DNA of 64,000 nucleotides. It comes from Methanoregulaceae archaeon (GTDB lineage: Bacteria; Armatimonadota; Fimbriimonadia; Fimbriimonadales; Fimbriimonadaceae). The translations under genes were made by a program, and so were the position numbers. The notes under the pieces were generated by a model. That model searched no databases and had not been told where the DNA came from. It saw nothing but the letters and a program-made list of their open reading frames with translations. The DNA lies in the NCBI GenBank assembly GCA_020850325.1, contig JADZEW010000001.1, forward strand, positions 124,001 to 188,000, read 5' to 3'. This document shows positions 1-64,000 of the stretch, piece after piece; within the stretch, counting starts at the first letter, position 1; each line of letters begins with the position of its first letter.

Positions 1-875
1 GACTTAAGGTCATCGCCCTCGACCATCCCCAGCATCTGCAAGAGCGCGATCCCGCCTGAACTCGGTGGCGGCATCGTAATCACCTCGTATCCACGATACG
101 TGCCGACCAGCGGCTTCCGCGCGACCACGCGGTAGCTCTTGAGGTCCTCGGCGGTGATCAGCCCACCTTTGGCCGCCATGTCCTTCACGATGAAACCCGC
201 GGTCTCGCCCTCGTAGAAGTCCTTTGCCCCATGGTCGCGGATGCGCTCCAGCGTCCTTCCGAGGTCGGGTTGCCGGAAGTTCTCGCCCTCCGCATAGAAC
301 CTACCGTTGCGGCAGAACTGGGCGTAGGCCGCCGGAAATGGCTTGAACAAATCGGCATTTTCGCGAAGGCTATCCGCCAGCCCACGCGGCATCTTGAACC
401 CACGATTTGCAAGCAAGACCGCGGGCTCGATCAACTCCTGCCATCGGAGTTTCCCGAACCTTCGGTGCGCCTCCGCCAGGCCCGCAACCGTCCCCGGAAC
501 CCCGGCCGCCCGGTAACCGACGAGGGAGTCCTTCGTCACTTTGCCGTCTGGTCCGATGTACATCGTCTTCGTTGCGGAGAGCGGCGCAATCTCGCGGAAA
601 TCCAGCGCCACCGTCTCGCCGCTGCGCCGGCGAACGATCATAAACCCGCCCCCGCCGAGGTTCCCCGCCGCTGGATGCGTGACCGCCAACGCAAAGCCCA
701 CCGCAACCGCCGCGTCGACGGCGGTTCCTCCCTTGGCCATGATGTCCGCTCCGATTTGCGACGCAATCGCGCTGTCCGACACCACCGCCTCGTACCAGTA
801 GCGCTGAGGGTGTAACTGGGCATGACCCACGCCAGCAACTGCGCAGATCGCAAGCGCAATAAGCGATCTATTCAT
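1..875 (-). CDS. ggt: Gamma-glutamyltransferase, N-terminal part (cut by window edge)
   Basis: Reading the minus strand from an ATG at 875 gives a protein that opens with a short signal peptide (MNRSLIALAICAVAGVGHAQ) and continues with family landmarks: the DxxAxxIGxxxMAKGGTAVDAAVA block, the AGNLGGGGFMIVR block, and a late PPPSSGGIALLQML block near the window edge. This is the N-terminal large-subunit region of a gamma-glutamyltranspeptidase, an N-terminal nucleophile hydrolase of the periplasm or cell surface that removes gamma-glutamyl groups from glutathione and related peptides. The catalytic Thr and the small subunit lie beyond base 1, so activity cannot be judged. The gene is divergent from mtaB. 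Confidence 0.9.
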   Translation of the reverse strand, partial: MNRSLIALAICAVAGVGHAQLHPQRYWYEAVVSDSAIASQIGADIMAKGGTAVDAAVAVGFALAVTHPAAGNLGGGGFMIVRRRSGETVALDFREIAPLSATKTMYIGPDGKVTKDSLVGYRAAGVPGTVAGLAEAHRRFGKLRWQELIEPAVLLANRGFKMPRGLADSLRENADLFKPFPAAYAQFCRNGRFYAEGENFRQPDLGRTLERIRDHGAKDFYEGETAGFIVKDMAAKGGLITAEDLKSYRVVARKPLVGTYRGYEVITMPPPSSGGIALLQMLGMVEGDDLK

Positions 876-928
876 AGTCCATTTTGGCCCGCCCAATCTT
901 CGGGCAGCTTAGCCTGCCAAAATCATCC

Positions 929-2383
929 GTGTCCTCGGCCGCCTTCACAACCCTTGGCTGCAAAGTCAACCAATACGAAACCCAGCGAATCTTGGAGAGC
1001 TTCTCCGAAGATGGTTTTGAGGTCGTTCCCTTCGATCAGCCAGCTGACATTTACGTCATCAACACCTGCAGCGTGACCTCGATCGCCGAGAGCAAGAGCC
1101 GCTACACGGTGCGCCGCGCCCTGCGCAAAAACCCTGCGGCTAGGGTGGTCGTTACCGGTTGCGCGGGCCAGTTCGCGCTGATCCGCGGCGAGGAAATCCC
1201 CGGCGCCGACCTGATCGTGCCGAATCCCGAAAAGCTGCGAACCATCGAGTTCGCAAGGAACGCCTTTCCGGAGTTGTTCGAGGATTTGGCCTCCAATCTG
1301 AAGTCTGAAATCAACAATCCGAAACTCGGGTCGACCCCACCCCCCGGCCCCCTCCCCGCAAGCGGAGAGGGGGAGTCCGGTCCCCTCACCCCCCAGCCCC
1401 CTCTTCCCGCCGTTCATAGGGGCGAGGGGGAGTTGAGGGGACGCACCCGAGCGACCCTGAAGATCCAAGACGGCTGCAGCGTGATGTGCAGCTATTGCTC
1501 GATCCCCTACACTCGGCCGGGCTTGGTGTCTCGTCCCCATGAAGAGGTGATCGCCGAAGCGGTCCGTATGGCCGAAGCCGGCTATCGCGAGATCGTCTTG
1601 ACCGGAGTATTGATCGGCGCGTACGGGCCTGAAACCGGCAGCGGTGGCCCAGACTTTGAGGAACTGATTGAGTTGATTGGAAAGGCCGTCAGCAGAGCAC
1701 AAGTCATCCCGGCCGCTTCCCCCGTCCGACTCCGCATCTCGAGCATCGAACTCCGCCAAGTGACGCCGCGGGTCATCAGCCTGATTGAGCGCGGCGTCGT
1801 GGTTCCCCACCTGCACATCCCTCTGCAGGCGGGCAGCGACCGCGTGCTCGCCGACATGAACCGGCCCTACACCCAAACCGACTACCTCGATATCGCCCGG
1901 AGGCTGAAGCAACAGGTCCCCAATATCAGCCTCACCACCGACATCATGGTCGGCTTCCCCACCGAGACCGAGGACGATTTCGCCGAGACGGTTCGCGTAT
2001 GCGAGGAGGTGGGTTATCTCAAGATTCACGCCTTCCGCTTCAGCCCCCGGCACGGCACCCCCGCCGATGCCATGGGCGACCCCATCAGCCCTCCCGAGAA
2101 GCAACGCCGCAGCCTCGTGCTCAACGAAATCTCCAACCGCACGGGCCGAGTTCGCGCGCGCCAAGCGGTGGGTCAAGTGCTCCGCGTTCTCGTCGAAGGC
2201 AAGTTTCGACCCGATGGACTGCTCGAAGGGCTGAGCGACGAATACCTAACCGTGCAGTTCGCCGGACCGCCGACACTGGCCCGGTCCTTCGCCCATGTCC
2301 GCATCGAAGATGAACGTGATGGTGTGCTGTACGGCGAGTTGGCCTCACCGGAGTCGGCCGCGCGGCTGAGGATGGCGATATGA
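929..2383 (+). CDS. mtaB: tRNA N6-threonylcarbamoyladenosine (t6A37) methylthiotransferase MtaB
   Basis: A radical-SAM methylthiotransferase that adds a methylthio group to t6A37 of tRNA. Three Cys for the auxiliary cluster sit in TLGCKVNQYE, INTCSVT and VVTGCAG. The radical-SAM motif CSVMCSYC follows, and the C-terminus is TRAM-like. A GTG at 929 places the TLGC motif 7 residues in, as is usual. A TTG at 884 would add 15 residues and nearly abut the divergent ggt, so I prefer 929. Between the first domain and the radical-SAM domain lies a foreign-looking Pro/Gly/Glu-rich segment of about 35 residues, encoded by a palindromic repeat at 1336-1440. The gene overlaps ppx by ATGA. Confidence 0.9.
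   Translation: MSSAAFTTLGCKVNQYETQRILESFSEDGFEVVPFDQPADIYVINTCSVTSIAESKSRYTVRRALRKNPAARVVVTGCAGQFALIRGEEIPGADLIVPNPEKLRTIEFARNAFPELFEDLASNLKSEINNPKLGSTPPPGPLPASGEGESGPLTPQPPLPAVHRGEGELRGRTRATLKIQDGCSVMCSYCSIPYTRPGLVSRPHEEVIAEAVRMAEAGYREIVLTGVLIGAYGPETGSGGPDFEELIELIGKAVSRAQVIPAASPVRLRISSIELRQVTPRVISLIERGVVVPHLHIPLQAGSDRVLADMNRPYTQTDYLDIARRLKQQVPNISLTTDIMVGFPTETEDDFAETVRVCEEVGYLKIHAFRFSPRHGTPADAMGDPISPPEKQRRSLVLNEISNRTGRVRARQAVGQVLRVLVEGKFRPDGLLEGLSDEYLTVQFAGPPTLARSFAHVRIEDERDGVLYGELASPESAARLRMAI
1336..1440. repeat. Palindromic repeat inserted in frame within mtaB
   Basis: Two C/G-rich hairpin units lie back to back. Each begins with a CCCC(T)CCCC-type arm and ends with a GAGGGGGA arm, for example CCCCCTCCCC-gcaagc-GGAGAGGGGG. 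They carry no stop codon in the mtaB frame and translate to a low-complexity stretch containing PPPGPLPASGEGE and PLTPQPPLP. The style (CCTCCCC...GGGGAGG stems) resembles the intergenic elements at 19666-19777 and 27628-27757, although the sequence is not identical. The insertion falls at the linker between the UPF0004 and radical-SAM domains. Confidence 0.7.
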
Positions 2384-3303
2384 GACGCGCCGTCATCGAC
2401 GTCGGCTCAAACTCGGTGCTGCTGCTCGTCGCCGAGTGGCGGGATGGCCAGTGGCTTCCCATGATCGAGACCAGCCGCGTGACCTCGCTCGGCGAGGGCA
2501 CCAAGGCGACCGGGCTGCTCAGCGAACCCAGCATGGCGGCCACGCTCGCGGCTCTTCGGGACGCTTACGCCCTGGCGAGCGAAGTTGGAGTCGACAGCAT
2601 CCGGGCGGGCATCACCATGGCGGGACGGATCGCCAACAACACGCCGGACTTCCTTGCCCGCGCCGAGGCTCAGCGAACGCCTTGCTTCGTGCTCAGCGGC
2701 AACCAAGAAGCCGAACTTGGCCTCAAGTCTGTCACCGAAGACCCCGAGTTTGCGGCCCAACCGAGGATCACGATCATCGATGTGGGCGGACAAAGCACGG
2801 AGTTGGTGACCGCCGATCGGGGGGTCGTCGACCTTCCCTTCCGCAAGAGCTTCGCCATCGGCACGCTTGCGCTCCGCACCGCCTTCAACGATAAGGAGAC
2901 CCTCGACGGGCTCGATCTGTTGCGAGCGAGCCAGATGATCGACGAGGTGATCGGCATCGAATACCTGCCTCACCAGTGCGGCACCGTCGTGGCACTCGGC
3001 GCATCGGCCACCAACCTCGTCACGATCCGCGAACGCATGACCGAGTGGAATCCGAGCCGGGTTCACGGCGCCTACCTCGACTACGAGGAGATCAGCAAGG
3101 CGGTGGGTTGGCTGGGGCGCATGACCGATGACGAGCGCGCCGCGGTGGTGGGGCTCGAGCCGGGCCGAGAGCGCACCGTCCACTGGGGCGCGCTCCTGCT
3201 GGAGCGCTTCCTGTATGCGACCCACGGGCTCGGTGTTCGCGTGTCGGTTCGCGGATGGCGGCACGCGCTGCTCGCCACCGAACCCGGTAACCTCGGCGAA
3301 TGA
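2380..3303 (+). CDS. Ppx/GppA family phosphatase (exopolyphosphatase-like)
   Basis: A 307-residue protein of the ASKHA (actin-like) fold. The N-terminal phosphate-1 motif is AVIDVGSNSVLLLV, the second phosphate motif is TIIDVGGQSTELV around residue 133, and the C-terminus ends with the family signature VSVRGWRHALL. The family hydrolyses inorganic polyphosphate or (p)ppGpp in the cytoplasm. Only the ~300-residue catalytic core is present, without the C-terminal HD-like domain of E. coli Ppx, so substrate preference is open. It overlaps mtaB and ruvA by ATGA on each side, indicating translational coupling in one operon. Confidence 0.9.
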   Translation: MRRAVIDVGSNSVLLLVAEWRDGQWLPMIETSRVTSLGEGTKATGLLSEPSMAATLAALRDAYALASEVGVDSIRAGITMAGRIANNTPDFLARAEAQRTPCFVLSGNQEAELGLKSVTEDPEFAAQPRITIIDVGGQSTELVTADRGVVDLPFRKSFAIGTLALRTAFNDKETLDGLDLLRASQMIDEVIGIEYLPHQCGTVVALGASATNLVTIRERMTEWNPSRVHGAYLDYEEISKAVGWLGRMTDDERAAVVGLEPGRERTVHWGALLLERFLYATHGLGVRVSVRGWRHALLATEPGNLGE

Positions 3304-3887
3304 TCGGCCGCTTGCGTGGAACCGTGCTCGAGACCTCGGGCAATCTCGTCACCATCGACGTTGGCGGGGTGGGTTACGAGGTGCTCGTGCCGGACAGCGT
3401 GCTGGTGCATGTGGGGCGCGAAGGGGCGGGCGCGGACCTGCGCATTCGACAGGTGTTTCGCGAGGACGGCGTGACCCTTTACGGCTTCGCCGAACCCGGG
3501 CAGCGGCGGCTTTTCGACCTGCTGATGGAGGTTAAAGGTTGCGGCCCCAAGATCGGGCTGGCGTTGCTGGGCCAGCTGGGCGAGGAGACCGTGACCGCCG
3601 CCATCGCCGGCCAAGACGCGCGGCAACTCGCGCGGGCGACCGGCGTCGGTCCTCGCCTCGCCGAGCGGATCATCTTGGAACTGAAGGACAAGATTGCCGA
3701 AGAGGTTCTGCTCACCCGGGCGACCGGAAGCAAGCCCAAGGCGACTCCCGACGATGAAGTCGTCGAAGCCTTGATTGCCCTGGGCTACCGCCGCAACGAA
3801 GCCGAATCCGCCGCCGACTCGGCGGGACCTGAGGGGACGGTGGAAGAGCGCATCCGGGCTGCGCTGAGGGTGTTGGGGAAGAAGTAG
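3300..3887 (+). CDS. ruvA: Holliday junction branch migration protein RuvA
   Basis: A 195-residue protein starting MIGRLRGTV with the OB-fold domain I, followed by the helix-hairpin-helix pair of domain II (EVKGCGPKIGLALL and ATGVGPRLAERIILELKDKI), and a C-terminal domain III (DDEVVEALIALGYRRNEAESA) that binds RuvB. Length and order are typical. RuvA forms a tetramer on four-way junctions and recruits the RuvB motor. Neither ruvB nor ruvC is adjacent. It is the last gene of mtaB-ppx-ruvA and ends 4 nt from the stop of the convergent STN-like gene, leaving no room for a separate terminator. Confidence 0.96.
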   Translation: MIGRLRGTVLETSGNLVTIDVGGVGYEVLVPDSVLVHVGREGAGADLRIRQVFREDGVTLYGFAEPGQRRLFDLLMEVKGCGPKIGLALLGQLGEETVTAAIAGQDARQLARATGVGPRLAERIILELKDKIAEEVLLTRATGSKPKATPDDEVVEALIALGYRRNEAESAADSAGPEGTVEERIRAALRVLGKK

Positions 3888-3891
3888 CTAG

Positions 3892-5931
3892 TTACGGCGG
3901 CGGTAATGGGCCAACGCTCATTCGAATAACCGCCCCGTTCTTGCGCCCCTCCTCAATCTGGTCCTTCCAATCCGCGGGCAGTTGGTCGACCGTCCAAGTG
4001 ACTTCTGGGCGATACTCCACATCCTCGATATCGAAGCTCGAGCCCGCCGTTCCCGCTCTGAACATCAGCGAGTGTCTGACTACCCGAGCGGGGTGGAGCT
4101 TCTTGAACTTAAGGATCGGGGTGAAACCCGAGATGTTCTCCGGTCTCAGACCCAGGAAGGTCCCCACACCGACGGGGGTGAGCCCGACTGCATGATCGCC
4201 CTCAAACACGGCCAGAACGCCATCGAAGCCGTGCGCCAAGTCCATGATGACCGGTGTTTGCGGATCGGGGGCGGCTCCGGCGAACGGGTCAAACTCAGAC
4301 ACTCTTGGCAGTTCAGGCAAAGATGAGCGGTGGGTTCCTCCACCAGACCGGCTGGCATAGAACGATCGCAACATCGCGTCGTACGGACCAGAGAATCGAG
4401 ACAAAGCTTGTCCGAGCGTCAATCGATCGCTGCTCCGATCCTCGGCTCGGAATGCCCGAAGTAAGCGGAGCGCATCAACCTGGTCCTGGAATCCGATGAA
4501 GTTCGCAAGGGCCCGACGGAACACCAATCCGAGAAGCTTGATGTCCAGGTTCTCGTGGTACGTGACCGGGGGCGACGAACCCACGTAGTCAAGGAGCGCC
4601 CCAAGGCTAGGTCGCCCGTACTGCCCTCCGGCAGCGACGAGTTTGCGCAGAGCCCCGCGATCGGCGCGGTAACGATCGGCACGCGCAAACATCGACGGTT
4701 TGAGAGTCAATAGGTTTGAATCCGCCTTGGCTTGGATGCCCAAGTCTGGCAACGCCTTCCACAGGACATCGTGCTGAATCGTTGAAGCAAGTCGCTGGTG
4801 GAGCGGGTTGAAGGCGAAGTCAGGAATGTGGGCAACGATGCCCTTGCCAGATTGATCGGCCAAATCGAGCACCCAGTCGCTGATGGCATAAGACAACGGC
4901 TCACGCTGAATGGCTACCCTTGCGACGGCGACATTCTCGGAAGCCGTCCACGGATCTGGGGCACCGACCGGCAGCACGTCGCCGAGTTGAGTGGTAAAGC
5001 TTGGGCCGGGAAGCGTTCGCGAGGGCTGGAGGACGTGAATGAGACGCTTCCCCGCATCACTCACCGAAACCGGGCTCTCACTTGGCGATGGGCTGGTCTC
5101 GAACCGCGCCGGTGCCATGGTCAGCGAGGCTCTCGCCAAATCCAAGATCTTTCCATCCGACCCGAACAGTCCGAGCCACACATTGATGCCCGCCGACGCA
5201 AACGGCCGGGAGGACCCCAGGATGATCTGATACTGACTGGGCAACGACAACGACGACAACCCGGCCGACACCTGAACATCGGGCGGCACATCGATCACCT
5301 TGGCGAACTTCGCGCGCGCGGCAAGGTAGTCCTTCCAAGTGGCCGGAGAGAACGCTGGAAGCCGCCGCTGTCCTGGGCGCGGGTCCGACGAGTAGGACAC
5401 GAACGAACTGATCGGTGCCGCCGCGATCTCGCTGATCGGCAACCGCTTCAAGGAAGCATTGAGCAGAATGTTCGCCGCGGACGTGCCCGACATCACTGTC
5501 TTGAGCCCCGAACCTTCTTCCTCCAGAATCGTCTTCTTGATCTCCGCCGCGGCGGCTTCGATGTCCGCGTCCGTCATCTCCGTCGGCAGAGCATCCACTA
5601 CCGGCTTCAACCTGGCGGCTCTATCCTCGAGTTCGATCTCGACCGCCTTCTTCACTCGCGCCACCGAGCGGGTCAGCACCCATCGGTCGCGCTCCTTCAC
5701 CCACTCCGAGTCCGTCACCTCAGCGATCCGATCCAACAGCTGCCCTACCGGCAATCCCTTAACCGACACGATAATCGGCCAGTCCCGCACCTGGTTCGCC
5801 GCGAAGTTAAAGCCTGCCTGCCCAGAAACATCGCGCAAGATCTCTGAGACGGGCTTCGCAACCGTGCGGAGCGCAATGGGCTTGGAGAGATCGGGGGACT
5901 GGACGACTGCCGCCAGAAGTACACCAAGCAT
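3892..5931 (-). CDS. Secreted STN-like domain protein, paralog 1 of 5 (unknown function)
   Basis: A 679-residue protein with a hydrophobic N-terminal export signal. Residues 20-90 (KPVSEILRDVSGQAG...RIAEVTDSEW...RWVLTR) look like a secretin/TonB short N-terminal (STN) domain. The rest matches no family I recognise but shares ordered motifs with four other proteins in this window: SYSSDPRPGQ near residue 180, EPLSYAISDWVLDLAD near 350, FARADRYRADRGALRKLV near 410, and a terminal LPADWKDQIEEG. There is no secretin pore, TonB box or beta-barrel signature. It has its own promoter (5937-5965) and probably a leaderless transcript. Extracytoplasmic location is inferred; function is unknown. Confidence 0.75.
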   Translation of the reverse strand: MLGVLLAAVVQSPDLSKPIALRTVAKPVSEILRDVSGQAGFNFAANQVRDWPIIVSVKGLPVGQLLDRIAEVTDSEWVKERDRWVLTRSVARVKKAVEIELEDRAARLKPVVDALPTEMTDADIEAAAAEIKKTILEEEGSGLKTVMSGTSAANILLNASLKRLPISEIAAAPISSFVSYSSDPRPGQRRLPAFSPATWKDYLAARAKFAKVIDVPPDVQVSAGLSSLSLPSQYQIILGSSRPFASAGINVWLGLFGSDGKILDLARASLTMAPARFETSPSPSESPVSVSDAGKRLIHVLQPSRTLPGPSFTTQLGDVLPVGAPDPWTASENVAVARVAIQREPLSYAISDWVLDLADQSGKGIVAHIPDFAFNPLHQRLASTIQHDVLWKALPDLGIQAKADSNLLTLKPSMFARADRYRADRGALRKLVAAGGQYGRPSLGALLDYVGSSPPVTYHENLDIKLLGLVFRRALANFIGFQDQVDALRLLRAFRAEDRSSDRLTLGQALSRFSGPYDAMLRSFYASRSGGGTHRSSLPELPRVSEFDPFAGAAPDPQTPVIMDLAHGFDGVLAVFEGDHAVGLTPVGVGTFLGLRPENISGFTPILKFKKLHPARVVRHSLMFRAGTAGSSFDIEDVEYRPEVTWTVDQLPADWKDQIEEGRKNGAVIRMSVGPLPPP

Positions 5932-5936
5932 GCCCC

Positions 5937-5965
5937 ATTGTAATACGATCGACTCGTCACGTCAA
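5937..5965 (-). promoter_or_regulatory. Sigma-70-type promoter of STN-like gene 1, leaderless
   Basis: On the minus strand, TTGACG (5965-5960) and TACAAT (5942-5937) are separated by exactly 17 bp. The start ATG (5931-5929) begins only 5 nt after the -10 hexamer, so the expected transcription start coincides with the start codon. No Shine-Dalgarno sequence is possible. This is the clearest promoter in the window. Confidence 0.7.
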
Positions 5966-6001
5966 CCCCAAGTTGGGCGGGGCGACCTACAATAGGAACC
6001 G

Positions 6002-6949
6002 GTGGTTATTCTTAACGCCGATCAAGTCAACCAGCGGCTCCCGATGGCCGAGGCAATCCCCCTCGCTCGCGAGGCGTTCTTGGCGCTCGCTCGAGGGCAG
6101 GTCACCATGCCTCAACGGCTGGCCACGCGCGTGCCCGACCACCAAGGCACCCACCTCTCGATGCCGTGCTACGTAAAGACCCCCGAACGCGAGATTCTGA
6201 TCATCAAAGTCGTCACCGTCTTTGAAGGCAACGCCGCGCTCGGCAAGCCGGTTACCATGGGCAAACTCATCGTGCATAACCCGACTACCGGCGAGCCCCT
6301 CGCCCTCATCGACGCCGAGGCTCTCACCGCGATCCGAACCGGGGCGGCGTCGGCCCTGGCGACTGATCTCTTGGCACCAGCGGGACCGCAGATGCTCGGC
6401 ATCATTGGGGCGGGTGAGCAAGCCGTCGCTCAAGCTGAGGCTATGCTGGCCGCACGCCCGATCGAAGGCATCGTCATCTACTCGCGAACGCGGGCGCGCG
6501 CGCTCTCCCTAGCCGCCCGGCTGCAAACGCGACACGGTGCTCAGTGTTTGATTGCGCATACCGCCGAAGATGTCGCGCACATTTGCCGCCTGATCTGTTG
6601 CGCTACCAACACGGTTACGCCGGTGTTGCGGGGCGAATGGCTCCAGCCAGGCACCCACATCAACGCAGTCGGGGCGTTTCGAGCCGACATGGCCGAACTG
6701 GATCCGGACGCGGTGGGGCGTTCTCGCGTCGTGGTGGACCAGCTCGAAGCGGCGCGGAACGGAGCTGGGGATCTGATTCAAGCAGCCGCGGCTGGCAAGC
6801 TCCACTGGGAGGATGTGCGCGAGTTGGGTGAGGTCTTGGAAACCGGTTTCGATCGTGGGCCTGACCATATCACACTCTTCAAGTCCGTCGGCACCGCGGT
6901 TCAGGATGCTTTCGCCGCGGATTGGGTCTATCGCAAGGTATCCGGATAA
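6002..6949 (+). CDS. Ornithine cyclodeaminase/mu-crystallin family reductase, probable delta1-pyrroline-2-carboxylate reductase
   Basis: A 315-residue protein with the mu-crystallin/OCD fold: an N-terminal substrate domain (MPQRLATRVPDHQGTHLSMPCY, then KVVTVFEGN) and a Rossmann NAD(P) domain with GIIGAGEQAVAQAEAM near residue 140. The family includes ornithine cyclodeaminase, alanine dehydrogenase and delta1-pyrroline-2-carboxylate (Pyr2C) reductase. The convergent neighbour has the residues of a trans-3-hydroxy-L-proline dehydratase, whose product is Pyr2C, so reduction of Pyr2C to L-proline is the favoured role. The start is GTG. TACAAT (5988-5993) lies 8 nt upstream and AGGA 4 nt upstream, so both leaderless and leadered starts are possible. 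Confidence 0.8.
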   Translation: MVILNADQVNQRLPMAEAIPLAREAFLALARGQVTMPQRLATRVPDHQGTHLSMPCYVKTPEREILIIKVVTVFEGNAALGKPVTMGKLIVHNPTTGEPLALIDAEALTAIRTGAASALATDLLAPAGPQMLGIIGAGEQAVAQAEAMLAARPIEGIVIYSRTRARALSLAARLQTRHGAQCLIAHTAEDVAHICRLICCATNTVTPVLRGEWLQPGTHINAVGAFRADMAELDPDAVGRSRVVVDQLEAARNGAGDLIQAAAAGKLHWEDVRELGEVLETGFDRGPDHITLFKSVGTAVQDAFAADWVYRKVSG

Positions 6950-6958
6950 GTTCAACGT

Positions 6959-6990
6959 CACGTGGGCAGGGATGCCCTTGTGCCCTGCAT
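6959..6990. repeat. Solo REP element between convergent genes
   Basis: The sequence beginning CACGTGGGCAGGGATGCC and ending TGCCCTGC is almost the same as the two elements flanking the RAYT transposase at 48956-48985 and 49489-49518. It can fold through GCAGGG/CCCTGC. It lies in the 43-bp gap between the stops of the OCD-family gene and the hydroxyproline gene, where it could serve as a 3'-end stabiliser or terminator. Confidence 0.8.
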
Positions 6991-6992
6991 AT

Positions 6993-7979
6993 TCAGCGAA
7001 TCAAAAAACCATTCCTAAGGGGGTCCAAGGGATCGATCAAGAACTCGTTCATCCCCGTGACATGCGCCGAGCCTGTCACCCGCGGGATGATCGCCGGGCG
7101 GCCGCCAAACTCAATCTCTTCCACCGCCTCAACGGAGAACGTGGAACCCAACACACTCTCGATGACAATCGGCTCGGCCAGCCCAATGTCACCCTTGAAG
7201 TAGTGCAGAGCGGCCCGCGCGCTCACCCCCGTCCCTGTCGGAGATCGGTCCACTTCCCCATCGGCAAAGATGCACACATTGCGACTGTGATGCGTTGGAT
7301 CCGCCGGGGGACCGGTGAAAATCACGCCGTACAGAAAGCTCAAATCCGATTCGAACGGATGCCGCACGTCGTGCCAGATGGCCGACTTGATCCGCCGGCC
7401 CTCCGCAATGAGCCGCCCAACTGCCGAAGGTTCCAGCAGCAGCCCCGCATCGCCAATCGCGTAGTACGCGCCGCCGAATGCGATGTCGTACACAAATCCG
7501 TCCACAACCACGCCCGTCCGCTCGACAAAAGAAGGCACGTTCAGGAACGTAACCGACTCGACCCGGCCCGCGTTCAGGTTGGCAAATGCAGTCACGCGCC
7601 CGGCGGGCGTGTCCAGCTTCAGCACCGGATGGCTGCTCATTCCGGTCTCAAGCAAGATGGTCACCAGCGCGATCACTCCATGCCCGCACATGGTGCTGTA
7701 TCCCTCGTTGTGCAGGAAGATGACGCCGTAATCGCCGTCGTCGGTTTCGGGTTCGGTCAGCACGCAGCCGTACATGTCGGCGTGGCCGCGGGGCTCGAAC
7801 ATCAGCGCGGTGCGGAAGTGATCGAGTTCGCGCTTCATGTAGGCGCGCTTCTCCAGCACCGTCCGCCCCTTCAGCGGAGGCAACCCGTCCACGATCAGCC
7901 GCAACGGCTCCCCGCCGGTGTGGGCGTCGACGGTCTTGACGGTGCGGAAGCGGTCTTGCCAGGCCACGATGAACCTCAT
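6993..7979 (-). CDS. Proline racemase family protein, probable trans-3-hydroxy-L-proline dehydratase
   Basis: A 328-residue protein with the proline racemase fold. The first catalytic position is Cys in MCGHGVIAL. The second, Cys in racemases and 4-hydroxyproline epimerases (PCGTG), is Thr here (DRSPTGTGVSAR). A Cys/Thr pair is characteristic of trans-3-hydroxy-L-proline dehydratases, which yield delta1-pyrroline-2-carboxylate. The start is the ATG at 7979, overlapping the stop of the upstream STN-like gene by ATGA. A longer reading frame to 8063 lies inside that gene and is not needed. The OCD-family reductase that would use its product is immediately convergent. Confidence 0.83.
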   Translation of the reverse strand: MRFIVAWQDRFRTVKTVDAHTGGEPLRLIVDGLPPLKGRTVLEKRAYMKRELDHFRTALMFEPRGHADMYGCVLTEPETDDGDYGVIFLHNEGYSTMCGHGVIALVTILLETGMSSHPVLKLDTPAGRVTAFANLNAGRVESVTFLNVPSFVERTGVVVDGFVYDIAFGGAYYAIGDAGLLLEPSAVGRLIAEGRRIKSAIWHDVRHPFESDLSFLYGVIFTGPPADPTHHSRNVCIFADGEVDRSPTGTGVSARAALHYFKGDIGLAEPIVIESVLGSTFSVEAVEEIEFGGRPAIIPRVTGSAHVTGMNEFLIDPLDPLRNGFLIR

Positions 7980-10033
7980 TCTGGCGGAGGAGTTGCGCGG
8001 GTGTTTTGGGTGGCCTGGATGTTCGAAGCGTGTTGTTTGCCTTCTTCGAATGCCTCTTGCCAATCCGCAGGAAGCTGATTGATGTTGATCGTCTCGCTGG
8101 TGCGGATGTCGGCATCGAGGATCTCCAGTAGCTGGCCGGAGCGGCCCGCCCGAAAGGTGATCGAGCGTTTGACGATCGCGGCGGGGTGTAGCCGCTTTAC
8201 TGCGCGCACGGGCTGGAAGCCCGTGAAGTTCTCCGGCTTCAATCCGAAGTACATGCCGAGCGTTCGTGGGACCAACACCTGAGGAGCGCCGCTCTCGATC
8301 AACAGCAGTGCTCCCTCAGAGTGACGGATTTGTTCTAGAATCACTGGTGTATCCTCGCCCAGGACAAGGGCGAACGGGTCGAGATCTTCCTCCCGGAGTG
8401 GCTCCCGGCGGCTCGAAATCGTCCGGTAGCTCGCTTGCGGAGCTGTGCTCACCCGCACGAACTTCTCGTAGACAGCCCCGAATCGTCGAACAGTCTCGCC
8501 GTGCCGAAGCACCTCGCCCGTCGGAGACTGCGCTCTCCACTGGCTCAACAGCCTGAGCGCCATGACCCGTGCTGGATCGGTGAGTTCCGAGTTGCGTCGA
8601 TACAGGATCGGCCCGAGGAGAAGGTTGTCCATGCTGGCGCTGGTGGTCACCGGCGGTGCGGCCATGGCATACGTCATGTAGTCCTGAAGCTTCGGCCAGC
8701 CGAGAGGCCCCGCTGCCGCGACGAACTTTCGAAGCGCGGCGCGATTCACCCGATATCGGTCGGCGCGCGCAAACATCTTCGGCTTAACGACCAAACTTCC
8801 CTCGCTGATCTTCGCTTCGATGCCGAATCGCGGCAACGACTGCCACACCAATCGGTGGTCTGGCGTTGCTCCACCCATCACATCCGTGAGCGATCCGAAC
8901 GCGTGGTCCGGCACGTAAGCAATCACGTTCAACCGTTCCTTATCGCTCAGACTCAGAAGCCAATCGGAGATGTGGAACGCCGTTGGCTCGCGCTCGATCG
9001 CCTTCCGGACGACAGCCAGATTCTCCTCCGCCAGCCAAGGATCAACATCTGAAATCCAGATTTGCTCGCCAGGTTGCGTCGATGGCAAGTTGTACTTGCC
9101 TGGAGGATTCTGACGGCGAAGCGCCCGCAAGAGCCGAGTGCTCTCCTCAGAAAACACCATCGGACCTGAGGCCAGCGACTCGCTTGACTCGATCGGCACA
9201 GGGGGTAGCGTCAAGTGAAACCGCGCAAGATCGAGCATCAAACCCTCTGCATCGTAGACTCCCAGGGCAACATAAATATCCGCGGTAGCGTTCGGGCGCG
9301 ACAACATCAGCGAGACCCGAACGTTGGGCGGCAAAGGTAGCTTGGCCATTCCCGCGGGCATCGTCACATGGCCGGGTACCTCGACCGCCTTGGCAAACTC
9401 GGAGCGCGTGGCCAAGTAGCGTCGCCAGACCTCAGCGGGAATCGGTGGCAGGGCGAGTTGGCCAGGGCGTGGCACCGACGAGTAAGAAACAAAGCTGTTG
9501 ATCGGAGCCGCGGCTAGGTCCTTGGCCGGTAAACGCTTGAGCGCCCAGTAGATCAGGTCGAGTGCTGGCGACGGCCCGCCCGTGATCATCCTCGACGTGT
9601 TGCCATCTCCGCCTCCAGACTGAAGATCACGCCTCGCCTCGGCAAACGCCTTCAAAAGATCCTCCGGCGACATCCGGGCTGGCAGCGCATCGATCACCGG
9701 CTTCAGCCTCTCCGCGCGGTCTGCGTTTTCGAGGTCAGCGGCTCGCTTCACCCGCACCGCCGTGCGCGTCAGCACCCAGCGGTCGCGCTCCTTCCGCCAC
9801 TCCGCGTCCGTGACTTCGGCGATTCGCTCGAGCAACTCGCCCGCTCGGAGAGACTTCACCGACACGATGATCGGCCAATCCCGCACTTCGCTCGCGGTGA
9901 ATGAGAAGCCCACATCCTTCGACACCTGGGCAAGAACCTCCGAGACCGGAGCGGCGGCCTGGCGCAGCGTCAATGCCTTGTCCAGATCAGGAACCTGAAA
10001 AGCGCACAGCCCAAGCAGTACGGAAAGCATCAT
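7976..10033 (-). CDS. Secreted STN-like domain protein, paralog 2 of 5 (unknown function)
   Basis: A 685-residue protein, the closest relative of paralog 1. The N-terminal hydrophobic signal is followed by an STN-like region (APVSEVLAQVSKDVGFSF, RIAEVTDAEW, RWVLTR), then SYSSVPRPGQLALP, EPTAFHISDWLLSLSD, FARADRYRVNRAALRKFV, and a C-terminal LPADWQEAFEEGKQ. Similarity runs over the whole length, so these are true paralogs rather than proteins sharing one domain. It is the middle gene of a three-gene operon: it overlaps the 147-residue membrane protein (10030-10473) and the hydroxyproline gene by ATGA at both ends. Whether that coupling has functional meaning is unknown. Confidence 0.75.
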   Translation of the reverse strand: MMLSVLLGLCAFQVPDLDKALTLRQAAAPVSEVLAQVSKDVGFSFTASEVRDWPIIVSVKSLRAGELLERIAEVTDAEWRKERDRWVLTRTAVRVKRAADLENADRAERLKPVIDALPARMSPEDLLKAFAEARRDLQSGGGDGNTSRMITGGPSPALDLIYWALKRLPAKDLAAAPINSFVSYSSVPRPGQLALPPIPAEVWRRYLATRSEFAKAVEVPGHVTMPAGMAKLPLPPNVRVSLMLSRPNATADIYVALGVYDAEGLMLDLARFHLTLPPVPIESSESLASGPMVFSEESTRLLRALRRQNPPGKYNLPSTQPGEQIWISDVDPWLAEENLAVVRKAIEREPTAFHISDWLLSLSDKERLNVIAYVPDHAFGSLTDVMGGATPDHRLVWQSLPRFGIEAKISEGSLVVKPKMFARADRYRVNRAALRKFVAAAGPLGWPKLQDYMTYAMAAPPVTTSASMDNLLLGPILYRRNSELTDPARVMALRLLSQWRAQSPTGEVLRHGETVRRFGAVYEKFVRVSTAPQASYRTISSRREPLREEDLDPFALVLGEDTPVILEQIRHSEGALLLIESGAPQVLVPRTLGMYFGLKPENFTGFQPVRAVKRLHPAAIVKRSITFRAGRSGQLLEILDADIRTSETININQLPADWQEAFEEGKQHASNIQATQNTRATPPPE

Positions 10034-10473
10034 CGATTTAAGTCTAACGGATCAGGCATGGATTGCGGGGGCAAATTTGAGGGCGCTTTGCGAGAAATCC
10101 ACCGCTCGCACCCTGCGTCTGGAAGTCCGGGGGTGAACCACAGCTCGTCGCCTTGCCGCTCGTAAACGAAGTTCTGCCACACGGTCGGGTTGCCTTTCGC
10201 GTCGACGGTCGCCATGCGGAAGCCGTCCTTGCCCTTCAGTTCGAACGGGTACTGCGCTTGTTCCTCGCCGCGCATCCAAGTGACGTATCCGTAACCGCTG
10301 ACGTTGATCGCCTCGCGGACTTCGGCCGGGCGGACGCACTCGTAGTATCCCGCCACCGAGCGCATCTGGCGATACATGCCGCATTGGGGGATGAATGCGA
10401 CTGCCATCAGACCTCCCATCGCGACGATCGCAACCCGGTATCCGACCGCCATCTTTCGCTGCTGCTGACTCAT
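10030..10473 (-). CDS. Small membrane-anchored protein of unknown function
   Basis: A 147-residue protein with a short basic N-terminus, one transmembrane or signal segment (residues 12-30, [18 protein letters not shown]), and a soluble extracytoplasmic part that includes a [26 protein letters not shown] stretch split by turns. It contains three Cys (CGM, ECV and GCERW). No family is recognised. GAGAGG lies 6 nt before the ATG. It is the first gene of an operon with STN-like paralog 2, overlapping it by ATGA. It is divergent from rpsB. Confidence 0.6.
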
Positions 10474-10605
10474 TTTGGGCCTCTCATCGGGTACTCTACC
10501 GTTGTATTACGCACGGGTGCGGTTGCGCCAGCCAGGTGCCGAAGCAATTCGGAGGTTCAGGCGCAAAATCTAAGACCGCCCCGGAGGATCAACCTGGAGG
10601 AATAC

Positions 10606-11517
10606 ATGGCACAGCTCAGTATGAAAGAGCTGCTGGAATCGGGTGTGCACTTTGGCCACCAGACCCGGCGGTGGAATCCCAAGATGAAGCGCTATATCTA
10701 TGGCGCCCGCAACGGGATTTATATTCTCGATCTTCACCAAACGATCAAACTGTTTGAAGAGGCGCTCGACTTCGTGAAGAAGATCGCCGAGAACGGTGGA
10801 ACCGTGCTGTTTGTCGGCACGAAGAAGCAAGCCCAATCGGCCGTCAAGGAAGCGGCCCAGCGCAGCGGCCAATACTACATTGCCGAGCGTTGGCTCGGTG
10901 GCACGCTCACCAACTGGAAGACCATTCAGGGCCGCGTTCAGCGCCTGAAGGAACTCGACCGGATGGAGATCGAGGGGTACCTGGAGCGTCTGCCCAAGAA
11001 GGAGAAGCTGAAGAGGCTCGAAGAGCGCGCCCAGCTTTCGCGCTTCCTGGAAGGCATCCGCAACATGCAAGAGATGCCGTCCATCATGTTCGTGGTCGAC
11101 CTGAATAAGGAAGACATCGCCGTGAAGGAGGCCCGCAAGCTCGGCATCCCGATCGTGGCGATCGTCGATACCAACTGCGACCCCGACGTTGTGGACTACG
11201 TGATCCCCGGAAACGACGACGCGATCCGTGCGATCCGTTTGGTCACCGGCAAGATCGCCGAGGCGATCCTCGAGGCCCGTCCGCTGGACGAGTCGCTCAC
11301 TGAGGGCACGATCTCCGAGGGCGAAGTTGTCGAGGATGATGGCCAGGCTGTCACCTTCGGTGCGGTCGAGGAAGAGCTTCTGGCCGCGTTCGGTGACGAG
11401 AAGATCGATACTAAGCCGGCGGTTGTGGTCGAAGAGGCTCCCGTTGCGGAGGCAGCTCCGGTTGCCGTCGAAGAGGAGATCGCGGTAGACCCCGATCTCG
11501 ACGCCGAGGATCAGTAA
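10606..11517 (+). CDS. rpsB: 30S ribosomal protein S2
   Basis: Starts [22 protein letters not shown] at an ATG preceded by TGGAGG at 6-nt spacing. Upstream sequence in the same frame is not part of the gene. It carries the S2 landmarks [29 protein letters not shown], and the C-terminal [23 protein letters not shown]. It is 303 residues, longer than the common ~230-260, because of an acidic tail rich in Glu and Val after the last conserved block. It is followed 7 nt later by tsf, the classical rpsB-tsf pair. Confidence 0.97.
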
Positions 11518-11524
11518 ACGAGTT

Positions 11525-12328
11525 ATGGCTAACTACACTGCAGCTGATGTTAAGCGATTGCGCGAAGAGACCGATGCTCCCATGATGGAGTGTAAGGCCG
11601 CGCTCGACGAAGCAGACGGCGATTTCGAAAAGGCGAAGGCCATTCTCCGCGAGAAGGGCAAGGTCGCCGCTGGAAAGCGCGCTGGTCGAGCTACCTCGGC
11701 GGGAGTGGTCGCATTCGCATCCAACGCGGACTCGTCCGTGGTCGGTGCGGTGATGCTCGAATGCGAGACCGACTTCGTCGCTCGCAACGAGGACTTCATC
11801 GCGCTCGCCCAACAAATGGCCGAGAAGGTTCGCGATGGCAGCACGGCCGACGATCTGAAGCACCTCGCCGAAGATGCGGTCGCCAAGATCCGCGAGAACA
11901 TCCAGGTCGCCAAGGCGATCCGGCTCGAGGGTCCGTCCATCGCCACTTATGTGCATCACGACCGAACCAAGGGTACGGCCATCGTGCTGGAAGGCGACAT
12001 CTCAGACGCCGAAGCGGTTCGCAAGGTTGCGGTTCACGCCGCCGCCTTCCCGCCGGAAGTGATCAACAAGGAAGAGCTGAGCCAGGAGAAGCTGGACGCT
12101 GAAATCGAGATTGAAACGCAGCGCGCGATGAACGAGGGTAAGCCCGAGAACATCGCCCGCAACATCGCCCAAGGTCGCGTGAACAAGGAGTTCATCAAGA
12201 CTGCGGTACTGATGGAGCAGCCGTTCTATCTCGACCCGTCGAAGACGGTCGGCCAGTATATGGGCGAAGTCGCGAAGGGCGTGAAGATTACGCAGTTCGT
12301 GAACTTCATCGTCGGCTCGGGTTCGTAG
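11525..12328 (+). CDS. tsf: Translation elongation factor Ts
   Basis: A 267-residue protein with an N-terminal UBA-like domain (AADVKRLREETDAPMMECKAALDEADGD), the TDFVARN nucleotide-exchange motif (ECETDFVARNEDF), and two core subdomains ending with a C-terminal module (QPFYLDPSKTVGQYM). It catalyses GDP release from EF-Tu. It is co-transcribed with rpsB and followed by a strong intrinsic terminator at 12349. Confidence 0.97.
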   Translation: MANYTAADVKRLREETDAPMMECKAALDEADGDFEKAKAILREKGKVAAGKRAGRATSAGVVAFASNADSSVVGAVMLECETDFVARNEDFIALAQQMAEKVRDGSTADDLKHLAEDAVAKIRENIQVAKAIRLEGPSIATYVHHDRTKGTAIVLEGDISDAEAVRKVAVHAAAFPPEVINKEELSQEKLDAEIEIETQRAMNEGKPENIARNIAQGRVNKEFIKTAVLMEQPFYLDPSKTVGQYMGEVAKGVKITQFVNFIVGSGS

Positions 12329-12348
12329 AGCTCGGCCGTCTCGTATAG

Positions 12349-12387
12349 AGCCCCGGTGCCCAAATGGGCACCGGGGCTTTCTTGTTT
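12349..12387 (+). terminator. Intrinsic terminator of rpsB-tsf
   Basis: A perfect 13-bp stem, AGCCCCGGTGCCC with AAAT loop and GGGCACCGGGGCT, is followed by TTCTTGTTT. Confidence 0.9.
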
Positions 12388-12658
12388 GTCGCCTTGGGCT
12401 CGAAACCCCGACTTCACAGTGGCCCCATGCCAGCACGGCAATCAGCTGCGTGAAGAGCATGTAGGCGCAGGTTTCGAGTCCCGAGTAGAGACGAGGGATG
12501 AGGCCCTGCGCGACCTGTGCCGCGTGAACATCCCTTTTCCTTGAACCTGCCGTATCCTTAAGTTAGACAATCTTTCCTTGTTTTTGACCGCTAAGGGGGG
12601 CGAAACTGGAGACTCCTCATGGCGGGGTGATGAGGGGGGAGGCCCCGCCCACCAGGAT
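12388..12658. other. Intergenic region without a convincing gene
   Basis: No open reading frame with coding character was found. Two features stand out: a 9-bp inverted repeat CTCGAAACC (12399-12407) / GGTTTCGAG (12470-12478) enclosing 62 nt, and a GGCGGGG...CCCCGCC hairpin at about 12621-12650 just past the stop of the rhamnosidase gene, which may end that transcript although no T-run follows. A structured RNA is possible but not supported further. Confidence 0.4.
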
Positions 12659-15409
12659 CTACTTCTTCATTTCGAGGCTCAAGCGGTATGTGCCCTTCTT
12701 GGCAAACTCTTGGCCGCCGCACTGCACCTTCATGCCGTCGGGCATCGTGAACTCCACGTCGACGCGATCCCCGCTCCGCCTCCAACTGACTTCGACCCGC
12801 CCGCGCGGAGTGTCCAGGTGTCCTTGCGCCGAGGCAATCTCGCCTGGCTGGGGATCAATGTGCACCTCGGCCCAACCGGTACCACCTGCCGCTTGCCGGA
12901 TTCCCAGCACATAGCCGTAGTACCACTCCATTGCGTGACCCAACATGCAGTGGTTCAGTGAGTTGCTACCGACCGTGATAGCGTCCCACGTTTCCGGCAG
13001 CGACGTTAGCCCCTTGGCAATGATGCCGCCGTAGCTTCCAACTCCAGTGCGAGAGTACACCTTGTGCAGCACGTCGGACCTGCCCGCCTCAGCGAGCGCC
13101 CGGATGAAGTAGAGATGGCCGACATCACCGCTCGTCTGTTGGTAGTTCCTATCCTCGAGTTCATCGAAGATCTTTTGAAGGACTGCCGACCGATCTTCGG
13201 CGGGAACGAGGTCCGCATACAGCGCCATCGCGCTTCCGGTTTGCACGCTGCCGGTGTTTGCAAAGGTCTTCGTGGCCGGGTTGTAAAACTCCTTCAGGAA
13301 CGCTTCTTTGATCCTGGTGTGAAGCCCCCGATAACGCTCGGCTGTCGTTCGATCGCCTAACACGTCGGCGGCATCGGCTACTGCCCGTGCGCATTGAGCA
13401 AAGGTGGCGGTCGCCGTCAGCCGGGTGTCGGTGTATCGGCTCGGACCCGGCGACTTACCGTGGCCGTAGTCGTACCAGTCACCGAGCGAACCGTGGGCGA
13501 TCAGGTCCTTCGAGGTTGCCTCCAAGTGATCGACAAACGCTCGCATCATCGGCAAGTTCTCCGTGAGGAACTGCCGGTCGCCGTACCACTGATACGCCTG
13601 CCAAGGCAGGAGCACACTCGCGGCCCCCCACTCCACGGTCCACGCGTACATGTCGTCTACCGGACGCATCAGATACCGGGGGGCGACCGTCAGAACCCGT
13701 CCGCTCGAAAGCTGGGAGTCGCGCAAGTCGCGGCAGATCTTGTGGAACCAAGCCTCGCAATCATAGCGATACGCGAAAGAATTCGCGAGCAAATGTACAC
13801 ATTCAAGCCAGCCCAGCTTCTCGCGGTGCGGACAATCGGTCAGCACGAACGACATGTTCGAGCGCATCGCCCAGTCAATTAAATCCACCGTCTGATTGGC
13901 GAGGGGCGACGACGTTTTGAACGAACTGGCGATCGGGTTAGCGGTTCGGACGTGGACGAGTTCGAGCGATTCGATCACCGGTAGCCCGTCGGGGTTGGGT
14001 TTACCCGCTGGCACCGCTCCCTGAACCCCCACAAACTGCCCACCGTGGTAAAAGAACAGGTTCTCGTAGCTCTCAACGCCGCCTCCCGCCAGCGTGTAGC
14101 TGGTGAGGGCCACCGAGTTCCACAAGTTCAGTTGCTCGACGTCACCGTCGTCCTCGATGACCTCGGAAAGCTTGAAGTGGACCGTAGAACCTCGCGGACC
14201 ACGCACGCGAAATCGCAAGATTGCCGAGCAGTTCTGCGCGAACTTGTAGCTCCATCCACCCTTGCTCGCCGGTATGACTTCGAGAGGTCGAAACACCTCG
14301 TGGACTTCTAGCCCGGGCCAGCTCTGCGGGACAACCTTTGCCTTTAAGGCGGGGACGATCTTGGGCGACTGCCAAGCCGTCGCGTCAAAGGCAGGCTCCA
14401 TCCAGCCGCTCGGAACCAGGCGGGCATCGAACTCCTCGCCGGCAAAAATGTGCGAAAGCGTGACCGGTCCTTCTGTCCAACGCCATGAGGCATCGGTTTG
14501 TACAAAACCGCGAACCCAAAGCCGGACCGGCTCACCCTCGCTGTAGTCGGGCATCGCGTCGCCCTTGCTCCACCTTCCGGGCGGCGGTTGGCTCACGCGA
14601 TAGAAGCTGTTGCCGATCATGACGGCCAATACGTTGCGACCCTTGACCAGGTGAGGTGCCAAGTCGAACGACTGTGAGTAAAGCGTCTTGTCGTATTGCG
14701 ACCACGCTTGGTTGATCGCCGCTCGACCCAGCCGCTTGCCGTTCAAGTAGATCTGATAGTGTCCGAGCCCGACCACCTCAATCTTCGCCTGCGCGGGAAG
14801 ATCCTCGACCGAGAACTCTTTGCGAAAGATTGGGGAGACGCTGGCCCTAAAGGCGAGATTCCACGGGGCGATCGTGGCCTTGCCGAGCACCGCCACGCTT
14901 CCACCCTCGACCGACCACCGCCGGTCGGTTACCAGCGGATCTCGGCCTTCCAACTCGAGGCAAGCGAGCACGCCACCCGGATTCATCGATCCCGGCGGAA
15001 GCGTCCCGTTCGTGGCGATGATGCGCACGTCGTTGTTCCCCACCACCAGTTGGTCAGTGAGTTCGACCGTCGTGATGTTCGACCACTCAGAACTGCTTCC
15101 GACCTCCCGGCCATTCACCAAGACCCGCGCCGAGTTGTCGGCGGTAAAGCGCAGCTTTGCCGGCACCGGCGCATCGAGACGAAACGAGCGCGCAAAAGTG
15201 AAAGTCCCGGGCACGCCGTTGGCCGCAGTCGGGACTGGCTCGCCGGGGCGCTGCACCCAAATCCACTCCGCGGAGTCCATCGGGTCGGCGGCAACGGGGA
15301 CGGAAAGCCAGGCTTGGGCATGGATCGAGGACATGAGGGCGACTCCAACGAGACTCGCTGCCCACCGAGCGATCGGGGCACGCAACATGTCGCGAGCATA
15401 GCCGCTCAT
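12659..15409 (-). CDS. Secreted alpha-L-rhamnosidase, glycoside hydrolase family 78
   Basis: A 916-residue protein. An N-terminal signal peptide (cleavage near SSIHAQA) is followed by two beta-sandwich carbohydrate-binding-like domains, the (alpha/alpha)6 catalytic domain, and a C-terminal beta domain. The GH78 acidic motif is TDCPHREKLGWLE, followed by EWGAA, GDWYDYG and LPETWDAI with a NHCMLGHAMEWYY helix. It cleaves terminal alpha-L-rhamnose from glycosides or polysaccharides outside the cytoplasm. The ATG at 15409 is chosen because GAGGAA precedes it; an ATG at 15448 would add 13 residues. It stands alone, with no rhamnose catabolic genes nearby. Confidence 0.88.
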   Translation of the reverse strand: MSGYARDMLRAPIARWAASLVGVALMSSIHAQAWLSVPVAADPMDSAEWIWVQRPGEPVPTAANGVPGTFTFARSFRLDAPVPAKLRFTADNSARVLVNGREVGSSSEWSNITTVELTDQLVVGNNDVRIIATNGTLPPGSMNPGGVLACLELEGRDPLVTDRRWSVEGGSVAVLGKATIAPWNLAFRASVSPIFRKEFSVEDLPAQAKIEVVGLGHYQIYLNGKRLGRAAINQAWSQYDKTLYSQSFDLAPHLVKGRNVLAVMIGNSFYRVSQPPPGRWSKGDAMPDYSEGEPVRLWVRGFVQTDASWRWTEGPVTLSHIFAGEEFDARLVPSGWMEPAFDATAWQSPKIVPALKAKVVPQSWPGLEVHEVFRPLEVIPASKGGWSYKFAQNCSAILRFRVRGPRGSTVHFKLSEVIEDDGDVEQLNLWNSVALTSYTLAGGGVESYENLFFYHGGQFVGVQGAVPAGKPNPDGLPVIESLELVHVRTANPIASSFKTSSPLANQTVDLIDWAMRSNMSFVLTDCPHREKLGWLECVHLLANSFAYRYDCEAWFHKICRDLRDSQLSSGRVLTVAPRYLMRPVDDMYAWTVEWGAASVLLPWQAYQWYGDRQFLTENLPMMRAFVDHLEATSKDLIAHGSLGDWYDYGHGKSPGPSRYTDTRLTATATFAQCARAVADAADVLGDRTTAERYRGLHTRIKEAFLKEFYNPATKTFANTGSVQTGSAMALYADLVPAEDRSAVLQKIFDELEDRNYQQTSGDVGHLYFIRALAEAGRSDVLHKVYSRTGVGSYGGIIAKGLTSLPETWDAITVGSNSLNHCMLGHAMEWYYGYVLGIRQAAGGTGWAEVHIDPQPGEIASAQGHLDTPRGRVEVSWRRSGDRVDVEFTMPDGMKVQCGGQEFAKKGTYRLSLEMKK

Positions 15410-15461
15410 GGTTCCTCGCCGCTGGGATGCGGACCTGTGAAATTCCACGTAGAATAGGCAC

Positions 15462-16952
15462 GTGTCCGAACAGCGTCGCGGCCCTGATTACGTTCCCGCT
15501 CGAATGATCGAGAGGAAGAGAGCACGAGCGCGGCGATACTCCTGGCTGCTGGTCCCTATCGTCGGGGTTGGCCTCGCCTACGTGGTTGTCTCCTCTATTC
15601 AAAACCAGCAGGAAAGCGAAGCGCAGTTCCGCTCATTGCGGCGGTCGTTGCGTGGCCCCGGCGAGTTCCACTCGGTTGAGTATCGCGTCAACGGCGAACA
15701 AGAGACCGTGCTGCGAGAGGATTGGGTGGGCACGGACCGACGGCGGATCGAGTACTTCGACGGCCAGTTCATCATCTACCATTTCAGTCTCGATGGCAAG
15801 AGCGAGGACATGGTTCACGAGCCAGGGGCGGGAGTCGTTCGTCGCCACCACGGGGCGGTGCTACTGCAAAACGCCATCGAACGGCTCGCGAATGAGATGA
15901 GCGATCGAAACATGCGAGCGTCTCGAGGTCCGGGCGGAAGGCTCGTTCTTGAGACGTCGCTTCGTAAGCACGTGGTCGAAGTCGACGAGGAATCTGGCCG
16001 CCCCACGGCCTGGCAGACATCGTATTTCACCGATGAAGGCGAGAAACCGCTCTCACGGACGGTTATCAGCTACGGTGGCGTCGACCGAACCAAGCTGGAC
16101 TACGATGCCATTGTGAAGCGCACGAAGCCGGTCGATGTCCGTGACCTCCAAGACGCTAACCGGATACCGAAGAGTTCCGTTGCCACGATCGGAGGTAACC
16201 CGAAGCCGTTCCTGTTGGCGAGCCTCGACGTCAACCAATCCGGGGATATCTTCTATATCTATCGATCTCCCTACGAGAGGCCATTCATCGAGGTGACGGC
16301 CGACGGTGGGGTCTACTCGCGGATGGACGTGACCACCGCAACTCCCGATGTCTACGGCTATTCGGGCGAGCAGCTCGCGATCCGGGTTCAAGATGCCCCC
16401 GTACGATGGCCCTTAACGGTTAAGGTCACCGTCCGAGCGGACGCCCGGTACGTCGAGGGGATGACGACGGGCCAAGTGCTGGGAACCTACACGCGCACCT
16501 TCGAGCGGCCAACCTGCTTCATGGCCCCGGTGCAGTGGTTTGGTGAGCCCGCCGCGGACGGCCCCCTCTACGACTACCTTCGCACCCGACATTACCGACT
16601 CGCCCTCATCTATCAAAACATGATGCGGGCGCCGGATGGCCGCATGGTCGACACCATTTCAGGGGGACTCTCGACGATGGAGGATACGCCCAACCTACGC
16701 AAGGACCCCGCCGACTTGCGGGTCGCGCTCGAACACGCACGCGAGACCCTTCGCGTGCGGACTGAGTATGACGCTGGCCGCATTTCCGTATGGCGGATCT
16801 ACATCCTGATCGCGGAAATCCACATGGCACTCGATCAACGCGACCTCGCAAGCCGAGCGATCTCGTTTGCTCGACGCCTTTCCCGCGAGACTCGCGGCAA
16901 CGGATTCCCATCAGGGGAGGTCGAGCGCGCCGCCAAACTGATGGGCCTTTGA
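15462..16952 (+). CDS. Membrane-anchored protein of unknown function, tandem paralog A
   Basis: A 496-residue protein with a basic cytoplasmic N-terminus (RGPDYVPARMIERKRARARR), one transmembrane helix at about residues 28-46, and a large extracytoplasmic part. The middle contains repeated beta-like segments (FHSVEYRVNGEQETVLREDW, RRRIEYFDGQFIIYHFS). The C-terminal ~130 residues look helical (YDYLRTRHYRLALIYQNMMR, LRKDPADLRVALEHARETLRVR). It is similar end to end to the next gene. The start is GTG; TAGAAT (15450-15455) is only 6 nt upstream, so the transcript is probably leaderless. I know no family for it. Confidence 0.65.
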   Translation: MSEQRRGPDYVPARMIERKRARARRYSWLLVPIVGVGLAYVVVSSIQNQQESEAQFRSLRRSLRGPGEFHSVEYRVNGEQETVLREDWVGTDRRRIEYFDGQFIIYHFSLDGKSEDMVHEPGAGVVRRHHGAVLLQNAIERLANEMSDRNMRASRGPGGRLVLETSLRKHVVEVDEESGRPTAWQTSYFTDEGEKPLSRTVISYGGVDRTKLDYDAIVKRTKPVDVRDLQDANRIPKSSVATIGGNPKPFLLASLDVNQSGDIFYIYRSPYERPFIEVTADGGVYSRMDVTTATPDVYGYSGEQLAIRVQDAPVRWPLTVKVTVRADARYVEGMTTGQVLGTYTRTFERPTCFMAPVQWFGEPAADGPLYDYLRTRHYRLALIYQNMMRAPDGRMVDTISGGLSTMEDTPNLRKDPADLRVALEHARETLRVRTEYDAGRISVWRIYILIAEIHMALDQRDLASRAISFARRLSRETRGNGFPSGEVERAAKLMGL

Positions 16953-17006
16953 AATCCGTGACTGGAACTTGCCTTCGGGCATCGCATTCCTCGTAAAGTA
17001 ATCAGC

Positions 17007-18506
17007 ATGACGGAAGTGCGCCGCGGCCCTGAATATGTGCCTGGCCGAAGGGTGGAGGCAAGACAGATACGAGTCAAGCGCGGACTGGTGCTCGCCCTGA
17101 TTCCGCTCGGTGGCGTGGGTTTAGCCCTCCTCTTCACAAATGTGCTCCTCCCCCAACGCCGGATTGAGGAACAGTCCGACCGTCTCAAACACGCGCTCCT
17201 TCGCCTTGAAGACTATCATTCGATCGAATACCGTTTAACCGGTGACAGCGAGACCATCCTGCGCGAAGAGTGGAAGAGCGGCCAGCGTCGGCGGGTGGAG
17301 TACTTCGGCGGCCAGATCGTGTTCTATCACTTCTCAGCCGACGGGCGCAGCCGAGACCTCATCTACGAACAGAGTACACGGGTGGTCCGTCGGCACCGGG
17401 GGGCCTCGATGGGCGAATCTGCTCCTGCGCGACTCTTGGCCGACCTGAATGAACCCGACGTGCAGAAGGAGTCAGGGCCGGATGGCGTCTTGGTGCTCTA
17501 CTCCGATGTCCGCCGACATCTGATTCGCATGGATGCGCGAAGCGGCAAGCCCACAGGTTGGACAACCCTGTTCCCTAGTGACGTCGGAGAGCAGATGCTC
17601 ACGAGGACAGAGATCGATTACGACGGGATTGACCTGACCAGATTAGAGGTCGAGCCAGAGGTTCTCGCGCTGGTCCGCGACTCGCCGGGGCGCCCCCCGG
17701 GCCGCAATAGGAGACCTGCTGAACCGATCGCCGTGATCGGAAAGGCCGATGACGAGTTCGATCTGGACTGGATCGATATCAACCAGCACGGAGACTTGTT
17801 CTACGGATTCCGATCAAGGACTGAGCGACCGTTTTTCCAAGTGGTCGATGGCCGTGGAAACCTGTACTCTCCGCTGGATATCATCAGCGGTGACCGAACG
17901 ACCGGGCGGATTGCGGGCGAGCAACTCTCGCTTCGTCTCGACGACACCCAACTCAGCTGGCCGGTCACCGTGACCCTCACGGTGCAAGACAGCGATCCCC
18001 GTTTTCTGACCGGTCCCTCCCGCAACCGCAAGATTGGCTCGTCCACGTTCACGTTCGAACGGCCTACCTGCCTGCTTGCTCCGCCGCAGTGGTTCTCATC
18101 GAACGTCTCGGACAGACCACTCTATGACTATCTCCGGACGCGGCATTACCGTCTGGCTCTCGTGTTTCAAAACATGCTGAGGACTCCGGAAGGCCGCCGT
18201 GTGGATGCTTTAGGAGGCGGTGCGGCGAGTCTGGAGCAATCCGTGGGGCTCAAGAAGGACCCTGATGACCTACGCCGGGCGTTGGCGGAAGCCCGTACCT
18301 TCCTGCGAGTGCGCAACGAGTTCGATTCGGGGCGTATGTCTGCGGGTCGGGTCTACGTGATGATCGCGGAACTCCACCAGGCACTGGGCGAGCGAGAGGC
18401 CGCCAAGCGAGCCATCGAGTTCGCTCAAGGTATGGTACGGAAAGGCCGTGTGGATCAGAATACGGCTGGCGACATCGAACGAACTGCCAAGGAGCTAGGA
18501 CTTTGA
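17007..18506 (+). CDS. Membrane-anchored protein of unknown function, tandem paralog B
   Basis: A 499-residue protein duplicating the architecture and motifs of the preceding gene: RRGPEYVPGRRVEARQ at the N-terminus, a helix near residues 28-46, HSIEYRLTGDSETILREEW, RRRVEYFGGQIVFYHFSADG, FERPTCLLAPPQWF, and YDYLRTRHYRLALVFQNM. TAAAGT lies 7 nt before the ATG, consistent with its own leaderless promoter despite the short gap to paralog A. The stop overlaps the TTG start of the M28 peptidase gene, suggesting coupled expression. Confidence 0.65.
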   Translation: MTEVRRGPEYVPGRRVEARQIRVKRGLVLALIPLGGVGLALLFTNVLLPQRRIEEQSDRLKHALLRLEDYHSIEYRLTGDSETILREEWKSGQRRRVEYFGGQIVFYHFSADGRSRDLIYEQSTRVVRRHRGASMGESAPARLLADLNEPDVQKESGPDGVLVLYSDVRRHLIRMDARSGKPTGWTTLFPSDVGEQMLTRTEIDYDGIDLTRLEVEPEVLALVRDSPGRPPGRNRRPAEPIAVIGKADDEFDLDWIDINQHGDLFYGFRSRTERPFFQVVDGRGNLYSPLDIISGDRTTGRIAGEQLSLRLDDTQLSWPVTVTLTVQDSDPRFLTGPSRNRKIGSSTFTFERPTCLLAPPQWFSSNVSDRPLYDYLRTRHYRLALVFQNMLRTPEGRRVDALGGGAASLEQSVGLKKDPDDLRRALAEARTFLRVRNEFDSGRMSAGRVYVMIAELHQALGEREAAKRAIEFAQGMVRKGRVDQNTAGDIERTAKELGL

Positions 18507-19630
18507 ATCCCATTCCCGATCTCACCCAACAAGTTAGCCCCGACCGCCTGCGACAGGTCGTCCAGAAACTCAGTTCATACAATACACGCAACACCCTTTC
18601 CGAGACCTTGAAGGAAGCCGCCGCATGGCTTGCCGAGGAGTACCGGAAGATCGAGGGCGTCGAAGCCGAACTCATGGAGTACACCTTGCCCCGCGGGCGG
18701 CGGGTGCCCGAAGATCGCAAGGTTCTGCAAGTGGTCGCCACAACCAAGGGAACAACCGACCATTGGGTCGGGGTTGGTGGACACCTGGACTCGTTAAACC
18801 TGTCTGTGGATGCAGCAACCGGATTTGCACCTGGCGCGAACGACGACGCCAGCGGCGTGGCTCTTGCCCTCGAGATGGCCCGGGCGATTGCCCCGCTCAA
18901 GCTCGCCCACAACGGGGTGTATGTTGGCTTCACCGGCGAAGAGCAAGGCTTGCACGGCGCTCGCGCTCTGGCCAAGCGGTTCAAGTCGGAGGCGAGGGCC
19001 CTTGACGCATTCCTGAACAATGACACGGTCGGGTCGAGTTCGAACAAGGCGGGGCAGAAGGACGACGGCCGGGTACGCGTCTTCAGCGACGAATCGACGG
19101 TAGAGAATCCCAATACCGGCAGCCGCGATCTGGCCCGGTTTATCGAGTGGATTACCCGCGACCGAGTCGAGAAGTTCGGCATCAAGCTGGTGTTCCGAAA
19201 GGACCGCTTCGGACGCGGTGGCGACCATACGCCGTTTCACGAGGAGGGTTACTCCGCCGTTCGGTTCATCGAAGTCCACGAGGAGTATTCGCGCCAGCAC
19301 ACTCCGGACGATCTCATCGAGCACATGGACTTCAACTACTTGGCCAACGTCGCCCGGATGAACTTGCTAGCGATGGCCTCTCTGATGCAAGCCGGACCGG
19401 CCCCGACGGATGTGCGCATCGTGCGCGACCAGGGCCACGACACCACCGTCACCTGGAAGGCCACCCCCGGCACCTGCTACACCGTCTACTGGCGCGAGAC
19501 GATCAGCCCGACCTGGCAGGACTGCACCCACGTCGAAGAGACCGACAAGGCCACGATCAAGCTGGTGAACAAGGACGACCACATCTTCGCGGTCGGTGCC
19601 GTTGGCGGCATCCCCGTCGAAGCTCGATAG
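18503..19630 (+). CDS. M28 family zinc aminopeptidase
   Basis: A 375-residue protein with the di-zinc ligands of peptidase family M28 in order: His/Asp in GGHLDS, Asp in GANDDASG, the catalytic Glu-Glu in GEEQGLHG, Asp in NNDTVG, and a late His in RQHTPDD. A C-terminal ~75-residue beta domain (VTWKATPGTCYTVYWRET) is fibronectin III-like. Most members are secreted, but no signal peptide is visible after the TTG at 18503 that overlaps the previous stop. Either it is cytoplasmic or it depends on its neighbour. It is downstream of the two membrane-anchored paralogs. Confidence 0.82.
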   Translation: MNPIPDLTQQVSPDRLRQVVQKLSSYNTRNTLSETLKEAAAWLAEEYRKIEGVEAELMEYTLPRGRRVPEDRKVLQVVATTKGTTDHWVGVGGHLDSLNLSVDAATGFAPGANDDASGVALALEMARAIAPLKLAHNGVYVGFTGEEQGLHGARALAKRFKSEARALDAFLNNDTVGSSSNKAGQKDDGRVRVFSDESTVENPNTGSRDLARFIEWITRDRVEKFGIKLVFRKDRFGRGGDHTPFHEEGYSAVRFIEVHEEYSRQHTPDDLIEHMDFNYLANVARMNLLAMASLMQAGPAPTDVRIVRDQGHDTTVTWKATPGTCYTVYWRETISPTWQDCTHVEETDKATIKLVNKDDHIFAVGAVGGIPVEAR

Positions 19631-19665
19631 GACTCGTTGGTTGTGATTGTGGGGTGCGGCGACGG

Positions 19666-19777
19666 TCACCCCACCTCTTCGCGCGAGCGCGAAGGTCCTC
19701 CCCTGCAAGGGGAGGAGTATCCCACCTTCCGCTTGCAGGGGAAGGATTGAGAGCAACAGCGATCAGGGATGGGGTGG
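19666..19777. repeat. Dispersed palindromic repeat, modules A then B
   Basis: Module A (19666-19717) reads TCACCCCACCTCTTCGCGC, then GCGCGAAGGTCCTCCCC and ends AAGGGGAGGA. Module B (19721-19777) begins CCCACCTTCC, contains TTGCAGGGGAAGGA and ends GGGATGGGGTGG. Both modules recur at 27628-27757 in the opposite order (B then A) with high identity. Internal stems are CTTCGCGC/GCGCGAAG and CCTCCCCT/AGGGGAGG. Confidence 0.85.
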
Positions 19778-19960
19778 ACGTTTTGACTCGACGGGCACGG
19801 ATCATCTCCCGTTGCTACGATCGTGGTTGTTCAGGTTATCGAAGCCGGCGGATGATTCTGCCGCATCCCTTCCCTGAGGCTGTGGGTTGCATTGTCCCCA
19901 CAGTCCCCTAAATTGTCGGGCCCGCGAACCTAGGTAGCAACGTCGAAACGTCTCGCCTCG

Positions 19961-19997
19961 CAAAACAAGAACGCCCCGGGCGTTAGCCCGAGGCGTC
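19961..19997 (-). terminator. Intrinsic terminator of the LolA-like/thioredoxin gene
   Basis: On the minus strand, GCCTCGGGC-TAAC-GCCCGGGGC is followed by GTTCTTGTTTTGC, about 20 nt past the stop codon. Confidence 0.75.
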
Positions 19998-20017
19998 GAT
20001 AAAAGGTCGGAGTCCGC

Positions 20018-21001
20018 TTACTTCGCGAACTTGCCAAACGTGTTGAAGAAGTCCTGAACGCCGCCGTAGCCGACCTTCGTCGTGACGACCGAACCATCCG
20101 CATTGATGACCATCTGAGTGGGCATCGCGGTGATCTTGTAGGCCTGGGCCACCGACTTCTGCTCATCGACATCGATCTTGCAGAAGACGAGCGACTTGCT
20201 CAGGTTCTTGAACTGCTGAAGCGGGAAGACCTCCGCGGCGAGCAGCTTGCACGGGCCACACCACACGGCATAGAAGTCGACAAAGATCTGGCGATTCGTG
20301 CGCTTGGCAACCGCCTTAGCCTCTTCGAGATCGTAGTACCACTTGTCGGAGTTCATCTCCTCCATGGAGAGTTCTCGCGATCCTTCCGGAGCCTTGAATG
20401 CGAAGAGCGCCGCGTCAGCTTGGCCGCCGACCTTGATGTCCTTCACGTCCACGAGGGTGCGCACCACTTCGGGGCCATCCGAGAACGTGATCTCGAGCTG
20501 TCGAGCCACGTTGTTCGAAGGATCGATGTAGAACGTCGCCTTCTTGAAGCCCTTGGCGTCGACGGTCGCTTCCACGACCTGCATTGCCATACCCTTTCGG
20601 TTCTTCGTGCCGGCCGGGGCAACCTTGGCCAGCTTGTCGAACGCGTTGGGGCTGAAGAACGGGGCGAACAAGCTGAACTCGTCGTCGTTGAACAGCCGGC
20701 CGAGTTCCGCATCGCTCTGCGGAGCCTTGACGTAGGTCTTCGCCTGCTTGTCGTAGGTCACGATCGTCTTGCCGTCGGCGACGATCGTCTGGCCAGCCTT
20801 GTCGATGCGAACCATATTCGGCTTCGCAAGGTCGATCGTGTACGACTGAGCCGTGCCGCCAATCTTCTGGTAGGTGAATGATGCGCTGAGCGAGTTGGCA
20901 TCCGTCATGGCCTTAACAAAACCACTGAGGGGGCCGTTGGCACCGCGCGCGAAAACGAGGCCGGCTACAACGAGCCCAGCCAAGACCGCATACTTTTTCA
21001 T
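20018..21001 (-). CDS. LolA-like lipoprotein-carrier domain fused to thioredoxin
   Basis: A 327-residue exported protein with two parts. After the signal peptide (MKKYAVLAGLVVAGLVFARG), residues 25-205 form a LolA/DUF2092-like half-barrel (FTYQKIGGTAQSYTIDLAKP, MVRIDKAGQTIVADGKTIV, TFYIDPSNNVARQLEITF). Residues 215-327 are a thioredoxin domain with the redox motif WCGPC and the cis-Pro loop AMPTQMVI. I infer an extracytoplasmic protein coupling a hydrophobic-ligand carrier to thiol redox chemistry. The start is the ATG at 21001, with AGGAG 9 nt upstream; the frame stays open far upstream but that part is antisense to the next two genes. Confidence 0.8.
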   Translation of the reverse strand: MKKYAVLAGLVVAGLVFARGANGPLSGFVKAMTDANSLSASFTYQKIGGTAQSYTIDLAKPNMVRIDKAGQTIVADGKTIVTYDKQAKTYVKAPQSDAELGRLFNDDEFSLFAPFFSPNAFDKLAKVAPAGTKNRKGMAMQVVEATVDAKGFKKATFYIDPSNNVARQLEITFSDGPEVVRTLVDVKDIKVGGQADAALFAFKAPEGSRELSMEEMNSDKWYYDLEEAKAVAKRTNRQIFVDFYAVWCGPCKLLAAEVFPLQQFKNLSKSLVFCKIDVDEQKSVAQAYKITAMPTQMVINADGSVVTTKVGYGGVQDFFNTFGKFAK

Positions 21002-21082
21002 AAGGTCTCTCCTGCTAACATGTTCTACGCACAGTCGCGCTTCCCTATAGGATAGCGCATCCTTCCGAGATTGGAGACCATT

Positions 21083-22369
21083 TTGGATAAGAAGTTCTGG
21101 CTTATCGGCGCGGCGCTGGCTCTCGTTCACCTGGTGTTTGCGTTGCTCTTCGCGAACCTGACCCCGTTCAAAACGCAGGGAATCCTGCTTGGCCAGCGCG
21201 GAACCGATGGACGGCCGCTGTCGGTGCCTGATGTTGGCGCTCCCGACGAGCTGCCGCACATCGTCTACATCGAGCACCTCAAGGCGGGCGAAGGCATCCC
21301 CATTCTCGATCCCCGAGATCCCGACCTCGGACGAACCTACCAAAGCCACCAGCCGCCGCTGTTTTATGGGCTGGCGGTTCAGTGGAGCGGAATCTTTGGC
21401 GAATCCGCGCTCGGGATGCGCTCGATCAATGCGGTTTTCGGCGGACTCACGGTGTTGGGCGTGTTCGCGCTCGGATGGTGGGGCACCCGCCGGCGAGAAG
21501 TTGCGGTGATCGCGGCTGGCTTTGCGGCCCTTCTGCCGATGCATATCGCGCTCAGCGGCGCGGTCAGCAACGACCCGCTGCTCTTCTGCCTTTGCACGTG
21601 GTCGCTGGCGATGCTCGCGCTCATCTCGCGCGAGGCGGAAGGCGGTCTGTGCTCGCGCAACCTCATCATTCTTGGCTTGCTGGCGGGACTCGCGTTCGTG
21701 ACCAAGACCAGTTCCCTGGCCCTGCTGCCGACCATCCTCGTCGCGATCATCCTCCTGCGCAAGCAGATCAAGTGGACGGAGTGGATTCCCGGAGCGGTGA
21801 TCGCGCTGGGCATCGGCGGAGCGTGGTGGGTGCGCAACTACCAAGTCTACGGCGACCCCTTCGCCATCAAGATCTTCCAAGAGGCGTTCGTCGGCTCCCC
21901 GAAGGCGGCGATGTTCCAGGAGGCATTCGGTGCTTACACCTACTGGACGCAGTGGGTGGGCTGGTGGACCGGACGCAGCCTCATCGGCGTGTTCGGCTAC
22001 ATGGACATCTTCCTGCCGAATCCCGTGTACGGGATCGGGCTTCTGCTCCTCGTGGCGTTGTTCGTCATCGGCTTGCTCCAGGCGATGCGCGAGGAAGATC
22101 CGGCGTCGCGTCGAACGTTTGGCTTGGGGGCCGTCTTCGGCGGAGTCACATTCCTCCAGTTTCTGCAGTTCAACAACCTGTACTTCCAAGGGCAGGCCCG
22201 CTATCTGCTGCCGGGCATCGGTGCGCTCGCTCTGCCGATCGCGCTGGGCGGTACGCCGAAGGGCAGAGTCGTACTCGGCGCAATCTTGCTCGTCGCCCTG
22301 TTGGCCCTCGATATCTATCTTTTGACATGGTTGCCGGGACAGTTCGCGATCCGAGCCGTCGTAATATGA
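21083..22369 (+). CDS. GT-C type glycosyltransferase-like integral membrane protein
   Basis: A 428-residue polytopic membrane protein with about ten hydrophobic helices. The first periplasmic loop carries acidic residues and a DELPHIVYIEHLKAG stretch (residues 54-68), followed by YQSHQPPLFYGLAV, typical of GT-C (ArnT/PMT/DUF2142-like) enzymes that take sugars from polyprenyl-phosphate donors. The exact substrate cannot be told. A TTG at 21083 preceded by GGAG at 6-nt spacing gives MDKKFWLIG; a TTG at 21071 overlaps that ribosome site and is less likely. The stop is 1 nt from the start of STN-like paralog 3. Confidence 0.7.
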   Translation: MDKKFWLIGAALALVHLVFALLFANLTPFKTQGILLGQRGTDGRPLSVPDVGAPDELPHIVYIEHLKAGEGIPILDPRDPDLGRTYQSHQPPLFYGLAVQWSGIFGESALGMRSINAVFGGLTVLGVFALGWWGTRRREVAVIAAGFAALLPMHIALSGAVSNDPLLFCLCTWSLAMLALISREAEGGLCSRNLIILGLLAGLAFVTKTSSLALLPTILVAIILLRKQIKWTEWIPGAVIALGIGGAWWVRNYQVYGDPFAIKIFQEAFVGSPKAAMFQEAFGAYTYWTQWVGWWTGRSLIGVFGYMDIFLPNPVYGIGLLLLVALFVIGLLQAMREEDPASRRTFGLGAVFGGVTFLQFLQFNNLYFQGQARYLLPGIGALALPIALGGTPKGRVVLGAILLVALLALDIYLLTWLPGQFAIRAVVI

Positions 22370-22370
22370 A

Positions 22371-24434
22371 GTGATGCTGGCAACCCTGATTCTTGGTGCG
22401 GCGCTCAATCCGCTCGTTACGGTCGACCTTGCGCCGGTGACCGTCGAGGTCGCGCTGGAGCGAGCCGCCCCCGACGGGGTCAGGCTGGTTGCCGATGGAC
22501 CGATCAGCACCGACCTCATCTCACTTCGCGTGGACAAGGTGCCGCTGCCGACGTTCATGGCCAAGGTCGCCGAAGCGACCCTGGGGGCTTGGTCGACGAT
22601 AGAAGGTGGATTCCGGCTCACCCGTGACGGCGCCAAGTGGTCGCAATCCGAAAAGCAGGAGCGCGCCCGCCGACTCGAGGCGGTATCCGCGGCGATTGCC
22701 AAGGCGATCGAACCCACGACCAAGGAGCCTGAGTTCACGCCCGAAATCGCACGCAAACTAGGCGAGAAGCTTCGCGAAGCCAGCACCAAACTCAGCACAA
22801 ATCCCCAAACCGCTGAAATCGACTGGGCCGGGCTGCAGGGACGGTCGCCTGGGGATCGAATGATGGCCCGGGCACTGATGGCCGTCGATCCGGCGGACCT
22901 CGCGGCCATGGGCGACGGCGAGCGGCGGGTGTGGTCTTCGCGTCCCAACCGGCTCCAACGCAACCTCGGCCCTGGCGGCAACACTGCCTTGGCGAAGTTC
23001 CTGGCCGAGAGCAAGGTGTGGCAATCGTACAAGCCGCAATCGCTCGAGGTCGACGCGCTCGGCTCGTTCGGCATCGCCGGGCACTGGGTCACCGGGCCGA
23101 TTCAGCCCACGCGCATTTTGCTCGTCGCGAACGCTTGGACCACGCACGGCTTCTTCAACTTCGAGCTGAAGCTTCTTGATGATGCGGGCCGCGAAGTCAC
23201 CGGAACCAGTGCAGCCATCAGCATTGGCACCGCTCCCGGCAAGGAAGACAAGGCGCCTACGGCTAGCGCCGGTGAGCCTACGCTGACCTACTCGAAGACC
23301 ACCTTGGTGCTGCGTGCGCTCAAGTCGCGCTCAGCCCAAGAGACTCCCGCCGACATTCGACCGGCTCTGCTGAACATCGAGAACGGCGACCCCTATCACC
23401 AGGCGGGACGCGAAATCGTTCAGCTCATCGCCGGAGATCGCCCGTTTATCGCGGTGTTCAACGACCTGATGATTCCGGCCTACGACATGATTACCCCCAA
23501 CAGCCTGGCCAGCACGGTCAAGTGGATGCTGGGGCGAACCGGACAAACCGGCGTCACCGAGAGTGACGGCTGGCTGGTCGTAACCCCAACCAACCCGGTA
23601 TCGGGCAAAGCGATGACACTCGACCGTGCGAAGTTCGCCGAGATGCTGCGGGAGATAGATCGTCAAGGCGGTCCGGGGTTGAATCACCTAGTCGCGCTTG
23701 GCCGAACCGCGGCTTGCCACAGTCCTGCGCTCCTACCTTGGATGCGCGCGCTCTTCCCCGAAACCGCCACTCAGCAGAACCTCAGCAACTGGGAGGTCAT
23801 TCGTCTCTACGACGCTCTGTTACCTTCGTTGACCCCAACGGAAGAACAGACCCATCTGGTGGGGCGCCTCGCAGAACCCGTGCGTCAACGACTTGCCCAC
23901 ATGATCTACTTCACGATCGATGGCACGATGACCCTCGGCCTGCAAGCTCAGACCGAGGAAGGGGTCGACCCGACGCAAGATGTGATCATGACCGGCGAGC
24001 CCACCGAGGTGTGGCCGAACGGCATCCCCGCCGATCTACGCCTGAACCTCATCCGTAAGTCGGGCCAGGTGTTGGCGGGTATCGGCTCCGATCTCGATCC
24101 CTTCGAGCCCAGTGAACTTGGAGCGCAACTCGCCATGCGCGAACGTCCCGACGTGTTTCCGTGGATGTCCGAGATGCCGCTGCCCGCGCAGTTCCGCGTG
24201 CTCAACCGCGAACTGGTCACGATCCAACTTGCCCTCAAGCCCGACAGCTTTCTCGCGAGCTATAGCCTATCGGGGCTTACGAAGACCGATACGCGCTCGT
24301 ATTCCGTAGGGACTCTACCGCCGGAAATTTTCAAGATCGTCGAGGCGGCTCGGGTTGAGAGTCGGAAGACGTACAGCGGTATCGGCATTCCACCCAAGGG
24401 TGGCGGGAACATTCCGCCCTTAAACTCACCCTAA
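22371..24434 (+). CDS. Secreted STN-like domain protein, paralog 3 of 5 (unknown function)
   Basis: A 687-residue protein and the most divergent family member. The N-terminal signal and STN-like region (DLAPVTVEVALERAAPDGVR, MAKVAEATLGAW, FRLTRDG) are followed by VWSSRPNRLQRNLG (matching the SYSS-PRPGQ block), a central REIVQLIAGDRPFIAVFND block, MTLDRAKFAEMLREIDRQGG (matching the ADRYR block), and LPPEIFKIVEAARVESRK near the end. The start is the GTG at 22371 or the ATG at 22374. It directly follows the GT-C membrane protein and is probably co-expressed with it. Confidence 0.7.
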   Translation: MMLATLILGAALNPLVTVDLAPVTVEVALERAAPDGVRLVADGPISTDLISLRVDKVPLPTFMAKVAEATLGAWSTIEGGFRLTRDGAKWSQSEKQERARRLEAVSAAIAKAIEPTTKEPEFTPEIARKLGEKLREASTKLSTNPQTAEIDWAGLQGRSPGDRMMARALMAVDPADLAAMGDGERRVWSSRPNRLQRNLGPGGNTALAKFLAESKVWQSYKPQSLEVDALGSFGIAGHWVTGPIQPTRILLVANAWTTHGFFNFELKLLDDAGREVTGTSAAISIGTAPGKEDKAPTASAGEPTLTYSKTTLVLRALKSRSAQETPADIRPALLNIENGDPYHQAGREIVQLIAGDRPFIAVFNDLMIPAYDMITPNSLASTVKWMLGRTGQTGVTESDGWLVVTPTNPVSGKAMTLDRAKFAEMLREIDRQGGPGLNHLVALGRTAACHSPALLPWMRALFPETATQQNLSNWEVIRLYDALLPSLTPTEEQTHLVGRLAEPVRQRLAHMIYFTIDGTMTLGLQAQTEEGVDPTQDVIMTGEPTEVWPNGIPADLRLNLIRKSGQVLAGIGSDLDPFEPSELGAQLAMRERPDVFPWMSEMPLPAQFRVLNRELVTIQLALKPDSFLASYSLSGLTKTDTRSYSVGTLPPEIFKIVEAARVESRKTYSGIGIPPKGGGNIPPLNSP

Positions 24435-24590
24435 TCTACCGATGAATCGGTGCGCCATTTCTCTCGGTTCATCGTCATAACTAAATGTAGGAACATGGTT
24501 CTGCGCACTCGAATGTTGAATCCGTACCTGAAATGCCCGCCGACTTGGCGGGACGACAGGATAAGTACGCCGCAGCCGTCCGCTTCGAGC

Positions 24591-24630
24591 GGGGCCCGCG
24601 TGCGTGTGCATGCGGGCCCCGTTTTCGTTT
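24591..24630 (+). terminator. Strong hairpin with T-rich tail just before the HNH gene
   Basis: A perfect 9-bp stem GGGGCCCGC (24591-24599) / GCGGGCCCC (24612-24620) is followed by GTTTTCGTTT. It ends 17 nt before the ATG of the HNH gene. A second hairpin, CCCGCC-GACTT-GGCGGG, lies upstream at 24536-24552. It can serve as the terminator of STN-like gene 3, but its place next to the HNH ribosome-binding site also allows attenuation of that gene. Confidence 0.65.
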
Positions 24631-24646
24631 GCGCTCGAGGTCTGCG

Positions 24647-25177
24647 ATGAGTCAAGAAGTATTGGTGCTGAACAGCAACTACGAACCCTTGAACGTCTGC
24701 ACGTTGCGGCGGGCGATGGCCCTCGTTTTGCTCGGCAAGGCCGAGGTGCTGCACCATCGGGAAATCCCGTTGCGGACGGCTCGTGGCGATCATCGCGCCC
24801 CATCCATCCTCAAGATGCGCTACCCAGTGCGTCGGCCGATCCCCGAACTGCGCCTCTCGCGCCACAGCATTCTCGCGCGGGACAACTACACGTGCCAGTA
24901 TTGCGGAGTTCGAGGCAAGGACTTGACCATCGATCACGTCGTTCCTCGTTGGGCGGGGGGGCCGCATACCTGGGACAACCTCGTAGCGTGCTGCCGCCGA
25001 TGCAACCTGAAGAAGGGCGACAAGACGCCTCAGCAGGCGCACATGAAGCTGTTCCGGCGTCCGAAGCGCCCGCACTTCATCCCTTACCTCTCGTTGCCGG
25101 TCTACTTGAAGGCTCGCGCTCGGGAGGAGTGGCGGATGTTCCTGCCGATCTTCGAGGAGTTTCCTGAGAACCTCTGA
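24647..25177 (+). CDS. HNH endonuclease family protein
   Basis: A 176-residue protein. The N-terminal part (VLVLNSNYEPLNVCTLRRAMALVLLGKAEVL) is typical of a widespread stand-alone HNH family. The HNH core is at residues 80-125: YTCQYCGVRGKDLTIDHVVPRWAGG with two CxxC zinc pairs (CQYC, CCRRC), the His of the IDHV motif, and the Asn of WDNLVACCRRCN. Such proteins are found in many phyla, are usually not part of restriction systems, and their substrate is not established. GAGG lies 6 nt before the ATG. A frame opening at 24533 runs through the terminator and is rejected. Confidence 0.85.
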   Translation: MSQEVLVLNSNYEPLNVCTLRRAMALVLLGKAEVLHHREIPLRTARGDHRAPSILKMRYPVRRPIPELRLSRHSILARDNYTCQYCGVRGKDLTIDHVVPRWAGGPHTWDNLVACCRRCNLKKGDKTPQQAHMKLFRRPKRPHFIPYLSLPVYLKARAREEWRMFLPIFEEFPENL

Positions 25178-25199
25178 GGCCTCGAAGCCACGATAATCG

Positions 25200-25229
25200 A
25201 ACCCCCGCAACCCTGCGGGGGTTATTTTA
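25200..25229 (+). terminator. Intrinsic terminator of the HNH gene
   Basis: AACCCCCGCA-ACCC-TGCGGGGGTT is followed by ATTTTAAG, about 25 nt after the stop codon. Confidence 0.85.
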
Positions 25230-25310
25230 AGAACATGTGGTCCGGTACACTCCAATTTCGACAATGGCGCGCTACAATAACGCAATCGCCAACCAAGGAT
25301 GGAGGGTCCG

Positions 25311-26606
25311 ATGAACGTTCTACAAATTCAAGGAGGTAGGCAGCTCCGCGGCGAAGTCGATATCGCCGGCAGCAAAAATGCCGCCCTCGCGCTCATGTCT
25401 GCCGTGTTGCTCGTCGAAGGAACGACGATTTTGCACAACGTGCCCAATGTTTCCGACACTCGGATCAAGGCGCATCTTCTCGAAACCTTCGGCGCCAAGA
25501 CGCACTGGCGCGAGGGCTCGCTCTTTCTCGACTGTACGGACGTCCATGTCGGTGAGCTCGACGAAGAGACTGTTCGCCTGATCCGCACCTCGTTCTACTT
25601 GCTCGGCCCGATGCTCGCTCGCGTGGGTCGCGTTGAACTACCCGCCCCCGGCGGATGCAAGATTGGGCAGCGCCCCGTTGATTTCCACCTCAAGGGCCTT
25701 GCTCTGCTCGGCGCAACCGTCGAACTCGAAGGCGGCCGCTACATTGCCAGCACGAACGGCCTGAAGGGAGCCGAGATCTACCTCGACTTTCCGAGCGCGG
25801 GGGCGACCCAACATCTGATGTCCGCCGCCGTCCTCGCTGAGGGCGTTACCGTCATCCAGAACGCCGCCGTCGAGCCGGAAGTCACGACCCTTGCCGCATT
25901 CCTCAATCGGATGGGCGCGCGCATCGAAGGCGCGGGTACGAGCACGATCTCGATCATCGGCGTGGAGCGGCTGGAACCCTGCGAGTTCCGAGTCCCAAGC
26001 GATCGACTTCAGGCGGGCACCTTTATGCTCGCCGCCGCCGCGACTCGCGGCGATGTGACCGTGCGCGGCATCATGCCCGACAATCAGACTGCCCTCGTGA
26101 ATAAGCTTCGCGAAGCCGGCGTAGAAGTGAGCGAAGGTCCGGATTGGATTCGTGTCGAGGCAACGCGCCGACTCAAAGGTATCCGGGTGAAGACCATGCC
26201 CTACCCCGGATTCCCCACCGATATCCAGCAGCCGATGGCGGCGGTTCTGTGCCTTGCCGAAGGCACGAGCATTGTTGAGGAGACCATTTACGAATCGCGG
26301 ACGGGCCATGTGCCCGAGTTGCAGCGCATGGGCGCGCGCATTCGCGTGGAAGGCGGGCGGCTTACGTTCATCAATGGCGTGGACCGACTCCGTGGAGCGA
26401 ACGTGGAAGCGAGCGATCTCCGGGCTGGAGCCGCCTTGGTCGTCGCCGGGCTGGCCGCCGAGGGCGAAACCGTCATCCGCAACGTTCACTTTATTGATCG
26501 CGGCTACGAGAATCTCGAGGCATCACTGCAGAACCTGGGAGCATCGATCGAGCGGGTGGAGATCGGCGAGTCCGACCTCTCTGCCTCTCGGGAGTATGAC
26601 GGGTAG
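25311..26606 (+). CDS. murA: UDP-N-acetylglucosamine 1-carboxyvinyltransferase MurA
   Basis: A 431-residue enzyme of the first committed step of peptidoglycan synthesis (transfer of enolpyruvate from PEP to UDP-GlcNAc). It has the GSKNAAL motif near the N-terminus and the catalytic loop PGGCKIGQRPVD, whose Cys is the fosfomycin target; in Cys-to-Asp variants the drug fails, but here Cys is kept. The PGFPTDIQQPMAA block is intact. The start is the ATG at 25311, with GGAGG 5 nt upstream (an ATG at 25299 overlaps this site). It directly abuts mreB. Confidence 0.96.
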   Translation: MNVLQIQGGRQLRGEVDIAGSKNAALALMSAVLLVEGTTILHNVPNVSDTRIKAHLLETFGAKTHWREGSLFLDCTDVHVGELDEETVRLIRTSFYLLGPMLARVGRVELPAPGGCKIGQRPVDFHLKGLALLGATVELEGGRYIASTNGLKGAEIYLDFPSAGATQHLMSAAVLAEGVTVIQNAAVEPEVTTLAAFLNRMGARIEGAGTSTISIIGVERLEPCEFRVPSDRLQAGTFMLAAAATRGDVTVRGIMPDNQTALVNKLREAGVEVSEGPDWIRVEATRRLKGIRVKTMPYPGFPTDIQQPMAAVLCLAEGTSIVEETIYESRTGHVPELQRMGARIRVEGGRLTFINGVDRLRGANVEASDLRAGAALVVAGLAAEGETVIRNVHFIDRGYENLEASLQNLGASIERVEIGESDLSASREYDG

Positions 26607-27620
26607 TTGAAACTGGTCCCCGAGATTGGCATCGACCTAGGAACCGCAAACATCCTCGTTTTCCGGCGCGGCAAGGGCGTCGTCCTGAACGAGCCCACGG
26701 TCGTTGCCATCGCGGCGAACACCGGCAAAGTGCTTGCCGTCGGCAATGAAGCGCGCGACATGCTGGGACGAACTCCCGGCAACATCGTCGCGATTCGTCC
26801 TCTCAAAGATGGGGTCATCGCCGACTACACGACCACCCTCAAGATGCTTGAGTACATCTTGGACAAGGTGTGCGGCAAGCGGCGCATCTTCCACCCCAAG
26901 GTGCTGATCTGCGTCCCCAGCGGGGTCACCAACGTCGAACGCCGCGCGGTCATTCTCGCCGCCAAGGAAGCCGGCGCGGGCGAGGCGATGACGATCGAGG
27001 AGCCAATGGCGGCCGCGATTGGGGCTGGGCTGCCGATCGCTTCGCCCGGTGGCAATATGGTCGTCGACATCGGCGGCGGCACGACCGACATCGCGGTCAT
27101 CAGTTTGGGGGGCATCGTACTCTCGCACAGCCTGCGCCTCGCCGGCAACAAGATGGATGAGGCGATCATCCGCCACATCCGCAACACCTACAACCTGATG
27201 ATCGGCGAGCCCACTGCCGAGGAGATCAAGATCAAGATCGGCTCGGCGTGGCCCCTCGAACCCGAAGTGCGAATGGAAGTCCGCGGCCGCGACCTGGTCG
27301 CCGGTTTGCCCAAGACGGTCGAAGTCTCCAGTCATGAGATTCGCGATGCCCTCGTCGAGCCCGTCCGCCAGATCGCGGAGAAGTTGTGCCAAGTGCTGGA
27401 GGAAACCCCTCCCGAACTAGGCTCGGACATTATCGAGCGCGGCATCACGCTGACCGGGGGCGGAGCGTTGCTCCGGGGCCTCGATCGGCTGCTGAGCAGC
27501 GTCACCGATATTCCCGTCCACGTGGCGGACAACGCGCTCGGGTGTGTGGTCGTCGGCACGGGTCGAGCCCTCGAAGAGTACGAAGCCATCCGCGCCAGCG
27601 GCGCGGTTAGCACAATCTAG
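26607..27620 (+). CDS. mreB: Rod-shape determining actin homologue MreB
   Basis: A 337-residue actin-fold ATPase with phosphate-1 motif IGIDLGTANILVF, connect-1 and phosphate-2 MVVDIGGGTTDIAVISLGG, and adenosine motif TLTGGGALLRGLD. It polymerises under the membrane and guides cell-wall synthesis. The TTG start directly follows the murA stop codon, so it is translated in the same operon as murA. The usual partners mreC and mreD do not follow; a dispersed repeat and a convergent gene come next. Confidence 0.95.
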   Translation: MKLVPEIGIDLGTANILVFRRGKGVVLNEPTVVAIAANTGKVLAVGNEARDMLGRTPGNIVAIRPLKDGVIADYTTTLKMLEYILDKVCGKRRIFHPKVLICVPSGVTNVERRAVILAAKEAGAGEAMTIEEPMAAAIGAGLPIASPGGNMVVDIGGGTTDIAVISLGGIVLSHSLRLAGNKMDEAIIRHIRNTYNLMIGEPTAEEIKIKIGSAWPLEPEVRMEVRGRDLVAGLPKTVEVSSHEIRDALVEPVRQIAEKLCQVLEETPPELGSDIIERGITLTGGGALLRGLDRLLSSVTDIPVHVADNALGCVVVGTGRALEEYEAIRASGAVSTI

Positions 27621-27627
27621 CTTTGAA

Positions 27628-27757
27628 CCCACCTTCCCCTTGCAGGGGAAGGACTGTGAGCGTCAGCGAACAGGGATGGGGTGGTTGTATGGAGCCGTGA
27701 GAACTCACCCCACCTCTTCGCGCCATTGCGCGAAGGTCCTCCCCTGGAAGGGGAGGA
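27628..27757. repeat. Dispersed palindromic repeat, modules B then A
   Basis: Module B (27628-27684, CCCACCTTCCCC...GATGGGGTGG) and module A (27705-27757, TCACCCCACCTCTTCGCGC...AGGGGAGGA) match the copy at 19666-19777, but the order is reversed and 20 bp of unique sequence separates them. It fills the whole gap between mreB and the convergent DUF1501 gene and may act as a bidirectional terminator. Confidence 0.85.
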
Positions 27758-27763
27758 ATCGCA

Positions 27764-29194
27764 CTACGCGATCAACTTCTTCACGACTTCCCCATGCACG
27801 TCCGTTAAGCGGAAGTTACGGCCCATGAAGTTGTACGTGAGCTGCGTATGGTCAAGCCCGAGCTGGTGCAGAATCGTCGCATTCAAATCGTGCACGTGCA
27901 CCGGGTCGGCGGTGATGTTGTAGCCGAGTTCATCCGTCTCGCCGAGCGACAAACCCGGCTTGATGCCGCCCCCCGCCATCCACATCGTGAAGCACCGCGG
28001 ATGGTGGTCGCGCCCGAGGTAGGTCGATCCCGCCCGGCCCTCGTTCATGGGCGTACGGCCGAACTCGCCGCCCCAAACCACCAACGTATCATCCAGCAAA
28101 CCGCGCCGCTTCAGATCGACGAGCAGCGCCGACATCCCCTTGTCGACTTCCGCGCAGAGCTTGGGAAGGCGGTGTTTGATGTCGTCCCCCTCGCTCGTGC
28201 CGTGATTGTCCCAACCTCGGTGATAAAGCTGAACAAATCGAACGCCCCGCTCGACCAGCCGCCTCGCGAGAAGGCAGTTGTTGCCAAAGCTCTTCTTGCC
28301 TGGTTCCGTACCGTATAGCTCATGGGTTTCTGGCGTCTCCTGGCCCCAGTCCATCAGCTCCGGCACGCTGGTTTGCATGCGGTAGGCCAGCTCGTATTGC
28401 GAGATCCGGGTTTCGATCTCCGGGTCGAGCGTCTGCTGCTGCTTCAGTCGGTTGAGGTCTCGCAAGGCATCCAGCGTGTCACGTCGCACTTCCCGCGGAA
28501 CGCCATCGGGATCGGTGACGAACAACACGGCGTCGCCTTGCGAACGAAACTCCACGCCTTGGTGGACGGTCGGCAGGAACCCGCTGCCCCAACACGCCTT
28601 GCCCCCGTCCGGGTTGTTCTCGCCGGAGACCAACACCACGAATCCGGGCAAGTCCTTGTTCTCCGTGCCCAAGCCGTAACTGAGCCACGCGCCCAGCGAC
28701 GGCCGCCCCGGCAGTTGGAAGCCGGTGTTCATGAACAGCTGCGCTGGCGCATGGTTGAACTGGTCGGTCTTTACCGAGCGGATCACCGCCACCTCGTCGA
28801 CGACCTCCTTGAAGTTCGGCAGCAACTCCGACACCCATTGGCCCGACTGCCCGCACCGCTCGAACTCATAGGGCGATCCGAGGAGCCGCGGCGTGCCCTT
28901 GATGAACGCGAACCGCTCTCCAGCCAGGAGTTCCTCCGGACATGGCTCGCCATTGTGCTTCTGGAGTAGCGGCTTCGGATCGAACAGATCGACCTGCGAT
29001 GGAGCTCCCGCCATGAACATGAAGATGACCCGCTTGGCGCGCGGCGCAAAATGCGACTTGATGCCCTCAGCCGTACTTTGAGCAAAGGTCTCGCCCAGCA
29101 TCGACGCCAGGGCCACCGTGCCCAGGCCGTAACCGATCTCCTTGAACAAGGTTCGGCGGGTGATTTCTCTGAGATGCAGTCGTTCGGGGTTCAT
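27764..29194 (-). CDS. DUF1501 family exported protein
   Basis: A 476-residue protein related to the alkaline phosphatase/sulfatase superfamily and abundant in planctomycetes. The N-terminus carries a twin-Arg-like signal ([23 protein letters not shown]). Characteristic blocks are [44 protein letters not shown] and [21 protein letters not shown]. Its biochemical role is not established. It lies 1 nt downstream of the DUF1549/DUF1553 gene; the two are a conserved pair in Planctomycetota and relatives and are presumed to work together on an extracytoplasmic substrate, possibly polysaccharide. Confidence 0.88.
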
Positions 29195-29195
29195 C

Positions 29196-32100
29196 TTATT
29201 CCTTGTTCAGAGTCTCGTCGAGGTTCAACAGCACGTTGGCGACCATCACCCACGCAGCCTGCTCGGGAGTCGCCGCGAGTTTTTTCGCCGACTCGGGATC
29301 GCGCTCGTAACGCTGCTGCACATCCGCGGCCAGCTTCACCAGCCGGGACTTCTCCGCAGCAGAAGGACGTCGGCCGGTGCATCGCCGGAAGCCGTCGACG
29401 ATCCGCACCCCAGGGTCTCCACCCGCCTTTGTCATAGTGGCGGCAAGCGCTCGTGCAGCTTCCAGGTACGCCGGGTCGTTGAGCATGGCGAGCGCCTGCA
29501 GCGGCGTGTTGGTCCGGGTTCGGCGTACCGTACACTGTTCTCGGCTCGTGGCATCGAAGGCCATGAACGAGGGGTACGGGGCGGTCCGCTTGATGAACGT
29601 GTAAAGACCCCGCCGATAGCGGTCGCCATCTTGGGCGGTCATCCATCGCTCGCCGCTGTAGGGTGTGTTCCAGATACCCTCGGGTTGTACGGGAAACACG
29701 CTCGGACCGCCGATCTTTGCATTCAGCAATCCTGAGATGCGCAAGGCGTTGTCGCGCAGGGTCTCCGCATCGAGCCGATACCTAGGCGCCCGCGCCAGCC
29801 ACTCGTTGCTCGGGTCAGCCGCTCGTATCTTTGCCGACGTGACCGAAGACTGACGGTAGGTAGCCGACGTCACCAGCATCCGCAGCATCTCCTTGTTGCT
29901 CCACTTCAATCGCACGAATTCGGTGGCCAGCCAGTCGAGAAGCTCCGGATGGGTGGGCGGTGTGGCCTGAGTGCCAAAGTTCTCGCTCGTCTCCACGATG
30001 CCTCGACCGAAGACGTGCTCCCATAATCGGTTCACCTGAACGCGGGCGGTCAGCGGGTGCTCGGGATGGGTCAACCATCGGGCGAGTCCGAGGCGGTTCT
30101 TCGGCAGCCCCTCCTTCATGGGAGGCAGCACCTCGGGAGTGTCGGCGGTCATCCACGGTCCGCACTGGAGGAACTCGCCTCGCTCGCGGAACTGAATACG
30201 CGGAATCCCTTGCCGGTTCTCCTCCAGCACCATCGCGGTCGGAACCTGTCGCTCGATTTGGCTGCGCTCGGATTGGATTGCCTTCTGCTGAGCGACGAGC
30301 TTGCGCCGATCGGGAGCTGCCTCGGTGTACCGCATGCGCAGGGCTGCCTCGTCGTCAAGCTTGAGCCCCATCGGGATCACATATTGCGCGGGGTTGGGCG
30401 CATCGATCGTCTCGAGCTTGAACCGTCCCAGCACGTGCTGTGGCCACTGCGTGGAACGCATGCCCATCGTGATCGAATAGTTGGCTCCTGCCGGGATGGG
30501 CTCGGCGAGTTCGATGATCAAGTGGTGACCAGCGCGGAAGTGCGGGGCAATCGCCCAGCCGGTGTCGGGGTTAGCGTCCAGCACCCCGCGCACGTCGAAC
30601 CCATTCTGGGTGTGGCTGGCGGCGAGTTCGGCGATCGCGATCGGCTTGCCGGTTGTGACCTTGAGGTCGCTAAGGATGAAGTTGCCGGAAGGCGAGCGTC
30701 CCGATCCCGCGTTGGGCATCGTTGGGTCGGGCACTGCGGTGAGTCTAAAGCCCGTGATTGTGGTCAAGGCCCTGCCGCCCAGCACGTACTCCGTCTGGTT
30801 GGGCGCCGGCCCGGTCGCTCGGAGGTCGGTGCCCACCGACTCCAAGCCTGCTCCGCTGACTGCGGCAGCAGACCATCCGGGATTCGAGATCGCACCGCGC
30901 CAATCGGCGTAGGCGGCTTCACTCACGGGAGCGGCGAGCGATTCATCCAGGCGGGCCAGCGTTGCACGCAACTGAGTCAATTTTTCGTTCTGCTCGGCCG
31001 TAGGAACGGGGATTTCAGGCTCGACCCACTTCTCCTCCGAGACCGATGCGTCGCCCCGCTTCACGATGCGCGTGTTTGCGAAGAACGCCATGAACTTGAA
31101 GTAATCCTTGTGGCTCAGCGGGTCGTACTTGTGGTCGTGGCACTGCGCGCACGCCATGGTCAGACCATTGAAGACGGTCGCCGTCGTGCCGACGCGGTCG
31201 ACGAGCTTGGCGAAGTGCGCCTCTTCCTGGTCTACGCCACCCTCAAGGTTCTGCATAGTGTTGCGGTGGAACCCAGTCGCGATCTTCTGCGCGGCCGTTC
31301 CGTTGCGGATCAGGTCGCCCGCCATCTGGTCGACCACGAACTGGTCATACGGCAAATCGCGGTTGAACGCGTCGATCACCCAATCCCGATATAGCCAAGC
31401 CGTCCGTTGGAGATCTTTCTCAAATCCATCCGAGTCGGCATAGCGCGCGAGGTCCAACCACTTGCGCGCCATGTGCTCACCGAAGTGGGGCGAGGCGAGC
31501 AACCGATCCACCATTCGCTCATACGCGTCGGGCCGCCGGTCGGCGAGGAAAGCGTCAACCTCGGCAGGGGTCGGTGGCAGGCCCAGCAAGTCGAGATAGA
31601 CCCGCCGGACCAGGGTCTCTTTCGTGGCCCCCGCCGCTGGACTCCAACCCTTCCCTTCTAGTTTCTCGAGGACGAAGGCATCCACAGGATTGCGAACCCA
31701 ATCGGCCCGCTTGGGCTTGGGCACCGCCGGTCGGACCGGAGCTACGAACGCCCAGTGCCGATGCTCGCCGTCGTCGGTCGTCTCGGCGCCGCCGGCAATC
31801 CAACGCTGGAGCTTGTCCATTGAGGCGTCGTCCAGCGGCGCAAAGCCCATCGGCATGCGCGGCTTGCCGCCCTCCCCTCGCAAGCGCTGGAGCAACAGCG
31901 ACTTTGCCGGGTCCTGGAAGTTGAACAAGGTGCCGCTTGCGCCACCCTTGGCGATCCCCGCCGCCGAGGAGAAGTCGAGTCCTGCCGACGCCGTGGCTCC
32001 GCTATGGCACGAGGAGCAGTTCGCCTTAAACAATGGCGCGATGTCTCGGTCGAAGCGAATCTCCGGGTCGGGAAGCGGTGCGCCCGCGCTGACCCACGAC

Positions 32101-32447
32101 TCGATCTGCCGAATCGTGGCATCCGAAAGCGGCGCGAAGCCCATCGGCATCCGGGGCTTGCCACCTTCGCCGCGCAAGCGCTGCACCAGGATCGAGTTCT
32201 TAGGGGTCAGCATCGAGCCGCTGACGCCGCCCTTGCGAATGCCCGCCGCCGTCGTCAAATCGAGCCCACCCTGCACATTTCCGGGCTGGTGGCACGAGAT
32301 GCACTGGGACTTGAACAACGGCTCGATCGTCTTGCGAAAGCTCACCGGCTCAGCCGGCGATGTACCGGGCTTGCCCGGCATGGCAAGCACCAACCCGTAA
32401 GGCAACAACGACAGCAGAAAGCCGGTGGCAGGATTGAGGCGTGGCAT
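29196..32447 (-). CDS. Planctomycete-type cytochrome c with DUF1549 and DUF1553 domains
   Basis: A 1083-residue exported protein. After the signal peptide come two tandem planctomycete cytochrome-c-like modules, each with a CxxCH haem motif (CISCHQPG near residue 48 and CSSCHSGA near 137) and a matching [10 protein letters not shown] segment, so the module was duplicated internally. DUF1549 follows ([42 protein letters not shown]), then a beta-rich ~200-residue insert, then DUF1553 ([38 protein letters not shown]). The ATG at 32447 has GAAGG upstream; an in-frame ATG at 32468 would add 7 residues. Probably an electron-transfer partner of the DUF1501 protein. Confidence 0.85.
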
Positions 32448-32528
32448 CGGTATCCCTTCATCATACATGGTGATTTCGCGTCGAAACTTCGCGACTCTAA
32501 AGCCGTCCGAAGGGGTAACGTGCCCACC

Positions 32529-33995
32529 ATGAATCGCATCCTCGCGCTCGCGCTGCTTCTTGGAGCTTCGCTGGGGTCCACTGCAACCTACACCTTCACC
32601 GCAAACGTCGCCGACGGCTTAGCCACCGTTCGCATCGAACTGGGACAACATCGATCGTCGAAGCGATTCGACATGCCGGCGTGGGCACCGGGCGACTACG
32701 CGATTCTGGACTACGGCCAGTACGTGCGCTCGATTCAATTCAAACGAAACGGTCAGGTCGTCGAGCACAAGCCGGGGTCTGGGCCAAACACCTGGGATAT
32801 ACCCAGCGGTGCCGACTCCGTGGAGTACACCATCGCCCCGAGCCGAGGCAACTTCACCCCCAACTTGCGGATGCGAGACAAGGAGACCTTCATCAGCGGC
32901 CCCGGCGTGTTCGGTTGGTTCGAGGGAGCGGCGAAGGAACAGCAGTCGCTGTGGTTGACCCGTCCCAACGCTGACTGGAAGGTGGTTAGTTCTCTACGCA
33001 CCGGCCAGCAAGAGCCCAACCGTGCGGAAGTCATCGCCGCCGACTACGATGAGCTGATCGATGCGCCGATCGTCGCTGGGCCGGGAGTCCGGGTTCATGA
33101 GTTCATCGTAGGCGGCAAGCCGCATTGGATCGTCGGCTATGGGCAGACCGAAGGGGTTGACCTCCCAGCATTTGCCGCAGTATCCAAGGGTGCCCCCGAG
33201 CAGGCACTACTGCTCTTTGGTGAACTCCCCTACCAGCGGTACCTGTTCATGTTCGACTTCGGTGGACCGGGCGGCGGATTGGAGCACCGCGATTCCGCGA
33301 GAATGGGCATCAGCCCCCGTCAGTCGCCCGCTTCGGCGCGCGGGCTCATCTACCACGAGTACGTCCACACCTTCAACGTTAAGCGGATCCGCGCCGAAGC
33401 GCTCGGTCCGTTTGATTACACGAAGCCCGCCATCACGGGAACGCTGTGGTGGCTAGAAGGAGTGACCGACTACTACGGCGAGGTCTTCCAGATGCGAGCC
33501 GGCCACATCAGCCGAAATGACTTCGTTGCCGAAATGCGCGGTACGTTCGACCAAGTCTCAAGCGGACGGTACCTCGAAGTGTCCGCCGACGAGTCGAGTC
33601 GACGAGTTTGGGAGACCCGGGGCTCGTTCGGCTTTGGCGGCATCAGTTACTACACCAAGGGCCGCGCGGCCGGAGCGTTGCTCGACCTCGCGATCCGAGC
33701 TCATTCGGGCGGTAAGCGCTCGCTCGATGACGTGATGCGCAAGCTGTGGGACGAATGCAAGGATGATCGGCCCGGCTACAAGGACGCCCGCATCCGCGAA
33801 CTCTGCGTGGAGTTCGGGGGAGCCGCGCTTGGGCCGATCTACGACGCCACCATCATGAAGGCGGGCCCGATGCCCTTCGCCGAGGCACTCAAACCATGGC
33901 CCTTCGTGATGTTCAGCCGCGATCAGGGATTCGTCGTCGCGGCCGATGCCAATGCGGCCGACTTCGCTCAATGGCCGTTGCCCATCAAGCGCTAG
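32529..33995 (+). CDS. M61 family (glycyl) aminopeptidase-like metalloprotease
   Basis: A 488-residue exported protein (signal MNRILALALLLGASLGSTA). It has an N-terminal beta domain of about 170 residues, then a gluzincin core with the zinc motif HEYVH (in GLIYHEYVHTFNVKRI) and the downstream Glu ligand in TLWWLEGVTDYYGE, the M61 arrangement. The C-terminal PDZ domain typical of M61 is reduced or absent: only about 60 residues follow the helical domain. TAACGT lies 7 nt before the ATG. The gene overlaps the 3' end of the convergent ogg by 11 nt. Confidence 0.82.
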   Translation: MNRILALALLLGASLGSTATYTFTANVADGLATVRIELGQHRSSKRFDMPAWAPGDYAILDYGQYVRSIQFKRNGQVVEHKPGSGPNTWDIPSGADSVEYTIAPSRGNFTPNLRMRDKETFISGPGVFGWFEGAAKEQQSLWLTRPNADWKVVSSLRTGQQEPNRAEVIAADYDELIDAPIVAGPGVRVHEFIVGGKPHWIVGYGQTEGVDLPAFAAVSKGAPEQALLLFGELPYQRYLFMFDFGGPGGGLEHRDSARMGISPRQSPASARGLIYHEYVHTFNVKRIRAEALGPFDYTKPAITGTLWWLEGVTDYYGEVFQMRAGHISRNDFVAEMRGTFDQVSSGRYLEVSADESSRRVWETRGSFGFGGISYYTKGRAAGALLDLAIRAHSGGKRSLDDVMRKLWDECKDDRPGYKDARIRELCVEFGGAALGPIYDATIMKAGPMPFAEALKPWPFVMFSRDQGFVVAADANAADFAQWPLPIKR

Positions 33996-34803
33996 TTCGG
34001 GCTCGCAAGTGATCTACGAACAGGAACTGCTGGGCGAAGCCCGCGAGGTCGCCAAACCGATCTCGCAGCGCTTCGCCCACCTCGCGTTTCCGGGCGTCGG
34101 TCAGGATCTTTCCCGGGATGCCATACACCGCGCAGTACGCCTGCCACAGGTGGGTATCCACTGGCGCGGCGGCGGTATTGTCAAAGGCGTAGAGCGCGAT
34201 GCAGTCTGCAAGCTTTGGCCCCACGCCGGGAAGGGACTCGAGGGTCGCGGCAACGTCAGCGTAGGGCATGGTCCGCAGGTCGGCCAGCCAATCTTCACCT
34301 CCGCGTGCAATGATCTCTCGCGCAACGAGCGGTAACGTTCGGCCCCGGTAGCCAAACCCCATCTCTCGCCATATGGCCTCCGAGACCTCGGCGAGCCGTT
34401 CCAGGCTCGGAAACCCCGGCCCTTCGAGCGCCGCCATCCGCTCGACCATGCTCGCAATCCGGGGCAAATGGTTGTTGGCCGTGCAGAGAAACGTGAACAG
34501 CATCTCCCGTGAGCAAGATGGGCGCATGAGCCTCAGCCCCGGCCAACGCGCGATGATCGGCTCAAGCTCCGGTCCCCGTCGAACCAACTCCGCGTGCAGA
34601 GCGGTCAAGGCGACATCCAGCCGAAACAGCCGCTGCAAGTCTTCGAGCGTGCCGGTGGTCTCCACGTGCTCGCCGCAGAAGCGATAGTGTTGGATGTGGT
34701 CGACACCTTCCCAGCCGCCTTCCACGCGACGCCAACGAAACACCTGGCCGACCTGCAGGTTAAGGTCGAGGTCGAGCGGCTCCGGCACGCTATAGACTGG
34801 CAT
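33985..34803 (-). CDS. ogg: 8-oxoguanine DNA glycosylase/AP lyase (OGG1 type)
   Basis: A 272-residue HhH-GPD superfamily base-excision enzyme. The N-terminal OGG domain (LNLQVGQVFRWRR) is followed by the helix-hairpin-helix LPGVGPKLADCIALY, which holds the catalytic Lys, and APVDTHL, which holds the catalytic Asp, as in eukaryotic OGG1. It removes 8-oxoguanine opposite cytosine and nicks the abasic site. It follows ligA with a 2-nt gap, so a repair glycosylase and a DNA ligase are co-expressed. Confidence 0.9.
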   Translation of the reverse strand: MPVYSVPEPLDLDLNLQVGQVFRWRRVEGGWEGVDHIQHYRFCGEHVETTGTLEDLQRLFRLDVALTALHAELVRRGPELEPIIARWPGLRLMRPSCSREMLFTFLCTANNHLPRIASMVERMAALEGPGFPSLERLAEVSEAIWREMGFGYRGRTLPLVAREIIARGGEDWLADLRTMPYADVAATLESLPGVGPKLADCIALYAFDNTAAAPVDTHLWQAYCAVYGIPGKILTDARKREVGEALRDRFGDLAGFAQQFLFVDHLRARTSA

Positions 34804-34805
34804 CG

Positions 34806-37007
<2,202 letters not shown>

Positions 37008-37076
37008 CTACCAGGTGACACGCCAAGACGCAAAACCGGGTCGATTTACGCGCGGAAGATTGCCGGGCTTCCGGCG

Positions 37077-37082
37077 TATGAT
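37077..37082 (+). promoter_or_regulatory. -10 element of msrB, 7 nt before the ATG
   Basis: TATGAT followed after 7 nt by the ATG at 37090. There is no Shine-Dalgarno. The spacing equals that of ligA and of the lipoprotein gene at 53111. Confidence 0.5.
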
Positions 37083-37089
37083 TGTCTAT

Positions 37090-37626
37090 ATGAGGTTCGA
37101 AACCTTCGCAATAGTTGGACTGATGGTGGCGGGCGCGCTCGCATTCGGCGGGCTCACCGCCGTTTGGGCGAACCAGCAGCAGGGCAGCAAGTCGATTTCT
37201 GCCAGCCAAGATCCCAAGAGCCCGAAGCGCAAGGACAAGGTCGTGCGCACCGAGGAGGATTGGAAGAAGCGGCTGACCCCCGAGCAATACCGAATCCTGC
37301 GCAGTCAGGGCACTGAGCCCCCCTTCTGCAGCCCGTTCGTCGACAACAAGAAGAATGGGGTGTATGCCTGCGTCGGGTGCGATCTTCCCTTGTTCAAGTC
37401 CGATGCCAAGTTTGATTCCGGTACCGGATGGCCCTCTTTCCTGCGCCCGGTGAACGACGAACACGTTTGGACGCGCTCCGATCTCAGCCACGGCATGATT
37501 CGGGTCGAGGTTCTATGTGCGCGATGCGATGGGCATTTGGGGCACGTTTTCGACGACGGACCCAAGCCGACTGGCCTGCGATATTGCATCAACAGCACGA
37601 TCCTCACCTTCAAGGAAACCAAGTAG
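37090..37626 (+). CDS. msrB: Peptide-methionine (R)-S-oxide reductase MsrB, membrane anchored
   Basis: A 178-residue protein with an N-terminal signal or anchor helix (MRFETFAIVGLMVAGALAFGGL) and a complete MsrB domain. Zinc is held by CVGC and CARC, the substrate region is FDSGTGWPSFLRPV, and the catalytic Cys lies in LRYCINS. It reduces methionine-R-sulfoxide in proteins. The anchor implies repair of envelope proteins. Reduction would need an extracytoplasmic thiol donor, for which the thioredoxin-fold proteins in this window are candidates. An in-frame ATG at 37078 lies inside the proposed -10 element and is disfavoured. Confidence 0.9.
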   Translation: MRFETFAIVGLMVAGALAFGGLTAVWANQQQGSKSISASQDPKSPKRKDKVVRTEEDWKKRLTPEQYRILRSQGTEPPFCSPFVDNKKNGVYACVGCDLPLFKSDAKFDSGTGWPSFLRPVNDEHVWTRSDLSHGMIRVEVLCARCDGHLGHVFDDGPKPTGLRYCINSTILTFKETK

Positions 37627-37646
37627 GCGGGTATCTTCCTATCCGT

Positions 37647-39359
37647 ATGCGCGCGAAGATCGCGGTCGGATGGGTGTTTGCGGCCGCGTTGGCTCCAGGA
37701 ATCGCGGACGCTGAGCGCATCCTCCTTATCCCTCTCGATAGCCGCCCAGCGGCTGGCCATTTCGCCCAAATGATTGGCGCGATGGCCGACGTCACCGTCG
37801 AAATGCCGCCGCTCGACCTCCTCGGCCGATTCACGACCCCCGGCCAACCCGAGCGCTTGCTCGAGTGGCTACAGAATCAGGACTACGGCGACGTCACCGC
37901 AGTGATTCTCTCGACCGACATGATCGCGTACGGCGGGCTCATCGCATCCCGTACCGACCAGACCTCGCTCGAGCAGGCCACCCAGCGCATTCGAGCTCTG
38001 GTCGAACTCCGAAGAACCAAGCCCGGCGTCCGGTTCTACGGATTCTCGGCGATTACGCGTCTCACCCCGACAGCAACGAAGGCGACGGCTGGTTGGCGGC
38101 TCCAACTTGGCCGCTATGCGGAGATCAAGGAGCGGTATCGCCGCACACCTACCCCGGCGCTCCTCCAAAGCATGAGGAACTTGCTCGCCAAGATCCCGCC
38201 GCTCGAGATTCAACGTTACGACGCGGTTCGCGACCGAAACCACGAGTTGCAGAAGCTGCTGTTGCGGTTCACCGCGCAAGGCATCTTCGACTACATGGTC
38301 TTCGGCCAGGACGATGCCCAGCCCTTTGGCCCGCACATCCCCGAAACGCAGCGCCTTCGCTCTCTAACCAACCAACTGTCGGTTCCGGGGCGGGTCTACT
38401 TCTGCGAAGGCATCGACCAACACGCGAATGTGCTGCTCTCGCGGGCACTACTTCGAGCGCGCAACTGGCTACCCCGAATCCGCGTGGTGTTTTCCGACGA
38501 AGCGGGGCGCAAGCGGATCGCCGACTACGAATCCAAAACGGTGGACGAATCGCTCCGAGACCAGCTGTTCGCCAGTGGGGCACGCCCAACCGTCGCCAAT
38601 CAGGAGTACGACTACTCGCTCTACCTGAACGTCCCCAAGCGCGCCGAAACCCCGTTTAACAACTTCCTTGAGGACCTGACCAACGAGATCGACCAGGGCT
38701 TCCCGGTTGGCGTCGCCGATATCAATATCGCAAAGGACGGAACCGCAGATTCGGAACTCTTCGACGCACTCGATCAAAACCGACGCCTGGTGCGGCTTCT
38801 CTCCTATGCCGGTTGGAACACGGCGGGCAACACGATGGGTACCTCGATTCCCGCCGCGAACGTTTACCTGCTCGCCCGACGCACCCAAACCACGGCGCTT
38901 CGGCGCGAACTTGCGCTGCGCGAGTTCTTGCTCCATCGGATCGTCAACGACTTTGCTTACCACCGCTTCGTTCGTCCGCAGGCGTACCGCATCATTGACT
39001 CAAACCCCAAGGCGACGCGAGAGGAGACCTACGGACCGGCCTTCGATGAGGTCAATGACTTCGTTCGCGGCGAGTTAAGCCGGTACATCGCCGACACGTT
39101 CCGTGGGCAGTTCATGGGCCAGCGGTTCTTCGCCGGGTCCAAGCAGTACGAGATCACCGCGCTCGAGGATCTCCGAGTTTCGCTCCCTTGGCCCCGAGCC
39201 TACGAAGTGCGCATCGAGTTCAAGATGCAAGCCAGCGAGGTCACCAGCATCGGCAACGTGTCAATCCGGTGGCCCAGCCAGGCGGTGGAGCATGTCCTCC
39301 GCGTGGCTAGGCGCAGCGTTACGGACTTGGCGGCCGATTGGGTGGTGGAGCGCCCGTAA
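37647..39359 (+). CDS. DUF4127 family exported protein
   Basis: A 570-residue protein with a signal peptide (MRAKIAVGWVFAAALAPGIADA). The family landmarks are at once the RILLIPLDSRPAAGHF opening, VILSTDMIAYGGLIASR, YDYMVFGQDDAQPFGPH, GIDQHANVLLSRAL and the late YAGWNTAGNTMGTSI. Its function is unknown; conserved Asp, His and Asn blocks suggest a hydrolase-like active site, which is inference only. The 3' end overlaps the convergent STN-like gene 4 by 41 nt. Confidence 0.85.
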   Translation: MRAKIAVGWVFAAALAPGIADAERILLIPLDSRPAAGHFAQMIGAMADVTVEMPPLDLLGRFTTPGQPERLLEWLQNQDYGDVTAVILSTDMIAYGGLIASRTDQTSLEQATQRIRALVELRRTKPGVRFYGFSAITRLTPTATKATAGWRLQLGRYAEIKERYRRTPTPALLQSMRNLLAKIPPLEIQRYDAVRDRNHELQKLLLRFTAQGIFDYMVFGQDDAQPFGPHIPETQRLRSLTNQLSVPGRVYFCEGIDQHANVLLSRALLRARNWLPRIRVVFSDEAGRKRIADYESKTVDESLRDQLFASGARPTVANQEYDYSLYLNVPKRAETPFNNFLEDLTNEIDQGFPVGVADINIAKDGTADSELFDALDQNRRLVRLLSYAGWNTAGNTMGTSIPAANVYLLARRTQTTALRRELALREFLLHRIVNDFAYHRFVRPQAYRIIDSNPKATREETYGPAFDEVNDFVRGELSRYIADTFRGQFMGQRFFAGSKQYEITALEDLRVSLPWPRAYEVRIEFKMQASEVTSIGNVSIRWPSQAVEHVLRVARRSVTDLAADWVVERP

Positions 39360-41508
39360 AACTGCCGATGCGGATGTTCTTTGCTGCTTCCTTTCCGCGT
39401 TCGATCTGTTCTTTTGTTCGAGCCGGCAGCGTATCGAGCGTGTACTTGGTCTGCGGCTTTCGCAGGCTCCAATCGTCGAGATAGACCGGCCCGCGCGGGA
39501 TCGGTCCCGCGTTCAGCTGCATTCGAATCCGCTGCGAGTCCGCAATCAAGAACTCGCGGTAGCTCGGCGTCGAGAATCCCGGCGTGCCCGGCGGCACTCC
39601 CAAGCGGAAGCCCAGGTCACGAGGTGATACAAAATCGCCAAGACCCTGGCTGTCCACTGCGTAGAGCACCTCTTCATGCTCAATCCCGATCTCGAGCTGT
39701 GCTCGGCCGTCGATGCCGTTCGGGAAAGCCTCGGTCGACTCGCGGCTCATGATCGCCGGGACGCGAGGCCGATTTCCACCGCCGCCCATTTCCATGGCCA
39801 CCGTCATCATTCCCTCCCCAATGATCATGGGGCCAGTTGCACCCAGCAAGATGTCCTCAGCGACCGCGCGGGCCGCGGGCGGAAGCTGATTAACTGCTAG
39901 TCGCATGGATCCGTTTCGTGGGCGACGTGAGTTGGCCGGCATGTGGCCAAACAGCTTCAGATAGGGTCGGCGTTGGCCGTCATCCAACTGCCGAAACGCC
40001 GGGTAAGCGAGAGCCTTGATCCAGTGGCGGTCCAAGGAGGACAGCCCCCAAGCCCCGCTCATGGCCGTCGCGTAGCGGGCGGTGTCGTCAAGCCCGTGGC
40101 TGGACTCGATCAGCCGCTCGAGTTCTGCCCGATCGACTCGCTGACGGTCGGCCACCGCAAAGAGGCGAGGGTGAATGAGCCAACCGTGGTCGTCACCGCC
40201 GATCTGCAAGCCGAGGTTCGCTTGCGTCCAGAGAATCTTCGTGTTGAGTGAGTTCGAACCCGAGGCGAGCGCAAGTTGCCCAAGGGCCGAGTCAGGCACC
40301 GTCGCCATCAAGCCCTTGCCGGTCTTCTCGGCTAGACCCGTCAGCAGTTCACCGACCACCCAACTCAGCGGATCGGTCTTGGTTGGCTGAGAGAGCTTTT
40401 CGGCCAGCCCCGGGGGAACCGGCAGACGGCTGGAATTGGAGCTGATGCTGGTGGTTGCCCCTGCGCCCGCGCTGAACACCATGCGAACTTCCGCGCCGCC
40501 CATTTGCATGGTCTGAGCCTGACCAGCTCGCATCAGCGCGATCAAGGCCTGGGAGTCTGTGCCCAGAGTCACCGACTGGTCGGCCCCCGAGGGCGCAGAA
40601 CCTGCACCCACGGCTACCGGCGCAATCCAAGCCATCGGCTGGGCGACAATGTCACCCTGGGGATCAACCAAGAAAGCAGTGACGGAGAATCCTTCGCCGT
40701 CCGTCATGCGCTGGATGGATACGATGAGTTCGGCGATTCGCTGCACTGCGCCACGGTTCGCAAGGTCAGTAGATACACGTCGATCCGCGGGATTGCCGCC
40801 CGCCGCTTCCATCGCCGCGGCGACTCGATTCTGAATCGCAATGAACTGCTCGATCGAGGGCGCAGCGTTATAGGGGAGCGCCTTTTGCAGCGGATTGGGG
40901 GCCGTTGAGTAGACCAACCGCTTCCCCGGCATTACCGAAGCAAACGCCGAGGCGGGAATACGGCGCAACGCCTCGTGCAAAATGAGCGTGCCTGGTGATG
41001 CGCTGGAGGTCGACATGGTGCTGATCATCGAGGCCCCATCACCGATCTGCCGCCGAAGCTGCTCCCGCATTTCGAGGTCGCGCTTGATCCGTTCCTGAAC
41101 CGCACTATCCGACCAATCCTCGCGCTGCTTGTTCTGCTCCAGATACTTCTTGATCGCCTCGGCGACACGCGGCGTGCGGTCGCGAATCTCGGCATCGATG
41201 GCCTGGCGGACTCGGTTGTTTCCCCGCGTAAGGATGAGCGTGTCCTCGCGGCGATCCCATTCGGCGTCGGTGATCTTCAGCAGCCGCTCGAGGAACACCT
41301 TGGTGGGCATATCCTTGACCTCGATAAACAGCGGAATGCCGCGGACTGAGTTACCCGCTTCCAGTTTGATGCCGGTTTGGCGGCTCACTTCCGCCAACAC
41401 TTCGCCGACGGGCCGCGCACTAACCGACAGCGTAACCGTGTCGGCAGCCAACGCCGTCACCCCCGCCGCAGCAAGGGCCAGCGTGTAAAAAACTTTGCAT
41501 GTTCTCAT
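39319..41508 (-). CDS. Secreted STN-like domain protein, paralog 4 of 5 (unknown function)
   Basis: A 729-residue protein. Signal peptide (VFYTLALAAAGVTALAA), STN-like region (ARPVGEVLAEVSRQTGIKLEAG, VFLERLLKITDAEW, DTLILTRG), then VYSTAPNPLQKALPYN, DPLSWVVGELLTGLAEKTGKG, LFAVADRQRVDRAELERLI, and a final LPARTKEQIERGKEAAKN. The start is the ATG at 41508; TAAGGT lies 8 nt upstream. The last residues are Pro-rich. It follows paralog 5 by 55 nt on the same strand, so the pair is a recent-looking tandem duplication. Confidence 0.72.
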   Translation of the reverse strand: MRTCKVFYTLALAAAGVTALAADTVTLSVSARPVGEVLAEVSRQTGIKLEAGNSVRGIPLFIEVKDMPTKVFLERLLKITDAEWDRREDTLILTRGNNRVRQAIDAEIRDRTPRVAEAIKKYLEQNKQREDWSDSAVQERIKRDLEMREQLRRQIGDGASMISTMSTSSASPGTLILHEALRRIPASAFASVMPGKRLVYSTAPNPLQKALPYNAAPSIEQFIAIQNRVAAAMEAAGGNPADRRVSTDLANRGAVQRIAELIVSIQRMTDGEGFSVTAFLVDPQGDIVAQPMAWIAPVAVGAGSAPSGADQSVTLGTDSQALIALMRAGQAQTMQMGGAEVRMVFSAGAGATTSISSNSSRLPVPPGLAEKLSQPTKTDPLSWVVGELLTGLAEKTGKGLMATVPDSALGQLALASGSNSLNTKILWTQANLGLQIGGDDHGWLIHPRLFAVADRQRVDRAELERLIESSHGLDDTARYATAMSGAWGLSSLDRHWIKALAYPAFRQLDDGQRRPYLKLFGHMPANSRRPRNGSMRLAVNQLPPAARAVAEDILLGATGPMIIGEGMMTVAMEMGGGGNRPRVPAIMSRESTEAFPNGIDGRAQLEIGIEHEEVLYAVDSQGLGDFVSPRDLGFRLGVPPGTPGFSTPSYREFLIADSQRIRMQLNAGPIPRGPVYLDDWSLRKPQTKYTLDTLPARTKEQIERGKEAAKNIRIGSFTGAPPPNRPPSP

Positions 41509-41562
41509 TTGATGAAACCTTACCTCTTGTAACGTTTCAGTGGTTCCCAAGGCACCAAAGAG

Positions 41563-43581
41563 TCATTGACTGGGGCCTGCGGCTTTGCGACCAGCTTCGA
41601 TTTGGGCCTTGAACGCCTCGGGCAATCGGGGAGCGGTGTAAATTGTGCGTGGCTCCCGCAGTTTGTGCACCGACATGGATGCTGTGCCGTGCGGCGCTCG
41701 ACCCATCGTAAAGGTCATCACAATCTCGTCCGAATCGACGATTAACAGCTCCGGCGGAGCCCCCTGCCCCAACTGCCCATACTCGAAGGGCGTCAGAACC
41801 CGGTCAGGTTGACCATCTCGAACTAGGGAAAGGAGACTCGATCGACTTCGGCTCACTTCAATAAAGACTCGATCGTCGAGGCCGTACCCCAATAACTCAG
41901 TAGTTTCCCGCCGTGAAATCTCGTTCGGAGTCCGCCCTTCAACGAGTTCGTAGCCGATACTCGAAGCCGACCTCTGCAGGATTCGGTCCAAGTTCGACTT
42001 CACGGTGCGGGGCACCGAACTCAGGGCAAGTCGCACGGTCACGCCCGGACCTGCTCCCCATGCACGACTGGGCAAGGCATCGAGCACTCTCAAGTAGTCT
42101 CGGATGCTAGAGAGACTACGCTGCACCTGATGCTCAAGCAAGTCGAGCCACAGGAAATCCACAGCCCCGGATACCCAGTGGGGTGCCATTGTCGATGCAT
42201 ACCGAGCGATTTCGCGCAGGGTCGGCGAATGAAGTAGGCGTTCAAGCGCTGTTCGATCGGCGAACCCATCCGCGGCTGACACGAAGCTCCGGGGACGGAT
42301 CAACCAACCATGTTCGTCCTTCGTAAAGCTCACCGTGGTGTAGCTCTGCCATAGGGCGGTTAGTGGAATCTCCCCTTTGCCACTGCTTTGCGACAGCCTC
42401 GATAAGAGCGAATCAGGGACCATCGCGATCAGTTGGCTCTTCGTCTGCTCCGCCAGCCCGTCGAGGACGTCGGCCACGATGTAGCTCAGCGGATCGACCT
42501 TGGTGGGCACGCGCAGGACTTGCTTGAGGGATTCCGACGTGCACCCATCGAACACTCCTCCGCCCAAGACGTTTCTCTGAAACTCAGGGCGATAACGCAT
42601 CGGAAGGCGAGACTGGTAAGCGATCAAGCTGCGTCCAAACTCGGCGGAGTTAGCGCTGAGTCTGACCGTGCCAGCTGGAAAACTGCCGATCGTGATGCTC
42701 GAAGGTTGGGGGGAAACGGTCGTGGCAAAGGACGAGGTCGCCACAATCTCCCCAGCCGAGCCCACTACGTACGCTGTAAACGTGAACGAGGTCTGCTCAT
42801 AACGTTCAACCCGAACGATCAGGCGGTCAGCTGGTGGCCGAGCGGGTGGTGCCGCCTCATCCCGGCCGTTCTTCCCCATAAAGCGCACGCCCGCCTTGAC
42901 CAAGCGGCGATGGAGGTCCTGTTCCAGCCGCGCCGCCGTTCCTGGGGCCTCCGGCCGATAAGGGAGCGCAACCTGCAGAGCATTGGGGCGGGTCGAAAAG
43001 ACGAGGCTGGAGTTGGCGGGAATGGCAGTGAACGTCGTACTCGGCACCCGCTCAAGGAACTCCTTGATAACGAGGTGGTAGGGTGTTTCGCTCTCAATGT
43101 GAAAGGAGAACTCAGTGACTTCCCGCTTGTGATGGGCATCCCGCCGAGCGATGATCTTCCGCGCGCGTTGCTCCAGAGCATCTTCTGACCAGTCCAGCGA
43201 AAGCTTGGCCGACTTCAAGTAGTCCCCGATACGCTGGTCAAGACGCTGGGCGAAGGCACGAGCTTCGGCTGCTCGGGCCGCCTTCAGCGGCCCGGCTTTC
43301 GACAGCACAACCTGCTTCCCTTCTTCGAGCCACTCCGTCCCGGTCGCATCGAGCAGCCGTTTCAACAACACGCTCACCGGCATCTCCTTGACCGAGATGA
43401 ACACCGGCAGGCCAGCGGCTGAGCGTGCCGCTCCTAACGGCAACTTCGTCTGTCGGGCGACCTCCGAGATCACGTCGCCGAGCGGCCTTGCCATCATGTG
43501 CAACGTGACCGTGTCCTCAGCGCGAGCAACGCTGGCCCCGAGGAGTAGGAGCAGAAAGACGCACATCCGTTTTGGTCGCAT
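41563..43581 (-). CDS. Secreted STN-like domain protein, paralog 5 of 5 (unknown function)
   Basis: A 672-residue protein with signal peptide (MCVFLLLLLGASVARA) and STN-like region (ARPLGDVISEVARQTKLPLGAA, VLLKRLLDATGTEW, KQVVLSKAG), followed by VFSTRPNALQVALPYR, VDPLSYIVADVLDGLAEQT, SAADGFADRTALERLL and LPEAFKAQIEAGRKAAG. It is closest to paralog 4. The ATG at 43581 is preceded by GGTGGAG, so unlike paralog 1 it is leadered. It is divergent from the DUF2207 gene. Confidence 0.72.
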   Translation of the reverse strand: MRPKRMCVFLLLLLGASVARAEDTVTLHMMARPLGDVISEVARQTKLPLGAARSAAGLPVFISVKEMPVSVLLKRLLDATGTEWLEEGKQVVLSKAGPLKAARAAEARAFAQRLDQRIGDYLKSAKLSLDWSEDALEQRARKIIARRDAHHKREVTEFSFHIESETPYHLVIKEFLERVPSTTFTAIPANSSLVFSTRPNALQVALPYRPEAPGTAARLEQDLHRRLVKAGVRFMGKNGRDEAAPPARPPADRLIVRVERYEQTSFTFTAYVVGSAGEIVATSSFATTVSPQPSSITIGSFPAGTVRLSANSAEFGRSLIAYQSRLPMRYRPEFQRNVLGGGVFDGCTSESLKQVLRVPTKVDPLSYIVADVLDGLAEQTKSQLIAMVPDSLLSRLSQSSGKGEIPLTALWQSYTTVSFTKDEHGWLIRPRSFVSAADGFADRTALERLLHSPTLREIARYASTMAPHWVSGAVDFLWLDLLEHQVQRSLSSIRDYLRVLDALPSRAWGAGPGVTVRLALSSVPRTVKSNLDRILQRSASSIGYELVEGRTPNEISRRETTELLGYGLDDRVFIEVSRSRSSLLSLVRDGQPDRVLTPFEYGQLGQGAPPELLIVDSDEIVMTFTMGRAPHGTASMSVHKLREPRTIYTAPRLPEAFKAQIEAGRKAAGPSQ

Positions 43582-43659
43582 GATCACTCCACCACCTTTG
43601 TAACACATTTGCCCGCGTTCGGTTACCACGAAGTTCGTTCCCGCTGCGTCTTCTCTGGT

Positions 43660-45444
43660 ATGCGGCTCTGGTGGGTTGTTCTAATCGCGTTCTGTGCCTC
43701 GTTCGTGGGTGCGCAGCCGTACGTCATCGAGCGGTTCGATGTGGAGATGACGCTGTCGGCCAAAGCAGAGCTCGAAGTCACCGAGCGCATCCAGGTTGTC
43801 TTCAACGAATCCCGCCGCGGCATCTTCCGCGATATCCCGGTTCACTACGAGAACCGTCACGGCCTCACGCGCAGCTTGTTCATCGATAGCGTCTCGGTGG
43901 CCGATCAGAACGGGGCTGGCGAGACCACCAAGCTCACCCGCGAGGGAGAAGGAATCCGCATTCGCATCGGCGACGAAGACGTCTTCCTCGTCCCCGGCAC
44001 ACGCAAGACCTACGTCATTCGATACCGATGCCGCGGCATGATGAACTGGTTTGAGCAGAACGAGGGTTGGGCGCCCAGTGCGCAGCTTTACTGGAACGTC
44101 ACCGGCGATCGGTGGGACACGACGATCCAGGCATCTTCATTGAAGGTCAACTTCCCCGAAAGCGAAGGGGGTAAGGACCTGCGCGCGCGCGTCTTTGTGG
44201 GTCCCTACGGCTCCGTGCTTAACCAGATCCTCAACAAAGTTGGCGGACCGGTTGAGGATCATGCAACCGGCACCCGAATGACGCTCGGCAACCGCGAGTT
44301 CAAAGCCGAGCGACTCACTCCCCTCGGCGCGTACGAGGGCTTCACGATCGTCCTCGACATGCCTTATGACGCGATTACCAAACCCAGCCTGATGGAAGCG
44401 GCCCTCATGAACCTGAGTGGCATGTGGGGCTTGCTGATCCCCTTCATCGTCTTGCCGCTTGGGCTGATTGCTTGGTGGAAGTACGGCCGCGACCCCGCTG
44501 CGGGAGTCATGGTCGTCGCCTATGATCCGCCCGACGACCTCAGCGGCCCGGAAGCCGGAACCCTGCTCGATGAAACGGTCGACAAGCGCGACATCTCCGC
44601 CGCGTTCTTCAGCTTGGCCATCAAGGGACACCTGACCATCCACCCAGTGGAGGAAGGCATGATCTTCAAGCGGCGCACCGCCGAGCTACGGCTGACGGAA
44701 AAGGCAGAGACCCTTGGCCTCGACCAGCTAGAGCGGCAGCTGTTGGGATATCTCAAGAAGGGCGGCAAGGTCATCGACGAAACCGACTTGCGCCACGATG
44801 TCGCCCCGAACCTCATGACCCTGAAGAATACGCTCTACGGCATGCTCGTCCAGCGGGGTTACTATCGGCACAGCCCCGATTCGGCGCGCGGCATTACCTT
44901 CGGGTGCGGATGCGGAACCGTTATTGCGACGGGCATTCTCTTCACCATCCTGAATCCGTTCGGCAGTCCCATTCCCTCGCTCATCGGCGGAGTGATCGGC
45001 ATGGCGATCGTGCTCTTCTTCGCCTCGCACATGCCGAAACGCACTTTCGTCGGGGCTCGCGCTCACGACCAGGTCAAGGGCTTCGAGGAGTTCATGCGAC
45101 GAGCAGAAGGCGACGAGTTGAACTGGATGGCCGAGCATCACCCCGATATGGCGATGTTCGAGAAGTACCTTCCCCACGCGATAGCCTTCGGACTTGCCCG
45201 CGAGTGGGCCAAGCGGTTCGAGGGCGTGCTTGAAGCGATGCCGGATTGGTACGTGACCAGCGGACATATGCACTTCAACTCCATCCACTTCTCGCGCGAC
45301 ATCGTTTCGATTTCCGATTCGATTGGTTCTGCGGCAGCTACGCCGCCGCGCAGCGAAGGCGGATCCGGCGGCGGCTCGGGCTTCTCTTCAGGCGGCGGCT
45401 TCAGCGGCGGCGGATTCGGTGGCGGGGGAGGCGGCAGCTGGTGA
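43660..45444 (+). CDS. DUF2207 family membrane protein
   Basis: A 594-residue protein. Signal peptide, then an extracytoplasmic beta domain with the family blocks ERIQVVFNESRRGIFRDIPVHY and TYVIRYRCRGMMNWF, a transmembrane helix near residue 255 (GLLIPFIVLPLGLIAWW), a cytoplasmic stretch (VVAYDPPDDLSGPEAGTLLDE), a double hydrophobic segment near 425-470, and a Gly/Ser-rich tail ending GGGGGGSW. The tail is typical of DUF2207/TPM-type proteins. Function is unknown. The start is at 43660, before the signal peptide; no clear ribosome site. Confidence 0.82.
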   Translation: MRLWWVVLIAFCASFVGAQPYVIERFDVEMTLSAKAELEVTERIQVVFNESRRGIFRDIPVHYENRHGLTRSLFIDSVSVADQNGAGETTKLTREGEGIRIRIGDEDVFLVPGTRKTYVIRYRCRGMMNWFEQNEGWAPSAQLYWNVTGDRWDTTIQASSLKVNFPESEGGKDLRARVFVGPYGSVLNQILNKVGGPVEDHATGTRMTLGNREFKAERLTPLGAYEGFTIVLDMPYDAITKPSLMEAALMNLSGMWGLLIPFIVLPLGLIAWWKYGRDPAAGVMVVAYDPPDDLSGPEAGTLLDETVDKRDISAAFFSLAIKGHLTIHPVEEGMIFKRRTAELRLTEKAETLGLDQLERQLLGYLKKGGKVIDETDLRHDVAPNLMTLKNTLYGMLVQRGYYRHSPDSARGITFGCGCGTVIATGILFTILNPFGSPIPSLIGGVIGMAIVLFFASHMPKRTFVGARAHDQVKGFEEFMRRAEGDELNWMAEHHPDMAMFEKYLPHAIAFGLAREWAKRFEGVLEAMPDWYVTSGHMHFNSIHFSRDIVSISDSIGSAAATPPRSEGGSGGGSGFSSGGGFSGGGFGGGGGGSW

Positions 45445-45481
45445 CCCTCGGCGGTTCCATCACGTAGAACGTGGTGGCCCC

Positions 45482-46684
45482 ATGATCTTAGCCAACCTCC
45501 TTGCCGCCCTTCAAAGTCTCCGCGAGCAGCGTGGGCGGGCGGTTCTCTCCAGCTTGGGGGTGACGGTCGGGGCCACTGCTATCTTGCTCTTGGTCAGTAT
45601 TGCCAAGGGCGTTCAGGAAGACGTCACCCGAGAGGTGCGTGACATCGGCGTCAACATCCTCGTCGTCCTGCCCGGACGAATCGAGGATGGGACGTTTAAT
45701 CCCAACATCGGCGGCCAGAGCTTCCTCAAGGAGTCGCAAGCCCAGCGACTGCGTCAGGAACCCGGCGTGGTTCGAGCAGCGACGCTGACCTTCGCCGGGG
45801 GAGGCGTTCGAGTTGGCGAGAAGGAGGCGTATCCCGTCACCATCGCCGCCAGCCCGGAGTGGTTCGCCATGCATCGACTCAGCCTCTCGGAGGGTGCAGT
45901 TTACGATGCGTCGAACTCAGATGAAGACGTCACCGTGCTGGGATCACTCGCGAAGGAGCAGCTCTTCGGATCCGAATCCGCGATCGGCAAAGAGGTCGAG
46001 ATCAACGGCCGGAACTACCGGGTCGTTGGCGTAAGCCAAGAGAAGCGCAAGGGTGCCAATCAGGGGCTGTTCTCGATGTTCGGGTTTGAGAACGTCGTGT
46101 ACGTCCCCTTCGAGCGTCTGCAAGCGCTGAACCCAACCATGCAGATCGACCGCATCATGGTGCAGTCCGACCCCAACGCTGAGCCCAAGGCGTTGAAGCA
46201 GGGACTCGAGGACGCGCTAGGCGAAACGCTCGACCGCCAACAATACTCTGTGCTGACCCAAGACGAACTGCTCGGGTTGGTCTACAAGATCATGGGGATT
46301 CTGACGTGGCTGCTCACCGGACTCACTTCGATCGCGCTGTTCGTTGGGGGCGTCGGGGTGCTGACGGTGATGCTCATGTCGGTCAATGAGCGATCGCGTG
46401 AGATCGGCATCCGCAAGACTGTGGGGGCACGACGGAAAGACGTGTTCGTACAGTTCCTTGCCGAAGCGCTGGTGCTGACGATCGCAGGCGGGCTCGTTGG
46501 GCTCGTCTTGTCGTCGGCGGTTTGCTACGCGTTGGCCGCGTTCACGCCGATCAAGCCGCTCATGACCGTCGGCACCGTCTTGCTCGCCCTCGGCGTCTGC
46601 ACGGGCGTGGGTGTCGTTTTCGGCGTCGTTCCTGCGATGCGCGCCGCACGGAAGGACCCGGTGACAGCGCTGCGCTGGGAATAG
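45482..46684 (+). CDS. ABC transporter permease, MacB/FtsX type
   Basis: A 400-residue permease: N-terminal helix (LSSLGVTVGATAILLLVSIAKG), a periplasmic MacB-PCD domain of about 230 residues, then three helices of the FtsX domain (GILTWLLTGLTSIALFVGGVGVLTVMLMSVNERSREIGIRKTVGAR spread over helix and coupling loop). Such permeases act as mechanotransmitters for lipoprotein, peptide or toxin handling. No ATPase subunit or membrane-fusion protein is adjacent, so its partners are elsewhere. GGTGG precedes the ATG. It ends 1 nt before the convergent pilin stop. Confidence 0.88.
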   Translation: MILANLLAALQSLREQRGRAVLSSLGVTVGATAILLLVSIAKGVQEDVTREVRDIGVNILVVLPGRIEDGTFNPNIGGQSFLKESQAQRLRQEPGVVRAATLTFAGGGVRVGEKEAYPVTIAASPEWFAMHRLSLSEGAVYDASNSDEDVTVLGSLAKEQLFGSESAIGKEVEINGRNYRVVGVSQEKRKGANQGLFSMFGFENVVYVPFERLQALNPTMQIDRIMVQSDPNAEPKALKQGLEDALGETLDRQQYSVLTQDELLGLVYKIMGILTWLLTGLTSIALFVGGVGVLTVMLMSVNERSREIGIRKTVGARRKDVFVQFLAEALVLTIAGGLVGLVLSSAVCYALAAFTPIKPLMTVGTVLLALGVCTGVGVVFGVVPAMRAARKDPVTALRWE

Positions 46685-46685
46685 C

Positions 46686-47024
46686 CTACGGCAAGACGTG
46701 CGGGTAGATTCCGCCGACTTGCGAGCACGTCGGATCGGTCCCGATCACATTCACAGTATAGGTTCCGTTGGCGGGACAAGACGGCGCCCGACGAAGATAG
46801 GTCGGCGTGATGTCATTCATGTCGCACGGATCGCCGTTGTTCAGGCTAAGCTCTCCGGCCCGCATCTCCTTGGCCTCGTCGATCTTCTTCAGATTCGATA
46901 AGCACGTGCGGTGGCGCGAGACTTCACGAGACTGTAAGAATTGGGGTACGGCGACGCTCATAAGCACCCCAATGATCAATACGACGATCATGATTTCAAC
47001 GAGCGTAAATCCACGCTTCTTCAT
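46686..47024 (-). CDS. Type IV pilin-like protein
   Basis: A 112-residue protein with a textbook prepilin leader: MKKRG/FTLVEIMIVVLIIGVLMSVAVPQF, cleavage after Gly5, Glu at mature position 5. The mature part is short and has four Cys (RTCLS, DPCD, PSCP, PTCS), probably two disulfides. GAGGGG is placed before the ATG at 47024. It is an orphan: no pilus assembly or prepilin peptidase gene is near. It could be a minor pilin, a pseudopilin or a competence pilin. Confidence 0.85.
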   Translation of the reverse strand: MKKRGFTLVEIMIVVLIIGVLMSVAVPQFLQSREVSRHRTCLSNLKKIDEAKEMRAGELSLNNGDPCDMNDITPTYLRRAPSCPANGTYTVNVIGTDPTCSQVGGIYPHVLP

Positions 47025-47082
47025 TGTTCGAACCCCTCGAAAGAGTTGTTCCATGAGTGGCGTCGAAATCGGGTGGGACGAA

Positions 47083-48411
47083 TTAGGAAACTGCGACTAC
47101 TGGTGATTCAGGCAGCATCCGCGCGGACTCGGCCGACTGCACGATCGATCGGCCGTGCTCGATGAAGTACTCGAATTCGTCGCGGAAAACCTTGATCGCT
47201 CCCGCCACCGGCCACGCCGCCGCGTCACCGAGACCGCAGAACGACCGCCCGTCGATCTGCGAGCAAACTTCCTGCAGCAGTTCGATGTCACCCGACCGCC
47301 CGCCGCCCGAACGGATGCGCTCCATGATCTGCAAAAGCCACTTGGTGCCTTCGCGGCACGGGGTGCACTTGCCGCACGACTCATTCGCGTAGAACTGCGC
47401 GGTCCGCCAGATGAAGGTCACGATGCAGGTGTGCTCGTTGAGGAACATACACCCACCGGAGCCGACCATCGAGCCCGCTTCCGCCATCTCCTCGTAACCG
47501 ATGATCGCTCCGTCGCATTGCTGCGCGTTCATGATCGGAACCGATGAACCACCCGGCACGCAGGCTTTGAGCGCTCCGCCCTTCATGCCACCCGCCATCT
47601 CGAGCAAGTCCATCAACGACGTGCCGAACTCGATCTCGTAGTTGCCGGGCTTGTTCACGTGACCGGATACCGAGAAGATCTTGGTGCCGCGCGAGTTCTT
47701 GGTGGATGCCCCCAATGAGGCGTACCAGTTGCCGCCGTTGTTGATGATGAACGGCGCGCACGTGTAGGTCTCGACATTGTTGATGACCGTCGGTCGATCC
47801 CAGACTCCCGAGATCGTCGGCAGCGGCACGTGGGGGAACTTCAGACGCGGCATGCCGCGCTCGCCCATCAGGCTGGACATGAGCGCGCTCTCTTCCCCGC
47901 ACTCATAAGAGCCGGCGCCAAGGTGGATGTAGAGGTCGAAGTCGTACCCTGACCCTAAGATGTTCTTGCCGAGCAGTCCCGCCGCGTACGCCTCGTCGAT
48001 CGCCTTGCGTAATGCTTTCGCGGCATCGACAAACTCACCGCGGATGTAGATGTAACCCGCATCGCCCTGGGTCGCAAAACCGGCGATCGTCATGCCCTCG
48101 ATGAGCAGGAAGGGCGTGGTCTCCATGAGCTGCTTGTCTTTGAACGTGCCCGGCTCACCCTCGTCCGCGTTGCAGATCAAGTAGTGCTTCCCCTTCTTGT
48201 CCTTGGGGATACCGTTCCACTTGATCCACGTGGGGAATCCCGCGCCTCCTCGGCCCCGCAGTCCGCTGGCTTTGACCTCGTCGATGATGGCCTGCCGTTC
48301 CATGCCCAGCGCCTTCTTCAGCGCGGCGTAACCGCCCTTGGCTTGGTAGCCCGCAAGCGTGGCGTAGGCGGGGTCGTGCGAGTGTTCGAGCAGAAGCTTG
48401 TATTCACCCAT
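47083..48411 (-). CDS. nuoF: NADH-quinone oxidoreductase subunit F (NuoF), isolated
   Basis: A 442-residue flavoprotein subunit of respiratory complex I. The FMN/NADH region has GLRGRGGAGFPTWIKW and NADEGEPGTFKD; SLBB and the N3 iron-sulfur cluster motif follow (CGKCTPCREG and CGLGDAAAWP). It passes electrons from NADH to FMN and the Fe-S chain in the cytoplasmic arm. nuoE and nuoG are not adjacent: the upstream neighbour is the divergent ridA and the downstream neighbour a pilin. TAGAAT lies 12 nt before the ATG, so it seems to have its own promoter. Confidence 0.94.
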   Translation of the reverse strand: MGEYKLLLEHSHDPAYATLAGYQAKGGYAALKKALGMERQAIIDEVKASGLRGRGGAGFPTWIKWNGIPKDKKGKHYLICNADEGEPGTFKDKQLMETTPFLLIEGMTIAGFATQGDAGYIYIRGEFVDAAKALRKAIDEAYAAGLLGKNILGSGYDFDLYIHLGAGSYECGEESALMSSLMGERGMPRLKFPHVPLPTISGVWDRPTVINNVETYTCAPFIINNGGNWYASLGASTKNSRGTKIFSVSGHVNKPGNYEIEFGTSLMDLLEMAGGMKGGALKACVPGGSSVPIMNAQQCDGAIIGYEEMAEAGSMVGSGGCMFLNEHTCIVTFIWRTAQFYANESCGKCTPCREGTKWLLQIMERIRSGGGRSGDIELLQEVCSQIDGRSFCGLGDAAAWPVAGAIKVFRDEFEYFIEHGRSIVQSAESARMLPESPVVAVS

Positions 48412-48470
48412 GGTGCTCGCTAGATTCTACCGGCTCAGCGAGGGTGCCGTCGGCAGGTAGAACGTAGAGC

Positions 48471-48872
48471 ATGGAGCGTAAGAACGTTGGCAGCGGCCGC
48501 CCGTGGGAGGCCATCGTGGGCTATTCAAGGGTCGTGAGAGTCGGGCCGTTCGTGTATGTGACGGGAACCACCTCGACCGACGAGCACGGCGGGCTGGTTG
48601 GCGTGGGTGATCCGCAAGCCCAAACCAGGCAGGTCTTGAAGAATGTCGATTGGGCGCTAGACCAGGTCGGGGCTCGACGAGAGCATGTCGTGCGGACGCG
48701 CATCTACGTGAAGCACATCTCAGATTGGGAGCGAATCGGTAGGGTTCACAAGGAGTGGTTCGGCGACATCCTGCCGGCGACGACGATGGTCGAAGTCAGC
48801 CAACTCATCAACCCCGACATGCTCGTGGAGATCGAGGTGGACGCGGTCGTGAATGACGACGAGTCTCCGTGA
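48471..48872 (+). CDS. RidA/YjgF family protein
   Basis: A 133-residue protein with the chorismate-mutase-like RidA fold: IVGYSRVVRVGPFVYVTGTTSTDEHG, QVLKNVDWALDQVGARREHVVRTRIYV, and the C-terminal VEIEVDAVV with the conserved Glu. Canonical RidA deaminates reactive enamines and imines in the cytoplasm. The Arg of the active site (VVRTRIYV) is kept. It might protect against 2-aminoacrylate; the subgroup cannot be told from here. Confidence 0.88.
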   Translation: MERKNVGSGRPWEAIVGYSRVVRVGPFVYVTGTTSTDEHGGLVGVGDPQAQTRQVLKNVDWALDQVGARREHVVRTRIYVKHISDWERIGRVHKEWFGDILPATTMVEVSQLINPDMLVEIEVDAVVNDDESP

Positions 48873-48955
48873 CAGGGATGTGCTGCTGGTAGGGGAGTAC
48901 ATGTGGAGCAGGGTTGCACATGCGCACTGCCATGAGTTCCCTACCTTGGGTAGCT

Positions 48956-48985
48956 CACGTGGGGTAGGGATGTCTTGTGCCCTGC
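48956..48985. repeat. REP element, left flank of RAYT gene
   Basis: Starts CACGTGGGGTAGGGATG and ends TGTGCCCTGC. It is the inverted counterpart of 49489-49518 (about 27 of 30 positions agree) and direct counterpart of the solo copy at 6959. Confidence 0.85.
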
Positions 48986-49006
48986 AAAATCGTTGTATCT
49001 TAGAGA

Positions 49007-49486
49007 ATGCTCCCTGGAAGACCCAGGCGCCTCGCTCGCGAGCGTTACGTCGGTGAGTGGAGCATCGCCTTCACGGTGAATGTCTTCGATCGCCAGAAGA
49101 TCTTCGTGGATGACCAGATTGTCGCGGCCCATGTCGAGATGTTAGGCAAGGCGACCCGGGAGTTCGGGTGCGTCGCCCCGATTTACTGCTTCCTGCCCGA
49201 CCACGCCCACATCCTATTGATGGGAGTCTCCGAGAACTCCGACCTTCTGGCCGCGATCGTCAAGTACAAGAGCGTTTCTGGCTACTGGATGCATCAGCGG
49301 AAGTTGCCGAGGTGGCAACCCAGCTTCTACGACCACGTTCTGCGGGTAGAGGAAGATTGGCGCAACCAAGTTTGGTATATCGCGCAGAATCCGATTAGGG
49401 CTGGCCTTGCGCAGAACTGGAGCGAGTATCCGTATACCGGCTCGATTGGGTGCGATCTACATGAAATCGTGGCTGGATATGCCTGA
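49007..49486 (+). CDS. REP-associated tyrosine transposase (RAYT, Y1 HUH family)
   Basis: A 159-residue HUH single-strand transposase. The HUH motif is HAH within PDHAHILLMG, and the catalytic Tyr is likely the one in KYKSVSGYWMH. The tail WYIAQNPIRAGLAQNWSEYPY is a hallmark of this family. It should cut and join single-stranded REP DNA. It is bracketed by inverted REP elements (48956-48985, 49489-49518), and a further solo REP lies at 6959. TATCTT lies 5 nt before the ATG. The protein seems intact, so the element may be active or domesticated. Confidence 0.92.
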   Translation: MLPGRPRRLARERYVGEWSIAFTVNVFDRQKIFVDDQIVAAHVEMLGKATREFGCVAPIYCFLPDHAHILLMGVSENSDLLAAIVKYKSVSGYWMHQRKLPRWQPSFYDHVLRVEEDWRNQVWYIAQNPIRAGLAQNWSEYPYTGSIGCDLHEIVAGYA

Positions 49487-49488
49487 AA

Positions 49489-49518
49489 GCAGGGCACGAG
49501 GCATCCCTGCCCCACGTG
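49489..49518. repeat. REP element, right flank of RAYT gene
   Basis: Starts GCAGGGCACGAGGCATCCC and ends GCCCCACGTG. It is the reverse complement of the left-flank element with few differences and lies 2 nt beyond the RAYT stop codon. Confidence 0.85.
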
Positions 49519-49569
49519 ATGTTCTCGGGCTGCGGACCAGGGCACCCTGAAACTACCGTAGCCTGTGCG

Positions 49570-50583
49570 TCACGTTAACGGCTGCCGGAAGCTACTCGGC
49601 AGTTTGATCCGCGCATACGTCTCAATCGCGAACCGATCCGTCATTCCCGCAACGTAGTCCACCGCCCCCTGGATTCCCTCGAATCCCGACGGTAGATGAC
49701 CCGGTTCACAGTAGTGCTCGAACAGTTCCTGCACCAGGCGCTTGACCTTCTGCGTGTCCGGATAGAGCACTGGGTACTTCAAGTAAACGTGCTCGAAGAG
49801 CCACTCCTTCAAGTCGTTCATCAGTGCAAGAAGCTCGGGCGACATCGCGATCCGAGGCTGCTCCAGGCTGTTCTCGATCACATCCATCACCATCGTACCG
49901 ATCCTCTGGCTGTGACGCTCGCCCAGGGCCAAGAATCGATCCGGGATCGAGTCCACAATCCGCGAGCGCAGTGCATCGTCGATGTCGTGATTCATGTAGG
50001 CAATGCGATCGCTGAGTCGAACCACCGCCGCTTCCAGCGTGCTCGTCGGCTCACCATCGAAGGCGGTGAGATCCTTGCGGCCCTTGCTGTGGCCCCCGAT
50101 GCCCGCGCGCACCTCGTGGGTGAGGTTGAGATCCTCGAGCACATCCACAATCCGCAAGGACTGCTCGTAATGGCGGAAGTGGCCCCCAGTCGCCTCTCGC
50201 ACGCACTCGTCGAGGGCGCTCTCGCCCATGTGGCCGAACGGCGTGTGGCCGACATCGTGGCCGAGGGCAATCGCCTCGATGAGATCCTCGTTCAGCCGTA
50301 GGGCCCGCCCGATCGTGCGTGCCACCTGGGCGACTTCGAGCGAGTGGGTCAGCCGGGTGCGATAGTGATCGCCCGCGGGATCGATAAACACCTGGGTCTT
50401 GTGCTTCAGCCGCCGGAAGCTCTTCGAATGGAGGATTCGATCCCGGTCGCGCTGGAACACCGTGCGGATGGGATCCTGCTCTTCATCGCGAACCCTTCCC
50501 TGCGAGTCCGCCGCACACATGGCAAGAAGAGAGAGCGACTCCCGTTCACGCTGTTCGGTCCATTGGCGAATCGGATGCGTCAC
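49570..50583 (-). CDS. dgt: Deoxyguanosinetriphosphate triphosphohydrolase-like protein
   Basis: A 337-residue HD-domain phosphohydrolase. The metal ligands occur as His in RTRLTHSLEVAQVAR, His-Asp in ALGHDVGHTPFGHMGE, and the later Asp in LSDRIAYMNHDIDDALR. It hydrolyses dNTPs to deoxynucleoside and triphosphate, helping control nucleotide pools. The length fits the shorter, bacterial type-II-like dNTPases rather than E. coli Dgt (505 residues). The start codon is GTG at 50583. Confidence 0.9.
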   Translation of the reverse strand: MTHPIRQWTEQRERESLSLLAMCAADSQGRVRDEEQDPIRTVFQRDRDRILHSKSFRRLKHKTQVFIDPAGDHYRTRLTHSLEVAQVARTIGRALRLNEDLIEAIALGHDVGHTPFGHMGESALDECVREATGGHFRHYEQSLRIVDVLEDLNLTHEVRAGIGGHSKGRKDLTAFDGEPTSTLEAAVVRLSDRIAYMNHDIDDALRSRIVDSIPDRFLALGERHSQRIGTMVMDVIENSLEQPRIAMSPELLALMNDLKEWLFEHVYLKYPVLYPDTQKVKRLVQELFEHYCEPGHLPSGFEGIQGAVDYVAGMTDRFAIETYARIKLPSSFRQPLT

Positions 50584-50700
50584 TTACCTACAGACGAACC
50601 AGCAACGAAAAGTGAGCCAGCCACTGAACACCTGGGATCGGGCATGCGTCCCTACGGGTAAGCGTCTTCGGACGAATCGGTAAAAAGAGGGAAAACATCA

Positions 50701-51201
50701 ATGAAGCGTTTTGCAGCAGTCGTCGCCGTTTCCGGCGTCATCGCGGCGGCCATGGCCGCCACCACCATCATCGGCGCGTATGGCCAGGGGCGAGCCACCA
50801 ACGCCGCGGGAATGCGGTCAGAGTTCCACTTCGAAGCGCGAAAAGCCAATAGGGACGGACAGATTCGAGTCGGTGGTTTCGCGCGATTCATCGCCTTCGG
50901 CGGAACGAGCACCGTGCCCCAGAGCTGGGGAATCTATATGCCCGAAGTCCGCGGCGTAGGCAAGTCAGGCAACGTATGTCAGTTTGGCGGCCCCGCTCAG
51001 ATGCAGGTGAGGAATGGCGCTCACTATCACCTCGTCCGCGGCCATGCCGTGTTCAACGTCGCCGATCGGCGTAATGCGAACACCTCGACCGAGCCGGATC
51101 GAATCAGCGTTCGGTTTACGGATCTGGCTAACCGCACGTGGGATTACAGCGGCCTGGTCCACCAGGGCGACATCGTCGTGTTCGAGCGAATCGAGCAGTA
51201 G
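50701..51201 (+). CDS. Secreted protein of unknown function
   Basis: A 166-residue protein with a signal peptide (MKRFAAVVAVSGVIAAAMAATTIIGAYG) and a mature part rich in Gly, Phe and His: FHFEARKANRDGQIRVGGFARFIAF, NGAHYHLVRGHAVFNVADRRN and YSGLVHQGDIVVFERIE. It looks all-beta. GAGGG lies before the ATG. No family is recognised. It stands alone, divergent from dgt and convergent with the cysteine-rich operon. Confidence 0.65.
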   Translation: MKRFAAVVAVSGVIAAAMAATTIIGAYGQGRATNAAGMRSEFHFEARKANRDGQIRVGGFARFIAFGGTSTVPQSWGIYMPEVRGVGKSGNVCQFGGPAQMQVRNGAHYHLVRGHAVFNVADRRNANTSTEPDRISVRFTDLANRTWDYSGLVHQGDIVVFERIEQ

Positions 51202-51220
51202 TCCTGCGACAGCATAATGG

Positions 51221-51246
51221 ACCCCCGGCCAATTTTGGTCGGGGGT
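51221..51246. terminator. Hairpin between convergent transcripts
   Basis: ACCCCCGGCC-AATTTT-GGTCGGGGGT, a near-perfect 10-bp stem with one G-T pair. It lacks a long T-run on either side. It is 20 nt past the stop of the + strand gene and 14 nt past the stop of the minus-strand operon, and may serve both. Confidence 0.6.
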
Positions 51247-51259
51247 TCACATCGGGCCT

Positions 51260-51664
51260 TTAGGGGCACTGATGCTGTATCAAGTTATCGCCGCAGTCGC
51301 CGTGAGTAGCCCAGTTGACAGGACAGTTACCCGGCGTAGGGTTACCTGACATCACACCGGTCCACTTCCTGAATCCTGCTGGGGAGCAGGTCGACAACGG
51401 TGAGCAAATCCACACCGAGCAGAAGCCACGGCAGCAGCCATCTTCACCGGACAGATCCGCACACATATTCGAAGAGGGTCCAACCTGTTGTGGAGTACAC
51501 CCACTCGGACATGAGTTAGAAGGTGAGTAGTACGTGACGTTGCACAAACCCGCGAATCCCCACACGTTGGCGCCCGCCCACGCGAAGTTGTACAGTGAGC
51601 CAAGCAACAGGACCGTTGCAAGGACTACCGTCGACGTCTTACCACTGCCAGACCGGCTTCGCAT
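51260..51664 (-). CDS. Secreted 12-cysteine protein, last gene of redox operon
   Basis: A 134-residue protein with signal peptide (TVVLATVLLLGSLYNFAWA). The mature ~100 residues contain 12 Cys, an even number, in clusters CPSGC, GCCRGFCSVWIC, STC, NCPV, DCG and QCP, with several Trp. I know no exact family. The number and crowding of Cys, plus co-expression with two thioredoxin-fold proteins, recall the methylamine dehydrogenase light chain (six disulfides, Trp-derived cofactor) matured with MauD, but MauE and the heavy chain are missing, so this is only an analogy. The ATG at 51664 follows AAGG and overlaps the preceding gene by 26 nt. Confidence 0.6.
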   Translation of the reverse strand: MRSRSGSGKTSTVVLATVLLLGSLYNFAWAGANVWGFAGLCNVTYYSPSNSCPSGCTPQQVGPSSNMCADLSGEDGCCRGFCSVWICSPLSTCSPAGFRKWTGVMSGNPTPGNCPVNWATHGDCGDNLIQHQCP

Positions 51665-52202
51665 GATCCTTAACCTCAATCTTTTCCACCTTACCGCTCA
51701 GTCTCAGAACAAGAACTGTGTAACCTGACTCTCCCGCAATCTGCGCACCTGAAGAAGGATTATAGTCGACGAGGATCGGTAGTTCCTCTCCCCGGATCGC
51801 AAACCATTGCCCCATATCTTGTTTGCGAATCTGCGATGCCGTTTCGCGGGACCAGTACATCTGAGCGAAATGGTTGGGGGTTCCATCATAGAGTTCGTTA
51901 GGGCTTTTAACTCGGAAGGTTGCTTCGCCGTCGGCTAGACTCCAAGGGTTCCCAGGCTTCGCCAACTCCAAGAGCATCTCGGGCAATCCGGCGTCGCGAA
52001 AGTTGGTTCGTTCGGAAACCGGCAGTGGTCGGTGGGTCTTTCGATACACCTGCAGTTTCTCGCCAATGGAAGTGAGTTTCCCACGTGCGGCAGCGATGTC
52101 GTAGACTCTCGTGGGTTGCATCCCCTGGAATGCCATCAGGGACAGGGCGATGGCCGTGCCGATAAGAACGGCGCAGCACAGTTGAATTGACTTGATGTTC
52201 AT
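51639..52202 (-). CDS. Pseudopilin-like membrane-anchored protein of unknown function
   Basis: A 187-residue protein with one N-terminal hydrophobic helix (LCCAVLIGTAIALSLMAF) and then ARGKLTSIGEKLQVYRKTHRPLP, which resembles the helix and turn of GspG-type pseudopilins; the remainder (RVKSPNELYDGTP, GYTVLVLRLSGKVEKIEVKDH) is beta-like. A prepilin cleavage motif is lacking (no G/FTLIE), so processing as a pilin is doubtful. It overlaps the preceding thioredoxin-like gene by ATGA and the cysteine-rich gene by 26 nt, third gene of a tight four-gene operon. Confidence 0.55.
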   Translation of the reverse strand: MNIKSIQLCCAVLIGTAIALSLMAFQGMQPTRVYDIAAARGKLTSIGEKLQVYRKTHRPLPVSERTNFRDAGLPEMLLELAKPGNPWSLADGEATFRVKSPNELYDGTPNHFAQMYWSRETASQIRKQDMGQWFAIRGEELPILVDYNPSSGAQIAGESGYTVLVLRLSGKVEKIEVKDHAKPVWQW

Positions 52203-52696
52203 GGGTGTTGCTCCTTTGGAGGCTCGATTGCTCTCATGTTTGCTTCCGCAACTGCGGTAGCCAAGGCCATATCAGAGGAATGCTGAATGTAAGTAAGACG
52301 GCCATCTCTTACACGGTACACGCGAGGCAGATAGTAGGCATTGAGGCGCCTGACGATGTCGAGGGAGTGATCGAGAATCAACTCAGCACCAGGAACACGC
52401 CCCTTGAAGTTATGGGGCTCGGCAGTGACAACGACAACGGTCAGACTCTGCTTTCTAGCAATCCGGGACAGTTCCGCCAGGAGTAGATCATTGCAGGAAC
52501 AGGCCGAGATGAGGACAATTAGGCCCGTTTTGGGAAGACCCTGAAACTGGTTCAAGTCGGTTCCAAGGGGTAAGTCCTTTCGACTGGCAGTCCGTGGTGA
52601 TCGCTCTGACTCATGCGATCTTTGACGAGCGACGATCGACCCAGCGAACACGTTGTAGGCCAACAAGACATATAGGAGTGATGCCGAACGCGTCAT
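52199..52696 (-). CDS. Thioredoxin-fold exported protein with CSC motif
   Basis: A 165-residue protein with an N-terminal signal or anchor (SLLYVLLAYNVFAGSIVA). The layout fits a TlpA/MauD-like thioredoxin fold: strand GLIVLISACSCNDLLLAELSRIA with Cys-x-Cys in place of CxxC, strand LTVVVVTAEP, and YYLPRVYRVRDGRLTYIQ with the cis-Pro position. It may therefore have altered redox or isomerase properties. The ATG at 52696 lies 1 nt after the stop of the lipoprotein gene. Upstream in-frame sequence to 52855 overlaps that gene and is rejected. Confidence 0.55.
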   Translation of the reverse strand: MTRSASLLYVLLAYNVFAGSIVARQRSHESERSPRTASRKDLPLGTDLNQFQGLPKTGLIVLISACSCNDLLLAELSRIARKQSLTVVVVTAEPHNFKGRVPGAELILDHSLDIVRRLNAYYLPRVYRVRDGRLTYIQHSSDMALATAVAEANMRAIEPPKEQHP

Positions 52697-52697
52697 C

Positions 52698-53111
52698 CTA
52701 GTTCTTACTCCTTTCCTCGATGGGCAAGTCGAGATGTTGGATGGAACCTCTACTGAATCGCACCCGCTTTGGACAAGACAAGAGACCAAAGTGGAGTGAG
52801 AGCCTAGAGCCAGGGTCACTGTAGGCGACGCCGCCCCACGCGGTCCTCTGCACAAACTTTCTCATCTCAGTCACCGGGAGTTGACCCAAGAGAACGATGT
52901 TGGTGTCGCCACGACGTGAGACCCCGCTAGCTGCGTCAACGCACGGCTGGCAACCGCACACGACGAGGCAAGTAGCGCCGTCGAGTACGCTTGCGGACAC
53001 ATTCGGACCCTTGATTCCGTCAAGGTTGAACTGAGCGAGCACATCGTCTGACGGGCCACCGCACCCCACGAACAGTACCCATCCCAAGGCAAGTGCCCCA
53101 GCACTCCTCAT
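52698..53111 (-). CDS. Lipoprotein with thioredoxin-like CQPC motif
   Basis: A 137-residue protein. The leader ends in a lipobox (LFVGC, Cys18), so it should be a lipoprotein. The strand TCLVVCG runs into CQPC at the start of a helix, the thioredoxin arrangement, followed by TNIVLLGQLPVTEMRKFV. The domain is short. It is the first gene of the redox operon. TATAAT lies 7 nt before the ATG, so it is leaderless, and a perfect palindrome lies upstream (53145-53170). Confidence 0.55.
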   Translation of the reverse strand: MRSAGALALGWVLFVGCGGPSDDVLAQFNLDGIKGPNVSASVLDGATCLVVCGCQPCVDAASGVSRRGDTNIVLLGQLPVTEMRKFVQRTAWGGVAYSDPGSRLSLHFGLLSCPKRVRFSRGSIQHLDLPIEERSKN

Positions 53112-53118
53112 AGATCAC

Positions 53119-53124
53119 ATTATA
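53119..53124 (-). promoter_or_regulatory. Consensus -10 element of the redox operon
   Basis: TATAAT on the minus strand ends 7 nt before the ATG at 53111. The transcription start would fall at the start codon. Confidence 0.6.
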
Positions 53125-53144
53125 AGCGCATTTATGGAGAACTA

Positions 53145-53170
53145 TGCGACAAATTTCTCAAAATGTCGCA
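53145..53170. promoter_or_regulatory. Operator-like palindrome upstream of the redox operon
   Basis: TGCGACA (53145-53151) and TGTCGCA (53164-53170) are perfect inverted arms with a 12-bp A/T-rich centre, 20-45 bp upstream of the -10 element, where an activator or a repressor over the -35 region would bind. The arms are 19 bp apart, close to two helical turns. Confidence 0.55.
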
Positions 53171-53240
53171 AGTACTCTAGATGGCCTGGCCCGTACGGAC
53201 GCATCCATGCATCACGGGGGCACCACGAGAAGCGGGTGTA

Positions 53241-53650
53241 CTAAGAGTCTCGTTGAGCAGCGCGAATGCGCGCCAAAGCGCGCTCGATCTCGGCGGTCGC
53301 CTCTTGGCTGTTCATCGCCGCGTCCTCGCCACGCAAAGCGCGACGAGCGCGCTCAAGCCGCTCTTCTTCCTGACGGATGTCGATTTCCGACGCCCGAGAA
53401 GCCGAGTCGGCGAGAATGGTCAACCGCTCACCGCTGATCTCGGCAAAACCGCCCGAAACCGCGATGTGGTGGCGCTGACCCTTGCCGTCGAGGTACTCGA
53501 CGATGCCCGGCCGCAGGGCCGAAACCATCGGCAGGTGACCGGCCATAACGCCGAAGTAGCCTTCGATGCCCGGGGCGACAACGGCTTGGGCTCGGTCTTC
53601 AACGACCGAGCGGTCCGGTGCAACGATCGAAAGTTCGAAGTCTTTGGCCA

Positions 53651-53651
<1 letters not shown>
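53241..53651 (-). CDS. atpC: ATP synthase F1 subunit epsilon
   Basis: A 136-residue protein: beta-sandwich (FELSIVAPDRSVVEDRAQAVVAPGIEGYFGVMAGHLPMVSALRPG, in segments) and a C-terminal helical hairpin (EIDIRQEEERLERARRAL). It is part of the central stalk and inhibits ATP hydrolysis. The start ATG overlaps the atpD stop codon (TAATG), showing translational coupling. Confidence 0.95.
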
Positions 53652-55132
<1,481 letters not shown>

Positions 55133-55163
55133 TTAGAAAGACATCCTCCGAATTCGTGAAAAC

Positions 55164-55180
55164 GGCCCATGATGGGCCAC
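55164..55180 (-). terminator. Possible terminator between ClpS-like genes and atpD
   Basis: GGCCCA-tca-TGGGCC followed on the minus strand by GTTTTCACG. The stem is only 6 bp, so it is weak. Confidence 0.45.
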
Positions 55181-55231
55181 TGAAGAGGATACCCGCGAGG
55201 GGTGGGATTCCGCACCTGATATTCGTTCGGG

Positions 55232-55531
55232 CTAAAGCTCGGGGGTTACTTCGACGCGAATTCCGATCGTTGCGATGATTTCCGCCGCCGAGCAGCACTC
55301 TTCCTCGTTACCTACGTGTACGACAGAGTGCCCCAAGTGGTCGATTTCCCACGTCTCGATCCATGCCTCTTCCGGTGAGCAGTTCGTGGCGATGATCAAG
55401 ATTGTAATGACCTCTTCGTAGGTGTTGGTCTCGTTGTTGAACACCGTCACCAACCAGCGTTCACCACGGTTCTCATCCGCGGTGTACTCTTCCGGTCGAA
55501 TCTCGATGGAGGGGTTTACGACTCGTCCCAC
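55232..55531 (-). CDS. ClpS-like adaptor, paralog 2 with altered N-degron pocket
   Basis: A 99-residue protein with the ClpS core (WLVTVFNNETNTYEEVITILIIATNCSPEEAWIETWEIDHLGHSVV). Compared with E. coli ClpS, the Asn of the NDD motif is kept but the two Asp are Asn-Glu, and the pocket His of VHYQGKA is replaced by Asp, with His one residue later. N-degron binding may be changed or lost. The best start is a GTG at 55531, overlapping the preceding paralog by 16 nt; longer in-frame sequence is antisense-free but lies wholly inside that gene. Confidence 0.7.
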   Translation of the reverse strand: MGRVVNPSIEIRPEEYTADENRGERWLVTVFNNETNTYEEVITILIIATNCSPEEAWIETWEIDHLGHSVVHVGNEEECCSAAEIIATIGIRVEVTPEL

Positions 55532-55806
55532 TCTCGCTGCACCACGGTCCTGACCCCGATGGTCGAGATCATCGCCGCGACAACCTCGCACTCGGTGCGT
55601 TCGGCAAAGTGGCACGGTGCCTTGCCGTACGTGTGGGCCTCCCATGCCTCGATGAACGCCTCTTCGGCCATGCAACCCGTCGCCTTCATGAGGACGCCGA
55701 TGACCTCATCGAACGAGTTGAACTCGTTATTGAAGATCATGACCATCCAACGACCCGTGCCACTGGTCGACTCGATGACTTCAGGAAACAGGATTGGACG
55801 ACTCAT
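55516..55806 (-). CDS. ClpS-like adaptor, paralog 1
   Basis: A 96-residue protein aligning along its length with ClpS: MVMIFNNEFNSFDEVIGVLMKATG, EEAFIEAWEAHTYGKAPCHF. The Asn of NDD and the pocket His (in AHTYGKA versus VHYQGKA) are conserved; the Met gatekeeper position is Phe. ClpS delivers N-degron proteins to the ClpAP protease. No clpA or clpP is in this window. GAGAG lies upstream of the ATG, and TACAAT 11 nt upstream. Confidence 0.78.
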   Translation of the reverse strand: MSRPILFPEVIESTSGTGRWMVMIFNNEFNSFDEVIGVLMKATGCMAEEAFIEAWEAHTYGKAPCHFAERTECEVVAAMISTIGVRTVVQREWDES

Positions 55807-55841
55807 CTCGCTCTCTCATTGTAATGCAAGTTTTGCGCCGG

Positions 55842-58103
55842 TCACTCACCGTAGGGCACCCAAACGTTCTTCACCTGCGTGCATCTCCGCAACAACTCGT
55901 CGACCGATGCGTCGATATCGCTGGATACCCACGTTTGCTTCAGGTTGGCCGCCGATCGGAGTTCGACGTCTTGCCGAAGCTCCTCGCCTCCAAACGCGAA
56001 GATCGCATCGATACCATCGTGATCGGCCAAGGTCGGCACGAGTTCCTCACGCAAGCCGGTGACGATGTTCACGACCCCCGCCGGGATGTCGCTCGCCTCC
56101 AAGACCCGGTACAGGGCTACCGAAGGCAGCGGGTTCGTCTCGCTGGCGATAAGAACCACTGCGTTCCCCATTCCGATGCCGGCCGCGATCAGAGTCACCA
56201 GGGAGAGCAGCGGCGAGTTGTCCGGAAGGACGGCACCCACAACTCCGATCGGCTCGTTCTGCGTGTAGGCCATGCCGCGGCTGGGCACGGCGTGAACTCG
56301 CCCCTCAAACTTATCTACCTGACCAGCGATCCGGAACACCGCATCCGTCGCGGCCGCGATTTCCTCACGAGATGCCCCGAACAAGTCGGCATGTTGGAGG
56401 TTCTCCGCTAGGTAGTACAACACTTGTGAGCGCAGATACGCGGTCGACCTCTGCCATCCCGGTTGCGCGGATCGCGCCGCTTCGACCGCGTTGCGGATGT
56501 CTTTTCGGTTGCCGCGGGCGATCTCGTGGCCGTGGATGACCAGGCTGTGGCCGGAGTCTGGCCGCACCTGCTTGCCTCCAATGTACAGCTTGTGCGTGCG
56601 ATCGATGGCGTCGCTATTGACCACGGGGTCGCTGGCGAGTTCGGGCCGGCGTTGGTCTTGGTGCCGAGGCTTCACATACTCGTACAAACCCTCGATGCCG
56701 CCTTCTCGCCCAAAGCCGCTCTCGCGAAAACCGCCAAAACCCGATGACGCATCAAACTGGTTCGTACAGTTGATCCACACCGTGCCCGCCTTCACCCGAG
56801 AAGCGATATCGAACGCAAGATTGAGGTTCTCCGACCACACGCTTGCCGCCAGCCCATAAACGGTGTTGTTCGCCAGGTCGACGGCCTCCGCAGGCGTCCG
56901 GAAGGGCATGGCCACCAGCACCGGGCCAAAGATCTCTTCCTGCGCCACCGTCGATGCTGGGCTCACGTTCGTCAGCAGCGTGGGCGGGTAGAACCACCCT
57001 TCCGCAGGACAAGTTCCGGCCTGAAACAGTTCGGCCCCCTCATTCACTCCAACTGTCACAAGTTCGTGGATGCGATCTCGCTGCACCGGAGCGACAATCG
57101 CGCCGATATCCACTGCCTTGTCCAGCGGATCACCGACCCGCAAGGTCTGCATGCGGCGTCGCACCTTGTTCAGCACGACATCAGCGACCGACTCTTGCAC
57201 AAGCAAGCGCGATCCCGCGCAGCACACCTGCCCCTGGTTGAACCAGATCGCGTCGACCAACCCCTCGACCGCCCCATCGAGATCGGCGTCATCGAAGATG
57301 ATAAAGGGCGACTTACCCCCGAGCTCGAGCGAAAGCTTCTTCCCCGTTCCGGCCGTTGCGCGGCGGATGATGCGGCCGACTTCGGTAGAACCGGTGAAGG
57401 CGATCTTGTCGATGTCGGAGTGCTCAACGATGGCCTGCCCTGTTCGCCCGTCGCCCGTGATGATGTTCACGACCCCCGGCGGCAACCCGACTTCCGCGCA
57501 GATCTCCGCAAAGAGAAGTGCGGTAAGAGGCGTGAACTCGGCTGGCTTCAAGACGACCGTGTTTCCGAGTGCGATGGCCGGGGCAATCTTCCAGGCAAGC
57601 ATCAGCAGCGGGAAGTTCCACGGGATGATCTGGCCGCACACGCCCACTGGCTCGTGGTCGGGGAGCATGTCACAAACCCCAGCATGGTAGTAGAAGTGAC
57701 GCGAAACCAAGGGGATGTCAAGGTCTCGTGTCTCTCGGATCGGCTTGCCATTATTTAGGGACTCTAAGACCGCAAATAAGCGCGAGTGTTTTTGGACGTG
57801 GCGGGCGATTGCATACAGGTATCGGCCTCGCTCGACCCCGGGCAATGCCCCCCAACTTGGTTGGGCCCTACGCGCGGCCCGCACCGCCCGATCCACGAGG
57901 CCGTCTTCGGCCTGGGCGACCGTGGCAATAGCATTCCCCGTGCCGGGCGAGAACACCTCGAACTGGTCATCAACCCCGTGCCAAGCGCCGTCGATGTACA
58001 CACCAAACTTCCGCCCGCGATCGTCGAGCCAAGCCTGCGCAAGCTTGGAATCTTCGGGGGCCGGGCCGTAAGGCAAGGTGTCGTACAACTCTGAAACGGT
58101 CAC
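55842..58103 (-). CDS. ALDH16-type double-domain aldehyde dehydrogenase
   Basis: A 753-residue protein with a complete N-terminal aldehyde dehydrogenase (residues 1-480: IIPWNFPLLMLAWKIAPA, ITGSTEVGR-like FTGSTEVGRIIR, catalytic Glu in LELGGKSP, catalytic Cys in NQGQVCCAGS) and a second, truncated ALDH-like domain (LYIGGKQVRPDSGHS, AGIGMGNAVVLIASE) without a catalytic Cys. This matches the ALDH16 family, where bacterial members keep an active first domain. The oxidised aldehyde is unknown. The start is GTG, with TACAAT 5 nt upstream (leaderless). It occupies the place downstream of rpoB where rpoC is normally found. Confidence 0.85.
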   Translation of the reverse strand: MTVSELYDTLPYGPAPEDSKLAQAWLDDRGRKFGVYIDGAWHGVDDQFEVFSPGTGNAIATVAQAEDGLVDRAVRAARRAQPSWGALPGVERGRYLYAIARHVQKHSRLFAVLESLNNGKPIRETRDLDIPLVSRHFYYHAGVCDMLPDHEPVGVCGQIIPWNFPLLMLAWKIAPAIALGNTVVLKPAEFTPLTALLFAEICAEVGLPPGVVNIITGDGRTGQAIVEHSDIDKIAFTGSTEVGRIIRRATAGTGKKLSLELGGKSPFIIFDDADLDGAVEGLVDAIWFNQGQVCCAGSRLLVQESVADVVLNKVRRRMQTLRVGDPLDKAVDIGAIVAPVQRDRIHELVTVGVNEGAELFQAGTCPAEGWFYPPTLLTNVSPASTVAQEEIFGPVLVAMPFRTPAEAVDLANNTVYGLAASVWSENLNLAFDIASRVKAGTVWINCTNQFDASSGFGGFRESGFGREGGIEGLYEYVKPRHQDQRRPELASDPVVNSDAIDRTHKLYIGGKQVRPDSGHSLVIHGHEIARGNRKDIRNAVEAARSAQPGWQRSTAYLRSQVLYYLAENLQHADLFGASREEIAAATDAVFRIAGQVDKFEGRVHAVPSRGMAYTQNEPIGVVGAVLPDNSPLLSLVTLIAAGIGMGNAVVLIASETNPLPSVALYRVLEASDIPAGVVNIVTGLREELVPTLADHDGIDAIFAFGGEELRQDVELRSAANLKQTWVSSDIDASVDELLRRCTQVKNVWVPYGE

Positions 58104-58108
58104 ACCTT

Positions 58109-58114
58109 ATTGTA
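58109..58114 (-). promoter_or_regulatory. -10 element of the ALDH16 gene, 5 nt before GTG
   Basis: TACAAT on the minus strand ends 5 nt before the GTG start at 58103. It lies just beyond the rpoB terminator, so the ALDH gene is a separate transcription unit. Confidence 0.5.
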
Positions 58115-58140
58115 GCGGCAGAGGACCAACAACGACTAGG

Positions 58141-58176
58141 CAAAACAAAGCCCGGCCACCTGAAGAGGTGGCCGGG
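58141..58176 (-). terminator. Intrinsic terminator of rpoB
   Basis: On the minus strand, CCCGGCCACC-TCTTCA-GGTGGCCGGG is followed by CTTTGTTTTG. It begins 17 nt after the rpoB stop codon and is strong. Confidence 0.92.
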
Positions 58177-58192
58177 GCCTGAGTTCTTAGCC

Positions 58193-62203
<4,011 letters not shown>

Positions 62204-62234
62204 CAGACCTCCGGGGCGTTGGGCGCGAACGTTC

Positions 62235-62265
62235 ATTCTACCCCGCCCCGACCCGCAAGGGTCAA
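62235..62265 (-). promoter_or_regulatory. Candidate rpoB promoter
   Basis: TTGACC (62265-62260) and TAGAAT (62240-62235) on the minus strand are separated by 19 bp, longer than ideal. The spacer holds a GACCC-TTGC-GGGTC hairpin that may instead end the rpoN transcript. A leader of about 25 nt with GGAGG would result. Confidence 0.4.
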
Positions 62266-62296
62266 GAAGACAGCCCAATATTCGGCGAAACGGTGA

Positions 62297-63682
62297 TTAC
62301 GCCGTTCGTCGCTTGCGAGAGCTCAGCAGCTTGGTTCGATCTCGATACTTGTTGACGGTTCTCCGGGCGACTTCGACGCCCTTCTTCTTGAGAATCGCCG
62401 CGATCTGCTCGTCGGACAGAGGATTGTTCGGATTCTCGGTCGCCAAAATGTCTTCGATCATCTTCTGCACGCGCAGCGCTGGCTTGAAGAACACCTCGAA
62501 TGCGACCACTTCCCCGTTTCCGATTTGCACAAACTTGCCCATCGTAGCTCGGCTGATCGTGCTCTCGTGAACCCCCAAGTCCTTGGCCAGTTGGGTTCGC
62601 GTCAGTGCCTTTAGGAACTGATACTGGCCAGTCGTCACAAATCCGCTTTGGTGCTCCAGCAGGTACTCGCCGATCCGCCGCAGCGTCAGTCGGCGCTGGT
62701 GCACGCTCTGAATGAAGTTCGCCGCCCGCTTAACATATTCAGTCACGTGTCTGCGCTCTTCCTTGTCGGGATGAGCCGCCTTTCTCATCTGTTCGAAACG
62801 AACTCGATAGGCGCGATTGATACTCAGCGAGTTGGGGTCGGCCCCACGAACATCGACGTGCCAGCCCGTCTCGTCGTGGCTCAAGATCAAGTCCGGCACC
62901 ACCGAAGGCATCCGAATCGCCCGCGAGGTCGTCACATGACCTGGGCAGAATGTCTCGCCCGGGTACGGGCAGAGTTGCAGAATGGCCTTGAACGCTTGCT
63001 CGACAACCTCGGGTAGCGCCCGGTAGCGACGCGCGATCCGCATCGGCTTTCGCGCCAAGAAGTCATCGAGGTGATGCTTCAAAATCAGCCGGGCAAGCTT
63101 GGACTCGATCGTATCTTCGTCGCGAAGCTGGAGTAGCAAGCACTCTTCCACCGTCGTTGCGCCAACGCCAGCCGGTTCGCAATGACGCAGATGGCTGAGG
63201 ACCAACTCGACTTCCTCGAGCGGGTAGCCGGTCGCCAGGGAAATCTCCTCGACCGGCGTGGCCAGGTACCCCTTCTCGTTGATGCACTCGACCAGATACT
63301 CTGCGAGCGGCTCGAGCTTCTTGGGCACCATGGGCAGCAGTTGGGCCCGGAGGTGCTCCCACAGCGAAGTGGTCGTCGATGCAAGTTCGGTCCAGTCGAC
63401 CGAGTCGTCGTCGTTGGGAAGGCTGCGCTGGAACTCGAAGTCCTCGCTTGAGGGCCGCAACTCGTGCGGAGCAATCGCCCGCAAAATCGCCTCATCGGTG
63501 ATCGGCGCCTGCTCCTCTTCGAGCCTCTCCAAAGCCGGGTTCTCGTTGATCTCGGCGTCGATCGCTTGCTCGAGCTCCTGTTGGGTTAACGCCAGAATCT
63601 GGCTGGTTAACACGATCTTGGGGTCGACTCGCAACCCAAGACCCGATTCGATACGTGTCCAGTTTCTTACGCCCTGACTCAC
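62297..63682 (-). CDS. rpoN: RNA polymerase sigma-54 factor
   Basis: A 461-residue sigma-54. Region I has the Gln/Leu-rich activator-interacting helix (ILALTQQELEQAIDAEINENPAL), region II is acidic, the core-binding and HTH parts follow (QTKLAKDLGVHESTISRATMGK-like TQLAKDLGVHESTISRA), and the RpoN box ARRTVNKYRDRT is near the C-terminus. It directs transcription from -24/-12 promoters with AAA+ activators, none of which is in this window. The start is GTG at 63682 with GAGGG 7 nt upstream. It lies just upstream of rpoB on the same strand. Confidence 0.95.
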   Translation of the reverse strand: MSQGVRNWTRIESGLGLRVDPKIVLTSQILALTQQELEQAIDAEINENPALERLEEEQAPITDEAILRAIAPHELRPSSEDFEFQRSLPNDDDSVDWTELASTTTSLWEHLRAQLLPMVPKKLEPLAEYLVECINEKGYLATPVEEISLATGYPLEEVELVLSHLRHCEPAGVGATTVEECLLLQLRDEDTIESKLARLILKHHLDDFLARKPMRIARRYRALPEVVEQAFKAILQLCPYPGETFCPGHVTTSRAIRMPSVVPDLILSHDETGWHVDVRGADPNSLSINRAYRVRFEQMRKAAHPDKEERRHVTEYVKRAANFIQSVHQRRLTLRRIGEYLLEHQSGFVTTGQYQFLKALTRTQLAKDLGVHESTISRATMGKFVQIGNGEVVAFEVFFKPALRVQKMIEDILATENPNNPLSDEQIAAILKKKGVEVARRTVNKYRDRTKLLSSRKRRTA

Positions 63683-63781
63683 CGCTGTTCCCTCAAGTGA
63701 GGTATCGGCTCTCAGAAGGGCCGATCAACCCGGAAGGATTGCGAGCTTCTGCGTGTACACTGAGGTTAAGGAGACGAGATC

Positions 63782-64000
63782 ATGGGTATTCGCAAGGTCA
63801 TCTGCGCGCTGGATACGGGCGATTTGGGAGAAGCGCTCCGGATTGTTCGCCGTCTGGCCCCCAGAATCTCGCGATTCAAGGTGGGCCACGCCCTGACCCT
63901 GCCCCACGGCCTTGATGTGCTTGCCCAGCTCCAAGACGCGGGTGCCTCGAAGATCTTTCTCGACCTGAAGTTTCACGACATCCCGAACTCGGTCGCGCTG
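63782..64000 (+). CDS. pyrF: Orotidine 5'-phosphate decarboxylase, N-terminal part
   Basis: The first 73 residues (starting MGIRKVICALDTGDLGEAL) carry the OMP decarboxylase strands: ALDTGD, RFKVGHALTL, and the catalytic IFLDLKFHDIPNSV with the Asp-x-Lys-x-x-Asp pattern. It makes UMP from OMP in pyrimidine synthesis. AAGGAG precedes the ATG. The gene runs past the window end. Confidence 0.93.
   Translation, partial: MGIRKVICALDTGDLGEALRIVRRLAPRISRFKVGHALTLPHGLDVLAQLQDAGASKIFLDLKFHDIPNSVAL

Follow-up and report, generated by a model that had tools for sequence, protein, structure and literature searches.

A dedicated oxidoreductase encoded beside a cysteine-rich product is known from the maturation of methylamine dehydrogenase and from gene clusters in Bacteroidetes, where small cysteine-rich secreted proteins (NVEALA, DUF6520) have TlpA and MauE neighbours. 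We know of no pilin in these Bacteroidetes clusters. The locus described here lies in a 64,000-nt stretch of DNA, which we call the window, from a draft genome of 3.5 Mb (98% complete) in the Fimbriimonadaceae lineage of the Armatimonadota. It resembles the Bacteroidetes clusters in having a small exported cysteine-rich product near a gene for a thioredoxin-like protein, but differs in that the product does not match their models: 34 homologues compared with Pfam and NCBIfam gave no family match, one of them reaching DUF6520 at E 0.21.

The four-gene block in the window

Four minus-strand genes, named A to D, adjoin or overlap one another, with a spacing of +1 nt between A and B and overlaps of 4 nt between B and C and of 26 nt between C and D, exactly as an earlier note on this DNA had given them. 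Gene A (52698–53111) encodes a lipoprotein with a near-canonical lipobox (LFVGC) and the motif CGCQPC, in line with the lipoprotein with CQPC that the note had proposed. Gene B (52199–52696) encodes a putative membrane-anchored TlpA-class thioredoxin-fold protein with the active-site motif CSC, and gene C (51639–52202) a membrane-anchored pilin-like protein without a prepilin signal. The product of gene D (51260–51664), previously described as a small exported protein with 12 cysteines, has a Sec signal peptide and the cysteine pattern of its family, and we count 12 cysteines in its 134 aa. Compared with Pfam and NCBIfam one at a time, none of the window proteins A to D matched a family.

On one side of the block the ATP synthase genes (atpD, atpC) end, and on the other lies a convergent hypothetical gene. 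A strong hairpin with a 14-bp stem lies between D and the convergent gene (51218–51249; the fold of 51196–51262 is predicted at -32.7 kcal/mol) and could possibly act as a bidirectional terminator of D and of the plus-strand gene at 50701–51201. The hairpin was not picked up in a scan for terminators with a T-run, and the promoter scan found no sigma-70-like site. The plus-strand gene encodes a conserved exported protein of no known family, and a congener retains it in the corresponding position (L194:5943-6443).

The G+C content of 51260–53111 is 0.555, compared with 0.614 for the whole window, and only 0.6% of sliding windows of the block's size have a G+C content this low. GC3 of the block genes is 0.56–0.65, as opposed to 0.72–0.83 for most neighbouring genes, confirming that the block is less G+C-rich than its surroundings. 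In the congener G001, the flanks align at 89–92% identity and are separated by 72 bp, rather than by the ~2,045 bp found in the window genome, indicating an insertion or deletion of a ~2.05-kb block (51206–53250) between close species. The congener thus has these flanks without the block, and of the two possible events, gain or loss, the low G+C favours gain. Acquisition, as suggested earlier, is thus supported by both the base composition and the empty site.

Genes A and B and the cysteine-rich product

A profile built from 51 B proteins matched the PDB entries 3kh7 (E 1.4e-5), 2h1b (E 2e-4) and 1kng (E 2.3e-4), and its matches to solved DsbE, ResA and CycY aligned the active-site cysteines as well as the cis-Pro stretch. 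Judged by these profile matches, B is a thioredoxin-fold protein of the TlpA/DsbE/ResA class, which supports the earlier description of a TlpA-like protein with CSC; MauD-like, the other label given to it, is not borne out as a family assignment, as NCBIfam gave no match. Redoxin was matched by 14 of the 51 members, and most members lack a good match to any curated Pfam family. Like TlpA, ResA, DsbE (CcmG) and CycY, B appears to be membrane-tethered and extracytoplasmic; unlike them, most B homologues have GxCxxC without the usual WC, the window protein having CxC instead, and some keep a single active-site cysteine (SPC in L035, L037 and L113). In place of cytochrome c genes, the genetic link of B is to a pilin and a cysteine-rich protein.

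For A, the fold assignment is less firm. Comparison of the A and B profiles with hhalign gave a probability of 91% (E 1.1e-6), and the best thioredoxin-fold match in the PDB was MPT53 at E 0.025; a thioredoxin-like fold is therefore probable. Consequently, the earlier claim of two thioredoxin-fold proteins stands for B and becomes a probable assignment for A. The protein carries a CxCxxC motif and, immediately preceding the predicted cis-Pro, an extra cysteine (LLSCP). Structure models of A and D, calculated from two sequences each, the window's and that of Fimbriimonadaceae bacterium isolate LS_FP_2_bin.42 (a relative whose cassette sequence matches that of G068, of the same family), were too poor to be relied on, with a mean pLDDT of 38, and a Foldseek search with this model of A returned nothing below E 1. 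Besides the window, about nine loci have an A homologue immediately preceding B. Among the B-profile hits, ten have A upstream of B, nine of these also having C and D; all but one of the A-bearing hits fall on one side of the B tree, the exception coming from outside the order.

Members of the D family consist of a signal peptide followed by ~80–100 residues with 8–14 cysteines. Nine cysteine positions are near-invariant and little else is conserved, the mean column identity being ~17%. The cysteine count is even in 30 of 34 homologues (a chance of ~3e-6 if the sequences were independent), histidines are few and no CxxCH was found among the homologues, features that point to cysteines ending up in disulfides. 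The even counts would also suit the dedicated oxidative folding pathway that the earlier note had put forward. A role for the cassette in cytochrome maturation was rejected, given that D has no CxxCH.

The earlier note named methylamine dehydrogenase as the closest known logic. A likeness of D to its light chain, with D as a quinone-cofactor subunit that needs a MauD-like B, would suit the 12 cysteines in ~100 residues and the thioredoxin partner. This analogy fails. None of the 34 D homologues matched PF02975, nor did 21 genomes, where the control genomes gave no match either. The D profile matched no chain in the PDB, although methylamine dehydrogenase light chains are present there, and the 34 homologues have no conserved Trp pair, the best Trp columns being filled in 13/34 and 7/34. 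The heavy-chain gene is absent among the window's four genes. The likeness to the methylamine dehydrogenase system (MauD, MauE, light chain PF02975) is limited to a thioredoxin-fold helper beside a 12-Cys exported product, and with no sequence match for D, no Trp pair and no MauD assignment, maturation of this kind is very improbable.

Conservation and subtypes of the B-C-D cassette

Genome searches for the cassette covered Armatimonadota. Within the order, the B profile picked up 70 places, spread over 43 of 113 genomes. Extended to the whole phylum, the search detected B in 89 of 291 genomes, where some of the weaker matches are probably general thioredoxins. In the loci of relatives found with B and C, reading showed the two genes together and a cysteine-rich ORF after C in most. 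Gene order was counted at loci picked by B alone, comprising the 70 in the order and 20 fetched from outside it. Both C and D accompany 71 of the 94 B frame hits, which after removal of three double counts corresponds to ~68 cassettes among 90 loci; by the same rule, 15 of the 20 fetched loci, from several families, have the order B-C-D. Using a strict definition (a secreted ORF in which 90 residues contain at least 8 Cys), a cysteine-rich ORF follows 41 of 65 C genes, compared with 2 of 646 control ORFs of at least 250 codons (Fisher p ~4e-47, a value not to be taken literally as the loci are related). This comparison led us to reject chance ORF overlap as the origin of the arrangement.

From the gene order, the cysteine pattern and the conservation of D, we conclude that B-C-D is a real cassette, distributed throughout the phylum Armatimonadota and apparently undescribed. 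The literature searched contained no description of a thioredoxin–pilin–disulfide-rich cassette, an absence that does not prove novelty. Rather than being missing from relatives, which would have counted against a conserved unit, the gene set recurs, and one genome often holds several copies. The four-gene operon proposed earlier holds as a unit, but A-B-C-D turned out to be a rarer subtype of a common B-C-D core that is often extended by a further gene, E. Two C-D pairs follow one B in L152 (G183:C5) and L153 (G146:C322), as if the C-D part had been duplicated in tandem.

In the common form, C is of the prepilin type and B has CxxC; A is usually missing and E often present. Gene E follows D in 38 of the 71 cassette hits (e.g. 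L034:8794-9459) and encodes a protein with one membrane helix and ~180 further residues, with weak matches to NTF2-like families (DUF3887, TcaA_5th). Across the order, a window-type C stands beside B in five genomes (the window genome, G068, G093, G042 and G044). These represent the window subtype, with A present, CxC in B and a C without the prepilin signal, and no E was found in any of the five. In G042 (L027, 8517-9114, minus strand), B looks broken into two frames by a frameshift, and a search for D after it found none; the copy may be a decaying four-gene subtype, or may reflect a sequencing error.

The window's own genome additionally contains a common-form cassette (G000:C35, near 68.7 kb), which it shares with the congener. 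Between the two species, the mature D of this second cassette is 97% identical with dN/dS of 0.017, and B is 71% identical. D is thus under strong purifying selection, as expected of a conserved functional product, and within the genus is not a fast-diversifying toxin. This bears on the rival reading of D as a disulfide-rich toxin or bacteriocin, with C aiding its release and A, B and E serving as maturation or immunity factors. Such a role would suit a small, secreted, cysteine-rich protein, as well as the patchy distribution of the cassette, its low G+C and the insertion or deletion between congeners, but selection on D is purifying rather than diversifying, and no immunity-like gene is constant, as E is present in only about half of the cassette hits. 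We therefore regard a toxin as quite unlikely.

The pilin-like protein and a proposed role for the cassette

The window C protein has an N-terminal membrane segment but lacks the prepilin motif (xxTLxE) before the hydrophobic helix. In other cassettes, C homologues of the prepilin type match GspG and geopilin in profile comparisons, and comparison of the window-type C set with an independent prepilin set (hhalign) gave 96.9% and E 1.3e-10. On the evidence of this alignment, window C is homologous to true prepilins despite the lost signal, and the earlier reading of a membrane-anchored pseudopilin-like protein is upheld. Compared with type IV pilins and type II pseudopilins (GspG, PulG, geopilin, DUF1559-type), most cassette C proteins share the type III prepilin signal and add a conserved C-terminal domain, D-x-N-H ... 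LxLRLDGxV; window-type C differs in having no such signal. Elsewhere in the window, a separate short prepilin gene (46686–47054, minus strand; PF07963, E 3.1e-8) was seen, with no B or D noticed alongside. Lone window-type C genes without B or D occur in L030 (G011), L031 (G016:C8, near 96 kb) and L032 (G025:C2, near 131 kb), in each case close to genes of the ribosome or of translation (rplC-like, rplX-like and fusA-like by reading).

The prepilin signal in C of 65 of the 71 cassette hits makes it conceivable that D serves at the surface or in adhesion as a component of type IV pili, at the tip or in the lattice, with B as a folding helper only and C as the cognate minor pilin. The genome paper on Fimbriimonas ginsengisoli (PMC4072686) describes a non-motile organism with fimbriae, counts 79 PulG-like genes and 13 AhpC/TSA proteins, and proposes attachment; its matching passages do not mention a thioredoxin–pilin–cysteine-rich arrangement. 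Considering that the cassette persists where window-type C has lost the prepilin signal, a pilus adhesin of this kind, with its putative C-D complex, appears rather unlikely.

The reading that we prefer, held with about as much doubt as confidence, is that the cassette serves to produce, fold and present a single product, the small extracytoplasmic and disulfide-rich protein D. After export by Sec, the 8–14 cysteines of D would become paired, with B, joined by the lipoprotein A in the window subtype, forming or isomerising the disulfides. The oxidising power for B and A would probably come from the cell's VKOR-type enzyme. The pilin or pseudopilin C would be the partner that binds, carries, exports, anchors or displays D. 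In most cassettes, C as a true prepilin could join a type IV pilus or a type II pseudopilus; in the window subtype, it would have turned into a plain membrane-anchored protein. Both the redox direction and the role of D as substrate of A and B are inferred.

VKOR was found in all 21 genomes tested (the window genome and 20 relatives), and the window's own genome has a gene for a DsbD/CcdA-type carrier, so both redox directions are available. ResA, CcmG and TlpA usually act as reductants, so B might carry out reduction instead of oxidation. In that case, B and A would keep the D cysteines reduced for metal binding while C anchors the complex, following the logic of a metallothionein or copper chaperone; the DsbD/CcdA-type carrier could supply electrons, and the CxCxxC of A together with its cysteine before cis-Pro would form a possible metal site. 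The even cysteine counts, few histidines and lack of CxxCH in D suit disulfides better, as does the universal presence of VKOR in the relatives tested, and we consider the reductive alternative unlikely. Conversely, the B proteins with a single active-site cysteine and the window C without a prepilin signal count against the oxidative model.

Candidates for the final role of D are adhesion, envelope structure or capture of something outside the cell. We tentatively suggest, as a possibility well short of even, that the cassettes are phylum-wide pilus-linked systems in which each cassette's own thioredoxin enzyme and pilin mature and present a private disulfide-rich protein. The cassette joins type IV pilin assembly, extracytoplasmic disulfide chemistry and small disulfide-rich proteins, which are usually studied apart, in a compact unit that recurs throughout a phylum of which very few members have been cultured. 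As the libraries searched contain no entry for the D family, many 'hypothetical' proteins could now be named and tested, and the signal-less C of the window subtype offers a natural experiment on the need for polymerisation. If the suggestion is true, these bacteria would have a previously undescribed kind of pilus, decorated with disulfide-rich modules that are interchangeable.
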